64,000 nt of DNA from Draconibacterium sp. (GTDB lineage: Bacteria; Bacteroidota; Bacteroidia; Bacteroidales; Prolixibacteraceae): the NCBI GenBank assembly GCA_011620585.1, contig WOYV01000039.1, positions 1 to 64,000 of the forward strand. Reading direction: 5' to 3'. How positions within the stretch are numbered: the first letter of the stretch is position 1; each line of letters begins with the position of its first letter. Shown here one piece after another: positions 1-64,000 of this stretch. The translations under genes and the position numbers were made by a program. A model generated the notes under the pieces. It was not told the DNA's origin. It worked only from the letters and a program-made list of their open reading frames with translations, and ran no database searches.

Positions 1-2427
1 TGCTGGTGGCAGGTGCGTGTTTGGGATAAAAACGGGGAAGTTTCAGCGTGGAGCGGGCCCGCTTACTGGAGAATGGGCATTTTGGATGAAGCTGAATGGA
101 AAGCAACCTGGATCGGGGCGCCTTGGCAGGGAGAAGAAACCTTGCCCAAACCTGGTAACCCAAATGCCATGCTGCCCGAGCAATTGCCACCGCCTGCACC
201 GATGTTGCGAAAAGAGTTCAATGTTCAGAAAAAGGTGAAAAGTGCGGTAGCTTTTGTTACCGGGCTGGGTTATTTCGAATTGTACCTGAACGGACAAAAA
301 GTGGGCAACGATGTGCTTGTACCCAACCAAACAAACTATGGGAAACGCCCCGATTTGGTGAATCAATACATTGCCTTACCCGATAATTTCAGAGAATATA
401 AAGTGATGTACCTGGCTTACGATGTTTCCGGGCAACTTAAAGAAGGCGCAAATTGTGTCGGTAGTATCTTGGGAAATGGATTTTACAATCCTGCCAAACA
501 CTGGGCCTTAGGTTACGGAACACCACGTTTTTTAATGCAACTACATATTACCTACTCGGATGGAAGTGAGGAAACAGTGGTGAGCGGACGAACATGGAAA
601 GCAGCCAAAAGTCCGGTTTTAATGGACATGGTGTATTATGGCGAACACTACGATGCACGCCTCGAACAGGAAGGCTGGTGCTCAGCCGGATTTGATGAAA
701 CGAGCTGGGAGCCTGTGGCTGAAAGAAAAGCCCCCGAAGGAAAGTTGGTAGCACACACTGCCCGTCCCGATAAAGTGGTGGAGCAACTAAAACCCGTTCG
801 AATTGAAAAAATGTACAACGGAAATTACCTGGTTGATTTTGGCGTGGAAGTTTCGGGCTGGGTACGATTGAACGATGTGGAAGGCCCTGCCGGACAAAAA
901 ATTGAGATCAGGTATTTGAGTAACCTTTATTCGGGAGATAATTCGTACATATTCAGTGGAAAGGGTAAGGAAAACTATGCCGCCCGTTTTAACTGGTTTG
1001 TGTTTCGGCAAATTGAAATTGTAAACTGGCCGGGCGTTTTAAATCCCGGGCAAATTACAGCCGAAGTGGTGAATACCGAAATCCCGGAGTCGTCGGTATT
1101 CGAGACATCAAATACACTTTTCAACAAAATCAATAAAATATGGAAGCGGAGCCAAACCGATAACATGCACGGTGGAATAGCCAGCGATTGCCCGCACCGC
1201 GAACGTTCGCCTTACACCGGCGACGGGCAGGTAGCCTGTGTGACCGTAATGCACAATTTTGAGGCGCAGAATTTTTATTATAAATGGATCCACGATATTA
1301 TTGGCGCTCAGGAAATAGAAAGCGGTTACGTGCCAAACGGAGCGCCGTGGCAACCGGGTTGCGGGGGAGGAGTAGCCTGGGGGGCAGCGATCAACATTAT
1401 GCCCTGGGAATTTTACCTGCATTACGGGGATAAAGACATTCTGGAAGATGCCTACCCCGCCATGAAAGAATATATCCGTTACATGAAAACCTGGGTCGGT
1501 GATGATGGAATTATGTACTCGCAACGAACCGGAAACGATGGGAAAGTACTAAAGTGGTTCAACCTTGGCGACTGGGTAGCGCCGGGAGAGTTGCCTGCCG
1601 ACGAAATGGTACACACTTTTTATTTTTGGCGCTGTGCCGATTTAACTGCCCGATCGGCATTGGCACTTGGTAAAGTGGAGGAAGCTGATTTTTATAAGCA
1701 ACTGGCAGAAAGGACAAGGGAAGCATTCTGGAAAAAATTCTACAATGAAACAAACGGAAGTTATGGCCCGGCGGGCGGAAATATTTTTGCACTGAAAATG
1801 GGTGTGCCATCAGTTCAATACGAAAAGGTGGTGGCAGCGCTAAAAAAAGATATCAAAAAAAACGATGGACATTTGGATACCGGGATCTTTGGAACGCAGT
1901 TCTTTTTTGAAGTACTTTCCGAAAACGGGATGCACGATCTGGCATACGCGGCGATGAATAAAAAAGATGAGCCCGGCTATGGCCGCTGGCTCGAACTTGG
2001 GGCAACTACTACCTGGGAAAACTGGAACACCGATGGTTCGCACAATCACCCAATGTTTGGCGGCGGGTTGGTTTGGTTTTACCGAAAACTGGCGGGCATG
2101 CAGGCCGACGAAGATGAACCCGGCTACCGGCACATCATTTTTAAACCACAACCCATAAATGAACTTGGCTATTGTAAATATTTTACGGAAACATCGCTGG
2201 GCAAAGCCGGTATTTTCTGGCAACAAAACGAAAGTGGCTTTTCCATGGAAATCATTGTTCCTGTTGGGTCGCATGCCACGGTTTATATTCCGGCACGTGC
2301 CGATCAAACAATTCGTGAAAGCGGAACCTTGCTTTTAGAAAACAGTGCGGTGAAAATTCTTGATCGCGACGAATTTATTCAGAAAATTGAACTTCAATCG
2401 GGGGATTACAATTTTAGTGTGAACTAA
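1..2427 (+). CDS. Alpha-L-rhamnosidase, GH78 family (5' end outside window)
   Basis: Predicted inverting glycosidase that removes terminal alpha-L-rhamnose from plant polysaccharides or glycosides. The frame is open from base 1 (C-W-W-Q-V-R-V-W...), so the GTG at 13 is not the real start and roughly the first 100 residues are missing. What remains covers the end of the N-terminal beta-sandwich (WSGPAYWRMG, WIGAPW), the accessory beta domains, the (alpha/alpha)6 catalytic barrel and the C-terminal beta domain. The GH78 acidic cluster is visible: D at 1186, E at 1201 and D at 1222 in DCPHRERSPYTGD, and the general-base E at 2017 in TTTWENW. All expected catalytic positions are therefore kept. 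A signal peptide cannot be judged because the start is outside the window. The next gene downstream is on the other strand. Confidence 0.93.
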   Translation, partial: CWWQVRVWDKNGEVSAWSGPAYWRMGILDEAEWKATWIGAPWQGEETLPKPGNPNAMLPEQLPPPAPMLRKEFNVQKKVKSAVAFVTGLGYFELYLNGQKVGNDVLVPNQTNYGKRPDLVNQYIALPDNFREYKVMYLAYDVSGQLKEGANCVGSILGNGFYNPAKHWALGYGTPRFLMQLHITYSDGSEETVVSGRTWKAAKSPVLMDMVYYGEHYDARLEQEGWCSAGFDETSWEPVAERKAPEGKLVAHTARPDKVVEQLKPVRIEKMYNGNYLVDFGVEVSGWVRLNDVEGPAGQKIEIRYLSNLYSGDNSYIFSGKGKENYAARFNWFVFRQIEIVNWPGVLNPGQITAEVVNTEIPESSVFETSNTLFNKINKIWKRSQTDNMHGGIASDCPHRERSPYTGDGQVACVTVMHNFEAQNFYYKWIHDIIGAQEIESGYVPNGAPWQPGCGGGVAWGAAINIMPWEFYLHYGDKDILEDAYPAMKEYIRYMKTWVGDDGIMYSQRTGNDGKVLKWFNLGDWVAPGELPADEMVHTFYFWRCADLTARSALALGKVEEADFYKQLAERTREAFWKKFYNETNGSYGPAGGNIFALKMGVPSVQYEKVVAALKKDIKKNDGHLDTGIFGTQFFFEVLSENGMHDLAYAAMNKKDEPGYGRWLELGATTTWENWNTDGSHNHPMFGGGLVWFYRKLAGMQADEDEPGYRHIIFKPQPINELGYCKYFTETSLGKAGIFWQQNESGFSMEIIVPVGSHATVYIPARADQTIRESGTLLLENSAVKILDRDEFIQKIELQSGDYNFSVN

Positions 2428-2439
2428 GAATATGTTGTA

Positions 2440-3110
2440 CTAAAGATATTTCGGAATGGTGAAAATGAACGTGCTGCCTTTACCGGGCGAACTCTCTACC
2501 CAAATTGTACAGCCTTGTTTCTGAGTAAGTTCTTTACAAATTTTTCCGATTTATCATGAGATGGCAGTTTTTCCGCATTTGTCATCAAATCAGTGAAGCC
2601 GAGAATGTTATTAAACGATCCTTTTAAATCGTGCACCATGATGGTAAAATACATGTTCTTTAGTGCGATGTTTTTTTCCAGTTCATGCTTTTGTATTTCC
2701 AGTTTTTCGTATTCTGCCATGTACGCCAGTTTATAAAAACGAAGAATCCAAAAAACGATAAGCATCGAAACGCCGTAAGTAAAAATCATATCCTGATAAT
2801 GTGCATGACCGTTTGGATAAGGTAGAATTATTTCTCCGATAACAAATTCTTCTAACACTAACATGGTGATTAAATGAAAAAAGAAGATTAGGAATACGAG
2901 ATAATGATACTTTGGTTTTGCAATTCCAACCATTGCCAGTGAGCCAACAATATATAATACGGGTATGGTCCCTTGTGCTCCTCCGTTTACAATCCAGGAT
3001 ACACTTATGAAAATGAGTAAAGCGGCTTCCAGATAACCAACTGGGTAATAGTTTTTAACTCTGGCCAGATAATAATTCTTAACATTTAACCGCTCTAATA
3101 AACAGGTGTG
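2440..3110 (-). pseudogene. Membrane sensor histidine kinase remnant with the kinase core deleted
   Basis: The frame is open from the upstream MOSC stop with no clear ATG until 2933. It encodes several hydrophobic segments (ALLIFISVSWIV, YLVFLIFFFHLITMLVL, MLIVFWILRFY), a coiled linker (EYEKLEIQKHELEKNIALKN) and a HisKA helix with the phospho-acceptor His in FTIMVHDLKGSFNNILGF. About 35 codons later the frame stops at about 2496. The extreme C-terminus of a HATPase domain follows in another frame down to the stop at 2440-2442: ICKELTQKQG, then WVESSPGKGSTFIFTIPKYL. Nearly all of the ATP-binding domain (N, G1, F and G2 boxes) is therefore absent. The junction lies near 2525-2545, where aaatttgtaaagaactt can be read both as kinase-linker KFVKNL and as HATPase ICKEL. 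That suggests deletion between short direct repeats. The N-terminus may be lost as well. It cannot work as a kinase. Confidence 0.8.
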
Positions 3111-3111
3111 T

Positions 3112-3747
3112 TTAGATCGTTTCCCATCTTTTAAGCAGATCTTTTCGGCAACTGGCTGCTATGAAGGGATCGTTTATTGCTTTTGTAACTTCGGGATCGT
3201 ATTCAGAAGCATAAATCCATTCGAACACTTTTTGAATCGAAACCGAACCTTTGCTTTCAACCTGTTCCATTAAATCACCGGCTTTTACAAAACCATTCTG
3301 AAGCACTCGCACATAAACTCCTGAAAAACCAGAATCGACAAATTTTCGGATGATCATGGGATCGTTAAAACGCGATTCGAGTTTGAAACAGGGCTGCCGC
3401 GGTTGGGTAGCCTGCACTACTGTTTCGCCAATTCGGAAAATATCGCCAATGTTGATTTCGGCTTCGTGAAGACCTTCCACTGTAAGGTTTTCGCCAAACA
3501 TGCCCCAGGTAAAATCGAGTTCGGGATATATCGTTTTCCAATATTCGTAATGATCAGATGAATACAGGTAGCAGGCTTTATCGGCACCGCCATGGTGTTT
3601 GCGGTCGATCACGTGGTCTTTTGCTACATCTTCCTTACCAAGAAAAATGGATTCATTTACAGGGAATTTAAATAAACCGGTTTTTACTTCTTTTCCGCGG
3701 TGCGAGATAATCCTGGGTTCCCCGATATTGGTCGAAACAATTCTCAT
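3112..3747 (-). CDS. MOSC domain protein, YiiM-like
   Basis: 211-residue MOSC (Mo-cofactor sulfurase C-terminal) protein with a C-terminal 3-alpha helical domain, the YiiM arrangement. The MOSC core spans about residues 1-165 and includes the DRKHHGGADKA strand-turn, GMFGENLT and the conserved cysteine in QPRQPCFKL, which is thought to carry sulfur or a metal-sulfur ligand. The 3-alpha part is about 165-211. Homologues are linked to molybdenum-dependent reduction of N-hydroxylated compounds, but nothing here fixes the substrate. It lies 60 nt downstream of the TerB/DnaJ gene on the same strand and may share its transcript. Confidence 0.88.
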   Translation of the reverse strand: MRIVSTNIGEPRIISHRGKEVKTGLFKFPVNESIFLGKEDVAKDHVIDRKHHGGADKACYLYSSDHYEYWKTIYPELDFTWGMFGENLTVEGLHEAEINIGDIFRIGETVVQATQPRQPCFKLESRFNDPMIIRKFVDSGFSGVYVRVLQNGFVKAGDLMEQVESKGSVSIQKVFEWIYASEYDPEVTKAINDPFIAASCRKDLLKRWETI

Positions 3748-3807
3748 AATTCCGATTTTATTTGAATTAATTTTGCTTGTGACAAGGCCTTTTTGGCGCT
3801 TTCGAAA

Positions 3808-4542
3808 TTAGGAAATTCCCCTTTCTTTCTTGATGTTTTCGTAGGCCTGGCTTAAACGCTGGAATTTCTCTTTGGCGGCATTCTGGACATCGGTGCCCAA
3901 CTGGCTTACTTTGTCGGGGTGGTATTTCATAGCCATCCGTCGGTAGGCTTTTTTTACCTCGTCATCAGAAGCTGATTTTTCAATTTCCAATATTTTATAA
4001 TCACCATTGGTATTGGGTATAAACATGGCCTGAATCGAAACATAATCAGAATCCTGAATTCCCATTTGCTGACAGATCTGTTTGATCAGTGCTTCTTCGC
4101 GGTCATCAACCTGCCCGTCGGCCTGTGCAATACCAAACAGGAAATGTACGAGTTGCAAACGGGCCGAGTAATTCATGTTCGTTTGTATCTGACGGCAAAC
4201 TTCGGTTACCGGAATATTTTGCTGAATCAGGTCGCGGAGCATTTTAATAGCTTCCTGCGCCGAATCTTCACCGAAATTGTGGACCATAAATTTTTTTACA
4301 TAGTCCAGCTCCGATTTCAGGATTTTGCCATCGGCTTTCATTACCGCAGCTACCAAAACCAGCAAGCTCATTACATAACCGCCGATGGTTGTTCGCGACG
4401 AGTAACCCGAAGCCGCGCCGTGTTTCATGGCCTCCTGTCCGCCATCAAACATCGATCCTACCATAAATCCAACTAAAGCTCCTATGGGGCCTCCAAAAGC
4501 CCATCCCAGGCCACCGCCAATCCATTTACCAAATTTTGCCAT
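3808..4542 (-). CDS. TerB-family / DnaJ-domain co-chaperone (DjlA-like)
   Basis: 244 residues. A glycine-rich N-terminal segment ([23 protein letters not shown], about 7-30) looks like a membrane-associating stretch. A TerB-like helical domain follows (about 50-150; [16 protein letters not shown] and [20 protein letters not shown] repeats). A J domain occupies about 178-244 with the diagnostic HPD in KYHPDKVSQ, which stimulates DnaK ATPase. The order membrane segment, TerB, J domain matches DjlA. The start overlaps the end of coaE by 17 nt, suggesting translational coupling. The specific client is unknown. Confidence 0.88.
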
Positions 4543-5140
4543 ATTCTTTTAACTGTTTATCTATTTTTATAATCTGCGGAATAATCAGATCGTGATCCGC
4601 ATTCCTGATTTCGATCGAAGCGAGTTTGCGTTTTTCTTCGTCGCTCCATTGTTTTTGCATTCGTTCCTTTATTTCAGTCAGCCGACTTCTATCCCGCTTT
4701 GTTACGCGTTGAATCCGCTCTTCTTCCGGGGCGCTCACCAGGATGGTAAAGTCCATCATTTTATAAAATCCGCTCTCGAATAAAATGGCTGCTTCGTGCA
4801 CTACGTACGGAACATTTTGTTCATCGGCCCACTTTAAAAATGCAGAACGTACAGCGGGATGAACCAGCTCGTTCACTTTTTGCAACTGAATTTCGTCATT
4901 GAAAATGAGAGCCGCAAGTTTTTTTCGGTCAACGCTTCCATTTGGGGTATAAACACCTTCACCAAAGCGTTCAACGAGTCCTTTCCTGATCTGGAGGTCA
5001 TTTTCCATAAGTTGCCTGGCTACAAGGTCGGCTTCAAAAACGGGCGCTCCTAAAATGCTGAACACTTTGCAAACGGTTGATTTTCCACTTCCGATTCCTC
5101 CGGTTATCCCAATTTTTAGTGTCATTTTAGTTGGTTTCAA
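4526..5140 (-). CDS. coaE: Dephospho-CoA kinase
   Basis: Catalyses the last step of coenzyme A synthesis, ATP-dependent 3'-phosphorylation of dephospho-CoA. It is 204 residues, a normal family length. The P-loop GGIGSGKST lies at residues 14-22, followed by the CoaE features [10 protein letters not shown], the VHPAVR motif and the lid region [23 protein letters not shown]. The start overlaps the end of the YbbR gene by 14 nt and the end overlaps the TerB/DnaJ gene, so the three genes form a compact minus-strand operon. A YbbR-coaE pair is common in Bacteroidota. Confidence 0.96.
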
Positions 5141-6116
5141 TCAGGTATTCAACAGTCTCGGGTGTGGCTCGCACAACCTGTATCAGCGATGAACGTTGTT
5201 CTATGGTAACACTCAGGTTCTTGCTTTCGTTGCTCACCTTGTTATAGTCGACCACCGCACTGAAATCTTTGGCAGTTATATTTTCGAACTCGCTCAATCC
5301 AACCAGGCAGGTCACCTTTATTTCCGAAGGGAAAAGTTTGATATTGACACCGTCGGGTTTGTTTTTTACAAACACGGGTATTTTAAGGTCCTTTTCGGTA
5401 TATTTTTCCACTTCAATGGTAAGAAGCACTTTCTCGGGTGAAATATCAGTTTTGTCAGGGTGCAACACTTTTACATTGCTTGCCATGTTTTGGTTGATAT
5501 CTTTTAATGAAACCTTTTCCAGTTGAAGGCTTTCTATGGTGTCGATAATTGCCGAAGGACCGGTAACCCGGACCTCGCGCGGATTTAACTGAGCCGGTTT
5601 TTGCAGGTTGTACTGCGGATGAAAGGTTAGATTAAGATTAGGGACAACAGGAACTGATTTTGTTTTTAGGCTGTCGAGAACGATTCGTATAATTTCAGGC
5701 TGGATTTCCTGAATGCTGATCTCGTTACTCACCTGGCTGCTGATTCGTCGCAACAAATCCGAAGTTTCGATTTGGAAAGAACCGTTCTGCGGTTCAATGT
5801 TCTTGGTTATATTGCTCAGGTTTAACACTATTGGCGAAAACGATAAACTCAATTTATGACGGAGCAGTGTAAAACCGTGTGCTTCCACCTTCAGATCGAG
5901 TTTGTTGGGTGGCTGGTTGGCTAAAAACTGCCTGCTGGGTGGATTTACGTACTTAACCGGGTACGAAACAGTGGTGGAGTAATCTTTACTCAATGCATTC
6001 AGAAACCACAATACTGTGGCGATCAGCACACAAACAAGATAGACAACAATCCGCTTATCATTTCGGATTTTATCTATTTTAAAATAGCCCGGCAGCTTGT
6101 TCATGCTTTTGTTCAT
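5127..6116 (-). CDS. YbbR-like domain membrane protein
   Basis: 329 residues. One transmembrane helix near the N-terminus (IVVYLVCVLIATVLWFLNAL, about 24-43) precedes a long extracytoplasmic part made of YbbR-type beta repeats (for example VSYPVKYVNPP, NLTFHPQYNL and VSLKDINQNM segments). In Firmicutes the YbbR protein CdaR regulates a diadenylate cyclase. No cyclase gene is in this window, so that role is not inferred here. First gene of the run with coaE and the TerB/DnaJ gene. The ATG at 6116 gives a complete TM anchor, and a second ATG lies four codons inside. Confidence 0.85.
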   Translation of the reverse strand: MNKSMNKLPGYFKIDKIRNDKRIVVYLVCVLIATVLWFLNALSKDYSTTVSYPVKYVNPPSRQFLANQPPNKLDLKVEAHGFTLLRHKLSLSFSPIVLNLSNITKNIEPQNGSFQIETSDLLRRISSQVSNEISIQEIQPEIIRIVLDSLKTKSVPVVPNLNLTFHPQYNLQKPAQLNPREVRVTGPSAIIDTIESLQLEKVSLKDINQNMASNVKVLHPDKTDISPEKVLLTIEVEKYTEKDLKIPVFVKNKPDGVNIKLFPSEIKVTCLVGLSEFENITAKDFSAVVDYNKVSNESKNLSVTIEQRSSLIQVVRATPETVEYLIETN

Positions 6117-6353
6117 GTGTTACGTAAAACCACAAATTTAACCAAATCTGCCAATTTGTCGATTTGGCAAACTATTTAATCTTAACTACTTTTTGAAATG
6201 ATTAAACTGGAGTAACTGTTTTGATCGGGATGTCCGATGTGTTTCTCATGGCTTTTGTTGAACCGGGTTTAAAATATTGTAGAAAGAAGGGTTGTATTTC
6301 GGACATTTAGCAGACCAGCAGTTTAAATTTTACCATCATCGAATAAAAATCAA

Positions 6354-6817
6354 ATGATACGAACCATTTTTTCTCTTTTTATCGATTGGAAAAAGAAGAT
6401 ACGCATTTTTACTATGAGGGTATCTATTTTTCTTAGGATGTTTTCATCGGGTTATTTAATGGCACAGGATACCCAGTGTGGCGGGGGCCGAATCGTTACG
6501 GGATTTATCCCGACCGGGGCTTATTAAAAGAATGGCCTGCCAATGGCCCCAATATTTTATTTACTACCAAAGGAATTGGAAAAGGATTTTCGACGTTGCT
6601 ACTTTTGAACGAATCTATGTAACAGGGATAGCGGATACGATCGAATATCTGTCATGTTGCTTTGGTGAAAGCCGGCCCAACAACTTTCGATGTTGTTCGT
6701 ACTTTTCGGATGGCTGCCGGCGCCGGGCCACATTGGGCCCGACCCGCAATTTATAACGGAATGTTACTTGTTCGCCATGGCGGGGTTTTACACGCATACG
6801 ATCTCCGTCAGAACTGA
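6354..6817 (+). pseudogene. PQQ-like beta-propeller secreted protein, collapsed by frameshifts and internal deletion
   Basis: Pieces of a secreted PQQ-like (BamB/quinoprotein-type) propeller protein are readable across three frames. A signal-like start (ATG at 6354 or in-frame 6414) leads to MAQDTQ. A 2-nt shift near 6475 then gives WRGPNRYGIYPDRGLLKEWP and KGIGKGFST. Another shift near 6615 gives RIYVTGIADTIEYLSC. From about 6660 the last frame reads LVKAGPTTFDVVRTF, GAGPHWARPAIYNGMLLV, RHGGVLHAYDLRQN and a stop at 6815-6817. The start and the final blade are joined with most of the propeller missing, an internal deletion near 6655. It cannot make a functional protein. It is convergent with the DUF4249 gene. 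Confidence 0.78.
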
Positions 6818-6857
6818 ATTTGAGTTTCTTTTAAAGACTTTGATCAAGATATAATTA

Positions 6858-7778
6858 CTAATTCATCGCAGGTAAAGTTGACGACAGAGGTTCGAAATTC
6901 TCGTCCCCAATAATCACTTTGTTCCCAACCGAAATGTCGCGGGCCGAAAAGATTCCCAGAACACGTTTTCCGTCGCTTGATGTTAAATTGCCGGGAACGT
7001 TGGCTGGCGGAACACTGTATGGGCCTCCGGTAAAGGCTTGATTGATCATCCCGGTATAGAAATCATATGCAGCTTTCGAAATCGATAATTGCTCAACAAT
7101 AATTGTATCGCCTTTGAACAGAATCCTTTCATCGTCGTCGCGTGCAAAGTCGGTGAAAATCTCGAAGTTGTAAATATAATTTCCATCCACCAGGTCATCG
7201 TTTGCAATAACCATGTTTTGGCTCTCGTACAACATATTGCCGTTGATGTAAATATCCCACTTATAGTATTGCACCGGACTGGGATAGTTAGGCGCGTCGA
7301 TAAATACAGCCAGAAATTCGTAATCTCCACGGGCCGACAAATTCACTTTAACCGAATCGAGCGGCTCAACTCTACGCAAAAAATCATTTCCGCTAATTTG
7401 TGTTCCGTCGGGCAGTGTGATGAGCAACGTGTAAGTTTTCCCGGTTTCGGCAGGGTATCTTGTAGCTTTTGGCAGAATATAGATACCGGTGCTTTTATAT
7501 TCTTCCAACACAACAGAATTGGGTTCATCCTCGTCATCTGAAATTTGTACCAAAGCGTTATGAATTGCAGGGTTTTCCTGCGACTGATCAACCGGTAACG
7601 ATCTTTCGAGTTTCACAAAAATATTGTTTTCGGCTTTTGTATTTAGGTAGGCATCTACGGTTACAAGATCCAGGTCACTATCATCAAGATTTACCTGAAC
7701 CACATCTTGGCACGAACTGAACAGCAATGCAAAAATGCTTATTGCATCCAGTATTTTTATTTTGAATCCGTTGGTCAT
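6858..7778 (-). CDS. DUF4249 outer-membrane lipoprotein, TonB-receptor partner
   Basis: 306 residues from the ATG at 7778; an upstream in-frame extension to 7994 would run into the receptor gene and lacks a signal. The N-terminus MTNGFKIKILDAISIFALLFSSC is a lipoprotein signal with Cys at the cleavage site, followed by acidic CQDVVQVNLDDSD. The body has the DUF4249 layout: an Ig-like N-terminal half (VLEEYKSTGIYILP, TGKTYTLLITLPDGTQI) and a C-terminal segment with the SSDGKRVLGIFSARDIS signature. Only 4 nt separate it from the upstream TonB receptor, so the two are co-transcribed and probably form one outer-membrane uptake complex. The ligand is unknown. Confidence 0.85.
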   Translation of the reverse strand: MTNGFKIKILDAISIFALLFSSCQDVVQVNLDDSDLDLVTVDAYLNTKAENNIFVKLERSLPVDQSQENPAIHNALVQISDDEDEPNSVVLEEYKSTGIYILPKATRYPAETGKTYTLLITLPDGTQISGNDFLRRVEPLDSVKVNLSARGDYEFLAVFIDAPNYPSPVQYYKWDIYINGNMLYESQNMVIANDDLVDGNYIYNFEIFTDFARDDDERILFKGDTIIVEQLSISKAAYDFYTGMINQAFTGGPYSVPPANVPGNLTSSDGKRVLGIFSARDISVGNKVIIGDENFEPLSSTLPAMN

Positions 7779-7782
7779 TGCC

Positions 7783-10131
7783 TTAAAATTTAAAATTGTA
7801 AGTGATTGATGGAATCTGCGATCCAATAATCGACAGCCGGACAAATTCGGTCTGGTTTGGATTGTCTTCGTTAGCTCGCGGTGTAATTGAATAAGCATTT
7901 CGGCGGCCGTAAACATTGTACACCGAAAAGTTGATCGATTGCTCGAATCGGCGGTGTTCGTTCTTTTTAAAATCGTAGGTTGCCGAAAGGTCAAGCCGGT
8001 GATAACTCGGAATGCGGTTGCTGTTTCGGGCCGAATATTCGTAAAGTTGATTTCCCTGCACTACATATTTAGCCACCGGGTACGAAGTTGGGTTTCCGGT
8101 GGCAAAAATAAAATTGGCAGCAAAGTTCCATCGTTTGTTTAGTTCATAATTCGAAACAACCGAAATATCGTGGGTGCGGTCGTACGACGACGGGTAGGGG
8201 TTTCCATTGTTGATACCTTCGATTTCGCGCATGGTTCTCGACCAGGTATAACCCACCCATCCGGTATATTTCCCCTGTGTTTTCCGGAGTAACAATTCAA
8301 GCCCTTTCGAATTTCCTTTGCCGTGTAACAGTTCAGTCTCGATAGCATCGTTCAGAAACAATTGGGCGCCTTCCCTGTAATCGAGAATATTCTTCATGTC
8401 CTTGTAGTAACCCTCCACCGAAGTTTCCCATTGATTGTTAAAGAAATTTCGGAAGTAGCCCATCGAAACCTGGTCAACAATCAGGGGTTTGATATAGGTA
8501 CTGGTTGGTAACCAGATATCGAGCGGAGACGGTGATTGTGAATTTGTGATCAGGTGCAGGTTTTGTACCATGCGGTTATACGATACTTTTACCGAACTAG
8601 CTGGATTGAGTGTAAATTTCATTCCCAAACGGGGTTCGAGATGAACAACAGCATCCCCAATTCGCTCGCCATTTTTGTATTCAATGGTTTCAGTAATTTC
8701 ATCTTTTTGCAGCTTCTCGGGATTCTGATACAGGTTGACTTTGCCCGGGCCGACCTGCTGGAAGTGGCTCAATCGCAATCCGTACTGCATCGAGAAACGT
8801 TCAGATATTTTATGTTCGTTGGTAAGGTAAACAGCCAATTCGATGGCGTGGTAGTTGGCCAGCTGCATGTCGATAAACATCGAATTATCGCCCTTGGTTT
8901 CCACCTTCCCCGGATAAAATTCGTGGTAGATAGAGTTCAACCCAAACTTGATGGTGTTTTGTGGATTAAAGAAAAGTGTGAAATCAATTTTGGCATTGTA
9001 ATCGCGGATGCGCGACGACCAGTCGAAATTGTCGGCATTATCGCCCGGTACACCAAGGTTATAATCGTAGTTGGAATAAATGGCTGAAAGATTCATGAAA
9101 AGTTTATCGCCAAAAATATGGCTCCAGCGCGCGGTGGCAGTGGCATTTCCCCATTTCATGTAGAGCGATTCGCCAAGCGAAAACGCATCTTTTCCCATAT
9201 AACCTGAAAAATAAATCCGGTTTTTATCGTTGATAATCAGGTTCGATTTTCCATTCATATCGTAGAAATACAGTGTATTGTCTTTCAACTCCTCAATTCC
9301 TGCGGCTTTTCCAACTACATCGTAGTATGTGCGGCGGCCGGCTACGATAAAACTCCACTTCTCTTTGATAATGGGACCTTCAAGAGTAAGTCGGCTGGAT
9401 AGGTTTCCGATTCCACCATCGAAACCAAATTGTTTAGAGTTGCCGTCTTTTTGCCGGATGTCGACCACCGCTGAGGCTTTTCCGCCATACTCGGCCGGGA
9501 TGCCACTTTTATATACCTGGATATCTTTGATCGCATTGGAGTTGAAAACCGAAAAAAAACCCATCAGGTGTGAAGCATTGTACACCGGGGCTTCATCCAG
9601 GATCATAAGATTTTCGTCGGGGCCTCCGCCTCGCACATACAATCCCGAACTGGCTTCGCCGCCACTCTGAATTCCGGGCAGAAGCTGGATAGATTTTATG
9701 ATGTCGACTTCTCCCATAAATGCAGGGAGTTTCTGAATGGTTTTTATGGGCAGTTTTGCCATCCCCATTTCAATCCGTTCAACATTGGCATTGGATGCTT
9801 CGCCGGTTACAATTACTTCTTTAATCTGTTCCGAGTCGTCGTGCATCGAAAAGCTGAGTGTTTGATTGCCGGTAGGTTTAATTTGCTGTTGTATGGTGGT
9901 ATAACCGATATACGACACCTGAATGCTGTAATTTCCGGAAGGAACGGTGAGCGAATAGAAACCGTACGCATTACTGGCTGTCCCCTTGTTCAGAACCGGT
10001 ATGTAAACAGTTGCACCAATCAGGGCCTCTCCATTGGCAGCGTCTTTTATATAACCACTCAGGCTTACATCCTGAGCCCGGAGCAAAGTTACTGACAACA
10101 GAAAGAAAATAAGGATTTTGAGTCTTAACAT
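7783..10131 (-). CDS. TonB-dependent outer-membrane receptor with carboxypeptidase-like N-terminal domain
   Basis: 782 residues. Signal peptide MLRLKILIFFLLSVTLLRAQ, a CarboxypepD_reg-like beta domain (about 20-105; SGYIKDAANGEALIGATVYI), a plug (about 120-230; LPGIQSGGEASSGLYVRGGGPDENLMILD) and a 22-strand-type barrel to the C-terminal SITYNFKF. No SusC-type length or SusD partner is present; the companion is the DUF4249 lipoprotein 4 nt downstream. Such pairs import an unidentified small molecule, metal chelate or peptide across the outer membrane with TonB/ExbBD energy. The substrate cannot be told from sequence. Confidence 0.93.
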   Translation of the reverse strand: MLRLKILIFFLLSVTLLRAQDVSLSGYIKDAANGEALIGATVYIPVLNKGTASNAYGFYSLTVPSGNYSIQVSYIGYTTIQQQIKPTGNQTLSFSMHDDSEQIKEVIVTGEASNANVERIEMGMAKLPIKTIQKLPAFMGEVDIIKSIQLLPGIQSGGEASSGLYVRGGGPDENLMILDEAPVYNASHLMGFFSVFNSNAIKDIQVYKSGIPAEYGGKASAVVDIRQKDGNSKQFGFDGGIGNLSSRLTLEGPIIKEKWSFIVAGRRTYYDVVGKAAGIEELKDNTLYFYDMNGKSNLIINDKNRIYFSGYMGKDAFSLGESLYMKWGNATATARWSHIFGDKLFMNLSAIYSNYDYNLGVPGDNADNFDWSSRIRDYNAKIDFTLFFNPQNTIKFGLNSIYHEFYPGKVETKGDNSMFIDMQLANYHAIELAVYLTNEHKISERFSMQYGLRLSHFQQVGPGKVNLYQNPEKLQKDEITETIEYKNGERIGDAVVHLEPRLGMKFTLNPASSVKVSYNRMVQNLHLITNSQSPSPLDIWLPTSTYIKPLIVDQVSMGYFRNFFNNQWETSVEGYYKDMKNILDYREGAQLFLNDAIETELLHGKGNSKGLELLLRKTQGKYTGWVGYTWSRTMREIEGINNGNPYPSSYDRTHDISVVSNYELNKRWNFAANFIFATGNPTSYPVAKYVVQGNQLYEYSARNSNRIPSYHRLDLSATYDFKKNEHRRFEQSINFSVYNVYGRRNAYSITPRANEDNPNQTEFVRLSIIGSQIPSITYNFKF

Positions 10132-10448
10132 TTCTGCGTTTTGTTCTTTGTTTTCATTGAATCGCTAAATTATAACATCCTTCCGAATGATCGTTCATAA
10201 ACCGACCAAAGTACCACATTTATCGGTCAACAAATGAGCTTTTTTGTACAACACAAAAAGAATATGCCCAATGGCCGGTATCAAAGCCGGCATTTTATAA
10301 TCTTGCAATTAATATAAGCTAAGTTCAAAAAGACACATATTCACGTGAGATAATTTCTTTTGCATTGGGCAAGAAAACGATATTATGGGCAGCTCATCGA
10401 AAAATAGAGTAACGATAGAGCCAACTTATTATGTATAATGTGAATGGA
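10132..10448. other. 317-nt intergenic region upstream of the TonB receptor
   Basis: No coding potential recognised. It must carry the promoter of the minus-strand TonB receptor, but no clean TAnnTTTG box was found; the nearest match on the minus strand is TACTTTGG, around 10215. A weak GC-rich inverted repeat (gccgg...ccggc) lies near 10280-10300. No missing thioredoxin-domain sequence of the adjacent DUF4369-like pseudogene could be recognised here. Confidence 0.4.
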
Positions 10449-11296
10449 TTACAGAAGGTATTTCAGCGCCTTTTCGGCATAAGGCGAAGTTTTACCCCCA
10501 TCATCCAATTTGGCGTACCGTTCGCAAATGGTAGCAGTGTCAAAAATATCAACTTCGCGGCTTAACGCGTAGGCATCGAAAACCGCATTAATTTGATGAA
10601 TTTTGTGCCCGTTATTGGTCATGGCACCTTCGGGAGTGAGCGCGCCCACGTATTTTCCAAAAAGTTCTTTCTCGATTATTCCGGTTGAAACGACCTCGTT
10701 GAGTACCCGGTAGCTGTTGAGCCCCCCGGATTTTGAATACTTTTCAGAAACCCGATCTTTTCGTTTTCCAAATCCTGCATCTTTTCTTTTAAAACCAACA
10801 TCCTGTCATTCAATTCATCCGTATTTAAATCCGGTTGTGACAGCAACTTCTGAAGTTCTGTGAAATGATTCATAGCTTCATGGCGAAAAACATTGTATTT
10901 GTTATCGTCTTGCGTTATGGGTGTTCCCGAAAATTCACTGTCGAACTCGTCGTTTACGTTCACCTTTAAATGATCGCCGTTCGCGATAATAATCTCAACG
11001 CCGCCTTTTTCATCCTTGTCAAAATCAATTACAAAAGCAGCAAGTTGGTCGTCGGTATTGCTGTGTTCGATCGTAAATTTTCCGTTCTCCTCCTGCGTCG
11101 AATCGATCAACGATTTTTCCATCAAGGTGTTCAGTTGGTATAAATAAACCATCTGAACCGGATCAGAGGTTACTGCTATTAGTACCCAGTTATCTTTTTT
11201 TGTCTGGCAGTTCTGGAACAAAATAATTACTGCAATGGGTAGGGCCAGCCGGTAGATTTTAAAGTATCGCATCGGAACAAATTTTATGAACAGCAA
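10449..11296 (-). pseudogene. DUF4369/TlpA-type lipoprotein gene, frameshifted and lacking a thioredoxin domain
   Basis: The upstream part (to 10676) encodes a lipoprotein-like signal (start at 11296 or 11272; LALPIAVIILFQNCQ) and a DUF4369-like beta domain (MVYLYQLNTLMEKSLIDST, GDHLKVNVND), then a helical linker ending FLKSIQNPGG. The frame breaks in the run of six G's at about 10721-10727. Adding one G restores LNSYRVLNEVVSTGIIEKEL, FGKYVGALTPEGAM and continues in register to the stop at 10449. The product so restored would still end at AEKALKYLL without the CxxC thioredoxin fold that usually follows in this family. The homopolymer break could be a true mutation, a phase-variable tract or a sequencing error. 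The missing thioredoxin domain suggests real decay. Confidence 0.65.
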
Positions 11297-11470
11297 CTCA
11301 AATAATTCAGGCTAAGTGTTTTGAAGCCTCTTCTGTAAAGCAAGTTAGAAACTAATTTCGCGTACATGGCACTTGGCTGTATTTTTTGAAATCGCGTTAA
11401 GAATTCTCTAAACTGAAAGGGATTTTATCGAAAAGTTCAACAATTTTTAAAGCGTTCAGAGAAGGAAAAA

Positions 11471-12106
11471 TTAGTTTTCGAGAAGTTTTGTTTCGGGTGT
11501 CTTATCAATCGCGAGCGGCTCGGACTGAAGTTCCCAACCCACCGATTCGATCAGTTCGTGAATGACTCCAACGGTGTCGCTGGCCTGTTTTCGGGCAATC
11601 GAAAACAACTCGCTTTCGGCTACCTTTTCGCGAATAAAATCTTTCGATTTCTTGTTCACATTGTTCAGGTCGTTCTTCGAAAATTTGTTGATTATTCCGC
11701 GTTGGATGTCGTAATATTCAAGGTCGCTGTCGATACTTAAGATTTCGGGTGCGGGAAAACTGCTTAGCAGTACCCGTTTTTTGTGAGTATTGATTTCGAT
11801 GTTGATTTTCGAGAGATCAAAACCGATCATTACTTTTGCCTTTACAATAAGGAGGGCTTTTTTTTCGAATTGAAAAAGTTTGAAGAACCAGTCCTTCTCA
11901 TCGCGGTGGGTAAAAATCTCAGTAAATTCGCCTTCCACCGTGATCAGTTTGCATACCTGTTTGATTTTCTCCATCAATACCACCGACTGGGCCTGGAGTT
12001 GTTTTTGTTTCAGGTTCCTGTAATACAGGCTGGTAAGTGCCACGCCGCTCGCTAACCCAATTATCAAACCTAAAAATATCAGGGTTTCCATAACAATGTC
12101 TTTCAC
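11471..12106 (-). CDS. DUF4230 membrane-anchored protein
   Basis: 211 residues from the ATG at 12106 (a second ATG five codons in is equally plausible). A single N-terminal TM helix (LIFLGLIIGLASGVALTSLYY, about 8-28) precedes a DUF4230 body: a beta-rich part (LITVEGEFTEIFTHRDE, FEKKALLIVKAKVMIGFDL, KRVLLSSFPAPEILSIDSDLEYYD) and a helical C-terminal part rich in Lys/Glu. The function of DUF4230 is not established. It is separated from the serine-hydrolase-like gene by 76 nt on the same strand. Confidence 0.82.
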   Translation of the reverse strand: MKDIVMETLIFLGLIIGLASGVALTSLYYRNLKQKQLQAQSVVLMEKIKQVCKLITVEGEFTEIFTHRDEKDWFFKLFQFEKKALLIVKAKVMIGFDLSKINIEINTHKKRVLLSSFPAPEILSIDSDLEYYDIQRGIINKFSKNDLNNVNKKSKDFIREKVAESELFSIARKQASDTVGVIHELIESVGWELQSEPLAIDKTPETKLLEN

Positions 12107-12182
12107 ACTAAAGTAAGGCTTTTTACAAAACTCCCGGCAACCAGCTTGTTTAAAATGTGCCTGATCAAAATGGACTTTCCTA

Positions 12183-13328
12183 TTATTTCAATTTCGAGCG
12201 GTGTTGTTGTTCTCCTTCGGGTGCCCCCAAAAATGCATTGGCTACCAGGAAAACGGGCGTATCGTTTATCGCTGTTGAAAGGTTACAGGCCCAGGCAACC
12301 ACCACTTTTGATTCGGGTAATATTATTACGGAGGCTGACCCTCCCACCACACTTCCCTCTAAACCGTATACAGTTCTTCCGTAGGGATCCTTAAATACAA
12401 ACCATCCATTCACCATTCGCGAGGTGTTGTTATTAAACAGTATCAAAGGCTCGAATAAGTTTTTCCTGGTTTCTTCCGAGAAAAAATCTCCCGACAAGCA
12501 GGCATTTCCCAATTTAACAAGGTCTTCGGCATTCGACAACAGACCCTTCGAAGGAGCAGTGGCACGCAGATCGTAAAAAGTGGTATTCACAACCTGGGCC
12601 AGAATATTGGGTTCGTAAAAATTACTGCGGCCTTTGATCATGGCAAAAGGATTATCAATTACCGTGTTATCCATATGAAGCGTGTCGGTAACGTATTCTT
12701 TCAAAAGTTGGGAATATTTTTTACCGGTGGCTTTTTCCATCGCGACACCCAGTAAGTTATAGTTGTAACAACTTTGGGCCTGAAACATTCCGGGAGGCAT
12801 TTCCAGCGCCTCATCTTTAAAGAGTTGAATCCCGTCTTCAATTGATTTATTTACCAATCGCATTTCGCCGCCATCCAACGGCGGCTGGATTCCGGAAATT
12901 TCGTTGGCGAGCATTTTAAGGCTGATTTTCCCTTCAACTTTTACGGGGAATGTAGGTATGTAATGTTGAATTGATGAGTCGGGGTAGATTTTCCCTTCTT
13001 CAACCAGTTTCTGATAAAGGGCATTTGTGTAAAGCGTAGAAACTTCGCCAATACGAAATTTTGTGTTTCGCCTGGCAGGAGCATCCAAATCTCTCGAAGC
13101 AAGCCCAATACCTTCGGAATAAACCAATTCGCCGTTGATGGAAACTGCAATGTTGGCCCCGGGAATGAAATTCTGAATCATATGGAACTTGACTTTTTTC
13201 CTGGCGTCCTTAATTTCTTTGACATACTTTTTATTGTAAACAATGTCGGTCTTTGGCTTTTTGCAGCCATTCATCATAAGCAATACCGAAAATACCAGTG
13301 TTAATACAAAAAGGTTTTGTTTCATCAT
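12183..13328 (-). CDS. Beta-lactamase-fold (class C/LACTB-like) lipoprotein with degenerate active site
   Basis: 381 residues. Lipoprotein signal MMKQNLFVLTLVFSVLLMMNGC. The remainder aligns by eye with serine beta-lactamase-like hydrolases (IPGANIAVSINGELVYSEGIGLAS; YVTDTLHMDNT; LLSNAEDLVKLGNACLSG; GWFVFKDPYGRTVYG). The catalytic positions are changed. The S-x-x-K motif expected in FRIGSVSK is FRIGEVST (E95, T98). The expected catalytic Tyr aligns with Q185 in AQSCYNYNLLG. The H-[ST]-G motif is L323-E-G. The reading frame is intact and full length, so this looks like a retained pseudoenzyme (binding or scaffold role) rather than a decayed gene. It lies 105 nt downstream of a LytTR regulator on the same strand. 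Confidence 0.85.
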   Translation of the reverse strand: MMKQNLFVLTLVFSVLLMMNGCKKPKTDIVYNKKYVKEIKDARKKVKFHMIQNFIPGANIAVSINGELVYSEGIGLASRDLDAPARRNTKFRIGEVSTLYTNALYQKLVEEGKIYPDSSIQHYIPTFPVKVEGKISLKMLANEISGIQPPLDGGEMRLVNKSIEDGIQLFKDEALEMPPGMFQAQSCYNYNLLGVAMEKATGKKYSQLLKEYVTDTLHMDNTVIDNPFAMIKGRSNFYEPNILAQVVNTTFYDLRATAPSKGLLSNAEDLVKLGNACLSGDFFSEETRKNLFEPLILFNNNTSRMVNGWFVFKDPYGRTVYGLEGSVVGGSASVIILPESKVVVAWACNLSTAINDTPVFLVANAFLGAPEGEQQHRSKLK

Positions 13329-13433
13329 AATCAGCTTTTTTCTAAAAAAACAGCCGTAAAAATAAGGATTTACATCACATGAAAAGGAGTAAACTTAAAA
13401 AACACCGGTTCGGAGAATGTTAAAAATTGTGAT

Positions 13434-14174
13434 TTAGAGTATGTTTTTCTGATTGAGAAGGTTATAGAATGCAACTTTGTAGGTACTACTCACCGGAATG
13501 AGTTTGTCGCGTATTTTAATGGCGTTGTTTTCGATGTATTCGATTTTGTCGACCGCGATGATATACGATTTGTGAACTCTTGCAAATTTGGAGGGATCGA
13601 GCAGTTCCTGCATTTTTTTAAAGTTCAGCAGGGTCATAATTTTGCTGTCCTCGGTGTGGATTTGCAGGTAGTCGCGTTGTCCTTCGATATAAAGAATCTT
13701 ATTGAAATAAACTTTAATCGTTTTATTCCCTGATTTAATAAATGTGTAATCGGCCGGTTCAGTGGAAGTGCTTTGCGGACTCGCTACCTGTGCCACTTGT
13801 TTGTGATTTTGATCTTTCAGAAAACGGGCATACACTTTTTCAACAGCTTTTACAAAACGTTCGAAGGGGATAGGTTTTAATAAATAATCGACCACATCCA
13901 GTTCGTAGGCTTTTAGTGCGTATTCGTTGTAGGCAGTGGTCAGGATTACATATGGCGGATCTTTGATGGTTTCAAGAAGCTGTATTCCCGTAAACTCATC
14001 CATCTGGATGTCAAGAAATATGAGGTCAACCTTATGTTCGCGGAGAAATGAAAAAGTAGAAAGAGCATTGTCGAAGGTGCCCAAAAGATTCAGGTAATCG
14101 ATTTTTTCAGCAAAACGCTGGATCTTTTTCAGGGCCAGCACCTCATCATCAACGGCAATACAATTCATTTTCAT
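13434..14174 (-). CDS. LytTR-family response regulator
   Basis: 246 residues. A receiver domain (1-120) has the acidic pair at DD9-10, phospho-acceptor D55 in LIFLDIQM, and the conserved Thr and Lys (ILTTAYNEYALKAYELDVVDYLLKPI). A LytTR DNA-binding domain (about 140-246) contains KVYFNKILYIEGQRDYLQIHT and FARVHKSYIIAVDKI. Its start overlaps the stop of the upstream kinase by 4 nt (ATGA), so the two are translationally coupled and form a two-component pair. Targets are unknown; LytTR sites tend to be imperfect direct repeats and none was confidently located here. Confidence 0.95.
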   Translation of the reverse strand: MKMNCIAVDDEVLALKKIQRFAEKIDYLNLLGTFDNALSTFSFLREHKVDLIFLDIQMDEFTGIQLLETIKDPPYVILTTAYNEYALKAYELDVVDYLLKPIPFERFVKAVEKVYARFLKDQNHKQVAQVASPQSTSTEPADYTFIKSGNKTIKVYFNKILYIEGQRDYLQIHTEDSKIMTLLNFKKMQELLDPSKFARVHKSYIIAVDKIEYIENNAIKIRDKLIPVSSTYKVAFYNLLNQKNIL

Positions 14175-15211
14175 TTGGCAGTGCTTTTGAACGGAACTTT
14201 CAGGTGAATATCAAATTTATCCATATTCTTGTTGATATCAAAAGTGTAATCCACGTTATGTAACAGTTTCAATCGTTTCTCCACGTTTATTAGTCCGGTA
14301 CCCGATCCGCTGTCCGGTAGTTTAAAATCGTTCCGCTTCTGGTAGTTCGATGTGCGAAGTTCGATACAATCGTCGGTAATGTCGAAATCAATTTCGATTC
14401 CGGGTGTTTGCGATTGTTTATTGCAATGTTTAACCGCATTTTCGATGATGGGGATAAAAAGCAGCGGAGGAACTTCCTTGCCTGTGGTAGATCCTCTAAC
14501 TTCGAAGCGTAAAAATCCGGGCGAACTAAAACTTAGTTTGGCCAGTTCTAGATAGTCTTTGATATATTCAATTTCCTTGTCGAGGTTTACTTTTTCGTGG
14601 GTCGATTCCTGGAGCATGTAACGCATGATTTTCGAAAGCAGAAAGATGGCATTCGATGCTTTTTCCTTGTCCTCAAAAATTAGCGAATCGATGTTATTGA
14701 GTACATTAAACAGGAAATGCGGATTAACCTGTGAACGGAGGATCCCCAATTCAGACTGTACTGTTTTTCGCTCAAGTTCCGACTGTTTTAGCTGGATTTT
14801 ATGAAAATGGCTGAAAAGTTTTAGTGCGGTGGCTGCCCCAATGATCATCAGGTTATTTAGCAGCCAGTTAAAAAGCTCGTAAATCAGTGGGCGTTTCATC
14901 ACCCAAATTCCGAGTTTAGGCTGGATTTCATACATAATGTATTGCGAAACCAGGATGTTCAGAGTTATGGTAATCAATGAACCTAATGCAAATAAAAGCA
15001 AATTCCGGCTCCGTAAAATATACCGTGGAACCAGGAATTCGATAAAAACGTAGACTGCAATAATATCGAAAGGTATGTACAGGACATTTACAAAGGCATC
15101 AAACGTAAAACCATAGGAAATGATTCTTGGCGCCGTAAAAAAGCTAAAGATAACAATCCAAAAAAGGATGTGGTTGAGTACCCTGTACTTAAAAATATTT
15201 ATAGCAGTCAT
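14171..15211 (-). CDS. Sensor histidine kinase, LytS/YehU (His_kinase) family
   Basis: 346 residues. Four N-terminal transmembrane helices (HILFWIVIFSFFT, VLYIPFDIIAVYVFIEFLV, LLLFALGSLITITLNILVSQYIM, LLNNLMIIGAATALKLF) are followed by a coiled linker and the His_kinase module, with the phospho-accepting His in RSQVNPHFLFNVLNNID. A divergent HATPase domain follows (PLLFIPIIENAVKHCN as N box; SGSGTGLINVEKRL as G box). There is no periplasmic ligand domain, so the signal is probably sensed in the membrane. Partner of the LytTR regulator immediately downstream. Confidence 0.94.
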   Translation of the reverse strand: MTAINIFKYRVLNHILFWIVIFSFFTAPRIISYGFTFDAFVNVLYIPFDIIAVYVFIEFLVPRYILRSRNLLLFALGSLITITLNILVSQYIMYEIQPKLGIWVMKRPLIYELFNWLLNNLMIIGAATALKLFSHFHKIQLKQSELERKTVQSELGILRSQVNPHFLFNVLNNIDSLIFEDKEKASNAIFLLSKIMRYMLQESTHEKVNLDKEIEYIKDYLELAKLSFSSPGFLRFEVRGSTTGKEVPPLLFIPIIENAVKHCNKQSQTPGIEIDFDITDDCIELRTSNYQKRNDFKLPDSGSGTGLINVEKRLKLLHNVDYTFDINKNMDKFDIHLKVPFKSTAK

Positions 15212-15406
15212 AAAAATCGTTTAGTCAATCACACATTTCAGATAGGGCTCTGAATTTATTTATTTTTATCATTAACCCGCAATGCAATAGTAAGCCTTTT
15301 TCTTGAATAAGATGCTGATATTCTGCCAATAAGCATTAGATATCGTCCAATTGCCCCTGGTCGTTTAAACGTGTGTTTTTGTAGATCAGAAAGATGGTTT
15401 TGCAGA

Positions 15407-16648
15407 TTAAAACTGTGCTTTTGTATAAGCTATATTCGTTTCTTCTTTTTCCGACCGGGCCACTGTAACGGCACCGCAGCTGTCGCTCCAAACATTAATT
15501 GTGGTGCGCATCATATCCAGTGGAAGATCGACTGCCAGAATCAACCCGATTCCTTCAAGTGGTAACCCTGAAGCGGTAAGAATAACGGTAAGCATCACCA
15601 ATCCGGCCATTGGAATTCCGGCTGCACCGATCGATGCCAGTAAGGCGGTTATCACAATCAGCATTTGCTGTAAAAAAGATAATTCGATTCCGTAAACCTG
15701 TGCAATAAACATGGCAGCCACACATTCGTAAAGTGCTGTTCCATCCATGTTTACGGTGGCTCCCAGCGGCAAAGTAAAGCTGGTGATTTTGTTCGAAACG
15801 CCACTTTTGTGTTCTACTGCTTCCATGGTTAGCGGAAGCGTAGCGCTTGATGATGCAGTTGAAAATGCGGTTAAAAGTGGTGTAACCATGTTGTTCATGT
15901 GTTTAAATGGCTGAACTTTGGCTACAAAACGTAAGATCATTGGTAAGGTAAAAAAGGCATGGATACCAAGCGCAAGAACAACTGTTAGCATATAAATGGC
16001 CATCCCACCAGCAATCTCGGCAAGGTTGGCTGCATTGCGGCTCACTTCCCGCGAAACAATTCCAAAGACTCCCAGCGGAGTGAATTTTACAATGAACATG
16101 GTCATTTTCATCATTACCTCGAAAACGGCCTCAAAAAAGGTAGTCAAACTTACACGGTACTTATCACCAACCTGGCCAATAAATACTCCAAATATGATCG
16201 CAAAAAAGATTATCGGAAGAATATCGCCATTTACCATCGATTCAAAAATATTGGATGGCACAATGCGCATTAAAATATCGTTCACCGAACCTGCTTTTTC
16301 ATTCAATCCTTCCACGCTTTGTGTAAAACCCATTTCGATGCCCACTCCGGGCCGGATTAAATTCACAAGGATAAGTCCAGTAAAAATGGCAAATGTGCTG
16401 GTAGAAATGTAATACAAGAGTGTTTTTCCACCCAGCCGTCCAAGATTTTTTCCGCTCCCCATACTGGTTACTCCCGAAATTATGGAGCTCATAATCAAGG
16501 GAACAATTACCATTTTCAATGCAGTCAGGAAAATTTGACCCATCCAGGCGGTGTAACGAATACCTTGAGGGAAGTAGTACCCAAAAAGAACAGCAAGAAA
16601 AAGTGCAATCAGAATTTGCCAGTGCAGCTTAAGTTTTAGGATTTTCAT
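15407..16648 (-). CDS. Dicarboxylate/amino acid:cation symporter (DAACS family)
   Basis: 413 residues from the ATG at 16648; the longer frame to 16705 adds a non-conserved leader. DAACS (GltP/DctA-like) hallmarks: serine-rich reentrant loop AFSTASSSATLPLTMEAVE, TM7 motif GATVNMDGTALYE (NMDGT), reentrant loop 2 region LLASIGAAGIPMAGLVMLTVIL, and TM8 DLPLDMMRTTINVWSDSCGAV. Predicted to import glutamate, aspartate or C4-dicarboxylates with Na+ or H+. Monocistronic, convergent with nothing close; the acc terminator lies 92 nt upstream. Confidence 0.94.
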   Translation of the reverse strand: MKILKLKLHWQILIALFLAVLFGYYFPQGIRYTAWMGQIFLTALKMVIVPLIMSSIISGVTSMGSGKNLGRLGGKTLLYYISTSTFAIFTGLILVNLIRPGVGIEMGFTQSVEGLNEKAGSVNDILMRIVPSNIFESMVNGDILPIIFFAIIFGVFIGQVGDKYRVSLTTFFEAVFEVMMKMTMFIVKFTPLGVFGIVSREVSRNAANLAEIAGGMAIYMLTVVLALGIHAFFTLPMILRFVAKVQPFKHMNNMVTPLLTAFSTASSSATLPLTMEAVEHKSGVSNKITSFTLPLGATVNMDGTALYECVAAMFIAQVYGIELSFLQQMLIVITALLASIGAAGIPMAGLVMLTVILTASGLPLEGIGLILAVDLPLDMMRTTINVWSDSCGAVTVARSEKEETNIAYTKAQF

Positions 16649-16740
16649 AAGAATGACAACAGTTTTAAGAGGCTCTAAAATATCTTTTTTTGAGGGATTT
16701 CCCAACCTGCCGACAGAAAGATTCTTTCTGAATAAAAAAA

Positions 16741-16767
16741 GGGCGGATATTGTCAGAATATCCGCCC
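16741..16767 (-). terminator. Rho-independent terminator of the acyl-CoA carboxylase operon
   Basis: A perfect 11-bp stem, gggcggatatt / aatatccgccc, with a 5-nt loop. On the minus strand it is followed by a run of seven T's. It lies 41 nt downstream of the last gene of the operon. Confidence 0.9.
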
Positions 16768-16808
16768 TATTTTAATTATGAAAAATGGCTTTGCCAAATC
16801 AATCCACG

Positions 16809-18344
16809 TTACAAAGGTATATTCCCGTGTTTTCTTGGCAGATTCGATTTGCGTTTGTTTTGTGTCATGTCAAGTGCGCCGATAATCCTCATACGCGTAT
16901 ATTTTGGTTGAATTATCTCGTCGATATAACCCAGTGACGCAGCTTTGTATGGATTCGCAAATTTTTCGCGGTAATCCTGCACCGCCTGCACTCTTTCTGT
17001 ATCGTTCAACTTATTCCGGTGGATGATGTTTATTGCGCCTTCAGGCCCCATTACTGCAATTTCGGCTGTAGGATAAGCCAGGTTAACATCGGCTCCAATG
17101 TGCTTGCTCGACATCACGTCGTAGGCGCCACCATAGGCTTTTCGGGTGATGATGGTAATCTTTGGGACAGTTGCTTCAGAGAATGCATATAACAATTTTG
17201 CCCCGTGCTTAATGATTCCACCGAATTCCTGGTTGGTCCCGGGTAAGAACCCGGGTACATCGACAAAGGTCACTAACGGAAGGTTGAATGCATCGCAAAA
17301 ACGAACAAAACGGGCCGCTTTTACCGATGAGTTGATGTCGAGTACGCCAGCCAGGTGGCTGGGTTGATTGGCAACAATACCAACCGGTTTACCGGCAAAA
17401 CGGGCAAATCCTACAATAATATTTTGTGCATAGTGTGGCTGAACTTCAAGAAAGTGTTGATTATCGATTACCGTTTGAATGATTTCGTGCATGTCGTAAG
17501 GACGGTTCGGATCGGCCGGAACAACGTTTTGTAGCTTTTCGTCCACACGATCGCTTGGGTCGATTGTTGGTTTTATCGGTGCATCTTCGAGGTTGTTAGA
17601 CGGAAGGAAACTCAAGAGTTCACGAACCATCATCAACGTTTGATCTTCGTCGTTACCCGTAAAATGAGCCACCCCGCTCTTGCTGCTGTGTGTGTGTGCT
17701 CCACCCAATTCTTCCTTGGTTACATCTTCGTGTGTTACGGTCTTGATCACCTCGGGACCGGTCACAAACATGTGACTTCTTTCGTTCACCATAAAAATGA
17801 AATCCGTAAGGGCAGGGGAGTAAACGGCCCCACCGGCACAGGGTCCCAAAATCGCGGAGATCTGCGGAATTACACCTGACGACATTACATTGTTATAAAA
17901 AATATCGGCATAACCGGCCAAGCTTTCCACGCCTTCCTGTATGCGTGCGCCACCCGAGTCGTTCAACCCAACAACCGGCGCTCCCATCTTAAGGGCAAGC
18001 TGTTGTATTTTCACAATTTTATCGGCATTGGCACGGCTTAACGAACCTCCAAAAACAGTAAAGTCCTGGGCAAAAACATACACAAGTCTTCCGTTCACTT
18101 TCCCATATCCCGAGATCAGACCATCACCCAATACTTTGTTGGTTTCCATGCCAAATTCGTAGTTGCGGTGGGTCATCAGTTTATCGATTTCAGTAAATGT
18201 TCCCGGATCGAGTAGTGCAAGAATTCTTTCGCGGGCGGTTTTCTTTCCCGAAGCGTGTTGTTTTTCGATTCGTTCAAGTCCGCCGCCTAATTCTGCCTGT
18301 GCATTCAGGGCTTCCAGATGTTCGTATTTTGCTTTTAAATCCAT
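16809..18344 (-). CDS. Acyl-CoA carboxylase carboxyltransferase subunit (propionyl-CoA carboxylase beta-like)
   Basis: 511 residues, with both crotonase-fold halves. The N half holds [20 protein letters not shown] and [19 protein letters not shown]. The C half holds [29 protein letters not shown] and [39 protein letters not shown]. These oxyanion-hole glycines are typical of PccB/MmdA. It transfers CO2 from carboxybiotin to an acyl-CoA, most likely propionyl-CoA. The partner subunits are encoded just upstream in the same operon. No decarboxylase membrane subunit is present, so a carboxylase is favoured over a Na+-pumping methylmalonyl-CoA decarboxylase. Confidence 0.94.
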
Positions 18345-18355
18345 ACTTTTCTTAT

Positions 18356-18865
18356 TTACTCTAATTCAATTAATACCTGGCTACCATCAACGGTATCCTC
18401 ATTTTTTACATGTACTTTTTTAACTACGCCGTCTCTCGGAGCTTTGTATTCGCTTTCCATTTTCATGGCCGAAATAATGACAACGGTTTCACCTGCTTTT
18501 ACAGGGTCGCCTTCCGATACCAGTACTTTCACCACTTTCCCGGGCATGGGTGAGTTAATTTTACTTTCGGCTGCAACGCCATTACCGACGTTTCGATTTT
18601 GCAGATACCGGGCTTCAGCGTCGATTACTTCCACATCGAAGGTTTCGTACAATGTATATGCAGTATATTTTTTGGGAGAGTCTTTTGGAACGAGATTGAT
18701 ATCATACGAGTGGCCACTTTCAATGATCGAGAAAGTGCCGTCGGCTGTGTGCATCAGGTCCACGTCATATTTCTTACCATCCACTTCTATCGAGAGCATG
18801 TTGCCTTCTTGTTTTATTAAGTTTACCCAGGCAACTCTGTCTCCAATTTTAATTTCAACTGGCAT
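18356..18865 (-). CDS. Biotin carboxyl carrier protein of acyl-CoA carboxylase
   Basis: 169 residues. The C-terminal biotinyl domain (about 100-169) has the biotinylation motif AMKMES, where the second-position Lys carries biotin, and the folded-hairpin signature [22 protein letters not shown]. The N-terminal about 95 residues are a beta-rich docking segment typical of the Bacteroidota carrier ([23 protein letters not shown]). It shuttles carboxybiotin between the biotin carboxylase (9 nt upstream) and the carboxyltransferase (11 nt downstream). Confidence 0.94.
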
Positions 18866-18874
18866 CTTCTTTTA

Positions 18875-20380
18875 TTAAAAATGATTTACGTAAGGTGTCT
18901 TTTTCCAGCGGCTTTGTGCACAAACAAATTCTTTATTATTTAATGTCGGTGTTGCAATTTTATCCAGATAATCGATGTAGGCAGAAATGACCACCAAATC
19001 TTCCGGGTCCATGCTAGGTGCTTTAGCCATCAACTGTTCCTGGTTTTTTTCGATAAAATGAGTATCGTAATTTCCGGAGATAAAGTTCTCGTTGTTCATC
19101 ACCCTTTCCAGGATCTTGATCGAAGTTTTAACACCTGTGATTTTGTATTCGTACAAGGCACGTCGCATACGGGCAATTGCTTCGTCGCGGTTATTGCCCC
19201 AAACAATGAGTTTCGATATCATTGGGTCGTAATAAATCGGGATTTCGTACCCTTCATAAACATAGCCGTCGGTTCGAACTCCCAACCCCAGCGGATTAGA
19301 AATTTTGTAGATCTTACCGGCGCTCGGCATAAAATTATTATCCGGATCCTCGGCATAAACCCGACATTCGATAGCATGGCCTTGTTGTTTTAAATCCTCT
19401 TGCTTAAATGCCAATTCTTTGCCTTCGGCCACAAATATTTGTTGTTTTACAAGATCAATCCCGGTTACGCGCTCAGTAATCGGATGTTCTACCTGCAAAC
19501 GCGTATTCATTTCGAGGAAGTAGTAATTCAAATCGTTGTCGACTAAAAACTCAATGGTACCTACTCCCACATAATTTACTGCCCGGGCTGCTTCCACAGC
19601 CGCTTTGCCCATTTCTTCCCTCAATTTAGGTGTCATTAACGGAGATGGCGTTTCTTCGATCATTTTTTGGTGACGTCGTTGAACAGAACACTCGCGTTCG
19701 AATAAATGAACCGTATTTCCGTGCATGTCTCCCAAAACCTGAAATTCGATGTGGTGTGGAGAAGTGATGTATTTTTCGACATAAACTGCATCGTCACCAA
19801 AAGCCGATTTGGCTTCTGAACGTGCTGCCCGTACCGATGAAACAATATCAGCTTCGTCTTTTACCAGACGCATTCCCTTACCCCCTCCTCCGGCTGAGGC
19901 TTTTATCATTACAGGCAGGCCGATTTCACGTATTGTAGCCAGAGCTTCGTCTTCCGATTTTATTTCGCCGTCGGTCCCGGGAACAACAGGAATGCCTGCG
20001 GCGCGCATTGCTTCGCGAGCCATGATTTTGTCGCCCATCTGCACGATTACTCCAGGAGACGGACCAATAAAAATGATCCCTTCTTCAGCACATCTTCGTG
20101 CGAATTTTGCATTTTCCGACAAAAATCCATAGCCTGGATGAATGGCATCGGCATTGCTAAGCTTTGCAATTTCAATTATTTTTTCAATGTTCAGGTAGCT
20201 TTCCGAGGATGGAGCTTTGCCCACGTAATAAGCCTCGTGTGCGTAACGTACGTGGAGCGAAGTTCTATCGGCTTCCGAATATATAGCCACGGTGTCGATG
20301 TCAAGTTCGCGACAAGTACGCATTACTCTGATTGCAATTTCACCTCGGTTTGCAATTAGAATCTTTTTGATTTTATTCAT
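18875..20380 (-). CDS. accC: Biotin carboxylase subunit
   Basis: 501 residues. It carboxylates carrier-bound biotin using ATP and bicarbonate. Domains run in order: pre-ATP-grasp (KKILIANRGEIAIRVMRTCREL), ATP-grasp with glycine-rich loop IKASAGGGGKGMRLV and catalytic FLEMNTRLQVEHPITERVTG, and the biotin carboxylase C-terminal domain (GHAIECRVYAEDP). It is about 50 residues longer than E. coli AccC; the extra C-terminal tail (PEDLVVISAYIDYLD...) is usual in the Bacteroidota propionyl-CoA carboxylase-type protein. First gene of the three-gene operon. The acyl-CoA specificity comes from the carboxyltransferase, so the accC name denotes activity only. Confidence 0.93.
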   Translation of the reverse strand: MNKIKKILIANRGEIAIRVMRTCRELDIDTVAIYSEADRTSLHVRYAHEAYYVGKAPSSESYLNIEKIIEIAKLSNADAIHPGYGFLSENAKFARRCAEEGIIFIGPSPGVIVQMGDKIMAREAMRAAGIPVVPGTDGEIKSEDEALATIREIGLPVMIKASAGGGGKGMRLVKDEADIVSSVRAARSEAKSAFGDDAVYVEKYITSPHHIEFQVLGDMHGNTVHLFERECSVQRRHQKMIEETPSPLMTPKLREEMGKAAVEAARAVNYVGVGTIEFLVDNDLNYYFLEMNTRLQVEHPITERVTGIDLVKQQIFVAEGKELAFKQEDLKQQGHAIECRVYAEDPDNNFMPSAGKIYKISNPLGLGVRTDGYVYEGYEIPIYYDPMISKLIVWGNNRDEAIARMRRALYEYKITGVKTSIKILERVMNNENFISGNYDTHFIEKNQEQLMAKAPSMDPEDLVVISAYIDYLDKIATPTLNNKEFVCAQSRWKKTPYVNHF

Positions 20381-20610
20381 AGAATTCCATTCAATAATTA
20401 AGCTGTCTCAAATCTGGTTATAATAACTCTGATTCCCTCAAATTGTTTAACGGCTCAAAAATACGACCCCGAAAAATATCTCATGCAACCAAATCCACAA
20501 ATTCATTTGTGTTAATATTTCTAAATTTATCAAAATGCTGGTTTTTTTGATTTTATGAATTTGAACATCTTTCATTTTTGGTCTAAAATTGAATTTTTAC
20601 CACTTTAAAT

Positions 20611-20640
20611 TTTGTTAATTAACAAACAAAATTAAATTTG
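20611..20640 (+). promoter_or_regulatory. Bacteroidota-type promoter for the DUF5916 gene
   Basis: The -33 box TTTG (20611-20614) and -7 box TAAATTTG (20633-20640) are 18 nt apart, matching the phylum's TTTG/TAnnTTTG consensus. The ATG lies 20 nt downstream. An inverted repeat gttaattaac sits between the boxes. Confidence 0.65.
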
Positions 20641-20660
20641 TGACAGAATAACGACCAACC

Positions 20661-23273
20661 ATGATTCGAACTATTGTTAGCACTCTCTTTTTGGGAGTTG
20701 TAATGTTAAACGCATTTGCCCAGGACCTTAACTATACGCTTTCCGACGATTCGCTTGTGAATCACTACGCCAGTATTAAACGTGTATATAATGCGACGCG
20801 CACTTCTGTTGTTCCCAAAATCGACGGTCGCTTAAACGACGAATGCTGGAAAACGATCGGGAAATGGGATGGCGGGTTTATCCAGCAGCAGCCTCACCAG
20901 GCACAGCCTCCTTCGCAGGAAACTGAGATCAAAATTTTGTACGACGATAAATATTTGTACATAGCCATTGTGGCACACGACCACGAACCCGAAAAAATGA
21001 GTCCTTTGTTAGGGCCGCGCGATGATTATACTGTGGGCGATATTGCCGGTGTGGCGCTGGATACCTACCACGATAAACAAACCGCGTTTGAATTTAACCT
21101 CACTTCGGCAGGGCAAAAAGTGGATTTGATGCACCTTGGTGAATACGGGTGGGATTTAAACTGGAACGCAGTTTGGGACGGTAAAACGTCGCTGGGCGAT
21201 TCGGCCTGGTATGCCGAAATGCGGGTTCCGTTTACACAGATCAGGTTTGCCAATAAGGAGGAACACACCTGGGGAATGCACATCTGGCGTTATATTTATC
21301 GAATGGCGGAAGAAAGCCATTGGAAACTCATCCCGATTGATGCACCGGCAATGGTTTATATCTTTGGCGAATTACGAGGTATCAAAGACATTCCATATAA
21401 ACGAAATTTCGAGATAATGCCGTATGCAAAAGCACGCTATGTTCCTGATTCATACGATAATCAACACTTTGGGTTTGGCGTTGACGGTAAAATTGGCGTT
21501 ACTTCCGATTTTACCCTGGATTACACTTTTAACCCCGATTTTGGGCAGGTTGAAGCCGATCCATCTGAACTAAACCTTACTTCGTACGAAGTCTTTTACG
21601 ACGAAAAGCGTCCGTTTTTTCTTGAAGGAAATAATATTATGGAATTCAGCTCGGGCAGCGATATGCTTTATTATTCGCGTAGAATCGGTCATGCTCCGAG
21701 TTATGTGCCTTCGGTAGATGAAGATGCCGGCGAAGCGCTTTCGATTCCCGATAATACCTCGATAATTAACGCACTCAAACTTACCGGGAAAAACAAAAAG
21801 GGATTTTCGATGGGTTTTGTAAACAGTATCACTTCAAGCGAAGAAGCGGTTATCAGAAACGGCGATTCGAAAGAAACGATGGCTGCCGAGCCATTTACTA
21901 ATTATACCATTGGCCGGGCAAAGCAGGATTTTAACCACGGCAGCACTGTAATTGGCGGAATGGTAACCTCAACCATCCGAAATATTAAAGACGAGCATCT
22001 TGAATTCCTGCCCGATAATTCGCTGGTGGGTGGACTGGATTTTGAACACAATTGGAAGAACCGAAAATATTATATTACCGGGAAAAGCTTTTTTTCGAAT
22101 GTGAACGGAAGCGAAAAAGCGATTTATCAACTTCAGCGAAATTCGAGGCATTATTATCAGCGGGAAGACGCAGGTTATTTAGAGATTAATGACAGCTTAA
22201 CAACTTTAAATGGTTGGGGTGGCGATATCAGCGGGGGTAAACGAAGTGGAAAGTTCAGGATATATGGAAATCTGGAATGGCGTTCGCCGGGTGTTGAATT
22301 AAATGATTTAGGTTATTTGAGGCAGGCTGATTATGTCGATGAAAAGGTTAACCTGGAGTATAGAAACAATAAGCCTAAAGGCATATTATTGAATTACCGT
22401 CTTCGTTTGCGACAAGGACATGTTTGGAGTTATGGGGGAGAAAATCTTAACGATGATCTGTATTTTTATTCAACGTTTAGATACAAAAATTTCTGGCAGA
22501 CTGACTTTGCGGCCAAAAGGATATTTCGAAATATTGACACACGTGTTTTACGTGGCGGTCCTTCGCTACGTAAAGATCCCGAGAATAAATTCGATGTTGC
22601 TGTGCGGACTAGTTCGCAAAAGGATCTACTTGTTGGTTTGACAGGTACCTTTGTTCGGAGCGATGATAAAATAACAAAAGAGAATTCATATTCATTTATT
22701 GTTTACTGGAGAGTAAGCAATCGTTTAAATTTGTCATCACGATCGGTATTTTCGCTTGAGGGAGACAACAATCAATACCTCAGATCGGCTAATGTAGATG
22801 GCAGAAAAGAGTACCTGGTTGGCCAGCTCGATCGTCAGACTTTCTACACAACCTTGCGCGCCGAATTCTTTATTACGCCAGAATTTTCGCTTCAATATTA
22901 CGGAAGTCCATATGTCTCAACCGGTCAGTATCTCGATTATCGAAGAGTTGCCGACTCGAAAGCACAAAGTCTTGAAAGCAGATTTGAAATGCTCACAAAA
23001 ACCGGCAACGGACTTTTAGTTGATGGCGCCAATAATATTTACCACGATTTTTCCGATTACGATTTCGACTTTAATTTTCAGGAATTCAGATCGAATTTTG
23101 TAGCTCGCTGGGAATACAAAACAGGGTCGACTATTTATTTTGTGTGGACCCATAACCGTTCGAACTACGAGGAAGTTTATAATTCTTCGTTATTCGATAG
23201 TTTGAAAGGGATCGGGAAACTGGGTGCGCAAAATGCTTTCATGATTAAACTGAGCTACTGGTTTTCGTTGTAG
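20661..23273 (+). CDS. DUF5916 outer-membrane protein with CBM9-like N-terminal domain
   Basis: 870 residues. Signal peptide MIRTIVSTLFLGVVMLNAFAQ. A carbohydrate-binding-module-9-like domain (about 45-240) has VPKIDGRLNDECWKTIGKWDG, the TEIKILYDDKYLYIAIVAHD strand and the WNAVWDGKTSLGDSAWYAEMRVPF strand pair. The remaining about 600 residues are a DUF5916 beta-barrel-like region (FEIMPYAKARY, DYTFNPDFGQVEADPSELNLTSYEVFYDEKRPFFLEG) ending in an aromatic strand KLSYWFSL. Probably an outer-membrane protein; the role is unknown. Divergent from accC and preceded by a clear promoter. Confidence 0.88.
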   Translation: MIRTIVSTLFLGVVMLNAFAQDLNYTLSDDSLVNHYASIKRVYNATRTSVVPKIDGRLNDECWKTIGKWDGGFIQQQPHQAQPPSQETEIKILYDDKYLYIAIVAHDHEPEKMSPLLGPRDDYTVGDIAGVALDTYHDKQTAFEFNLTSAGQKVDLMHLGEYGWDLNWNAVWDGKTSLGDSAWYAEMRVPFTQIRFANKEEHTWGMHIWRYIYRMAEESHWKLIPIDAPAMVYIFGELRGIKDIPYKRNFEIMPYAKARYVPDSYDNQHFGFGVDGKIGVTSDFTLDYTFNPDFGQVEADPSELNLTSYEVFYDEKRPFFLEGNNIMEFSSGSDMLYYSRRIGHAPSYVPSVDEDAGEALSIPDNTSIINALKLTGKNKKGFSMGFVNSITSSEEAVIRNGDSKETMAAEPFTNYTIGRAKQDFNHGSTVIGGMVTSTIRNIKDEHLEFLPDNSLVGGLDFEHNWKNRKYYITGKSFFSNVNGSEKAIYQLQRNSRHYYQREDAGYLEINDSLTTLNGWGGDISGGKRSGKFRIYGNLEWRSPGVELNDLGYLRQADYVDEKVNLEYRNNKPKGILLNYRLRLRQGHVWSYGGENLNDDLYFYSTFRYKNFWQTDFAAKRIFRNIDTRVLRGGPSLRKDPENKFDVAVRTSSQKDLLVGLTGTFVRSDDKITKENSYSFIVYWRVSNRLNLSSRSVFSLEGDNNQYLRSANVDGRKEYLVGQLDRQTFYTTLRAEFFITPEFSLQYYGSPYVSTGQYLDYRRVADSKAQSLESRFEMLTKTGNGLLVDGANNIYHDFSDYDFDFNFQEFRSNFVARWEYKTGSTIYFVWTHNRSNYEEVYNSSLFDSLKGIGKLGAQNAFMIKLSYWFSL

Positions 23274-23306
23274 TCGAAAAGCTTATCTTTACTCCCCGAA
23301 AAAACT

Positions 23307-24695
23307 GTGTGCTATCACCTGGAATTAGCGCCGTTCAATACTTTTGAATCATTGAAATTCAGAGATTACATACCGTTTTATAAAAGGAACCTTCATTTGG
23401 CTTTCCCAATTGTTCTTTCACAAATGGGGCAGGTGAGTGTGGCCCTGGTCGATAATATGATGGTTGGCCATGTGGGGACCACCGAGCTCGCAGCCGCTGC
23501 CTTTTCCAACAGTGTTTTTATGATTGGGATGGTGTTTGGAATGGGAGTGACCTACGGACTTACGCCATTGGTTGGAGAATCATTTAGTAAAAAGGATGTG
23601 GATGGAATGGAGGCGTGGCTAAAAAACGGCGTGTTTTCGCATTTATTAGCAGCTGTATTTTTATCGCTGATCATGTTCGGAGTTTATTTTTTCCTCCCCT
23701 TGATGGGGCAACCTGCTGACGTGTTGGAGCTGGCAAAACCATACTATATATTATTGTGTTTCTCGTACCTGCCTTTTATGCTTTTTTTTTCATCGAAGCA
23801 ATTTTTCGAAGGAATCGGGAATACAAAAATGGCGATGCACATAACACTTACCGCTAACCTTGTAAATGTGGTGGTGAATTATGTTTTTATCTTCGGAAAG
23901 TTTGGCTTTCCTGCCATGGGTTTGTACGGAGCCGGAATTGGAACCCTGACCTCACGGGTATTAATGCCCATAATGTTTGCCGCATATATTGTCTGGAACA
24001 GAAAGTATCTGCAATACTTTATAAAGGCGAACGCCGAAAAATTGCAACTTCAACGCATTATTAGAATTTTGAAAATAGGAATCCCGATCGGATTCCAGTT
24101 GATTGTGGAAGTTACTGCTTTTGCAGTAGGTGCAGTAATGATGGGTTGGATTGGGGAGACTACACTTGCTGCACATCAGGTTGCCATGGGTATGGCTTCG
24201 TTTACATATATGATTTCGCTTGGTGTTTCACAGGCAAATACCATTCGTGTAAGTCACCAGATGGGTATTAAAGATTATGTCTCGATGAGAACTGCGGCTT
24301 TCGCATCCACACATTTGGTGCTGGCGTTTATGTTGGTGGCTGCCTTGGTTTTTATCCTTGCCCGGAATTTGCTCCCCTATCTTTTTACAACCGATCCCGC
24401 GGTAATTGAAATTGCTGCATCGCTACTTATTATTGCCGCTATTTTTCAATTGTTTGATGGATTACAGGTGGTGATGCAGAGTACCTTGCGTGGCATGTCG
24501 GATGTTACAGTGCCCATGTTTATCGCCTTTATCGCCTATTTACTGATTGGCCTTCCTGGTAGTTATGTACTGGCTTTTGTTTTCGAATTTGGGGCTCAGG
24601 GTATTTGGTACGGATACGTGATCGGTTTGGCAATTGCAGGAATTCTGTTTTATCTGCGTTTTAAAAATTATCTTCTGAAAGTTGAATTGGGATAA
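23307..24695 (+). CDS. MATE-family multidrug/toxin efflux transporter
   Basis: 462 residues using the GTG at 23307; no ATG fits the N-terminus, and the conserved fold begins about residue 28 (NLHLAFPIVLSQMGQVSVALVDNMMVGHVG). Twelve predicted TM helices form two six-helix MatE repeats: the first repeat has the VDNMMVGHVGTTELAAAAFSNSVF motif, the second GIPIGFQLIVEVTAFAVGAVMMGWIGETTLAAHQVA. Predicted Na+- or H+-coupled exporter of cationic compounds. The start lies 33 nt after the DUF5916 gene on the same strand, so co-transcription is possible. Confidence 0.93.
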   Translation: MCYHLELAPFNTFESLKFRDYIPFYKRNLHLAFPIVLSQMGQVSVALVDNMMVGHVGTTELAAAAFSNSVFMIGMVFGMGVTYGLTPLVGESFSKKDVDGMEAWLKNGVFSHLLAAVFLSLIMFGVYFFLPLMGQPADVLELAKPYYILLCFSYLPFMLFFSSKQFFEGIGNTKMAMHITLTANLVNVVVNYVFIFGKFGFPAMGLYGAGIGTLTSRVLMPIMFAAYIVWNRKYLQYFIKANAEKLQLQRIIRILKIGIPIGFQLIVEVTAFAVGAVMMGWIGETTLAAHQVAMGMASFTYMISLGVSQANTIRVSHQMGIKDYVSMRTAAFASTHLVLAFMLVAALVFILARNLLPYLFTTDPAVIEIAASLLIIAAIFQLFDGLQVVMQSTLRGMSDVTVPMFIAFIAYLLIGLPGSYVLAFVFEFGAQGIWYGYVIGLAIAGILFYLRFKNYLLKVELG

Positions 24696-24702
24696 AAAAA
24701 AA

Positions 24703-24729
24703 CGGGTTACCCCTTAGTTCGATAACCCG
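24703..24729. terminator. Hairpin downstream of the MATE gene
   Basis: A 7-bp stem cgggtta/taacccg with a 13-nt loop. It is flanked by nine A's on the + side, which read as a T-run only on the minus strand. It may terminate a minus-strand transcript as well as fold at the MATE 3' end. Confidence 0.55.
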
Positions 24730-25117
24730 ATTGTTCATAGTCTAGTTTAGTTAGATCAGAAAACTTATTGGTTCAATAGAGAAAAGGTAGTTTTAATAAG
24801 TTTCTAATTCATTTTTATTAAGGCATCGCTAAGATAGTATAAAATTGACTTATACGTTAATCATTTTTAAAAATTAATTAATATTTGTTAACGTCTCTGA
24901 AATTTGAAAAGGTAAACTATTGGTAATTAGGTAAAATGAAAATTGCAATATGTTTTAAAAAACCAGGACTTTTTTTCGAATATCTCAAAAGGATGTTTTA
25001 AAAGTGACAGTATTTTACGATATGATAAAAATCATGTATTTCGTAATGTGTTTGTCAGTATAAACTGTTTTTGAAATTATACTGAAAAAGATACCTTCGA
25101 AAAATATTTAAGACTGA
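24730..25117. other. 388-nt AT-rich intergenic region
   Basis: No open frame or RNA gene recognised. It contains an inverted repeat aaacttatt...aataagttt (about 24760-24803). It also has GGTTCAA and AATAAGTTT motifs shared with the region downstream of the GH5 cellulase. Otherwise nothing identifiable. Confidence 0.4.
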
Positions 25118-25707
25118 ATGAAACAGGTAGTTCTTACAGGAATTAGAAAAATGGCGTTGATTAAAACGTCTGAACCGCAGTTGCAATTTCCGGGCGATTA
25201 TCTGGTGATGCCTGAATTTACCTGCTTCGGGGTTACAAATATGCTGCATCCGGTGGAAGCTGCTCTGATCGAGCCACTCAGTATTGGCGTGTATGCAGTT
25301 AACCTGTCTCAGATTTTTGATAAGAACGTTTCGGTGGCCATTTTTGGTGCAGGTCCCATTGGTTTGAGTATTTTAATGAAATTGTTAGCCGTTGGAATCA
25401 ACAATGTTGGTGTAATCGAACCCTTGGAATATTAAAACCCGGAGGGAAATTGGTATTGGTCGGAATTCCACCGCTGGCACAATATGTTTTTAATATGGAC
25501 CTCATGCGTCGCAAGGAAATTACGGTCATAAATGTCCGTCGTCAGAATCATAGCGTTGAGGAAGCCATTGAACTGGTGCGTTCAGGAAAAGTAGAGGTAA
25601 AGAAAATGGTCACCCATCATTTTCCGTTTAGTGAAACGGCAAGGGCATTCGAAATGGTTGATGCATATCAGGATGGTGTGATCAAAGCTATGATCGATTT
25701 TGAATAG
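25118..25707 (+). pseudogene. Zinc-type polyol/alcohol dehydrogenase remnant with two internal deletions
   Basis: The start MKQVVLTGIRKMALIKTSEP is a medium-chain dehydrogenase (sorbitol/xylitol-type) N-terminus. It jumps after about 24 residues from the first strand (QLQFPGD) to EYLVMPEFTCF-like sequence, losing the zinc-binding region (catalytic Cys/His and structural four-Cys loop). The Rossmann start VAIFGAGPIGLSILMKLL is present, then the frame stops after GVIEPLEY at 25432-25434. From about 25430 another frame gives LKPGGKLVLVGIPPLAQYVF through GVIKAMIDFE, the normal C-terminal third. Two segments, roughly 85 and 70 residues by family expectation, are missing. It lies convergent to the xylose operon, so the ancestor may have acted on a pentitol; that is inference. 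Confidence 0.8.
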
Positions 25708-25785
25708 GCTGTAAAAAGAAAATCGCCAACCCCGATTATCTTCATAATACGGGATCGACGATTGTGTACAGTATTTAAAACTAAC

Positions 25786-27165
25786 TTATTTCTTCCAAAG
25801 AAATTCCATCTCTTCCAATGTCTTATTCTTGGTTTCAGGAACCATCTTCCAGACAAAAATCAGTGACAAGACACTCATTATTCCGTAAAAGAAATACGTA
25901 CCGCCACTGCTGAATTCCATCATTGCAGGGTAGGTCGACGAAATAAAATAGTTGGCAGCCCATTGAGCGGCAACTGCCACTGCCACTGCCTTTCCGCGAA
26001 TCTTGTTCGGGAATAATTCTGAAATTAATACCCAGCAAATTGGTCCCCACGACATCATAAAAGAAGCGGTGTAAATAATGATGAAAACCAGCGTACTAAT
26101 ACCAATTATTTTCATAAATGCGAGTGTCCCTATCGCAAACATACCGATTGCCATTCCCACAGAACCTACCATCAACAAAGGTTTACGTCCCCATTTATCG
26201 ACAGTTAAAATGGCGACAACCGTGAAGATTACATTCACGAGCCCCATAATAATGGTTTGCATCATCGAAGCATCCTTGGCTGCACCCATGCTTTCAAAAA
26301 TACGGGGAGCATAGTAAAGCGCGACATTTATACCCACAAACTGTTGAAATACTGAAAGAAGAATACCAATCAGGATTACCACTTTCCCGTACGAGAATAA
26401 TTTGGCTGAAGATTTTACAACCGATCCTTTGATCTCCTCCATAATTTCTTTTGCTCGTGCAGCGCCGTTAATTTTGGTGAGAACCTGCAATGCTTTTTTA
26501 TCCTGATTTTTGAGCGCCAGGTAGCGCGGCGTTTCAGGAACAAAAAACAGGAGCACGCCAAATAATCCTGCAGGAATAGCTTCTGAAGTAAACATCCGGC
26601 GCCAGCCAATGGTATTGATCCATTCCAATGATTGCCCGTTGGCAATGCCCCAGTTCACAAAGTAAACAACCAGCATCCCGAAAATAATTGCAAACTGGTT
26701 GAGAGATACCAGGCGCCCCCGGATATCGGCTGGGGCAATCTCGCCAATGTACATCGGGCTGACTGCTGAAGCAAGCCCAACTCCAATTCCGCCAATAATA
26801 CGGTAGAAGTTGAACATGTATAACAATCCCATGGTTGGAACTCCCTTTTCAAAGAACAGGAACTCTGGACTGCCTGAGCCAAGTGCTGAAACAAAAAAGA
26901 GAATGGCCGCCAAAAACAGTGTATTTTTTCTACCCAGTTTCGAGGCAAGTATCCCGGAGATGCTACCGCCCAAAATACACCCGATTAAAGCGCTTGAGAT
27001 GGTTGCACCATGAACAAGTGAACTCAATCCCTGGCTGTTGATCAAAAATGCCTGTATCGATTTGTCTGCACCGGAAATTACGGCAGTGTCGTAGCCAAAC
27101 AAAAGGCCGCCAAGGGTGGCCACTAATGTTATAACAGCAATATAGAACGTATTTCTTTCTTTCAT
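25786..27165 (-). CDS. xylE: Xylose:H+ symporter, MFS sugar porter family
   Basis: 459 residues with 12 TM helices. Sugar-porter signatures are present: GYDTAVISG in TM1, SKLGRKNTLF and DKWGRKPLL (the two G-R-K loops), PETPRYLALK at the end of TM6, QQFVGINVALYYAPRIF in TM7, and the C-terminal PETKNKTLEEME. The ATG overlaps the xylA stop (TAATG), so it is translationally coupled. Its position last in a xylR-xylB-xylA-xylE run makes xylose the expected substrate. Confidence 0.93.
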   Translation of the reverse strand: MKERNTFYIAVITLVATLGGLLFGYDTAVISGADKSIQAFLINSQGLSSLVHGATISSALIGCILGGSISGILASKLGRKNTLFLAAILFFVSALGSGSPEFLFFEKGVPTMGLLYMFNFYRIIGGIGVGLASAVSPMYIGEIAPADIRGRLVSLNQFAIIFGMLVVYFVNWGIANGQSLEWINTIGWRRMFTSEAIPAGLFGVLLFFVPETPRYLALKNQDKKALQVLTKINGAARAKEIMEEIKGSVVKSSAKLFSYGKVVILIGILLSVFQQFVGINVALYYAPRIFESMGAAKDASMMQTIIMGLVNVIFTVVAILTVDKWGRKPLLMVGSVGMAIGMFAIGTLAFMKIIGISTLVFIIIYTASFMMSWGPICWVLISELFPNKIRGKAVAVAVAAQWAANYFISSTYPAMMEFSSGGTYFFYGIMSVLSLIFVWKMVPETKNKTLEEMEFLWKK

Positions 27166-28490
27166 TAGATGTACCAGTTAATCAATTGCTCGATCAATTC
27201 CTGTTTGCCACTGATCTGTGCCGGTTCGCCGGTTGTGGCTGCAATATTGTAAAGGTCTTCGAGGCCAAGTTTACCGGCTTCGTATTCAGCTCCTTTACCC
27301 GAATCGAAAGAGGCGTAGCGGGCCTTACGCATGACAGGGTATTCCGAGTTATTCAGAATTTTATGGGCAATTACGAGTGCACGGGCAAAAACATCCATTC
27401 CTCCAATGTGTGCAATAAAGATATCTTCCAGGTCGGTAGAGTTTCTGCGTGTTTTTGCATCGAAGTTGATACCACCGTGTGTAAATCCACCGGTTGGCAG
27501 AATTTCGAGCATTGCCTCGGTTATTTCATAAATGTTGGTTGGGAATTCGTCGGTATCCCAGCCGTTTTGGTAATCTCCTTTGTTGGCATCGATCGATCCC
27601 AGCATTCCGGCATCGGCTGACATTCTGAGGTCGTGTGCAAATGTATGACCCGCCAAAGTAGCGTGGTTTACTTCGATATTAAGTTTAAAATCTTTATCCA
27701 ACCCATGAGCTTTCAGGAAGCCAATTACTGTTTGTGCATCAAAATCGTACTGATGTTTGGTAGGTTCCATTGGTTTTGGTTCGATAAAAAAGGTTCCCGT
27801 GAAACCTGCTTTTCTGCCGTAATCGCGCGCCACAGTAAGAAAACGGCCAAGGTGCGCCAGTTCGCGTTTGGTATCGGTGTTATGCAGGCTCATGTAACCT
27901 TCGCGTCCTCCCCAGAAAACGTAACCGGTACCGCCGAGTGCGATGGTAGCATTGATGGCATTTTTAACCTGAACGGCTGCGTTGGTCAGCACGTTGAAAT
28001 CAGGATTGGTTGAAGCGCCGTTCATATAACGTGGATTCGAAAAAACGTTGGCAGTTCCCCAAAGTAGTTTTACCCCCGATGCGGCTTGTTTTTCTTTGGC
28101 ATAGTCAACCATTTTTTCAAGACGCTTTTCAATTTCGAAAACCGAACCGTCGCCTACTATATCGGTATCGTGGAAACAGTAGTAAGGAATATTCATTTTT
28201 GTTATGAATTCGAAAGCTGCATCCATTCTTTCTTTGGCTGCATCCATTTCGTTTGCGGCTCCGTCCCAGGGAAAGATTTGGGTTCCCGGACCGAATGGGT
28301 CGCCACCGGTCCCGCAGAAAGTATGCCAGTAAGCCACTGCAAAACGCAAGTGTTCTTTCATGGTTTTTCCGCCAATTACGCGGTTCTCGTCGTACCATTT
28401 AAATGCCAGTGGATTTCTCGATTCAGGGCCTTCGTACTTAATTTGATCGATTCCCTTGAAATACTCTTTGTTTCCTTTTAATACTTCCAT
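27165..28490 (-). CDS. xylA: Xylose isomerase
   Basis: 441 residues, the long class II form. Converts D-xylose to D-xylulose in the cytoplasm with Mg2+/Mn2+. Active-site landmarks: catalytic His in [13 protein letters not shown], Trp/Glu region [19 protein letters not shown], metal ligands in [36 protein letters not shown] and [20 protein letters not shown]. Lies 29 nt after xylB and overlaps xylE by one base. Confidence 0.98.
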
Positions 28491-28519
28491 TTTAGTTTAT
28501 TTTTTTGAGTTAATATTTA

Positions 28520-30001
28520 TTACAATGCTTTCCCGAGTTGAACTTTCCAGTTTTCGTAGGCATCTGAATATTCTTTTGTATTTGATTTATTGGGTTCGAC
28601 TACTTCCAGCTTTTGCAGATTTCTGAAAGCTTCTTCGAACGAATTGTAATAGCCCGAACCTACACCGGCTCCGCGTGCAGCGCCCACCGAACCATCGGTA
28701 TTGTACAATTCGATGGCGGCTCCGGAAATACCCGCCAGCGTGTCACGGAAAATAGGGCTCAGGAACATGTTGGCTTTTCCTGCACGGATGACTGTGGCAT
28801 CGATACCAATGTTTTTCATAATTTCCATCCCGTATTTAAACGAGAATACGATCCCTTCCTGGGCCGCGCGTAACAAATGCCCTTTCTGATGGATGTTAAA
28901 ATTCAAGCCTGAAAAAACAGACCCGATATTTTTGTTGTTCAGCACACGCTCGGCCCCGTTTCCAAATGGAAGGATCGACAGTCCTTCCGAACCGATTGGT
29001 ACTTCAACAGCGAGTTCGTTCATGGCGCCATACGATAAATTTTCGCCCACCATGCGTTTGAGCCACGCATTCAGAATGCCGGCGCCGTTAATGCAGAGCA
29101 GCACGCCGAGTCGTGGATCGTTGGCCGAGTGATTCACATGCGCAAAAGTATTCACACGCGACTGAGGATCGAATTTTATTTCCTTGCTTACTCCGTAAAC
29201 CACGCCCGAAGTTCCGGCTGTAGTAGCGATTTCACCCGGATTCAGAACATTTAGCGAAAGCGCATTATTGGGCTGGTCGCCGGCACGATAACTCACTGTG
29301 GTCGTTGTTGAAAGTCCAAGTTCACGGGCAGCCGATGCTGAAATTTGTCCTGAAGGAGCAAAGGTTGGAACAATATTGGGAATGATTTCAGATGAAAATC
29401 CATAGTTGTCAAACAAAAGATCAGCCAGTTTATTTTCTTTGAAATTCCACATAATTCCTTCAGACAAGCCGCTTACAGTGGTTTGCATTTCGCCTGTTAG
29501 TTTCATGGCAATGTAATCGCCTGGGAGCATAATCTTATGAACGCGTTCATATAGCGCAGGTTCGTTTTCTTTTACCCATTTTAGTTTCGATGCTGTAAAG
29601 TTTCCCGGCGAGTTCAACAGGTTGGAAAGACAGCGTTGTCCTCCAATCTCGTTAAAAGCTTTGTCTCCGATTGCCGCAGCACGGCTATCGCACCAAATAA
29701 TAGAAGGACGGATTACCTCGCCATTTTTATCCACCATTACCAGTCCATGCATCTGATACGAAATTCCGATCGATCCGATTTGCTTTGGATCGACCTTTGA
29801 TCCAGATAATACTTCGTGCAAGGCTAATTTTAGGTTTACCCACCATAGTTCGGGCGCTTGCTCGGCCCATCCTGCACGATGCGCTGTAATTTTCATCTCC
29901 TGTTTTGGATAAAACGAAGAGGATAGCAACTGCCCTGAATCCCCCTCGATTAATGAAACTTTCACTGATGAACTGCCAATATCGAATCCTAGTAAGTACA
30001 T
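28520..30001 (-). CDS. xylB: Xylulokinase
   Basis: 493 residues, FGGY kinase family. Phosphorylates D-xylulose to xylulose 5-phosphate for the pentose phosphate pathway. N-terminal ATPase-fold motif LGFDIGSSSVKVSLIEG, sugar-site QMHGLVMVD, second-domain phosphate-binding motif TTAGTSGVVYGV, and the C-terminal VIRAGKANMFLSPIFRDTLAGISG segment. It has its own putative promoter and operator at 30037-30067, 114 nt downstream of xylR. Confidence 0.97.
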   Translation of the reverse strand: MYLLGFDIGSSSVKVSLIEGDSGQLLSSSFYPKQEMKITAHRAGWAEQAPELWWVNLKLALHEVLSGSKVDPKQIGSIGISYQMHGLVMVDKNGEVIRPSIIWCDSRAAAIGDKAFNEIGGQRCLSNLLNSPGNFTASKLKWVKENEPALYERVHKIMLPGDYIAMKLTGEMQTTVSGLSEGIMWNFKENKLADLLFDNYGFSSEIIPNIVPTFAPSGQISASAARELGLSTTTTVSYRAGDQPNNALSLNVLNPGEIATTAGTSGVVYGVSKEIKFDPQSRVNTFAHVNHSANDPRLGVLLCINGAGILNAWLKRMVGENLSYGAMNELAVEVPIGSEGLSILPFGNGAERVLNNKNIGSVFSGLNFNIHQKGHLLRAAQEGIVFSFKYGMEIMKNIGIDATVIRAGKANMFLSPIFRDTLAGISGAAIELYNTDGSVGAARGAGVGSGYYNSFEEAFRNLQKLEVVEPNKSNTKEYSDAYENWKVQLGKAL

Positions 30002-30036
30002 GACATTTATTTATTTAATCTCGTGTTGTATATTAA

Positions 30037-30067
30037 TCTGTTCTGTTCTGTTATGTAGCCAAATTTA
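30037..30067 (-). promoter_or_regulatory. xylB promoter -7 box with adjoining ACAGA-repeat operator
   Basis: On the minus strand a -7 box TAAATTTG (30060-30067) is followed at once by three tandem ACAGA pentamers (30037-30052). The same pentamer array occurs at the xylR promoter. Its position over the transcription start fits repression by XylR; binding is inferred. Confidence 0.55.
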
Positions 30068-30097
30068 ACGCTTTTTGTTACTGCTTGAAAAAGCGTT
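30067..30097. repeat. 10-bp inverted repeat between xylR and xylB
   Basis: Arms aacgcttttt (30067-30076) and aaaaagcgtt (30088-30097) with an 11-nt loop. It overlaps the upstream edge of the xylB -7 box and has no T-run after it on the minus strand. It is more likely a regulatory palindrome or attenuating structure than a terminator. Confidence 0.55.
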
Positions 30098-30115
30098 TAG
30101 ATGTTGTATAACATT

Positions 30116-31111
30116 TTATGTGGATTGCCGGATTTTGAGTTCGGTAGGAACTTCAAATTTTATCGGCTGGTTCGACGCTACAAATTCGGCTGCTTTTTGT
30201 CCCATCAGCTCAAAATTTGTCGATAAAACAGTAATACCGTTCTTAACGTATTTCTTCATCGGGGTTTCGTTGTACGAGATCACGCCAACTTCACGCCCCG
30301 GTTCATATTTTTTTTCAGCACACTGATCGAGAAAATTTGCTAAAGTCCGGTCGCTCACCAGCAGGTACAGCACACCCTCCCTGATTTTAAAAGCATCATC
30401 AGCATAAATTACCGAATGCTTCAAATTGTGGCTGGTACATAATTTTTCGAAATGTTCGATGGTTTCTTTTGGATGGTAGGTAAAAGTAGGGTAGTAAAAT
30501 ACAAATTCCTTATATTTTTTTAGCGTCCCGATATTTGCACTCAAACAACGAAAAACCGAATCGCCAAAATCCTGGTAAACTACCGAAGTATTTTTCCCGG
30601 CATGAATGCGCCAGTCGATAACCAGCAACTGTTCGTGTGGTATCTTTGAAATAATCTTGCCCACTTTGCGATTGTCGAAGTTCATTATAATGTACTTGCT
30701 GTATTTGCCAACACTTTCGTCGATGATCTTTTCGAAAACACCGATGTTGTAGTGATGAAAATGCAAGTCGACACTGACTTCTTTTGGAAGATGGTTTAAA
30801 AATGAATGATAAAGGACTTCCTTATACGCTTTAAATGTATCGAGGAATAAGAAGACCTTTGTGATTTTCCGGGTAACAAAGTATCCGCGGTTGGGGACCG
30901 ATTCGACTGCTCCCCGGCGTTTTAGTTCGGCGTAAGCCTTAAAAACCGTATCGCGCGACAGTTGGGTTTCTGCCATGATCTGGTTTACAGAAGGCAGCAT
31001 TTCTCCCTGTTTCAGCTGGTTCTGACTAATAGCGTCGATAATGGCATCTACCAACTGCTGAAATTTGAGTACGCTCGAATTGTTGTCGATGTTAAGTTTT
31101 AGTTCAGGCAT
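30116..31111 (-). CDS. xylR: GntR-family transcriptional regulator of xylose genes (XylR-type)
   Basis: 331 residues. An N-terminal GntR winged helix (about 10-82) has GEMLPSVNQIMAETQLSRDTVFKAYAELKRRGAVESVPNRGYFV. The C-terminal LacI/periplasmic-binding-like sensor domain (about 85-331) has KVFLFLDTFKAYKEVLYHSFL, GVISYNETPMKKYVKNGITVLSTNFELMGQKAAEFV. The sensor domain is the one found in AraR-type pentose regulators, so xylose or a phosphate ester is the probable effector. It is the first gene before xylB on the same strand. ACAGA repeats at its own promoter suggest autoregulation. The gene symbol rests on context. Confidence 0.88.
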   Translation of the reverse strand: MPELKLNIDNNSSVLKFQQLVDAIIDAISQNQLKQGEMLPSVNQIMAETQLSRDTVFKAYAELKRRGAVESVPNRGYFVTRKITKVFLFLDTFKAYKEVLYHSFLNHLPKEVSVDLHFHHYNIGVFEKIIDESVGKYSKYIIMNFDNRKVGKIISKIPHEQLLVIDWRIHAGKNTSVVYQDFGDSVFRCLSANIGTLKKYKEFVFYYPTFTYHPKETIEHFEKLCTSHNLKHSVIYADDAFKIREGVLYLLVSDRTLANFLDQCAEKKYEPGREVGVISYNETPMKKYVKNGITVLSTNFELMGQKAAEFVASNQPIKFEVPTELKIRQST

Positions 31112-31112
31112 G

Positions 31113-31152
31113 TTCTGTTTTATAACTCATTCTGTTCTGTTCTACAAAACTA
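31113..31152 (-). promoter_or_regulatory. xylR promoter -7 box with ACAGA-repeat operator
   Basis: Minus strand: -7 box TAGTTTTG (31145-31152), directly followed by AGAACAGAACAGA (31131-31143), with another ACAGAAC ending at the start codon (31112-31118). The array matches the one before xylB. Confidence 0.55.
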
Positions 31153-31370
31153 CGAAAATCTGCTTGTGTGTGAACTTCCTGATTGTATTTATTCTGAAAT
31201 ACTTTTAACATTTATTAATTGAGCGTTTTATAATAAGCCATTGATGATGGCGTTTAGTTAGAAAAGGGTAAAGTGGGGTATTTATTTTTCTAGTGGTTAA
31301 GTTTGGTCAGCAATTCTTTTATATGCTTCACTTTTATCCTTTTTTCTTTTAATTTTCCCTTACTTTTGCA

Positions 31371-31378
31371 ACAAGAAA
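31371..31378 (+). promoter_or_regulatory. Putative -7 promoter box of the nitroreductase gene
   Basis: TACTTTTG fits TAnnTTTG and lies 10 nt before the ATG, implying an almost leaderless transcript. No good -33 box was seen. Confidence 0.4.
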
Positions 31379-31388
31379 AATCAACTTT

Positions 31389-31955
31389 ATGATACGTGAC
31401 CTGATTATGCGGAATCGTAGTTTCCGACGGTTCGATAGCAACATTAAAATCGGTGAAGGCCAAATAAGAACATGGATCGACCTGGCCCGAATGTCGGCAA
31501 GTGGCCGTAACAATCAGCCGCTAAAATACCGAATTGTGACCGATCCAAAACTATGTGCCAAAATTTTTCCTTTTTTAGGATGGGCTGGTTATCTCGAAAA
31601 CTGGAAAGGCCCGGATGAAAACGAAAGACCGGTGGCCTACCTGGTTGTGGTAAAAGACCGTTCGATATCGGAAAATCATTATTGCGACGATGGCATTGCC
31701 TTACAGAGTATTTTGCTTGGAGCTGTTGAAGACGGATTTGGAGGATGCATTATTGGCACGGTAAATAAACGCAAAGTGGCGAAATTACTGCAATTGGAAG
31801 ATAAGTACGAAATTTTATGGCTTCTGGCTCTTGGAAAACCGGCTGAAGAAGTGGCGCTCGAAACTGCTGAAGGTGATATTAAATACTGGCGCGACGAACA
31901 AAGTGTACACCATGTGCCCAAGCGTCCGCTCGACGAGATTATCCTGAAACCTTAA
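31389..31955 (+). CDS. Nitroreductase-family flavoprotein
   Basis: 188 residues. FMN-binding nitroreductase fold: N-terminal RNRSFRRFDSNIKI (the R-x-S-x-R phosphate-binding motif), ARMSASGRNNQPLKYRIV (S-x-x-N-x-Q-P), and the C-terminal GGCIIGTVNKRKVAKLLQLEDKYEILWLLALGKPAE flavin-side segment. It lacks the long insertions of NfsA, so it is a small-subfamily NAD(P)H-dependent oxidoreductase of unknown physiological substrate. Single gene with its own promoter-like box and terminator. Confidence 0.9.
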   Translation: MIRDLIMRNRSFRRFDSNIKIGEGQIRTWIDLARMSASGRNNQPLKYRIVTDPKLCAKIFPFLGWAGYLENWKGPDENERPVAYLVVVKDRSISENHYCDDGIALQSILLGAVEDGFGGCIIGTVNKRKVAKLLQLEDKYEILWLLALGKPAEEVALETAEGDIKYWRDEQSVHHVPKRPLDEIILKP

Positions 31956-31972
31956 ATTGAAATGAAAATAAA

Positions 31973-31993
31973 AAGGACGGCATTGCCGTCCTT
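31973..31993. terminator. Bidirectional terminator between nitroreductase and proline dehydrogenase
   Basis: Inverted repeat aaggacggca/tgccgtcctt, with T-runs on both sides (TTTT on +, TTTTT on minus). The flanking genes converge. Confidence 0.85.
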
Positions 31994-32014
31994 TTCTGTT
32001 ATAACCTCCCTAAA

Positions 32015-32926
32015 CTAACCCCGTATAAATAATGCCTTAATTATGTGCTGAGCCATTTTCGGATTTTCTTTCAGACGGCGGGTTGAATACCTAAACCACT
32101 TTATACCGTAAGGTACATACACCCGCACCAGGTGGCCATCGTCGACGATTGATTGCCGCAACTCGGGCGTTACCCCGTATAACATCTGAAATTCGTACAT
32201 GTTTTTCGGGATGTTCATTTCACCGATCATTTTCAATGATTCATCTACTAAATACTTGTCGTGCGTGGCAATAGCCGCATACATTTTATTCTCGAACATG
32301 TATTTCAGACCGGCAAGAAAGTTGGCGCGAACTTCTTCGTAACCTTTAAAGGCAACAGATTCGGGTTCAACATAAATACCTTTGCACAATCTGAAATTAA
32401 TAGGGCTGGCAGCAGTATTTAATTCTTTCATATCCTCAAGGTCGCTTATTGTACGGCGCATATATGCCTGAAGCACCAGGCCAACATTTTTAGGAAATTC
32501 GCTGCGTAGTTTTTTGAAAATTTCCACTTCCATGTCAACACACTGCGAATCTTCCATATCGATTCGTACAAACGAATTCTTAGAAGCTGCAAGTGCGACA
32601 ATTTCGTGAATGTAATTGAAGCAAACATCTTTGTCGATCAACAGACCAAACATGGTAGGTTTTATCGAAAAGTTCCCTTTAACTCCTTCATTGGTAAATC
32701 TTTCGATCAATTCGAAATATTCGTGCATGTTGGCTTCGGCTTCATCCAAAGTGGTGATGAATTCACCAAGCACATCCACAGTTACTTCAATTCCTTTTTC
32801 ATTTAAAAGTTTAGATGCAAGCAAACCTTCTTCGATAGTCTCGCCGGCAATGTATCTCTTCGAGAATACCCATATCAGCTTTTTAGGCATGTAGGGCAGC
32901 ATATTTGCAATTAATTTATTCAACAT
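32015..32926 (-). CDS. Proline dehydrogenase
   Basis: 303 residues, the stand-alone (PutB/PRODH) form. Oxidises proline to pyrroline-5-carboxylate with FAD, passing electrons to quinone. Barrel motifs: VDVLGEFITT, SIKPTMFGLLIDKD, FVRIDMEDSQCVD, GLVLQAYMRRTISDL, RLCKGIYVEPESVAFKG, AIATHDKYLV, YEFQMLYGVTPELRQSI and the substrate-binding R-x-x-R-R motif in RVYVPYGIKWFRYSTRRLKENP. No P5C dehydrogenase gene is adjacent, so the second step is encoded elsewhere. Confidence 0.95.
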   Translation of the reverse strand: MLNKLIANMLPYMPKKLIWVFSKRYIAGETIEEGLLASKLLNEKGIEVTVDVLGEFITTLDEAEANMHEYFELIERFTNEGVKGNFSIKPTMFGLLIDKDVCFNYIHEIVALAASKNSFVRIDMEDSQCVDMEVEIFKKLRSEFPKNVGLVLQAYMRRTISDLEDMKELNTAASPINFRLCKGIYVEPESVAFKGYEEVRANFLAGLKYMFENKMYAAIATHDKYLVDESLKMIGEMNIPKNMYEFQMLYGVTPELRQSIVDDGHLVRVYVPYGIKWFRYSTRRLKENPKMAQHIIKALFIRG

Positions 32927-33111
32927 GTTCGATTAGCTTAATACGTTTTTTGAGCAGGATAAAAATACATCCCAAAATTGGTTTATTTCAATGATGTTTA
33001 TCAGTGGGCAAGTATGATTTAACGCAGGTTTTTTCTGAAGTGATTGAATATTAGTTAGATGAAAAAAGTGATAAAGGGCTGTTGCATTTCAAACAAAAAA
33101 TTATCTTTGTC

Positions 33112-33119
33112 GAACTAAA
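33112..33119 (+). promoter_or_regulatory. Putative -7 promoter box of the OmpH gene
   Basis: TATCTTTG matches TAnnTTTG, 45 nt before the ATG. No convincing -33 box at the expected spacing. Confidence 0.4.
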
Positions 33120-33164
33120 AAAATCGAGAAGAACTAATAGAATTCAAAGTTTAAAGAAGAAAAA

Positions 33165-33767
33165 ATGAAAGGATCGTCATTAATCGTTAGCATAGTTTTA
33201 TTCGTTGCTATTGCCGTTTTGTATGTATTGCATTTTACAGGTGGTGAAAAAAACACACCTTCGGGTGCCATGATTTCTTCCGCCGGGGCAGGTTCCGGTG
33301 ATCTGCGTATCGCCTATGTAAAAGCCGATTCAGTAATTTTGAATTACGATATGGCACAAGACCTGCACGATGATTTCACAAAAAAGCAAGAAGCATATAC
33401 TACAGAATATGGAACTAAACGTCAGGTTTTTGAAAGAGAAGCTGCTGCTTTTCAGGAGAAACTGCAAAGAGGCGGATTTCTGACAGAAGAGCGTGCTGTT
33501 CAGGAACGCGATCGTTTATTGGGGAAAGAACAGGAAGTGCTGAAACTTGACCAGGAACTTTCTGCGAAACTGGCCGAGATTCAACAGCAAAACAACCAGA
33601 AAATCCTCGACAGCCTCTTGGATTACCTGAAACGTTACAACGAAAAAGCTCAGTATTCTTATATTCTAAATGGCGCAGATGTGCTGGTTGGCGACGAAGC
33701 GCATAACATTACTGCTTCGGTTTTAAAAGCGCTCAATCAGGAGTACCAGGCAAACAAAACAAAATAG
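33165..33767 (+). CDS. OmpH/Skp-family periplasmic chaperone-like protein
   Basis: 200 residues. The N-terminal hydrophobic segment (SLIVSIVLFVAIAVLYVLHF) has no obvious cleavage site and may anchor the protein. The body begins DLRIAYVKADSVILNYDMAQDL, the Skp/OmpH first strand, followed by a long Lys/Glu/Gln-rich coiled coil (about 72-150) and a C-terminal strand YSYILNGADVLVGDEAHNIT. Skp-like proteins hold outer-membrane proteins in the periplasm. Bacteroidota carry several paralogues, and no bamA is adjacent here. Confidence 0.85.
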   Translation: MKGSSLIVSIVLFVAIAVLYVLHFTGGEKNTPSGAMISSAGAGSGDLRIAYVKADSVILNYDMAQDLHDDFTKKQEAYTTEYGTKRQVFEREAAAFQEKLQRGGFLTEERAVQERDRLLGKEQEVLKLDQELSAKLAEIQQQNNQKILDSLLDYLKRYNEKAQYSYILNGADVLVGDEAHNITASVLKALNQEYQANKTK

Positions 33768-33788
33768 TCACCATCTGTTACAAGATAG

Positions 33789-33810
33789 AAATCCGGACAT
33801 GTCCGGATTT
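33789..33810 (+). terminator. Terminator of the OmpH gene
   Basis: Perfect 22-nt palindrome aaatccggaca/tgtccggattt followed by a long T-run on the + strand. Confidence 0.9.
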
Positions 33811-33826
33811 TTTTTTGCAATTCTGT

Positions 33827-33834
33827 TAGCTTTG
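33827..33834 (+). promoter_or_regulatory. Putative -7 promoter box of the glycosyltransferase gene
   Basis: TAGCTTTG fits TAnnTTTG but ends only 5 nt before the predicted ATG, implying a leaderless mRNA if real. No -33 box at proper spacing. Confidence 0.35.
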
Positions 33835-33839
33835 TTTAC

Positions 33840-35030
33840 ATGTTTGCAAATAATTACCTGTTAAAAAATCAAAATGTGGCGCTCATTTCTGAAGTGCCCG
33901 ATTCTGCACTGGGGCTTATCATTGTTATTCCGTGCTTGAATGAACCTGATATTTTGCAAACACTCGAATCGTTGAACCGATGCAAACTCCCGGCTGCCAC
34001 TGTAGAAGTAATTGTTCTGATTAACCACTCCGAAATTGCCGGCCCCGAAGTAAAAGAAAGCAATAAGAAAACGTATGTTGAGCTTCAAAACTGGATTGAA
34101 AAGCATTCAAAATCGGGACTGCGATTTTACGCTGTTCTTCCTGTTGAGTTACGCAAAAAATGGGCCGGGGCCGGGCTTGCCCGGAAAAAGGGAATGGACG
34201 AAGCGGTGAGGCGTTTCAACCTGTTGGAGAAAGAAAACGGGATTATCGTTTCGCTTGATGCCGACACTCTGGTTGATCCCAATTACCTGGTTGAAATAGA
34301 AAATCACTTTAGGCAGAACCCAAAAAATGCAGGTGCTACTTTGGATTTCGAACACCAGAAAGATGCTCTAAGCGGGCCACACAAAAAAGGAATAGAGTTG
34401 TATGAGAAGTATCTTCGCTATTACAAAAAGGCGCTGCAATTTACGGGATATCCTTATGCAATGGTTACCATCGGATCGGCGTTTTCGGTGCAGGCATCTG
34501 CCTATGTAAAACGAGGCGGTATGAACCGCAGACAAGCCGGCGAGGATTTCTATTTTTTGCAAAACCTGGTTCAGATTGGCACGGTTGGAGAAATTACAGC
34601 TACTAAGGTTTATCCGTCGGCTCGATTGTCGGATAGGGTTCCTTTTGGAACCGGACCTGTTTTAAATAGTTGGATGAAGGGAGAAGGGGACCTTCGCCTG
34701 ACTTATAATTTTAAGGGCTTTCTCGATCTGAAAACATTCTTTGATCGAAGACGGGAATTCTACGACTTATCTTTGGGTGAATGTACAGCAAGGTTTAAAA
34801 CTTTTTCCAAAGCGCTTAACGATTTCCTTGAAAACGATCGGTTTTGTCTTGAGCTTGACGAGCTTTCCAAAAACTGTTCCACGGCAGAAGTATTTCAAAA
34901 GCGGTTCTTTCAGAAATTCAATGCTTTTAAAATATTGAAGTACCTGAATTTTGTAAGCGAGAGGTTTTATCCGAAAGCTGACCTGGAGGAACAAATAAAA
35001 TTGCTCGATAAAAGTTCAACCGAGCATTGA
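33840..35030 (+). CDS. Family 2 glycosyltransferase
   Basis: 396 residues, GT-A fold. The nucleotide-sugar site begins LGLIIVIPCLNEPDILQTLESLNRC. The metal-binding D-x-D equivalent is SLDADTLVDPNYL, and the acceptor-site ED lies in GGMNRRQAGEDFYFLQNL. There is no transmembrane helix, so it is a soluble or peripheral cytoplasmic transferase. The C-terminal about 110 residues are a helical extension without recognised domain. Donor and acceptor are unknown; no polysaccharide cluster surrounds it. Confidence 0.85.
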   Translation: MFANNYLLKNQNVALISEVPDSALGLIIVIPCLNEPDILQTLESLNRCKLPAATVEVIVLINHSEIAGPEVKESNKKTYVELQNWIEKHSKSGLRFYAVLPVELRKKWAGAGLARKKGMDEAVRRFNLLEKENGIIVSLDADTLVDPNYLVEIENHFRQNPKNAGATLDFEHQKDALSGPHKKGIELYEKYLRYYKKALQFTGYPYAMVTIGSAFSVQASAYVKRGGMNRRQAGEDFYFLQNLVQIGTVGEITATKVYPSARLSDRVPFGTGPVLNSWMKGEGDLRLTYNFKGFLDLKTFFDRRREFYDLSLGECTARFKTFSKALNDFLENDRFCLELDELSKNCSTAEVFQKRFFQKFNAFKILKYLNFVSERFYPKADLEEQIKLLDKSSTEH

Positions 35031-35163
35031 GGCCCAATCTTCAACAATGGTTTTAGGGCCAAAGATTAATTCAATCTTAATAATAATCCTGTAGTTAAAT
35101 TGCATTAAATCAGTATTTTGAGTGCATGTGGATGGAATGTTGGGAATTTAATGAAATCTGAAC

Positions 35164-35193
35164 TTTGTTTTTTTACCAATCTTTGTACATTTG
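35164..35193 (+). promoter_or_regulatory. Bacteroidota-type promoter for the ferredoxin gene
   Basis: The -33 TTTG (35164-35167) and -7 TACATTTG (35186-35193) have an 18-nt spacer, identical to the spacer of the DUF5916 promoter. The ATG is 36 nt downstream. Confidence 0.65.
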
Positions 35194-35205
35194 CGAAAAC
35201 GTTAA

Positions 35206-35400
<195 letters not shown>

Positions 35401-35422
35401 GCCGGACGACATAAAAAATCAG

Positions 35423-35449
35423 GAGCCTGCCGCATTTGCGTGCAGGCTC
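35423..35449. terminator. Terminator between ferredoxin and YfcC genes
   Basis: 8-bp stem gagcctgc/gcaggctc with an 11-nt loop, TTTT after it on + and a T-rich stretch on minus. Serves convergent genes. Confidence 0.8.
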
Positions 35450-35454
35450 TTTTG

Positions 35455-37050
35455 TTAAAAACCATTTAGTTTCATCAATACCGTTGGAAGAAGAAGGAAA
35501 AATCCCAGGATACTCAGTAAAATAATAAACGGCGCTACCCATTTGAACCATTTTTCATAAGGAATTCTGGCTACACCCAACACCCCAATCAATACTCCCG
35601 AAGTTGGGGTAATCATATTGGTAAACCCATCGCCAAATTGAAAAGCTACTACTGTTGCCTGACGCGAGATCCCAATTAAATCAGAAAACTGCGACATCAT
35701 GGGCATGGTAAGCGCTGCTTTTCCCGAACCACTCGGAATAAAAATATTCAGAAAAGTCTGGATAAGATACATTACACTAATCGAGCCCACTTTTCCAAGA
35801 TCTTCCATCGATTTAGAGACTTCGTATAAAATGGTATCGATGATTTTTCCATCCTGCAAAATAACGATTATACCGCCTGCAAGTCCTACCACCATGGCTG
35901 CCGATAAAATATCTTTGGCGCCTTCAATAAACGATCCGGTAATTTCGTTGGCGTTTTTCCCCACAGCAATTCCCGAAAAAATACCTAATGCCAGGAAAAG
36001 TGTGGCAATTTCCATCACATACCAACTGTAGCCCATCACTCCAACAATCAGAAAAACGATAGTAAAAGTGAGCAAACCCAGGATATAATAATGCACTGTT
36101 TTGCGCAACGAAAAAATTCCTGTAAGAATAAAAGCAACCGTACTTACAGGGATAGCCGGAACTCTCAGAATGTTGTTCCCGATTTTGAGTTCGCTAATTG
36201 GATAATAAAATGAAAACAGTAGCAATATCGCTGAAAGAAATATAAACGAAAACCAGGCCCGTCGTGGCACATTGAATTCAAAATCGGTGTTACTTTCCTC
36301 ATTTCTCTTTCGCCAGTGTTCGTCATCCTCGAAAACCAACGATTTTTCGGGATGCTTTTTGATTTTGGAAGCATAACGTAAAATGAAAGCGAAACCAACA
36401 ACATTGATTACCAGCCACATAAAAATCCGGTATTCGATGCCCGAAAACAAAGGTAAATCAGAAAGTCCCTGCGCAATTCCAACGGTGAACGGATTTAGAA
36501 AAGCACCTGCAAAACCAAGTGCTGCCGCCACAAAACACAACGAAACTCCCACAATCGAGTCGTAACCCATCGAAATGGCCAGTGGCACAAATATAATCGT
36601 GAAAGCGATGGTTTCTTCACTCATCCCAAAAACAGCTCCAAATAAGCTGAAGATGAACATGATACCGGTTAGGATGATGTTGTTTACCCCAATTTTTCGC
36701 AGAAGCCGCGAACGTTCCCACTTTTTTGAGAACTTCAGGAAGCTGTAAATACCAATATCAATCGATTTGCTATCATTCAGAATCCAGAAGGCGCCACCAA
36801 TCATCAGAATAAATGCGATGATATTTGCCGTGTTTACAAAGCCATCGAAAAATGCCGAAAGTATTTGCCAGGTTTGTTTTTGGCTGTCGATATAATGAAA
36901 CGAACCGGGTTGAATTACACTGCGTTCTACTCCGTTTACCAGCACAGTTTCACGAGCAAATTCACCGCCAGGTATAAACCAGGTTAGAGCTGCACTGAAA
37001 ATGACCAATACAAAAATAATAACGTAAGTGTGTGGAACTTTTCTGAGCAT
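35455..37050 (-). CDS. YfcC-family (DcuC/AbgT-related) membrane transporter
   Basis: 531 residues, about 12-13 TM helices. Family features: N-terminal HTYVIIFVLVIFSAALTWFIPGGEF, FGAVFGMSEETIAFTIIFVPLAISMGYD, ALGFAGAFLNPFTVGIAQGLSDLP, IQTFLNIFIPSGSGKAALTMPMM and GDGFTNMITPTSGVLIGVLG (duplicated hairpin motifs of the ion-transporter superfamily). Substrates of YfcC proteins are poorly defined, probably amino acids, peptides or dicarboxylates. It is divergent from hutI and separated by 146 nt, which invites a link to histidine use; that is inference only. Confidence 0.88.
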   Translation of the reverse strand: MLRKVPHTYVIIFVLVIFSAALTWFIPGGEFARETVLVNGVERSVIQPGSFHYIDSQKQTWQILSAFFDGFVNTANIIAFILMIGGAFWILNDSKSIDIGIYSFLKFSKKWERSRLLRKIGVNNIILTGIMFIFSLFGAVFGMSEETIAFTIIFVPLAISMGYDSIVGVSLCFVAAALGFAGAFLNPFTVGIAQGLSDLPLFSGIEYRIFMWLVINVVGFAFILRYASKIKKHPEKSLVFEDDEHWRKRNEESNTDFEFNVPRRAWFSFIFLSAILLLFSFYYPISELKIGNNILRVPAIPVSTVAFILTGIFSLRKTVHYYILGLLTFTIVFLIVGVMGYSWYVMEIATLFLALGIFSGIAVGKNANEITGSFIEGAKDILSAAMVVGLAGGIIVILQDGKIIDTILYEVSKSMEDLGKVGSISVMYLIQTFLNIFIPSGSGKAALTMPMMSQFSDLIGISRQATVVAFQFGDGFTNMITPTSGVLIGVLGVARIPYEKWFKWVAPFIILLSILGFFLLLPTVLMKLNGF

Positions 37051-37196
37051 GGTTGTACGTTTTGATTCTCGAAAATAACAATATTAGTTGATTAAAATTA
37101 CGTTAAGCAGACTGATATTGGTCATTTGAATTATTGTTTTGAAAGCCTTGATTTATCCGTTCTATTTTGTACCTTATCGTATTAAAAGAAAAAAGG

Positions 37197-38450
37197 ATGA
37201 AGATACTTCTCGAAAATATAAAGGAACTTGTTCAGGTTGAAGACGAAACTGTGCCGTTTAAAGCGGGTAAGGAAATGGCGAATGTGAAAACAATCAAAGA
37301 AGCCTTTTTAATTATCCGTGACGAAATTATCGAGGATTTTGGTACCATGTCGCAGTTAAAGGATATATACCGCGACGATGATCTTTTGATCGAAATTGAC
37401 TGTTCAGACAGGCTCGTTTACCCCAGTTTTTGTGATTCGCATACGCATTTGGTTTATCCGGCCGCCCGTGAGCAGGAATTTGTCGACCGCATTAAAGGGC
37501 TTTCCTACGAAGAAATTGCCCGGCGTGGAGGAGGAATCCTGAATTCTGCAAAACTTCTGCATGATATGTCGGCTGAGGAGTTATATAACAGCGCGATGGA
37601 ACGGGTGATAGAGATCATGAAATTGGGAACCGGAGCTGTTGAAATTAAAAGCGGTTACGGGTTAAATACCAAAGATGAGCTTAAAATGCTTAGAGTTATC
37701 AGCTGGATCAGGGAAACCGCCCCAATTTGTGTACGCTCTACCTTCCTTGGAGCGCACGCCATTCCGCCTGGATACAAGAACAACAAGTCAAAATATGTCG
37801 ATATTGTGATCAATGAAATGATTCCGCAGGTGGCTGCCGAAGAACTGGCAGATTATATAGATGTTTTTTGCGACCGGGGATTTTTCTCAGTGGAAGACAC
37901 GGAAAGAATTTTAATGGCCGGAATGAAATATGGCCTGCGGCCTAAAATTCATGCCAACGAACTCGGTCTGACCGGCGGGGTTCAGGCGGGAGTGAAGTAC
38001 AACGCTTTATCGGTTGATCATCTTGAATTTATTGGAGAGGATGAAATTGCTGCCTTAAAAAACACCGAAACCATGCCAACCGTTTTACCGGGTGCCGCTT
38101 TCTTCCTGGGATTGAAGTTATCTCCAGTGCGCGAAATGATAGACGCCGGATTACCAATAGCTCTTGCATCCGATTTTAACCCGGGTTCATCGCCCAGTGG
38201 AAATATGAGCTTGATTTCCGCGATGGGTTGCATCAAGTACAAAATGTTACCCGAAGAAGTGATCAATGCCACTACTCTGAATACCGCATATGCAATGGGA
38301 ATTAGCGAATCGTACGGAAGTATTGCACGGGGAAAGGTAGCAAACTTGTTTATTACACACGAGGTTCCCGGGATTGAATACCTGCCGTATGCTTTCGGTT
38401 CAAATCTTATCGAAACCGTAATTTTAAACGGCGAGGTTCAATCATTTTAA
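37197..38450 (+). CDS. hutI: Imidazolonepropionase
   Basis: 417 residues from the ATG at 37197; a TTG at 37167 would add a non-conserved leader. Hydrolyses imidazolone-5-propionate to N-formimino-L-glutamate, step 3 of histidine degradation. Amidohydrolase-fold metal ligands: H-x-H in SFCDSHTHLVYPAAR, later His residues in PKIHANELGLTGG and SVDHLEFIGEDE, and Asp in IALASDFNPGSSPSG. The product is the substrate of the FtcD protein encoded 370 nt downstream. hutH and hutU are not in the window. Confidence 0.96.
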   Translation: MKILLENIKELVQVEDETVPFKAGKEMANVKTIKEAFLIIRDEIIEDFGTMSQLKDIYRDDDLLIEIDCSDRLVYPSFCDSHTHLVYPAAREQEFVDRIKGLSYEEIARRGGGILNSAKLLHDMSAEELYNSAMERVIEIMKLGTGAVEIKSGYGLNTKDELKMLRVISWIRETAPICVRSTFLGAHAIPPGYKNNKSKYVDIVINEMIPQVAAEELADYIDVFCDRGFFSVEDTERILMAGMKYGLRPKIHANELGLTGGVQAGVKYNALSVDHLEFIGEDEIAALKNTETMPTVLPGAAFFLGLKLSPVREMIDAGLPIALASDFNPGSSPSGNMSLISAMGCIKYKMLPEEVINATTLNTAYAMGISESYGSIARGKVANLFITHEVPGIEYLPYAFGSNLIETVILNGEVQSF

Positions 38451-38525
38451 GATTCACTGTGAAAAATCATAAACTATTATTATACAGATTTCTACTTTCG
38501 CCGGGTTGATTTTTATTGAAAATTT

Positions 38526-38805
38526 AACCACAAAGGATCGCTAAGTATAACACTAAGATATGGATGCAGAAAAGATATTTAAACAAGTGTTGGATTGCAC
38601 ATTTAGAGTACACACTGAATTAGGTCCGGGATTATTGGAAAGTACATATGAACAGTGCCAGAAATATCAACTTATCAAAAACTGTCCACTTGTAAACTCT
38701 GATTGTTGGTGAATTTTAATGTCAAAAGATTAAAAGACGGAATAAAACGCGTAATTATTTAACCTTTGAGGATCTTTGTGAAGATCTTTGAGTGCCTTTG
38801 TGGTT
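38526..38805. repeat. Inverted repeats bracketing the GxxExxY remnant
   Basis: aaccacaaagg (38526-38536) and its exact reverse complement cctttgtggtt (38795-38805) flank the remnant on both sides, with looser similarity continuing inward (aagga, ctaag, gatctttg). The arrangement resembles a small non-autonomous cassette. Confidence 0.6.
38560..38762 (+). pseudogene. GxxExxY-family protein remnant with central deletion
   Basis: The ATG at 38560 opens a frame with the family start: MDAEKIFKQVLDCTFRVHTE, then LGPGLLESTYEQC (the G-x-x-E-x-x-Y signature). It soon leaves the family sequence and stops at about 38712. A different frame then reads LLVNFNVKRLKDGIKRVII to 38762, which is the normal C-terminus. 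The middle, including the PD-(D/E)XK-like core (usually DLLVEN...EVKSV), is gone. Found between hutI and ftcD, interrupting what would otherwise be an adjacent gene pair. Confidence 0.75.
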
Positions 38806-38820
38806 TAAAAAAGAAACGAA

Positions 38821-40518
38821 ATGAAAAAAATTATCGAGTGTGTGCCCAATTTTTCAGAAGGCCGCGATTTAAGTATAATCAAAGAAATTACCAACGCCAT
38901 TGAAAGCGTAGCTGAAATCAGCTTGCTGGATGTCGATCCCGGCAAAGCAACAAACCGTACAGTGGTTACTTTTGTAGGCGAACCTGAGCGTGTGATAGAA
39001 GCTGCTTTTCGGGGTATCAAGCGCGCTGCTGAACTTATCGACATGAGTAAACATCATGGCGAGCACCCGCGTTTTGGCGCCACCGATGTTTGTCCGCTGG
39101 TACCTGTTGCCAATGTAACGATGGAAGAAGCCGTGGAATATGCCCGCAAACTGGCAGAAAGAGTTGGAAAAGAACTGGATATTCCGGTATTCTGTTACGA
39201 ATTTGCAGCATTCAATGAAAAAAGAAGGAGTCTTGCGAATTGTCGTTCTGGCGGGTACGAAGCATTAAAAGAGCGAATTACTACCGCAGAATGGAAGCCC
39301 GATTTTGGCCCGAATGTTTGGTCTGAACGTGTTGCAGGAAGCGGAGCCACCGCGATTGGGGCCCGTAATTTCCTGGTGGCTTACAACGTGAATTTGAATA
39401 CGACATCGACCCGTCGCGCGAATGCTATAGCGTTTGATATCCGCGAAGCCGGACGTGTTTTACGTGAAGGTGACCCGGTTACAGGGAAAATTGTGACAGA
39501 TGAAAATGGTGAACCTGTTCGTATTCCCGGAACATTAAAAAAGACCCGTGCCATTGGCTGGTACATCGAAGAATATGGTATTGCGCAGATTTCCATTAAT
39601 CTTACCGATATTACGGTTACCCCGGTTCATGTGGCTTTTGATGAGGTTTCGGAAAAAGCCCGCGAACGGGGAATCCGGGCCACCGGTTCCGAATTGGTTG
39701 GTTTGATTCCGCTCCGGGCAATGTTAGATGCCGGGAAATACTTCCTGAGAAAACAGCAGCGTTCAACCGGAATTTCGGATGAAGAAATCATAAAAATTGC
39801 TGTTAAATCGCTTGGGCTGGACGAACTGGCCCCTTTCGACCCGAAAAAGAAAATCATCGAATATGTAATTGAAGATAAATCAGCAAAGAAACTCATCGAC
39901 ATGACTTTGGCGCAGTTTAAAGATGAAACTGCGTCGGAATCACCGGCTCCTGGAGGTGGTTCCATATCTGCTTATGCTGGAGCTCTTGGAGCTGCGCTGG
40001 GGTCGATGGTGGCCAATCTTTCGTCGCACAAGCGGGGTTGGGATGAAAGGTGGGAAGAATTCTCCGACTGGGCAGAAAAGGGAAAAGTATATCATTCGGC
40101 GCTGTTGAAATGTGTGGATGAGGACACTGCCGCTTTTAACAAAATTATGGCTGCAATTGGTTTACCCAAAGCCAGTGAACAGGAAAAAAATGAAAGGAAA
40201 CAAGCCATTCAAGTTGCTACAAAAAATGCCATTGAAGTTCCGCTAAAAGTAATGCAACTGGCCCATGATTCGATGGAAGTATTACTGGCGATGGCCGAAA
40301 CCGGCAATCCCAATTCGGTTTCTGATGTTGGAGTAGGGGCGCTTTGTGCCAGAACGGCTGTTGAAGGCGCTTACCTGAACGTAAAGATTAACGCGGCTGG
40401 GTTTGCTGATAAAAAGTTTATGGACTTGAACCTGAAAAAAGCAGAAGTTCTGCTTCGTTCGGCGAAAGAAAAGGAAGCTGAAATTTTAAAAGTCGTCCAT
40501 CAAAAGATTGAAGGATAA
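38821..40518 (+). CDS. ftcD: Bifunctional glutamate formimidoyltransferase / formimidoyltetrahydrofolate cyclodeaminase
   Basis: 565 residues, the fused FTCD form. The N-terminal formiminotransferase part (about 1-330) begins KKIIECVPNFSEGRD and includes VDPGKATNRTVVTFVG, HHGEHPRFGATDVCPLVPV and IGWYIEEYGIAQISINL. The C-terminal cyclodeaminase part (about 355-565) has AQFKDETASESPAPGGGSISAYAGALGAAL and NPNSVSDVGVGALCARTAVEGAYLNVKIN. It transfers the formimino group from formiminoglutamate to tetrahydrofolate and then releases ammonia, yielding methenyl-THF and glutamate. Functionally follows hutI. Confidence 0.96.
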   Translation: MKKIIECVPNFSEGRDLSIIKEITNAIESVAEISLLDVDPGKATNRTVVTFVGEPERVIEAAFRGIKRAAELIDMSKHHGEHPRFGATDVCPLVPVANVTMEEAVEYARKLAERVGKELDIPVFCYEFAAFNEKRRSLANCRSGGYEALKERITTAEWKPDFGPNVWSERVAGSGATAIGARNFLVAYNVNLNTTSTRRANAIAFDIREAGRVLREGDPVTGKIVTDENGEPVRIPGTLKKTRAIGWYIEEYGIAQISINLTDITVTPVHVAFDEVSEKARERGIRATGSELVGLIPLRAMLDAGKYFLRKQQRSTGISDEEIIKIAVKSLGLDELAPFDPKKKIIEYVIEDKSAKKLIDMTLAQFKDETASESPAPGGGSISAYAGALGAALGSMVANLSSHKRGWDERWEEFSDWAEKGKVYHSALLKCVDEDTAAFNKIMAAIGLPKASEQEKNERKQAIQVATKNAIEVPLKVMQLAHDSMEVLLAMAETGNPNSVSDVGVGALCARTAVEGAYLNVKINAAGFADKKFMDLNLKKAEVLLRSAKEKEAEILKVVHQKIEG

Positions 40519-40873
40519 AAAAAGAGGCTGTTCAAATAAATGAGCAGCTTCACCTGTTTTCGGCACAATTTTTAAAGAAAAACATTAAGGAGCTCATCTA
40601 CAATATTATATCTTATTTAAATTGCCGATTTTGGGTGTCCCAGTCGTTTTTTGGGATTTTCTGAAAATTCACTTTCGTTTTCAAATATCAAAATCTCAAA
40701 GAGTTAACTCATAATTTTTATACGTTTCACACATTTTTGCTGTGAAGGATTCGAAAATTGAAAATTTGTCGGGTGTTACAGTGTTGAAAACAGGAGACCG
40801 GTAAAAAACAACTACCGGTAAGCCGGGGTTACAAAGAGCAGGTGTTAAAAAAGCTGGAAACCTGATTTTGATT
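40519..40873. other. 355-nt intergenic region after ftcD
   Basis: No gene recognised. An 11-bp imperfect hairpin at 40524-40551 (gaggctgttca / tgagcagcttc) just after ftcD, followed by a T-rich stretch, may be its terminator. A 7-bp inverted repeat accggta/taccggt lies at 40797-40819. The rest is AT-rich and featureless. Confidence 0.45.
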
Positions 40874-41710
40874 TTAATGGCAAAGTGCTGTCAGTTCGTC
40901 AATCACTTTAAGTTTGTTTGTATTACTCAATCCAAATTCATCGAGTATTTCCTTCTTTTGCCACAATTGACGGCACAGCACAATGCCTTTTTCGGTTAGA
41001 GCAATTTTTTGTTTTTGGGTTAAATGTACGAGTGTAGTGATCGGGAAGATCCGGTAACGCTCAATTAAATCCTTTAAACTATTATTTTCAGGAAAGTCCC
41101 AGCTCAGCATTTTCAAGCCGCTACAGGTCCCGTAATCGATGGCATCGCTCGAAAAACGTGTGTTGGTTACCACCCAACTTTGAAATTCAAGTCCTTTATA
41201 CTCAGTATCGTTTTTTCGAACTTCAATAATGTCGTTCATCCGTGAGCGGATATAAAGTGGTACCTGAACGTTCGAAATCTTTTCAGGACTGTTATGAAAC
41301 TTGCATTCCATCAGGCACTGAATTTTATGGTTGGTAGCTACCACATCTACCTCGTGTTGTACGCATACTCCCTTAATCAACTGACCTGTTTTTACTTCGA
41401 AACCTTGTTGCTTCATCAGTTCACCAATAAATTGCTCAAACGGAAAACCGGTTGGGCCAAGCTCCAGCATCGCTTTTTTGAGTTTATAACGTGCGGCCGA
41501 TCCACCGCTTTTTTTCTTTAGCAGGCCAAATGCCCGGGCATATATTTTATGGGTAGAAACACCTTCGTGAAGCCAATTCTTTATATCGCTTACGATATTC
41601 TGGATGGTTTCATCGCTGGCCCCGGCTTTCCGAAGCGAGTTTTCAAATTTCTGCTGCGAGAAAGGTTCAACCTCACCCGATGCCTTTTTTACCAAATATT
41701 TATTTTGCAT
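40874..41710 (-). CDS. ATP-cone / PD-(D/E)XK (Mrr-like) nuclease fusion protein
   Basis: 278 residues from the ATG at 41710 (an in-frame ATG at 41734 adds 8 residues). The ATP-cone domain (about 3-85) has NKYLVKKASGEVEPFSQQKFENSLRKAG and a SAARYKLKKAM end, as in ribonucleotide reductase and NrdR, where it binds ATP/dATP. A restriction-endonuclease-like domain follows (about 86-200) with the D-x(n)-E-x-K core: D122 in HEVDVVATN and E135-C-K137 in CLMECKFH. The C-terminal about 50 residues are helical (LTEKGIVLCRQLWQKKEILDEFGL) and may be a DNA-binding HhH-like unit. No modification enzyme or helicase adjoins it. Nucleotide control of a nuclease is the natural reading, but the role (repair or defence) is inferred. 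Confidence 0.82.
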   Translation of the reverse strand: MQNKYLVKKASGEVEPFSQQKFENSLRKAGASDETIQNIVSDIKNWLHEGVSTHKIYARAFGLLKKKSGGSAARYKLKKAMLELGPTGFPFEQFIGELMKQQGFEVKTGQLIKGVCVQHEVDVVATNHKIQCLMECKFHNSPEKISNVQVPLYIRSRMNDIIEVRKNDTEYKGLEFQSWVVTNTRFSSDAIDYGTCSGLKMLSWDFPENNSLKDLIERYRIFPITTLVHLTQKQKIALTEKGIVLCRQLWQKKEILDEFGLSNTNKLKVIDELTALCH

Positions 41711-41854
41711 ACACTTTTGTTTTGTTCCACTCAAAAATACAATTTATGTTGGTGTTTCATTTGCAATTTGTCTTTTCGGGTGTTCTGTATAGTTGACTCC
41801 GCTGTGTTCATCTGAATATTTGTATCTTTACCTGAAACCAATTTTACCTTTACA

Positions 41855-43000
41855 ATGAAACGAAGAACATTTATCCAGAGCACGGCCTTAACTACAGCAG
41901 GATTAAGTGTGGCCGGACTGTCATCGGCATTAAAATATCCGGAAACGGTTACAAATAAATTACCCCGCTGGCGTGGATTTAACCTGCTCGACTATTTTTC
42001 ACCATCAAAAACTGATTCAAGTCGGGGGCTGACCACCGAAGAAGAGTTAAAGTGGATGGCCGACTGGGGATTTGATTTTGTCCGAATTCCAATGGCTTAT
42101 CCTCGCTATGTAAAGTTTGATCCTTCAAAAAACATTACTCCCAACGAAGTTGTCAATTTTGATGAGAAAGTAGTGGATGAAGTGGCAGCTTTGGTCGACA
42201 TGGCCAACAAATACAATATTCATGTTAGCCTCGACTTGCACAGGGCTCCCGGTTTTTGTGTAAATGCCGGTTTTAACGAGCCTTATAATTTGTGGAAAGA
42301 TAAAGAAGCACAGGAAGCTTTTTACACACATTGGGAAATGTGGGCGAAGCGTTTTGCTTCAAAAACACGCGACCAGATCAGTTTCGACCTGGTGAACGAG
42401 CCATGTACGCGTGAAGATATGAATGATCAGTTTTCAAAACGGGGAGCGATTCCCGGGGAACTTTATCGTGAAGTGGTTTTAAAAAGCATGGAACGGATTA
42501 GAAAACACAATCCTGAGCGAACAGTTGTGGCTGATGGTAACAATGTAGGGGCTGATTTTATCCCGGAAATTGCTGATCTGGACGTAGGGCAGAGTTGTCG
42601 TGGATATTTTCCGCATTACATTTCACATTACCGGGCACCATGGGTATTCGAAAATCCGGATGACTCGCCTGCCATTGTTTGGCCGGGGACGATTGATGGA
42701 AAATATTTCGACCGAAAAAGTATAGAAGATTTTTACAAGCCATGGATTGATGCGGTGAAACAGGGGGTAGGAGTGCATTGTGGCGAGTGTGGTTGCTGGA
42801 ATGAAACTCCACATGAGGTTTTTCTGGCCTGGTTCGGGGATGTGTTAAGTGTTCTGACCGAAAATAATATTGGTTGGGGACTTTGGGAATTCAGAGGAAC
42901 CTTTGGGATTCTTAACTCGGGTAGAAAAGATGTGGATTACGAGGACTGGCATGGTTATAAGCTCGATCGTAAATTATTGGGCTTGCTTCAGAAATATTAA
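41855..43000 (+). CDS. Secreted GH5 glycoside hydrolase (cellulase family)
   Basis: 381 residues. The N-terminus MKRRTFIQSTALTTAGLSVAGLSSA is a Tat-like signal (K-R-R-x-F). GH5 barrel motifs: WRGFNLLDYF, WGFDFVRIPMAYPRY, HVSLDLHRAPG, acid/base Glu in SFDLVNEPC, HYISHYRAPWVF, and the nucleophile Glu in GVGVHCGECGCWNE. The barrel ends with GWGLWEFRGTFGILNSGRKDVDYEDWHG. Probably an endo-beta-glucanase or related beta-glycanase. No carbohydrate-binding module is attached. Single gene with hairpin terminator. Confidence 0.92.
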   Translation: MKRRTFIQSTALTTAGLSVAGLSSALKYPETVTNKLPRWRGFNLLDYFSPSKTDSSRGLTTEEELKWMADWGFDFVRIPMAYPRYVKFDPSKNITPNEVVNFDEKVVDEVAALVDMANKYNIHVSLDLHRAPGFCVNAGFNEPYNLWKDKEAQEAFYTHWEMWAKRFASKTRDQISFDLVNEPCTREDMNDQFSKRGAIPGELYREVVLKSMERIRKHNPERTVVADGNNVGADFIPEIADLDVGQSCRGYFPHYISHYRAPWVFENPDDSPAIVWPGTIDGKYFDRKSIEDFYKPWIDAVKQGVGVHCGECGCWNETPHEVFLAWFGDVLSVLTENNIGWGLWEFRGTFGILNSGRKDVDYEDWHGYKLDRKLLGLLQKY

Positions 43001-43032
43001 TGTTTTGGAATGGATCGGGATAGAAATAAAAA

Positions 43033-43056
43033 AAGGATAGGTCAACACCTATCCTT
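43033..43056. terminator. Terminator downstream of the GH5 gene
   Basis: 10-bp stem aaggataggt/acctatcctt with a 4-nt loop (caac). T-rich on both sides, with seven T's on the minus strand. Confidence 0.85.
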
Positions 43057-43220
43057 TTCATCTAACTAAACCAATAAAACTAATCAAACCTAAACCTATG
43101 AACTAAAACTATGGTTCAAATATATGGCGAATAAGTTTAATAGTGGTTATCGGAAGGTTAAGAAATGTGTTTTATAACATTTTTCGCACAAAAGTTAACA
43201 TACGGGTAATTTTCACTAAA

Positions 43221-43250
43221 AAAGCCTTCCGTTAGCTAATGGAAGGCTTT
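43221..43250 (-). terminator. Terminator of the SPOR-clpS-nfeD-floA operon
   Basis: Perfect 10-bp stem aaagccttcc/ggaaggcttt with a 10-nt loop. On the minus strand it is followed by a T-run, 22 nt past the floA stop. Confidence 0.9.
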
Positions 43251-43271
43251 ACGTATTTTCCACATTAAGTT

Positions 43272-44246
43272 TTATTCTCTTGGCGAGTTCGACTCGCCGG
43301 CAATTGAGTCACGCATTGAAGTGTCTGCCATTATGTTTTTGTATTTCATATAATCCATTATCCCCAGGTTCCCTGTACGGAAAGCCTCGGCAATGGCAAG
43401 TGGAACCTGTGCTTCTGCTTCAATCACCTTCGCTTTCATTTCCTGTGCGGTTGCTTTATACTCCTGCTCCAAAGCAATAGCCATGGCCCTGCGTTCCTCT
43501 GCCTTCGCCTGTGCAATGTTTTTATCTGCTTCAGCCTGATCCATTTGTAAAACTGCTCCAATGTTCTTACCGATGTCAATATCGGCAATATCAATCGAGA
43601 GAATCTCAAAAGCAGTACCGGCATCAAGTCCTTTTTCGAGTACAACCCGCGAAATAAAATCCGGGTTTTCGAGCACTGACTTGTGCGAGTGCGAAGAACC
43701 AATGGAAGAAACAATACCTTCGCCCACGCGGGCCAAAACGGTTTCTTCACCGGCACCACCCACCAACTGTTTAATGTTGGCACGAACGGTAACTCTTGCT
43801 TTTGCAATAAGCTGGATACCATCTTTCGAAACAGCAGTTACCGGTGGAGTGTTGATTACTTTCGGGTTTACCGACATTTGCACTGCTTCAAAAACATCGC
43901 GGCCAGCCAGGTCGATGGCTGTGGCCATATTAAACGACAATTCGATGTTGGCTTTTGCTGCCGAAACAAGAGCATGTACCACTCTGGCAACATGACCCCC
44001 AGCCAGGTAGTGAGCTTCCAGTGCATCTCTACCCAGTGGGACATCGGCTTTGGTTCCTTCAATTAATGCCCTGACGATAATACCCGGAGGTACTTTCCTG
44101 AAACGCATTAAAAATAATTGGATCAATGAGATCCGAACTCCTGAAACAAGGGCTGAAAACCACAACCCAATTGGTATAAAATAGAGGATGATAAAAAGCA
44201 ATACAATAACTGCTACAATCATTCCCCAGGTTCCTGCTACTTCCAT
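43272..44246 (-). CDS. floA: Flotillin-like protein FloA
   Basis: 324 residues. An N-terminal hydrophobic hairpin ([31 protein letters not shown]) attaches it to the membrane. A SPFH-like domain (about 40-220) has [21 protein letters not shown] and [27 protein letters not shown]. The coiled C-terminus is rich in E-A repeats ([45 protein letters not shown]), as in flotillins. It organises functional membrane microdomains. Its NfeD partner is encoded 4 nt upstream, the standard pairing. Confidence 0.95.
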
Positions 44247-44250
44247 TTTA

Positions 44251-44721
44251 TTATTTATTTACTGGTTCAACAATTAATTTATTCGATACAATTTTAATAA
44301 CGGTAACCGATGTATTCGGATTGATAAACGCGCCGGTTGACTGTGCTTCGGATACTTCGCCGTTTACTTTTACTTTTCCGGTCGGGGCTAAACGTCCAAC
44401 AGTTTTTCCAATGTCGCCCACTTTCACTTTTTCCTGATCGATCAGATCTACTTTGCCTACAATGTTTTTTTCCAGAATCATTTTCTTCCCGGTCCGCGAT
44501 TTGAAAAAATAATAGACCATCGCAGGCGCTACAATAATAACAACAGTCAGCGTTATAAAGCCCGCTACGGTCCCCAGGTCGGTAAACGCAATATAGATAC
44601 TGGCCAACAATAACAGGACTCCGCCAATTCCGGCAATGGTAACACCCGGGATAACGGCAAACTCAATCAGCAAGAGTACAAGTCCCAGAAGAATCAAAAG
44701 AATAATGGTAAAAATCGACAT
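44251..44721 (-). CDS. NfeD-family short protein (FloA partner)
   Basis: 156 residues, the short NfeD1b form without the ClpP-type protease domain. Two or three TM segments ([62 protein letters not shown]) precede a C-terminal OB-fold (about 85-156: [33 protein letters not shown]). Works with FloA in membrane microdomains. It follows clpS by 6 nt. Confidence 0.92.
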
Positions 44722-44727
44722 GGTATA

Positions 44728-45006
44728 TTAATCAATTGTGGCGTTTAGTTCTCGTTCAATAAGTGCTTCTTTCATTGGTTTTAGTGCGGCAAACGAACCT
44801 TTTTTTACATCGCATTTCCCTTTGTAATGAATCAAAATAGTGCACTGTGCAGCTTGTTCGTAGGCATGTTCGCATATTTCTACCAATGCATCAATTACAT
44901 AATCAAAAGTGTGAACATCATCGTTATGCAAGATCAGGAAGTTTTCGTTTATGACTTCTTCCTGAGAATCCTTTGACGGAATGTTTTTTGGTTCTCTAAT
45001 TGTCAT
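44728..45006 (-). CDS. clpS: ATP-dependent Clp protease adaptor ClpS
   Basis: 92 residues. Delivers N-degron substrates to ClpAP/ClpCP. ClpS motifs: FLILHNDDVHTFDYVIDALVEICEH (the N-D-D-x-H/N-T binding-pocket strand), AYEQAAQCTILIHYKGKCDVKKG. The start overlaps the upstream TPR-SPOR gene by 4 nt (ATGA). No clpA/C is adjacent. Confidence 0.92.
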   Translation of the reverse strand: MTIREPKNIPSKDSQEEVINENFLILHNDDVHTFDYVIDALVEICEHAYEQAAQCTILIHYKGKCDVKKGSFAALKPMKEALIERELNATID

Positions 45007-46436
45007 CGTTCCTGTTCAATTTTTTTTGCTTCTTCCAAAGTTATTCTTTTTCCGTTAAAATACGGAACAACAAAGGCATCTTCTATACCTTCCTGACGAA
45101 CTTGTTTTTGCATTTTCACTGCATCTTCCAGTTTCCCCAGGTTTCCTGTTGTATAAACAACTACCCCGCGGTCGTCGGTATACTTGTCAATTTTACGGAT
45201 AACCGCCAGTTTATCAAACTTTTGTTTCACATAGTTCGGAAGTTTGCGACTGTACGCCCCGATCTGAATTTTGTAAACCAGCTCGTTTTTTTCGCCTGGC
45301 GGTGTTGGGGTATTTGTAACAGGCGCGATTTCTTCGAAAACTTCAACGGGAATCAATGCGGAATCCGGCACAAACAGTGGCGTTTTATCGTTTTGTTTTA
45401 GTAATTGTTTCTCTTTCTTTAACTGTTCTGAAAAGGCTGTTATCTCGTCTTCTGTTTTACTATTCCAGAAATTGATTTCGGAAAGCCGTGCCATCCTTAA
45501 TTGTTCTTTGGTTTGTTTTTGCAACCCGAGCTGTTCGCTTTCTGCAGAAATAATCTTTTGTGCCAGTTCGTTTCTTTTTACAGTGTTTTTTGCAGCAGCA
45601 TAATACGATCGCCAACGATCGAGGTCAGCGTTTAATGAATCTAATCTTTTGGTGCCCAGCTCCCATGCCAGAAATGACCCAAGTCCATCTTGGGTTTGGA
45701 AATTAGCTGTGTCGATGTAGGTAAGTTCTTCATTCACCCAAAATTCGATTGGCCCTGCTTTGGGTTTAACTGGCTTCGGTACTTCAGGAACCACTTCAAC
45801 AGGTAAGGTCTCAATAGAAGTTGAATCAGCCGACGAAGAAATTGCCTGCATCGAATCGATTGTATCAGCTTCAGGATATACAGCTTCAGCCGAAATTGCA
45901 GCCACTGCTCCTTCAGGACGGTCGATCGGTGCCGGAAGAACATCAGTTAGCTCTTCATCTTCTTCGGATTGTTCTTCCGGTTCGTTCTTGTAAGGATTTA
46001 TATGTTTGTTACACTGGTCTATTTTTTCCTCAACATTCAGCTCCTTTGCTTCTTTGGAAGAACTTATTTCAAACATTTGGTAATATTGCAAAGCCTCATC
46101 CCAGCGGTTTTGAGCCTGGTATTGAACCCCCAGGTAATAATCGGTTTTTAAAGGCGATTCTCCTGTGCTGCCTTTCAAAAGGTATAAAATTTCCTTTTGG
46201 CCGTAATGTTGATTTTCGGTACGGCAGGCGCCATAAAAATAGTTTACCATTAAGTGATCGGGCTTTTCTTCCAAGAGTCCAGCCAGTATTTTTTCTGCCT
46301 CTTTAAAATTGTTCTGATCGTAAAGTTTGATCGCCTGCACCAATGGATTTTCCTGACTTCCGGCAGAAAGCGAGAAAGGCGCAAACAATAGAAAGGCGCA
46401 TATTGTTAAGAGTATGTAGGTTCTTATAAAATTCAT
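45003..46436 (-). CDS. Secreted TPR protein with C-terminal SPOR-like domain
   Basis: 477 residues from the ATG at 46436, which gives a signal peptide (MNFIRTYILLTICAFLLFAPFSLSAG); the longer frame to 46550 is not credible. TPR-like helices (about 28-150; YDQNNFKEAEKILAGLLEEKPDHLMVNYFYG, DEALQYYQMFE) are followed by a low-complexity acidic Pro/Glu/Ser linker (about 160-240), a coiled region (about 265-350) and a SPOR-like peptidoglycan-binding domain (about 395-475: VYKIQIGAYSRKLPNYVKQKFDKL). First gene of the operon with clpS, nfeD and floA. Probably an envelope protein; the exact role is unknown. Confidence 0.8.
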   Translation of the reverse strand: MNFIRTYILLTICAFLLFAPFSLSAGSQENPLVQAIKLYDQNNFKEAEKILAGLLEEKPDHLMVNYFYGACRTENQHYGQKEILYLLKGSTGESPLKTDYYLGVQYQAQNRWDEALQYYQMFEISSSKEAKELNVEEKIDQCNKHINPYKNEPEEQSEEDEELTDVLPAPIDRPEGAVAAISAEAVYPEADTIDSMQAISSSADSTSIETLPVEVVPEVPKPVKPKAGPIEFWVNEELTYIDTANFQTQDGLGSFLAWELGTKRLDSLNADLDRWRSYYAAAKNTVKRNELAQKIISAESEQLGLQKQTKEQLRMARLSEINFWNSKTEDEITAFSEQLKKEKQLLKQNDKTPLFVPDSALIPVEVFEEIAPVTNTPTPPGEKNELVYKIQIGAYSRKLPNYVKQKFDKLAVIRKIDKYTDDRGVVVYTTGNLGKLEDAVKMQKQVRQEGIEDAFVVPYFNGKRITLEEAKKIEQER

Positions 46437-46559
46437 TTCAAAACATTGTGTTTTCCGACATGTAAATTTAACAAAAAAGTAGATAATGAAGAATTTAAAT
46501 GAATCTGAAATCGTGGAAGTGAAGTGAGAGAAGAACCTGAGATTTACCATTTAATCGCT

Positions 46560-46567
46560 TATATTTG
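46560..46567 (+). promoter_or_regulatory. -7 promoter box for bcp-recA
   Basis: TATATTTG matches TAnnTTTG and lies 23 nt before the bcp ATG. No clean -33 box. Confidence 0.5.
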
Positions 46568-46590
46568 TAGAACGTAATTTGACAGAACAC

Positions 46591-47055
46591 ATGACAAAAT
46601 TGAAAGTTGGAGACAAAGCTCCTCATTTCGAAGGAGTAAATCAGAATGGAGATAAAATTAGTTTGAAAGATTTTTCGGGGAAGAAGTTGATTCTGTATTT
46701 TTATCCGAAGGATAACACCCCGGGATGTACAGCAGAATCGTGTAACCTGAATGATAATTACGACGCCTGGCTGGCAAAAGGGTACGATGTGGTGGGAGTG
46801 AGTCCCGACAGTGAAAAATCGCATCAGAATTTTATTACTAAATTCGGCTTTCGGTTTAATTTGATTGCCGACACCGAAAAAGAAATTCTACAAGCCTATG
46901 GCGCCTGGGGTGAAAAATCGATGTATGGGAAAAAATATATGGGTGTTTTGCGCACCACCTTTGTTATCGATGAAAACGGCGTGATCGAACAGGTTTTTGA
47001 AAAAGTGGATACAAAAAACCACACCTCACAAATCATTGAAGCACTAAATTTATAA
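46591..47055 (+). CDS. bcp: Thioredoxin-dependent thiol peroxidase (BCP-type peroxiredoxin)
   Basis: 154 residues from the ATG at 46591; a TTG at 46579 is in frame but overlaps the promoter zone. Reduces hydrogen and lipid peroxides. Peroxidatic C46 and resolving C51 lie in the motif DNTPGCTAESCNLND, with catalytic Thr at P-x-x-x-T. The LKVGDKAPHFEGVNQNGDKISL start and RTTFVIDENGVI end are complete. Lies 12 nt upstream of recA, so the two genes probably share a transcript. Confidence 0.95.
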   Translation: MTKLKVGDKAPHFEGVNQNGDKISLKDFSGKKLILYFYPKDNTPGCTAESCNLNDNYDAWLAKGYDVVGVSPDSEKSHQNFITKFGFRFNLIADTEKEILQAYGAWGEKSMYGKKYMGVLRTTFVIDENGVIEQVFEKVDTKNHTSQIIEALNL

Positions 47056-47067
47056 TCTAATCAAATA

Positions 47068-48093
47068 ATGACTCAAGAAGAAAAAAGTCAGATGAACAAA
47101 GAAAAGCTGAAAGCCCTTCAGCTGACCATGGATAAAATTGAAAAGAGTTATGGGAAAGGCTCCATCATGCGCATGGGCGACCATCCTCACGAAGATGTTC
47201 CAGCCATTCCGTCCGGTTCTATTGCACTCGATGTTGCGCTGGGAGTTGGAGGATATCCCAAAGGCCGGATCATTGAAATTTATGGGCCCGAATCTTCGGG
47301 AAAAACTACCCTCGCAATTCACGCGATTGCTGAAGCTCAGAAAGCTGGCGGTATTGCTGCTTTTATCGATGCAGAACATGCTTTTGATCCATATTACGCC
47401 AAAAAACTGGGTGTAAATATCGACGACCTTTTAATTTCGCAACCCGATAACGGAGAACAGGCCCTGGAAATCGCCGATAATCTGATCCGCTCGGGGGCAC
47501 TCGATATTGTAGTGATCGACTCGGTGGCAGCCTTAACACCAAAAGCCGAACTCGAAGGCGAGATGGGCGAATCAAAAATGGGTTTGCAGGCAAGGTTGAT
47601 GTCGCAGGCATTGCGTAAACTCACGGCCAACATCAGCAAAACAAAAACCTGTTGCGTATTTATTAACCAGTTGCGCGAGAAAATCGGGGTAATGTTCGGG
47701 AACCCTGAAACAACAACCGGTGGTAATGCGCTAAAATTTTATGCATCGGTTCGTTTGGATATTCGCCGGATTGGCCAGATCAAAGACGGCGATGAGGTGA
47801 ACGGGAACAACGTTCGGGTGAAAGTGGTAAAAAATAAAGTGGCGCCGCCTTTCCGTAAAGCTGAATTTGATATTATGTATGGCGAAGGCATTTCGCGTTC
47901 GGGCGAGATTATTGATCTGGGCGTGAATTACAATATCATCAAGAAAAGCGGATCATGGTTTTCGTATGGCGACACTAAACTCGGACAGGGACGTGAATCG
48001 GTTCGTACCCTGATTATGGATAACCCGGAGTTGGCGCACGAACTGGAAACAAAAATTGTGGAAACCATAACAGGGAAAGTTCCGGCCATTTAG
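47068..48093 (+). CDS. recA: Recombinase RecA
   Basis: 341 residues. Homologous-recombination ATPase and SOS co-protease. Walker [11 protein letters not shown], Walker [10 protein letters not shown], loop L1/L2 sequence [22 protein letters not shown] and [25 protein letters not shown], and the [15 protein letters not shown]-terminal core. No intein or insertion is present. No LexA-like box was recognised upstream, and the gene follows bcp directly. Confidence 0.98.
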
Positions 48094-48118
48094 TTTGTGT
48101 AAAAATATGACAGCATAT

Positions 48119-48151
48119 ACCGGATGAATTGGTTCTGTCGATTCATCCGGT
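48119..48151 (+). terminator. Terminator of bcp-recA
   Basis: Perfect 11-bp stem accggatgaat/attcatccggt with an 11-nt loop, followed by a run of T's. Confidence 0.92.
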
Positions 48152-48186
48152 TTTTTTTATAATGATGAATTCTCAAAAGTGAACAG

Positions 48187-50607
48187 ATGAAAGTCTTAAA
48201 GTTTGGTGGAACATCCGTAGGTTCCGCCGCCAACATCAAACGCGTGAAAGACATTGTTCTCGGTCAGAAGGACGATGTAGTCGTGGTAGTTTCCGCCCTG
48301 GGCGGTATAACCGATAAAATTCTGAAGGCAGCCCGGTTAGCTGTCTCCGGAACAAGCGACTTTCATACTGAACTTGGCGAAATTCGAACAAAACACGACA
48401 AAATCCTGCATGAACTCTTCGGAGATAAAAATCCGGTAAAAGAAATTGTGGATGAGCTGCTTGACGAACTCGAACAAATACTTACCGGAATTACTTTGGT
48501 TGGCGAACTTACCGCAAAAACCTTGGATCGGATCGCGGGTCTTGGCGAGCGAATTTCATCGCATATTGTGGCAAAATACATTGGTGCCGAACGGATAGAT
48601 TCTTCCACTTTTATTCAAACCGACAGCAAATTCGGAAAGGCCGCTGTCGATTTTTCGATCACCAATTCGATGATCGCCGAAGTTTTTGGCGAATTTAAAG
48701 GTGTTGTGGTGGCTCCTGGTTTTATTGCCCGAAATGCAAAAGGCGAATTTACTACCCTGGGGAGGGGAGGTTCGGATTATACTGCCGCGATTATCGCAGC
48801 CGCCCTCGATGTTGACATGCTCGAGATTTGGACTGATGTAAATGGTTTTATGACTGCCGATCCACGAATTATCAGAAAAGCTTATACTATTCCTGAGCTT
48901 ACCTATTCCGAGGCAATGGAACTTTCACACTTCGGAGCCAAAGTCATCTATCCTCCAACCATTTTGCCGGTATATCAAAAAGGTATTCCAATACTCATAA
49001 AAAATACATTTGAGCCCGAAAACCCGGGAACAAAAATTGTAAAGACTGTTGAAAATGGTTTTGACCGTCCGATCAAGGGGATTTCATCAATTTCAGGAAT
49101 TGCATTGCTTACTTTGCAGGGAATTGGTATGGTTGGAGTTACCGGCATTTCGATGCGTTTGTTTACTGCACTGGCAAGTGTGAATGTGAACGTTATTCTG
49201 ATTTCTCAAGCTTCATCCGAGAATTCGATTAGTGTAGCTATTGATGAAATTGGCGTGGAAGCCGCCGATCGGGCGATTCGCGACGAATTTGAAAAAGAGA
49301 TAGCTACCGGGCAGGTTAACCGCATCGGGTTTGAAAAGGAAGTATCGGTGGTGGCCATCGTGGGCGAGAATATGAAACATACTACCGGCATTGCCGGAAA
49401 ACTTTTTTCGACAATGGGTAGAAGCGGCGTGAATGTGATTGCGATTGCACAGGGAGCTTCGGAGCTGAACATTTCGTGGGTGGTAAAAAACGACGAACTT
49501 CGAAAAACCTTAAACACAGTGCACGAGTCGTTTTTCTTATCAGAATTTGTAGAAGTGAATGTTTTCCTGATGGGGATCGGGACAGTGGGAAGCAACTTGT
49601 TGCAGCAAATCCAGCAACAACAGGAACGACTTTTGAATGAGAAACACTTACGCATGAAATTAACAGGCGTGGCGAACAGCCGAAAAATGCTTTTCAACCG
49701 CGAAGGGATCGACATCGCCACTTTCCGTCAATACCTGGAACAATCGGATAAGAAATCGGGATTACAGGCGTTTGTCGACGAAATGAAGGGCATGAATATC
49801 TATAATTCTGTTTTTGTCGATTGTACTGCCTCCGGTGCTGTAGCCGATCTATACAAAGAAATTCTGAATGCCAACATTGCAGTGGTGGCTGCCAATAAAG
49901 TGGCGGCATCATCAGATTTCGATAATTATTCCAACCTGAAAAAAATTGCCAAACAAAAAGGGGTTAAATTCCTGTTCGAGACCAATGTTGGTGCAGGTTT
50001 GCCGATCATCAATACGTTGAACGACCTCGTAAATTCAGGCGACAAAATCGTTAAAATTGAAGCTGTACTTTCCGGTACGCTCAATTTTATCTTCAATACC
50101 ATTTCAGAAGAAACACCATTTAGTAAAACCATCAAAATGGCAAAGGATGAAGGTTATTCCGAGCCTGACCCGCGTGAAGATTTAAGTGGGGTAGATGTGG
50201 CCAGGAAAATACTGATCCTGGCAAGAGAATCGGGATACCGGATTGAAATGGAAGACGTTACCATTAAGCGATTTGTCCCCGATCAACTATTTGAAGGAAG
50301 CCAGGAAGCGTTCTGGAAAGGAATTACTGAACTGGATGAAGAATTTGAAAAGAACCGAAAAGTGTTGCAGGCTGCCAATAAAAAGTGGCGTTTTGTGGCT
50401 CGTTTCGAAAAAGGGAAAGCACAAGCCGGGTTGGAAGAAGTGGATGCAAGACATCCGTTTTATGATTTGGAAGGAAGCAATAACCTGGTAATGTACACTA
50501 CCGAACGTTACCATGAATTTCCGATGCTCATAAAGGGTTACGGAGCAGGAGCATCGGTAACTGCAGCCGGTGTTTTTGCCGATCTGATCAAGGTGTCGAA
50601 CATTTAA
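48187..50607 (+). CDS. thrA: Bifunctional aspartokinase / homoserine dehydrogenase
   Basis: 806 residues. The aspartokinase domain (about 1-290) starts MKVLKFGGTSVGSAANI and has TLGRGGSDYTAAIIAAAL. Tandem ACT regulatory domains (about 310-455; GVTGISMRLFTALASVNVNVILISQASSENSIS) are followed by homoserine dehydrogenase (about 460-806) with NAD(P)-binding VFLMGIGTVGSNLLQQI, VAANKVAASS and the catalytic-site GAGLPIINTLNDLVNSGDKI. Steps 1 and 3 of aspartate-to-threonine synthesis; the ACT pair suggests threonine feedback. Heads the thrA - PGM-like - thrC cluster. No leader-peptide attenuator was seen in the short upstream gap. Confidence 0.97.
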   Translation: MKVLKFGGTSVGSAANIKRVKDIVLGQKDDVVVVVSALGGITDKILKAARLAVSGTSDFHTELGEIRTKHDKILHELFGDKNPVKEIVDELLDELEQILTGITLVGELTAKTLDRIAGLGERISSHIVAKYIGAERIDSSTFIQTDSKFGKAAVDFSITNSMIAEVFGEFKGVVVAPGFIARNAKGEFTTLGRGGSDYTAAIIAAALDVDMLEIWTDVNGFMTADPRIIRKAYTIPELTYSEAMELSHFGAKVIYPPTILPVYQKGIPILIKNTFEPENPGTKIVKTVENGFDRPIKGISSISGIALLTLQGIGMVGVTGISMRLFTALASVNVNVILISQASSENSISVAIDEIGVEAADRAIRDEFEKEIATGQVNRIGFEKEVSVVAIVGENMKHTTGIAGKLFSTMGRSGVNVIAIAQGASELNISWVVKNDELRKTLNTVHESFFLSEFVEVNVFLMGIGTVGSNLLQQIQQQQERLLNEKHLRMKLTGVANSRKMLFNREGIDIATFRQYLEQSDKKSGLQAFVDEMKGMNIYNSVFVDCTASGAVADLYKEILNANIAVVAANKVAASSDFDNYSNLKKIAKQKGVKFLFETNVGAGLPIINTLNDLVNSGDKIVKIEAVLSGTLNFIFNTISEETPFSKTIKMAKDEGYSEPDPREDLSGVDVARKILILARESGYRIEMEDVTIKRFVPDQLFEGSQEAFWKGITELDEEFEKNRKVLQAANKKWRFVARFEKGKAQAGLEEVDARHPFYDLEGSNNLVMYTTERYHEFPMLIKGYGAGASVTAAGVFADLIKVSNI

Positions 50608-50752
50608 CCAAATTCTTTGTCTCATTACTAAAATCACATTACTAAAGAATGAAACGAGCATAAAATTTCAGCATTCAAAATTATACGCAGAAGAATGATT
50701 AAATTTTATGTGAGTTCCGTGAGTTGCCATTGAAAATAATAAATTTAAACGA

Positions 50753-51973
50753 ATGAAATATCTAATCATACTGGGAGACGGGATGTCGGATGAGCCTATT
50801 GCTGGATATGGTGGAAAAACTCCCTTGCAAATGGCAAAAAAGCCGCACATCGACTGGCTGGCAAAACACGGCCAGTCGGGACAATTTAAAACCGTTCCCG
50901 AAACAATGCACCCCGGGAGTGAAATTGCGAATATGGCAGTGTTGGGTTACGATGTCGAGAAGGTTTTTGAAGGACGGGGTGTGCTGGAAGCAGCCAGCAT
51001 GGGAGTTGAACTTCAGCCTGGTGATCTCGGACTGCGTTGTAATCTGCTAACTATTGAAAACGAAAAAATAAAGAACCACTCGGCCGGTCATATTTCAAAT
51101 GAAGAAGCAGCGGAGTTGATCCTCTTTTTGGATCATGAGTTAGGGAGCGACACCGTTAAATTTTATCCCGGAGTTTCATATCGTCATCTGCTTGTAATAA
51201 AAGGCGGGATAAAGGATTTTAATTGCACGCCTCCGCATGATGTTCCGGGCACACCTTTCCGCAATGTGTTACCAAAAGCGAATTCAGAAGAAGCTCAAAC
51301 AACCGCCGATTTTGTCAAAGGTCTGATTTTGAAATCTCGGGAAATACTTGAAAATCATCCGGTAAACGTAAAGCGGAGGGAGGCTGGAAAAGAGCCGGCC
51401 AACAGTATCTGGCCCTGGTCGCCGGGTTACAAACCAGCTATGCCGACGCTAAAAGAAATGTTTGGTATCGAAAAATCTGCCGTTATTTCCGCAGTAGACC
51501 TGATTCAGGGAATCGGAGTTTATGCAGGCATGGAAGTTATTAAAGTAGAAGGGGCCACAGGCTTGTACAATACCAATTACGAAGGCAAAGCAAAAGCCGC
51601 TGTCGACGCACTTAAAAATCACGATTTGGTTTATCTGCATATCGAAGCAAGCGATGAAGCCGGGCACGAAGGCGATGTTGAATTAAAAACACGTACTATT
51701 GAATACCTCGATCAGCGTGTAGTGAAATACATCCTGGAGGAGACTGAAAAAATGGAAGAAGAAGTTGCCATTGCTATTTTGCCCGATCATCCAACGCCAT
51801 GCGCACTAAAAACTCACACACGTGAACCAGTGCCTTTTACAATTTACAAACCGGGATTGGAAGCTGACTTGGTTGAGGTGTATGATGAGTTCGATACGAA
51901 AAAAGGGATACTTGGATTGGTGAAAAACGATGGATTTATACGCGAGTTTCTGGGACAGCACAAAATCCATTAA
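50753..51973 (+). CDS. ApgM-family phosphoglycerate mutase-like protein, candidate homoserine kinase
   Basis: 406 residues, alkaline-phosphatase superfamily, ApgM (archaeal-type cofactor-independent PGM). Metal/catalytic motifs: MKYLIILGDGMSDEPI (with Asp), the conserved Ser region in PGSEIANMAVLGYD, VYLHIEASDEAGHEGDVELKTRTIEYLDQRV, and AILPDHPTPCALKTHTREPVPF (D-H-x-T-P and H). It sits between thrA and thrC where thrB is expected, and no GHMP homoserine kinase is in the window. I recall that ApgM-like proteins in thr clusters have been proposed to supply homoserine kinase activity. The fold is certain, the threonine role is inference. Confidence 0.85.
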   Translation: MKYLIILGDGMSDEPIAGYGGKTPLQMAKKPHIDWLAKHGQSGQFKTVPETMHPGSEIANMAVLGYDVEKVFEGRGVLEAASMGVELQPGDLGLRCNLLTIENEKIKNHSAGHISNEEAAELILFLDHELGSDTVKFYPGVSYRHLLVIKGGIKDFNCTPPHDVPGTPFRNVLPKANSEEAQTTADFVKGLILKSREILENHPVNVKRREAGKEPANSIWPWSPGYKPAMPTLKEMFGIEKSAVISAVDLIQGIGVYAGMEVIKVEGATGLYNTNYEGKAKAAVDALKNHDLVYLHIEASDEAGHEGDVELKTRTIEYLDQRVVKYILEETEKMEEEVAIAILPDHPTPCALKTHTREPVPFTIYKPGLEADLVEVYDEFDTKKGILGLVKNDGFIREFLGQHKIH

Positions 51974-52051
51974 AATCTGCCAGCCTGTTAAATTTATGAT
52001 ATAAGTCATGTTTGCAAACGGTGTTCAATCATGTAATTAGTAAGGATCATT

Positions 52052-52059
52052 TACATTTG
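52052..52059 (+). promoter_or_regulatory. Putative -7 promoter box before thrC
   Basis: TACATTTG, 9 nt before the chosen thrC ATG. It argues for the downstream ATG as start and for a very short leader. No -33 box at the usual spacing. Confidence 0.4.
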
Positions 52060-52068
52060 TCGTACAAT

Positions 52069-53379
52069 ATGAAGTACTACAGCACCAATAGAAATACCCC
52101 GGAAGTTTCGTTAAAAGAAGCGGTGATAAAGGGTTTGGCGGCCGATAATGGTTTGTTCATGCCTGAAACGATTGAGAAATTCGATAACTCTTTCTTTGAC
52201 ACCATCGAACAATTAACTTTTCAGGAAATCGCCTTCGAAGTTGCACTAAAATTTTTTGGTGAGGATGTGGAAGCCGAACATTTGAAAGAAATTGTATATG
52301 ATACACTTGAGTTCGATTGTCCGCTTGTAAACGTAATTGATTCCATTTATTCACTTGAGTTGTTTCATGGCCCAACATTAGCGTTTAAAGATGTTGGCGC
52401 GCGTTTTATGGCACGTCTGCTCAATTACTTTCTGGAAAAAAAGGATAACCTGGTGCATGTGTTGGTAGCCACTTCAGGCGATACCGGAAGTGCTGTTGCC
52501 AATGGTTTTCTGGGAGTGGATGGAATTCATGTACATGTACTTTATCCAAAAGGGAAAGTGAGTCCAATTCAGGAAGCACAATTTACAACCTTAGGCCAGA
52601 ATATTACAGCGCTGGAAGTTAACGGAACATTTGATGATTGCCAGCATTTGGTGAAAACTGCGTTTCTTGATAAGCAACTTAATACTCTAATGCAGCTTAC
52701 ATCGGCTAACTCGATCAACGTTGCGCGTTTTTTACCGCAGGCTTTTTACTATTTTAATGCCTATGCTCGACTGAAAGCATCCGGAACTCTCGAACGAAAA
52801 GATCTGGTAGTTTCGGTGCCCAGTGGAAATCTTGGAAACCTTACCGCAGGATTAATTGCTGCCGAGATGGGCCTGCCAATCAAACAATTTATTGCTGCCA
52901 ACAACCAAAACGATGTGGTATATGAATACCTGTTGACAGGCAAGTACAAACCGAGGCCATCAGTTGAAACCATTGCCAATGCCATGGATGTTGGCGCACC
53001 CAGCAATTTTGCCCGTATTTTGGATTTGTATAAAAATTCACACAAACTCATTTCAGAGAAGATAATTGGATTCCATTATACCGACGAGGAGATCAGGAAA
53101 GTTATTCTGGATGTTTACACTGAAGCAGGTTACCTTTGCGATCCGCACGGCGCCTGTGGTTACCAATCATTGAAAGAGTTTTTGAAAGAAGACCAGGTAG
53201 GAGTTTTTTTGGAGACTGCTCATCCGGCCAAATTTACTGAAACTGTTGAACAGGTAATTGGAGAAGGAAAAGTTGAACTTCCCGGTAAGTTAGCTGCGTT
53301 TATGAAAGGAACCAAGAAAACAGTTAGCCTTGGAACCGACTTTACAGAATTTAGAAACTACCTCTTGTTGGAAGTGTAA
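52069..53379 (+). CDS. thrC: Threonine synthase
   Basis: 436 residues from the ATG at 52069 (MKYYSTNRNTPEVSLKEAVI, the family N-terminus); the frame back to 52012 is non-conserved. PLP enzyme converting O-phosphohomoserine to threonine. PLP-Lys lies in FHGPTLAFKDVGARFMARLL, the phosphate loop in VATSGDTGSAVANGF, plus VPSGNLGNLTAGLIA and TAHPAKFTETVE. Completes the local threonine cluster. Confidence 0.96.
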   Translation: MKYYSTNRNTPEVSLKEAVIKGLAADNGLFMPETIEKFDNSFFDTIEQLTFQEIAFEVALKFFGEDVEAEHLKEIVYDTLEFDCPLVNVIDSIYSLELFHGPTLAFKDVGARFMARLLNYFLEKKDNLVHVLVATSGDTGSAVANGFLGVDGIHVHVLYPKGKVSPIQEAQFTTLGQNITALEVNGTFDDCQHLVKTAFLDKQLNTLMQLTSANSINVARFLPQAFYYFNAYARLKASGTLERKDLVVSVPSGNLGNLTAGLIAAEMGLPIKQFIAANNQNDVVYEYLLTGKYKPRPSVETIANAMDVGAPSNFARILDLYKNSHKLISEKIIGFHYTDEEIRKVILDVYTEAGYLCDPHGACGYQSLKEFLKEDQVGVFLETAHPAKFTETVEQVIGEGKVELPGKLAAFMKGTKKTVSLGTDFTEFRNYLLLEV

Positions 53380-53466
53380 GGTGTTGGTAGAGAGGTGTTT
53401 TATAGTATTTGTTTTATAAATTATATGAATAAAACCCCAAGTCATACGTTATTTCAAATAGAGTAT

Positions 53467-53474
53467 TACATTTG
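53467..53474 (+). promoter_or_regulatory. -7 promoter box for rpoD
   Basis: TACATTTG, 54 nt before the rpoD ATG. The same octamer occurs at the ferredoxin promoter. The -33 region is poor. Confidence 0.5.
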
Positions 53475-53528
53475 TAAATCAAGAACCCGGGCATCTGATG
53501 CTTAGGTGGATGTTAACTAAACGTAGAT

Positions 53529-54395
53529 ATGAGACAACTAAAAATTACCAAGCAGGTTACCAACCGCGACACCCTCTCGCTGGATAAGTACCTGCACGAA
53601 ATTGGGAAGGTAGAATTGTTGTCTGCAGAAAAAGAAGTAGAGCTTGCCAAACGCATTAAAAAGGGAGATCGTGAAGCGCTTGAAACGCTGATTAAAGCCA
53701 ATCTGAGATTTGTAGTCTCAGTATCCAAACAGTATCAAAATCAGGGCCTTAGTCTTCCTGATCTGATCAACGAAGGAAATCTTGGCTTAATAAAAGCTGC
53801 CGAACGTTTCGACGAAACCCGAGGATTCAAATTTATTTCGTATGCCGTTTGGTGGATTCGTCAATCAATTTTGCAGGCATTGGCCGAACAAGCCAGGATT
53901 GTTCGTTTGCCATTGAATAAAATCGGATCGATCAATAAAATCAATAAGGCATTCAACAAGTTGGAGCAGGAGTTTCAACGAGAACCCACACCCGAAGAAA
54001 TCGCGGATATAATGGAAGTGAAATCGGAACTGATTGAGGATTCAGTGAATTTCTCGAATGTTCACGTGTCGATGGATGCACCACTCCGCGATGAAGAAGG
54101 AAACACGATGTACGATGTGATGTTGAACGAAGACTCGCCGCGACCCGACGAAGAGCTGATGGACAGTTCGCTGAGACAGGAAATAGAGCGTTCGCTGGCC
54201 ACATTGGGAGAACGCGAAGCCGAGATACTTCGGTTTTATTTTGGGTTGAAAGGTTATCAGCAACACACACTCGAAGAAATTGGCGACGAATTTGGCTTGA
54301 CCCGCGAACGGGTACGTCAGATAAAGGAAAAAGCCATTAAAAAGTTGAAAAACCAGTACCGGAACAGATTGCTTAAATCGTATCTGGGGAAATAA
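53529..54395 (+). CDS. rpoD: Primary RNA polymerase sigma factor (sigma-70/RpoD, short Bacteroidota form)
   Basis: 288 residues, the compact form lacking region 1.1. Region 1.2 ([27 protein letters not shown]), 2.1-2.4 ([57 protein letters not shown]), region 3 and region 4.2 ([28 protein letters not shown]) are all present. This phylum-specific sigma reads TTTG/TAnnTTTG promoters, which fits the boxes listed in this window. The rpe gene follows after 10 nt. Confidence 0.97.
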
Positions 54396-54405
54396 AATAT
54401 TGCAA

Positions 54406-55056
54406 ATGAAGCGATTGGTCGCACCTTCGATTCTCTCGGCTGACTTTAATTATCTCGGGAAAGATATCGAAATGATTAATCAGAGTGAAGCAGATTATAT
54501 TCATTTCGATGTGATGGATGGTGTGTTTGTGCCAAATATTTCGTTTGGGGTTCCGGTTATCAAGCATGTCAAAAAAATTGCACGGAAACCTTTGGATGTG
54601 CATCTGATGATCGTTAATCCCGATCATTTTATTGAACCGTTTGCTGAGGCAGGCGCTTCCATTCTCACGGTTCATTACGAAGCCTGCACACATTTGAATC
54701 GTACTGTTCAGCTAATAAAATCATTCGGGATTAAAGCCAGTGTTTGTTTGAATCCACATACGCCGGTGGCTGCACTCGAAGACATCATCCACGATCTCGA
54801 CATGGTTTTATTAATGTCGGTAAATCCGGGTTTTGGCGGGCAGAAGTTTATCGAAAACACCTATAAAAAGGTTCGTCAACTCCGTGGAATGATTGATGTT
54901 GCCGGAACAGAATGTTTGATCGAAGTGGACGGGGGGGTGAATTACAAAACGGGGAAAAGGTTGTTTGAAGCCGGAGCAAATGTACTGGTTGCCGGAAGCT
55001 TTGTTTTTGGGGCTGAAAATCCCTCAGAAGTCATTTCAGGGTTGAAACAGCTTTGA
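54406..55056 (+). CDS. rpe: Ribulose-phosphate 3-epimerase
   Basis: 216 residues from the ATG at 54406. Interconverts ribulose 5-phosphate and xylulose 5-phosphate, the entry point for xylulose 5-phosphate made by XylB. TIM-barrel motifs: VAPSILSADFNYLG, YIHFDVMDGVFVPNISFG (metal His/Asp), DVHLMIVNPDHF, VLLMSVNPGFGGQKFI, LIEVDGGVNYKT, VLVAGSFVFG. Follows rpoD by 10 nt. Its last 21 nt overlap the convergent Cys-rich gene. Confidence 0.96.
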   Translation: MKRLVAPSILSADFNYLGKDIEMINQSEADYIHFDVMDGVFVPNISFGVPVIKHVKKIARKPLDVHLMIVNPDHFIEPFAEAGASILTVHYEACTHLNRTVQLIKSFGIKASVCLNPHTPVAALEDIIHDLDMVLLMSVNPGFGGQKFIENTYKKVRQLRGMIDVAGTECLIEVDGGVNYKTGKRLFEAGANVLVAGSFVFGAENPSEVISGLKQL

Positions 55057-55290
55057 TTTATTTTCGACCTGAACACATTCATCCAGGTTTTTTTCAACAA
55101 TATATTTGGGAAGATCGCGTAGTTGACATTCGGCTGAGCAGGCTGCACAGTTGTGGGTTTCTCCGGCTATACTCGTTGGTTGGGCTGTTTTTGATCTCGC
55201 TTTTTTAGGCGCAAAACGTTTAATAGCTTTTAATACAACCAGTGTAATTGCCGATCCGATAATCATGTATGTGATAACTTCCTGAATCAT
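55036..55290 (-). CDS. FeoB-associated Cys-rich membrane protein
   Basis: 84 residues. One N-terminal TM helix (VITYMIIGSAITLVVLKAI), a basic stretch, then a Cys-rich motif NCAACSAECQLRDLP (four Cys in total with DEC). This matches the small membrane proteins encoded beside feoB, which may bind metal or assist Fe2+ transfer. It starts 3 nt after the feoAB stop and so belongs to the same operon. It overlaps rpe at its 3' end. Confidence 0.8.
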   Translation of the reverse strand: MIQEVITYMIIGSAITLVVLKAIKRFAPKKARSKTAQPTSIAGETHNCAACSAECQLRDLPKYIVEKNLDECVQVENKSKLFQP

Positions 55291-55293
55291 TGT

Positions 55294-57759
55294 TTACAAA
55301 AATAGGTTACCAACGTTAAAAACCAAGAATGCTGAAACCCATGCCAGTGTTGTGGTGTAAAGTACTGAAAAAGCTGCCCATTTCCAAGATCCCGACTCGT
55401 TTTTGATGGTTGCCACTACTCCGATACACGGAAAGTAAATCAAAATAAAAATCAGGAACGCAAGTGCAGCAGGCCCGCTCAATACCGGCTGACCAATTCT
55501 TTTTCCACTTGTGTGAACTTCTTCGCGAAGTTTTTTCTGCAAACTTACGGTAGTTTCGTCGCTTGGTGTCTGGTACAGAACCCCCATGGTACTCACCACT
55601 ATTTCTTTTGCCGGAAGACCAGCCAGCAGCGAAATACTCATTTTCCAATCAAACCCCAAAGGACTCATCACCGGTTCGATAACACGGCCAACACGTCCAA
55701 GATACGAGTTGATTAAGCGGTCGGATTCCTGTTTTTGCTGAACAACTGCAATTTGAGATGATTTTTCGCTTTCGCTAAGTTTTGCATTCTGTGTGATTTC
55801 TATCTTCTGTTGTTCGAACGAAGCCGTTTTTCCCGACTCGCGCGGGAAATACTCCAAGGCCCATACAATGATAACTCCAAGCAAAATAATCGATCCGATC
55901 TTACGAAGATAATGTTGGGTTTTATCCCACATATGGTACAATACATTTCTGAAGGTGGGCAAACGATACGTGGGCAGCTCCATAACAAAAGGGGTCTCCT
56001 TATTTTTAAAAACCGTTTTATTCAGGATTTGGGCAGTTAAAAATGCAAATACAATTCCTACTGCATAAATCCCGATCAGGATTAGTCCCTGGTATTTGGT
56101 AAAGAAAGCTGAAATGATCAGGATATAAACCGGTAAGCGGGCCGAACACGACATAAATGGTATGATCAGCATGGTCAAAATCCGGTCGCCTTTGTTCCGC
56201 ATCGAACGAGTGGCCATAATGGCAGGGACGTTGCACCCAAATCCCATAATCATCGGGATGAACGAACGCCCGTGTAAACCAAAACGGTGCATAATGTTGT
56301 CCATAATAAAGGCAGCACGCGCCATATACCCCGAACCTTCGAGCAGGGATATAAAAAAGAACAGGATGAGAATGTTGGGAAGGAACACCAGCACACTGCC
56401 GGCCCCGTTAATAATTCCACTCACAAGCAGATCGTTCAGCATTCCCGCAGGTAAAAGATTGGCTATAAAGGTGCCAAGTGAACTTACACCCAAATCGATC
56501 CATTCCATCGGATAAGCACCTATTTTAAAGGTGGCATAAAACATCAGAAACAACAGGGTGGTAAAAATTGGAAAACCAAAATATTTATTGGTTAAAACTC
56601 CATCGATTTTCTCGGAACGTGTTTTTTGGCCTTCAACAGGGTTGCTGTAGGTTACTTTTAATGCTCCGGTTATAAAACTGTATTTTGCGTTCGTAATTAC
56701 CGTTTCACTGTCTTCATTTTCAAGCAATTCGATCTTGCGAACTTCCTTGTCAGTGATTTCCCGGATCTCATTGTAGTTGGGGTAGTCTGAGAGTAATTCA
56801 AGGATCTGGTTATCTTTCTCAAGGAGTTTGATCGCAATAAAACGCGACGAAATTTTATCGGTGATTGGTTTGGTTTCTTTTACTTTCTGCCTGATCAATT
56901 GGATTGATCTTTCAAGTTCTTCGCCATAATTAATGTGTACATGACGCGAGAATTTGTCTTTTCCTTCGAACACTTCTATCACCTTGTCAACCAGGGTGTC
57001 GATTCCTTTGCCACGCGAACTCACCGTAGGAACAATAGGGATACCAACCAAACTCGCCAGCTCTTTTTGATCGAGTTTGAGCTTGTTTTTTTCCATTTCG
57101 TCGAACATGTTCAGCGCGATAATGGTACGCAGGTCCATGTCGATCAGTTGTGTGGTCAGAAACAGGCTTCGCTCAAGGTTGGTTGAGTCGAGTACATTGA
57201 TTACAATATCCGGTGTTTGCTCGTAGATAAATTTACGAACAAATATTTCTTCTTTCGAATAGGCTGTTAAACTGTAAGTTCCGGGCAAATCAAAAAAATT
57301 AAAGTTGTAGCCTTTTGCCTTAAAACTTGCTTTGTGAATGTCGACAGTTACACCACTGTAGTTACCTACTTTTTCTCTTGAACCGGAAATAAAATTAAAA
57401 ATGGTGGTTTTTCCGCAATTTGGATTTCCTACTAAGGCAATATTGATAGTACGGGTTCTTTCCGATTGGTTGATCAGATCGATATTCCTATCGATGATAC
57501 CTTCATAGTTTCCATTATTAGCAGGGTCGAACTCGTGCATCGGAACTACTTCAATTAGGTCGGCTTCCGATTTGCGGAGCGAAACATTATAGTTGAGAAT
57601 CTTGAATTCGATGGGGCCGTTAAAAGGCGTGTCTTTGATCACACGTACCTCTTTCCCCCGAATAAAACCCATTTCAGAAATTCGTTTTCTGAAGGACCCA
57701 TGTCCCAAAATCTTGGTAATTACAACCGGTTCGTTATGTTTTACCTCGCTTAACTTCAC
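55294..57759 (-). CDS. feoB: Fused FeoA-FeoB ferrous iron transporter
   Basis: 821 residues. FeoA SH3-like domain (about 1-75; KRISEMGFIRGKEVRVIKDTPFNGPIEF) is joined by a short linker to the FeoB G domain (about 105-270). G1 GNPNCGKTT begins at residue 111, with G2 YSGVTVD, G3 DLPGTYSL and G4 NMFDE. The membrane part has two Gate repeats: GSGYMARAAFIMDNIMHRFGLHGRSFIPMIMGFGCNVPAIMATR and the C-terminal GLPAKEIVVSTMGVLY. Imports Fe2+ under anoxic conditions. The FeoA-FeoB fusion is typical of Bacteroidota. The small Cys-rich gene follows. Confidence 0.97.
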   Translation of the reverse strand: MKLSEVKHNEPVVITKILGHGSFRKRISEMGFIRGKEVRVIKDTPFNGPIEFKILNYNVSLRKSEADLIEVVPMHEFDPANNGNYEGIIDRNIDLINQSERTRTINIALVGNPNCGKTTIFNFISGSREKVGNYSGVTVDIHKASFKAKGYNFNFFDLPGTYSLTAYSKEEIFVRKFIYEQTPDIVINVLDSTNLERSLFLTTQLIDMDLRTIIALNMFDEMEKNKLKLDQKELASLVGIPIVPTVSSRGKGIDTLVDKVIEVFEGKDKFSRHVHINYGEELERSIQLIRQKVKETKPITDKISSRFIAIKLLEKDNQILELLSDYPNYNEIREITDKEVRKIELLENEDSETVITNAKYSFITGALKVTYSNPVEGQKTRSEKIDGVLTNKYFGFPIFTTLLFLMFYATFKIGAYPMEWIDLGVSSLGTFIANLLPAGMLNDLLVSGIINGAGSVLVFLPNILILFFFISLLEGSGYMARAAFIMDNIMHRFGLHGRSFIPMIMGFGCNVPAIMATRSMRNKGDRILTMLIIPFMSCSARLPVYILIISAFFTKYQGLILIGIYAVGIVFAFLTAQILNKTVFKNKETPFVMELPTYRLPTFRNVLYHMWDKTQHYLRKIGSIILLGVIIVWALEYFPRESGKTASFEQQKIEITQNAKLSESEKSSQIAVVQQKQESDRLINSYLGRVGRVIEPVMSPLGFDWKMSISLLAGLPAKEIVVSTMGVLYQTPSDETTVSLQKKLREEVHTSGKRIGQPVLSGPAALAFLIFILIYFPCIGVVATIKNESGSWKWAAFSVLYTTTLAWVSAFLVFNVGNLFL

Positions 57760-57811
57760 TTTTTCCCTTCGCCCTCTGTTTCTTGATTTAAATTAAATAA
57801 AAATAAGCCAA

Positions 57812-57819
57812 CAAAGATA
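57812..57819 (-). promoter_or_regulatory. Putative -7 promoter box of feoAB
   Basis: TATCTTTG on the minus strand, 52 nt before the feoAB ATG, in an AT-rich region. No confident Fur box could be picked out. Confidence 0.45.
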
Positions 57820-57880
57820 TTTATTTTCCTTTCAAATTAAATAAAATTGAATTGTTCTTTACCAGCTAAGAACAAGTCGC

Positions 57881-57888
57881 TATTTTTG
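57881..57888 (+). promoter_or_regulatory. Putative -7 promoter box of the 57904 gene
   Basis: TATTTTTG on the + strand, 15 nt before the ATG at 57904. Confidence 0.4.
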
Positions 57889-57903
57889 TCGTTTAACTGT
57901 TGT

Positions 57904-58662
57904 ATGGAGGGAGAAAAATTCTATAGAAATATCCAGAAGGTGCTCGAAGACCTGCCCGAGAATTTTAGCATTCTCGAGGAACAGATTGATATTGAAGTTC
58001 AAATGAAATACTTCGAGTACTCTAAAACTGTACGCGAAGAAAAGATTGCAAAAGAATGTTTTGAGCACCGCAACGAACTTTTTATCCCGGAAACAGGAAT
58101 CGACCGTAAAAAAGACATTCTGACTTCGATTGCCGTTTACGACGATGTGAAAGCATACCGCACGCTCGAGAAATATGTTTCTGAAGCAAGCGGGGAACTT
58201 AAACAGTGGGGGATACTTGCCTTACAGGAAAGCCGAATGTTGATGCATACTTCTTTGCTCGATGAACAACAGGTTTTTATTTCGACCGGTTTGGGTGGAA
58301 AGGGAAAGAAACTGCGGTACTTTGTTGTTTTTATTGGAAAAAACAGGGAAATGTTGCTGACAAAGACGCAACAGAAGATATTAAAAAACGAACTGTTATT
58401 TGAACTCAAAAAACAGGAAGGCGAATTAGAGTCGTTGGATTATATCGAAGGATTTTCGTCCGCACTCGTTATGTTACCCTTAACTGCCGAAATAAAAACG
58501 GTATTTCAGACAGTGATAGATGAGTGTAACCAACTGGGTGGATTTTTACATGAAGATTTATTGGTAACGAATGTAAAAGTGTTGTCGCGCGGCGAAATAT
58601 TACAAATTGTAAACCATAAAGGAGAAGAAAATACTGATGAACTGGAAGACACAGAAGATTAA
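57904..58662 (+). CDS. Conserved hypothetical protein (function not recognised)
   Basis: 252 residues from the ATG at 57904, which sits just after a -7 box; the frame back to 57847 is an unlikely leader. No signal peptide or TM helix. A helical, Glu/Lys-rich N-terminal half (LPENFSILEEQIDIEVQMKYFEYSKTVREEKIAKECFEHRNELF, with KKDILTSIAVYDDVKAYRTLEKYV) is followed by a mixed alpha/beta half (QVFISTGLGGKGKKLRYFVVFIGKNREMLL) and an acidic C-terminus (EENTDELEDTED). I could not place it in a family. It overlaps the thiamine-binding-type gene by 26 nt, implying coupled expression. Divergent from feoAB. Confidence 0.75.
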   Translation: MEGEKFYRNIQKVLEDLPENFSILEEQIDIEVQMKYFEYSKTVREEKIAKECFEHRNELFIPETGIDRKKDILTSIAVYDDVKAYRTLEKYVSEASGELKQWGILALQESRMLMHTSLLDEQQVFISTGLGGKGKKLRYFVVFIGKNREMLLTKTQQKILKNELLFELKKQEGELESLDYIEGFSSALVMLPLTAEIKTVFQTVIDECNQLGGFLHEDLLVTNVKVLSRGEILQIVNHKGEENTDELEDTED

Positions 58663-58939
58663 TGTAGCCATTCAGGTTTTGCCCGAAGCAGATGGAAAAC
58701 TGAAATATTCGCTGGTGGATGTTGCAATTGCTGCCATTCGCGATTCAGGGCACCGATACCAGGTTTGCCCTTTCGAAACGGTGGTAGAGTGCACTTACAA
58801 CGATCTTCCGGAATTGCTGAATAAAATTCACGAAGCGTGTTGTAAAGAGGGGACCGAAAAAATGTTGACCAATCTAAAGATACAGGTAGACTTTGCTAGC
58901 GATGTTACCATTGAAGACAAAATGGGAAAGTATACTTAA
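58637..58939 (+). CDS. MTH1187/YqgV-family thiamine-binding-like protein (DUF77)
   Basis: 100 residues, ferredoxin-like fold. Motifs of the family: INVAIQVLPEA, YSLVDVAIAAIRDSGHRYQVCPFETVVECTYNDLPELLNKIHEAC and LKIQVDFA. Homologues bind thiamine or a related pyrimidine; the physiological role is not settled. The 26-nt overlap with the preceding hypothetical gene suggests the two act together. Confidence 0.82.
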   Translation: MNWKTQKINVAIQVLPEADGKLKYSLVDVAIAAIRDSGHRYQVCPFETVVECTYNDLPELLNKIHEACCKEGTEKMLTNLKIQVDFASDVTIEDKMGKYT

Positions 58940-58948
58940 TTTAATTCG

Positions 58949-58983
58949 TTTGTTCGGATTTTTACAAATTAGTTATATATTTG
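58949..58983 (+). promoter_or_regulatory. tRNA-Arg promoter
   Basis: -33-like TTTG (58949-58952) and -7 TATATTTG (58976-58983), with a spacer of 23 nt (a little long). The tRNA begins 27 nt downstream. Confidence 0.5.
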
Positions 58984-59009
58984 CACCGCTTTTAAAGCAA
59001 AAACATACT

Positions 59010-59082
59010 GGCCCTGTAGCTTAATGGATAGAGCATCTGACTACGGATCAGAAGGTTGGGGGTTCGAGTCTCTCCAGGGTCA
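59010..59082 (+). tRNA. tRNA-Arg (anticodon ACG)
   Basis: A 73-nt cloverleaf. Acceptor ggccctg pairs with cagggtc (one G-U). The D arm has agcttaatggatagagc, the anticodon stem is tctga/tcaga with loop ctacgga (anticodon ACG, wobble A presumably edited to inosine), and the T arm carries ggttcgagtc. The discriminator is A. The 3' CCA is not fully encoded (CCT). The accessory ATPase/TOTE segment starts right after it, so its 3' end is a candidate integration site. Confidence 0.95.
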
Positions 59083-59094
59083 CCTTAAATTTAT

Positions 59095-59129
59095 AAAAGC
59101 CTCGTAATTATTGTTATTACGGGGCTTTT
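59095..59129 (+). terminator. Terminator of tRNA-Arg
   Basis: Stem aaaagcctcgtaat/attacggggctttt (one T-G pair) with a 7-nt loop, then TTTT. Confidence 0.85.
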
Positions 59130-59196
59130 GTGTGTTCGAACTAAAATCAAGGACATTTCAATAAAGACGTAATCAGTTTAAAAATAGATACTTACA

Positions 59197-59206
59197 GGTT
59201 CGAGTC
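59197..59206 (+). repeat. Second copy of the tRNA-Arg T-arm decamer (possible attachment-site scar)
   Basis: GGTTCGAGTC here repeats 59061-59070 of tRNA-Arg exactly, in the context caggttcgagtccc. No acceptor or anticodon arm accompanies it. It could be a remnant of an integrase crossover or of another tRNA gene. Ten bases alone is weak evidence. Confidence 0.35.
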
Positions 59207-59280
59207 CCATGAGGATTAATTTTAAATAATTCTGTTTATGCTGAAAAATGAGAATTAGTCTCAAATATTTTATGAAAATA

Positions 59281-60597
59281 TTACATGTCTTCCATGGAAA
59301 ATCCCATGTATTCCGCAGTATAATCTTTTAACTGAGACTGAAGCAGTTTTTTGGCCTTTTCCTGCAACACCGATATGCTGATATTTTCCTTTTTTCGCTT
59401 CACTTCTGCAAACAACACAACTTTGGTAAAATCGTCAACTGCTACAATATCCAGTTCATTTTGGTTCCCTTTCTCCCACCAGGTTCCGATTGCTGAATAC
59501 CGTTGAAGATTTACCAGCTTTTCCGTAAAAAACCGCTCCAGTATCTTTCCGCTGTACGTCGGGTAATCGCGCTCTACAATACTACGCAGATACCCGAAGT
59601 TTCCTATCTCAACTGCACTCTGGTATTTATAAATAAAACGGAACCAAAAATTCAGGAAATTGTCTACAATCTCATATTTGATATTTCGTCCTCCCGGCTT
59701 GGCAAACATTGGCCGTACTTTTCGGATTAAGTTGAAATCATTTTCCATCCTTTCCAGATACCCTCCAATGCTTACTCCAAGAATTGATTCAATTTCAGAA
59801 CGGGATGTCTTGGACGATGCAATAAGTGACAGAATTGAAAAATAGGTTGCATAGTCCTTCCCGAATTCTTCAATCAGGACATTGCGTCCCTCGTCAATAA
59901 ACAATGAATTTTCCCGGAAGACTTCGTCCAACATTTTACTGAGTGTAAATGCTTTTTTGCTTATCAAAAGTTCCACATATTTGGCAACCCCTCCGGTCAA
60001 TACGTAAAACGCCAATAAATCCTCAGGTGTATATTCCGGATAATTGTCAGCCAATATCTCTTTAAGGGTATCCACATGGAACGGTTTCAGGTGAATACGT
60101 TCAGTTGCCCTGGCAAAAAGTGGTTCCTTTGAATTTTCGAATATATTCTTCATCAGTGAGTAAACTGATCCGCAGACAATTAGGTTGATTCTGCTCCGCT
60201 CCTTATAACTGTCCCAGATATTTTGCATTTCACTGTAAACGGATGGATTGACATTATTGAACTCCTGGAACTCATCAATAATCAGCGAAAAGATTCTCGT
60301 TGCAGATAAATCCATCAGATATTGGAACAAGTCTTTAAACTGTGTAAACGAACCAAACAGCTTAACCTGCAACTTGCGTTCAATCTCTTCCTTAAATTCT
60401 TCACAAATCAGAACTTCATTTTTGCGGGTCACAAACAAATAAAGAGCTGTATCTTCATTCTCAACAGCTTTCTTTAAAAGACTTGTCTTTCCAATACGCC
60501 GGCGTCCTACAACCACCGTCATTTGCGCCTCTGTTTTCGTACGTTCTTTAATTGATTTTAAAAACGCCAATTCTTTTTCTCTGTTATAGAATTTCAT
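59281..60597 (-). CDS. Archaeal-family AAA ATPase with C-terminal DUF234 nuclease-like domain
   Basis: 438 residues. The STAND-like ATPase domain (about 1-230) has Walker A G31-RRRIGKT38, Walker B SLIIDEFQEF (D108-E109), sensor NLIVCGSVYSLM and the ERIHLKPF motif typical of the archaeal ATPase family. A winged helix follows (about 250-310: SRSEIESILGVSIGGYLERMENDFNLI). The C-terminal DUF234 region (about 320-438; KYEIVDNFLNFWFRFIYKYQS) ends with a D-x(n)-E-x-K pattern, NELDIVAVDDFTKVVLFAEVKRKK, as in PD-(D/E)XK enzymes. These ATPases are frequent in mobile and accessory regions and their function is not settled. It lies between tRNA-Arg and the divergent TOTE-type gene, 278 nt from it. Confidence 0.9.
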   Translation of the reverse strand: MKFYNREKELAFLKSIKERTKTEAQMTVVVGRRRIGKTSLLKKAVENEDTALYLFVTRKNEVLICEEFKEEIERKLQVKLFGSFTQFKDLFQYLMDLSATRIFSLIIDEFQEFNNVNPSVYSEMQNIWDSYKERSRINLIVCGSVYSLMKNIFENSKEPLFARATERIHLKPFHVDTLKEILADNYPEYTPEDLLAFYVLTGGVAKYVELLISKKAFTLSKMLDEVFRENSLFIDEGRNVLIEEFGKDYATYFSILSLIASSKTSRSEIESILGVSIGGYLERMENDFNLIRKVRPMFAKPGGRNIKYEIVDNFLNFWFRFIYKYQSAVEIGNFGYLRSIVERDYPTYSGKILERFFTEKLVNLQRYSAIGTWWEKGNQNELDIVAVDDFTKVVLFAEVKRKKENISISVLQEKAKKLLQSQLKDYTAEYMGFSMEDM

Positions 60598-60875
60598 TAT
60601 CTACTACTTTAATTGTAATGCTCATTACTGTAACCGTCATTGCGATAATACAAATATATGTAGTTTCTTTTAAATACAGAATTGTTGGTTTAACTATTTT
60701 GGCAAACTTGTACCCTTAGTACTTTTCTGCCAATGAAATTAAACCAGTTGCTTAAAAAGTTGCCCTTCGTAATCCCTGTTCCTTTCATCATGGGTGATAG
60801 ACAACGGCGTATCTTACTAAATTGCAACAATTGGTATAAAACGATAGTTATTCAAATGAAGGAAACGCGTAAAAA

Positions 60876-63821
60876 ATGGATTTTAAAGCCCTGAAAGAAA
60901 AATACCAGCAATTGCTTCTTGAAAACAACCGCCTGAGAGAAGAAATAAAAAGGCTGAAGACTCAGCTTGGTGGGGACGCAAGACATGAAGAGTTACAGGG
61001 TTCAGACAGCAAAGTTTCTGAATATCTTGCAGCACCAGAGCCGGAATTATTTGATCGGCAAACGGAAACCAAACCGTCAACACCTTCTGAAGTTCTAAAT
61101 AAACGATCTGATGCCAGCGCAAAAATTAGACTCTTCCGATCGCTGTTCAGGGGAAGAGACGAGGTGTATGCCAAAAGATGGGAAAACAAGGCAAAAGGGA
61201 CTTCCGGCTATTCACCTGCCTGTGGTAATGAATGGAAACCAGGCATTTGCCAGAAGCCAAAAATAAAATGTTCAGCATGTAAACATCAGGATTTTCTTCC
61301 TTTGGATGAAATGGCTATTGACACGCATTTACGTGGTAGGCAAAATCTTGTTGCCGGACTCTATCCTTTGCTATCCAATGAAACCTGCTGGTTTCTGGCA
61401 ATTGACTTCGACGATGAAGGATGGCAAAAAGATGTAACGACACTCAGGGAGATATGCACCGAATTTGAGATTCCTATTGCTGTTGAAAGGTCACGGTCGG
61501 GAAATGGAGCCCATGCATGGTTTTTCTTTGAGGACCCTGTACAGGCTTCTTTAGCCCGAAAATTTGGAAGTGCCCTGCTAACCTACGCCATGAGCAAACG
61601 TCACGAACTCACGTTTAAATCTTATGATCGTTTCTTCCCGAACCAGGATACGATGCCAAAAGGTGGTTTTGGTAATTTAATAGCGCTACCTCTGCAAAAA
61701 ACAGCAAGAAGAGATAACAACAGCGTTTTTATTGATGAGTATTTTCACCCAATAGAAGATCAATGGGCTTTTCTTTCATCCATTCAAAGGCTTTCCGAAA
61801 AGAATCTGGAAGAACTAACATCAAAGTTGTCCCCGGGGAATGAGCTTGGAACACTGAAAACAGACGATGAGGAAGCACCCAAACCCTGGGAAAGCACAAA
61901 AAAGACGGAGGTCAGCAAAAATGATTTCCCCAGGGAAATAGAAGTTGTAAAAGCCAATATGTTGTTTATTTCCAAATCCGGATTTTCTCAAAGAGCATTG
62001 AATCACCTGAAACGTCTGGCTGCTTTTAAAAATCCTGAATTTTACAAAGCCCAGGCCATGCGCCTACCGACGTTTGATAAACCCAGAATTATATCTTGTT
62101 CGGATGAAACACCCGAATACCTGTGCTTACCAAGGGGATGTGAAACGGATATAAAATTGCTGTTCGGGGAAATGGAAACGACAGTGTTGTGGATCGATAA
62201 AACCAATCACGGCAGAAAGATAAATGTTGTGTTTAATGGGGAATTGAGGGATGAACAACCTTTGGCTGTTGGAAAACTACTGGAAAATGATAACGGAATC
62301 TTGTGCGGAACAACGGCTTTTGGGAAAACAGTCGCAGCAATAAAACTGATCGCCGAAAGAAAGGTCAACACCCTGATCCTTGTTGACAAGGTTAGCCTGG
62401 TATCGCAGTGGAAGGAAAAACTTTCAGCCTTTCTGACAATCAATGAGCCATTCCCGCTTACCGACACTCCCGGAGCCAGAAAAAGAGGAAAAAATAAAAG
62501 CATTATCGGACAAATGGGAGGTGGAAAACAAGCGTTGAGCGGCGTCATTGATATTGCTGTCATGCAATCGCTCAACAGGATGGGAGAAGTAAAGGAATGT
62601 GTGAAAGATTATGGCATGGTCATCGTTGACGAGTGCCATCATGTTTCTGCTTTCAGTTTTGAAATGATATTGAAAAATGTGAACGCTAAATATGTTTACG
62701 GGTTAACAGCTACTCCGACCAGGAAAGATGGACACCATCCCATTATTTTTATGCAATGTGGCCCAATCCGATACCGGGACGATGCAAAAAAACAAGCGGA
62801 GAAAAGACCTTTCGACCACTTTGTCATACCCCGGTTCACTTCTTTCAATACACCGTTGGATAAGGAAGAGAAAGATATCCCCATTCATGAATTGTACGCT
62901 GGGATCGTCGAAAATGAAATGAGAAATCAGTTGATCATTGATGACGTGGTACAATGTCATAAAAATGGCAGAAATTGCCTGGTTTTGACAGAAAGGACAA
63001 CTCACGTTGAATCACTTGCCAGCGAACTCAGCAAAAGGATTCCGGATGTCATCTTACTCATGGGTGGAATGGGGACAAAGGAAACCAGGGAAACCAGAAC
63101 CCGGATTTCAGAAACCCCGGAAAACAAACCGCTGACTTTAGTTGCAACGGGGCGCTATATTGGCGAAGGCTTTGATGAACCAAGGCTTGACACCCTGTTC
63201 CTGGCGATGCCCATTTCATGGAAAGGAACTTTACAACAATATGCAGGGAGACTTCACCGACTGTTTGAAACGAAAAAGGAAGTGCTGATTTATGACTATG
63301 TAGATGTCCGGGTACGAATGCTTGAAAGGATGTACAATAAACGGCTTGCCGGATATGCGTCTATTGGCTATAGGGCAAAAGGGGAAAATATTGCGGCAGA
63401 ATCTACGGATATCATTTTTGATAAAAGCAATTTTTTACCGATATATTCTAATGATATTGTCAATGCTTCCAGGGAGATAATAATTGTAAGCCCGTTTGTT
63501 ACAAAACGGCGTACTTTACAGATGATACAAAATCTTAGGATTGCTCTCAAAAACGGCGTAAAAGTAATTGTAGTGACCAGACCATCTGAAGATTTTAAAG
63601 ACAAGGATTTGACTTCCTGGCAAACGACAATTGAATTGATAAAAAGTTCAGGTATTGCTTTAGTCTTTAAATCAAATATCCATCAAAAGTTTGCCGTTGT
63701 TGACCAAAAAGTTTCTTGGTATGGAAGCATCAACCTGCTAAGTTATGGTAACGCCGAAGAAAGTATCATGCGGATAGAAAGTTCGAATATCGCCAATGAG
63801 TTAATCAGGAGTATTATTTAG
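60876..63821 (+). CDS. TOTE-type conflict-system protein: primase, SF2 helicase and PLD nuclease in one chain
   Basis: 981 residues. The coiled-coil N-terminus (about 1-32; KYQQLLLENNRLREEIKRLK) is typical of TOTE proteins. A zinc knuckle has C116, C125, C132 and C135. An archaeo-eukaryotic primase domain (about 85-290) has D177-F-D179 in FLAIDFDD, H213 in RSGNGAHAWFFF and SYDRFFPNQDTMPKGGFGNLI. The SF2 helicase (about 455-810) has Walker A G478-TTAFGKT, box II D585-ECH, LTATPTRKDG, RYIGEGFDEPRLDTL and QQYAGRLHR. A single-HKD phospholipase-D nuclease domain (about 850-981) has H936-Q-K938, D943 and GSINLLSYG. All catalytic positions I can check are intact. A predicted anti-invader or element-encoded system combining priming, unwinding and DNA cleavage; the biological target is inferred. 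Confidence 0.9.
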   Translation: MDFKALKEKYQQLLLENNRLREEIKRLKTQLGGDARHEELQGSDSKVSEYLAAPEPELFDRQTETKPSTPSEVLNKRSDASAKIRLFRSLFRGRDEVYAKRWENKAKGTSGYSPACGNEWKPGICQKPKIKCSACKHQDFLPLDEMAIDTHLRGRQNLVAGLYPLLSNETCWFLAIDFDDEGWQKDVTTLREICTEFEIPIAVERSRSGNGAHAWFFFEDPVQASLARKFGSALLTYAMSKRHELTFKSYDRFFPNQDTMPKGGFGNLIALPLQKTARRDNNSVFIDEYFHPIEDQWAFLSSIQRLSEKNLEELTSKLSPGNELGTLKTDDEEAPKPWESTKKTEVSKNDFPREIEVVKANMLFISKSGFSQRALNHLKRLAAFKNPEFYKAQAMRLPTFDKPRIISCSDETPEYLCLPRGCETDIKLLFGEMETTVLWIDKTNHGRKINVVFNGELRDEQPLAVGKLLENDNGILCGTTAFGKTVAAIKLIAERKVNTLILVDKVSLVSQWKEKLSAFLTINEPFPLTDTPGARKRGKNKSIIGQMGGGKQALSGVIDIAVMQSLNRMGEVKECVKDYGMVIVDECHHVSAFSFEMILKNVNAKYVYGLTATPTRKDGHHPIIFMQCGPIRYRDDAKKQAEKRPFDHFVIPRFTSFNTPLDKEEKDIPIHELYAGIVENEMRNQLIIDDVVQCHKNGRNCLVLTERTTHVESLASELSKRIPDVILLMGGMGTKETRETRTRISETPENKPLTLVATGRYIGEGFDEPRLDTLFLAMPISWKGTLQQYAGRLHRLFETKKEVLIYDYVDVRVRMLERMYNKRLAGYASIGYRAKGENIAAESTDIIFDKSNFLPIYSNDIVNASREIIIVSPFVTKRRTLQMIQNLRIALKNGVKVIVVTRPSEDFKDKDLTSWQTTIELIKSSGIALVFKSNIHQKFAVVDQKVSWYGSINLLSYGNAEESIMRIESSNIANELIRSII

Positions 63822-63835
63822 GGTCTGCTGATTTT

Positions 63836-63970
63836 CTATGCGACACACGAGTTAGATATTGGTATACACAATCTTTCATCCTTGTATTTCGGAATAAAAA
63901 TCTTTCCACAATAAAGTGGGTTTCCAAATCCCCTTCATGCAAAGCTTTTTAATAGGCGCTGGCAACTTTA
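63836..63970 (-). pseudogene. Serine site-specific recombinase remnant
   Basis: In one minus-strand frame ending at the stop 63836-63838, residues NPLYCGKIFIPKYKDE (63875-63922) match the conserved start of the recombinase zinc-beta-ribbon region of large serine recombinases (N-P-x-Y-x-G-K-I-x-I-P-x-Y-K-D-E). It is preceded by QRLLKSFA, with an in-frame stop (63935-63937) between. The frame ends soon after, so only debris remains. No resolvase catalytic domain is in the window; more could lie past the right edge. It supports a mobile origin for the TOTE segment. Confidence 0.45.
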
Positions 63971-64000
63971 TACGTGTATTCCCTCGATCTTCAGGCCGAA

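Follow-up and report, generated by a model that had tools for sequence, protein, structure and literature searches.

TOTE is, in the accessible part of its description, a multi-gene system of TPR, OB, TBP and Effector (PMC12458937). Pfam and RefSeq attach the TOTE label to the archaeo-eukaryotic primase (AEP) domain and its proteins, and the RefSeq name "TOTE conflict system archaeo-eukaryotic primase domain-containing protein" is borne by E. coli relatives of the protein described here. The CRISPR-associated primase-polymerase CAPP (7nqd) is, to our knowledge, without a comparable motor or nuclease. The ATP-dependent restriction enzyme SauUSI (7clg) has a PLD nuclease and an SF2 motor on one chain, and also carries a modified-cytosine reader.

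The window, a stretch of 64,000 nucleotides at the start of contig WOYV01000039.1 of Draconibacterium sp., contains a gene that the initial annotation, made from the sequence alone, had called a complete single-chain TOTE-type primase-helicase-nuclease. Its product is a new member of a known family. The most probable reading, to which we give a probability of about one half from comparisons of sequence and predicted structure, is that this is a solitary, horizontally spread accessory gene for a putative ATP-dependent DNA-attack enzyme. A literature search, largely outside subscription journals, found no experiment on such a protein.

Domains and conservation of the window protein

The single intact frame is borne out by translation, with 981 residues, a stop and zero internal stops, and the ORF is real (Table 1). 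The profile matches agree with the proposed domains: AEP-TOTE (PF22548) is far above its cut-off (345 bits against 27, E 2.7e-103), ResIII covers residues 456-616 (E 2.9e-18) and PLDc_2 is matched at E 1.8e-12, Helicase_C alone being under its cut-off (20.3 bits, 23.5 required). Profiles and predicted folds together give a CAPP-like AEP domain, although at 97.5 bits the protein is well short of the NCBIfam equivalog cut-off of 200 for CAPP itself, and a single HKD domain of the NucT/SauUSI type. The motifs named in the initial annotation, namely D177-x-D179 and H213 of the primase, GTTAFGKT, DECH and QQYAGRLHR of the helicase, and the one HKD nuclease motif, are all present at the residues given. 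The leading coiled coil is likewise upheld, as one helix in the model and by a leucine/ENxxL pattern retained in homologs.

The initial annotation was right in placing AEP, SF2 and a single HKD on one chain, but it overlooked an XPB/UvsW-type N-terminal domain. By fold comparison residues 352-836 match the XPB/UvsW helicase fold with this domain included, and the closest helicase folds are those of repair and recombination helicases; a family missing from the matches of these structure searches is not thereby excluded.

Conservation was assessed in 52 full-length homologs, 43-84% identical to the window protein. D177, H213, K484 and DECH are found in all 52, as are D251 and D258, which had not been pointed out before, and D179 is altered only in L034 (51/52). 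In motif III, T611 is replaced by Ser in five. The four-Cys knuckle is kept almost throughout (C116, C125 and C135 in 52, C132 in 51) and may hold zinc. In the nuclease, D943 is present in 52/52, H936 in 50 and K938 in 48, with the H or K altered in five homologs (L027, L028, L090, L094, L103). With the unvaried residues of the AEP domain and motor set against these losses, primase and motor are the most firmly conserved parts, and the nuclease ranks a little below them. Indeed, the decay of the HKD motif in 5/52, together with the sister clades that have no nuclease, would suggest that cutting is not what selection keeps most.

Table 1. Features of the window gene, its surroundings and related loci. 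Positions are those of the window unless a locus is named.
Feature	Position	Strand	Basis or remark
tRNA-Arg(acg)	59010..59084	+	end of gene order common to relatives
AAA ATPase-DUF234 gene	59281..60597	-	PADLOC candidate PDC-S27
AEP primase - SF2 helicase - PLD nuclease gene, 981 aa	60876..63821	+	translation, Pfam, genome search
N-terminal helix, coiled-coil-like, residues 3-30	60882..60965	+	single helix in model, pLDDT 74-89
AEP domain, residues 83-313, with D177, D179, H213	61122..61814	+	Pfam, fold match, conservation
Four-Cys knuckle within AEP region, C116/C125/C132/C135	61221..61280	+	conservation in 52 homologs
XPB/UvsW-type N-terminal domain, residues about 352-450	61929..62225	+	fold alignments begin at 352-359
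SF2 helicase core, residues 456-811, K484, DECH 585-588	62241..63308	+	Pfam, conservation, fold
PLD nuclease domain, residues 860-978, H936/K938/D943	63453..63809	+	Pfam, conservation, fold
Four-gene element	L116:7608-13901; L167:7725-14018; L117:7723-14016
Four-gene element	L158:5813-12091; L162:5742-12081
Four-gene element	L168 + L169:7729-14017; L170 + L171:7729-14018
Four-gene element	L172:7722-14063; L173:3622-9961
Direct repeats	L059:232-277 + 4851-4896		46 nt at 100%
Direct repeats	L061:8717-8817 + 14029-14129
Direct repeats	L081:7827-8094 + 13006-13273

The description "complete single-chain TOTE" is not supported. The name fits to the extent that the AEP domain bears the Pfam and RefSeq label, and the effector nuclease of TOTE has a counterpart in the fused PLD domain. 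TBP (PF00352), however, was found in none of 49 bacterial genomes, that of the window included, with completeness known for 5 of the 50 genomes searched; the fiftieth, an archaeon, has one TBP, and the control search was positive in 4/14 genomes, all archaea. No TPR, OB/CSD (cold-shock) or TBP match at E 1e-3, and no cas family, was seen in the ten flanking proteins scanned, a set to which the ORF just downstream does not belong. "Complete" is misleading because the nuclease marks one clade, while the proteins of sister clades stop just past the helicase. This qualifies a name that is spreading in public annotation: a "TOTE conflict system" protein need not belong to a TOTE system.

Setting and spread of the gene

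To the left of the gene lie the AAA ATPase-DUF234 gene, tRNA-Arg(acg), a thiamine-binding protein gene, a 271-aa gene and feoB; the AAA ATPase-DUF234 neighbour is at most a possible partner of the window gene. Of the 24 relatives in the genus that have the 271-aa gene, 12 were compared in gene order. This gene is followed by tRNA-Arg in all 12, a 100-aa gene is present in 11/12, and feoB is present in all 10 stretches long enough to reach it. To the right of tRNA-Arg in the relatives, where about 8-11 kb was compared, there is no match at E 1e-10 to genes at 55-95 kb of the window contig. The methylase gene of the right flank has a strong match in only two of the 24 (G003, G015), and in the search for an empty site that match was not on the stretch carrying the left-flank gene, so that the left break alone can be demonstrated. 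About 110 nt past the tRNA-Arg, the sequence at 59195-59214 looks by eye like the T-arm of a tRNA and may have been left by an earlier integration. In 58900-64000 the tRNA is the only Rfam match at gathering thresholds.

Two other designs for the locus were considered and rejected. A retron-like arrangement with conserved flanking RNA or DNA fails in that 54 upstream and 75 downstream flanks gave pairwise matches only, none of them family-wide. Nor is the gene its own repeat-bounded element, since no inverted or direct repeat was found flanking the window copy.

This is the sole full copy in its 3.94-Mb genome (99.73% complete). The same genome has a 29-residue remnant (L002:1501-1587, G000:C106), 66% identical to residues 379-407 of the protein, which adjoins what by eye appears to be the end of an IS630-type transposase. 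Among 61 genomes compared (its own, 36 of the genus and 24 of the order), the full-length form is present in five and AEP plus helicase without a PLD match in line in six, making 11/61 with a primase-bearing form of any kind; a further 11 have weak partial matches only, mainly to the helicase. The AEP-TOTE domain was detected in 24/296 genomes of a phylum sample, as against 1/14 control genomes.

A scan of species genomes found 130 relatives, 80 of which were kept, in records labelled as Bacteroidota, Clostridia, delta-proteobacteria, Margulisbacteria and others, a single one being labelled Thermoplasmata. Homologs 66-71% identical occur in records labelled Clostridia and delta-proteobacterium, mainly MAGs; most relatives being from MAGs, individual placements may be binning errors, but the 69% identical homolog of the isolate Anaerovirgula multivorans is among the firmer cross-phylum records. 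The reading frame is split in two in at least eight of the 80 loci (L058, L075, L077, L084, L092, L098, L101, L108), through decay or sequencing error. At two loci a second partial frame a few kb from a relative (L072:6325-6795, L089:7154-7735) matches the N-terminal 149-179 residues at 35-39% identity. The gene is thus solitary, patchy in its occurrence and found across phyla.

In a midpoint-rooted tree of 90 proteins made by a quick method, the 52 PLD-bearing rows fall on one side of a branch with support of 94, which suggests a single gain of the nuclease, or a single loss under a different root. Another branch (support 100) holds 11 short rows that have neither the coiled coil nor the Cys knuckle. 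The E. coli relative also ends after the helicase, and at least 80% of an E. coli relative is covered in 681 of 5,426 complete E. coli genomes. The chromosomal surroundings of one copy (L175:12001-14361) include an integrase, several insertion sequences and, at a greater distance, urease genes.

Relatives in phage records were also followed. A phage gene as such is rejected, as 1,135 phage records match but none over more than 80% of the gene, the best 30 matching the helicase part alone. A first scan of IMG/VR found no relatives; in an alignment-based scan 9 of 80 kept loci extend into the AEP domain, three of them through the PLD domain, and of these nine the ORFs were examined in five and neighbour profiles in four.

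Company of the relatives and their mobile elements

The neighbours of homologs vary between loci, with accessory and defence-type genes over-represented. Among 137 immediate neighbours, Pfam gives AAA_14 (10), DUF4143 (8), Fic (8), SNF2 (6), HATPase_c_4 (6), SLFN_AlbA_2 (4), DUF1016_N (3) and AbiEi_4 (3), each found at most once in a control set of 137 genes lying 4.5 kb or more away; related loci are counted repeatedly in both sets. PADLOC assigns eight PDC-S01 and seven SoFic near the homologs, with at most two of each among the controls, where type I methylase (3), specificity subunit (2) and mads proteins (2-3 of 137) were seen. Housekeeping genes are present too (Epimerase 3, Aminotran_1_2 2). 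SNF2-cluster genes lie within 60 nt in L032, L057, L093, L097 and L105 (profiled in L032). In L083, L087 and L088 a RecQ-like gene follows at a distance of 0-1 nt (profiled in L087). On a contig of the viral collection (L181:232-10265) a run of methylase-specificity, AAA_5 and McrC genes ends in a nuclease-less AEP-helicase gene that overlaps McrC by 4 nt, which is a candidate defence operon, and in L165 a nuclease-less relative is 1.5 kb ahead of a type I R-M cluster.

A tRNA hotspot for the PLD clade as a whole is a tentative reading: there are 12 tRNAs in the 332 kb within 2.5 kb and five in the 665 kb beyond, in 10/83 loci, several of them close kin. Direct repeats flank the gene in 13/83 and might mark the mode of insertion of solitary PLD-clade genes.

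Known RITs (recombinase in trio), in the accessible parts of their descriptions, are about 3.5 kb long, with three genes and 28-34 bp repeats (PMC3414803, PMC10214605). Plasmid regions with nuclease-less relatives, 21 in all, were chosen non-randomly, best matches first and then four strains with two copies. Of the 17 alphaproteobacterial regions 13 have a tyrosine-recombinase trio adjoining the gene; there is none in L155, L156, L157 and L161, nor in the four regions from other classes. In 11 plasmid records from seven organisms the nuclease-less AEP-helicase gene and the three recombinase genes form an element of about 6.3 kb bounded by inverted repeats of 95-181 bp that are 86-100% alike, while in L159 and L160 the trio is oriented differently and the repeats are weaker or nested. 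As in a RIT, three adjacent tyrosine-recombinase genes lie between inverted repeats, but this element is larger, with longer repeats and a fourth gene, and it belongs to the plasmid relatives and not to the window copy.

Paired copies in one strain are identical or nearly so (6,292 bp at 100%, 6,291 bp at 100%, 6,292 bp at 99.98% and 6,341 bp at 99.98%), with aligned flanks that are 81-92% alike and inverted, except for a 3.8-kb Sagittula stretch at 100% that carries a second trio with 33-bp repeats. In 10/13 the element splits a strawberry-notch gene at codons 829-831, in both orientations, and in the other three it is outside this gene. With its defined bounds, near-identical copies and fixed target, this element makes the question of cargo or machinery directly testable.

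Other relatives follow Tn7-like genes, the end of a Tn7-like run being a frequent place of target selectors. In Sphingobium pTB1 (L157:2152-10421) a 226-aa ORF, a 705-aa ORF, tniB and tniQ precede the AEP-helicase gene, which has a 4-nt overlap; TniQ is backed by a profile match, and the 705-aa ORF, annotated as hypothetical, is by eye TnsB. In S. meliloti pMl1 a nuclease-less relative comes after tniQ. One PLD-bearing relative (L178:924-16319, 42% identical) has three integrase genes nearby, the first at a distance of about 0.5 kb, and the same stretch carries a MobA-type relaxase gene. The sole RIT-like trio among the 83 PLD-clade loci (L034:3535-8056) has 34-bp inverted repeats and is 1.1 kb downstream of a PLD-bearing relative, which is outside the repeats; by eye an AbiEi-like gene precedes this trio. 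A limited literature search found no paper linking AEP-helicases to RITs or Tn7-like systems.

Possible roles and comparison with known systems

The computational results establish the domains and folds, the conservation of the active sites, the solitary setting, the patchy spread across phyla and the company of accessory genes; the family is a mobile one and probably acts on foreign DNA. Points against the DNA-attack reading are the change of neighbours between loci with housekeeping genes among them, the defence parts present in the control set, the decay or lack of the nuclease in relatives, and the mobile elements into which close kin are built. The overall design would be that of a SauUSI-like SF2-PLD restriction enzyme with an added AEP module. 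The coiled coil would join two chains into a dimer, and the XPB/UvsW-type motor would engage DNA that is branched or opened and remodel it. The AEP domain with the Cys knuckle would bind or extend a primer or an exposed 3' end, serving either as a sensor or to make the substrate, and the two HKD half-sites of the dimer would then cut the DNA. Action on invading DNA is plausible, and its effect would be protective.

The main rival is also allowed by the contexts of the relatives: the family may serve mobile DNA instead of fighting it, with the AEP-SF2 core aiding replication, target choice or maintenance, and the window copy a stranded or domesticated remnant. The four-gene element, the relatives after tniB-tniQ and tniQ, the integrases and relaxase gene of L178 and the stop of the common gene order at the tRNA-Arg beside the window gene all favour it. 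Against this, the window copy lacks flanking repeats, the 20 kb around it contains no RIT-like recombinase, a trio is seen at only one of 83 PLD-clade loci, with the gene outside its repeats, and the element-linked rows are on a separate branch of the tree. We consider this role possible, and clearly less probable than DNA attack. Somewhat more doubtful is a reading in which AEP-SF2 proteins would be the primase-helicase for replicative moves of the recombinase trio to a fixed site (strawberry-notch) and, separately, for Tn7-like TniQ, the window clade being an offshoot that gained a nuclease and turned on competing DNA.

An accessory enzyme of DNA repair or fork restart, in which the motor and AEP domain would act on blocked forks, by restart or bypass, and the PLD domain would trim ends, would accord with the nearest helicase folds and with the RecQ-like genes just downstream at three loci, but is unlikely for a gene missing from most relatives (full-length in 5/61, any primase-bearing form in 11/61), split in at least 8/80 loci and accompanied by accessory genes. 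The membership of the AEP domain in Pfam AEP-TOTE points to a true TOTE system with TPR and OB partners elsewhere in the genome; with no TBP in that genome and no partner among the ten flanking proteins, this is very improbable.

For the preferred reading of a DNA-attack enzyme, the window gene offers a compact one-gene test of the possible use of a primase domain in defence. Fusion to AEP and PLD domains sets the protein apart from the XPB and UvsW helicases, whose fold it shares. Hna and Hachiman also couple a helicase to a nuclease, and the accessible parts of their descriptions, by which alone they were compared, mention no AEP domain. SauUSI, both parts of which are matched in fold, has the reverse domain order, with its PLD at residues 2-172, and the Pfam scan of the window protein found no modified-cytosine reader domain; where SauUSI has another module, the window protein has its AEP domain.
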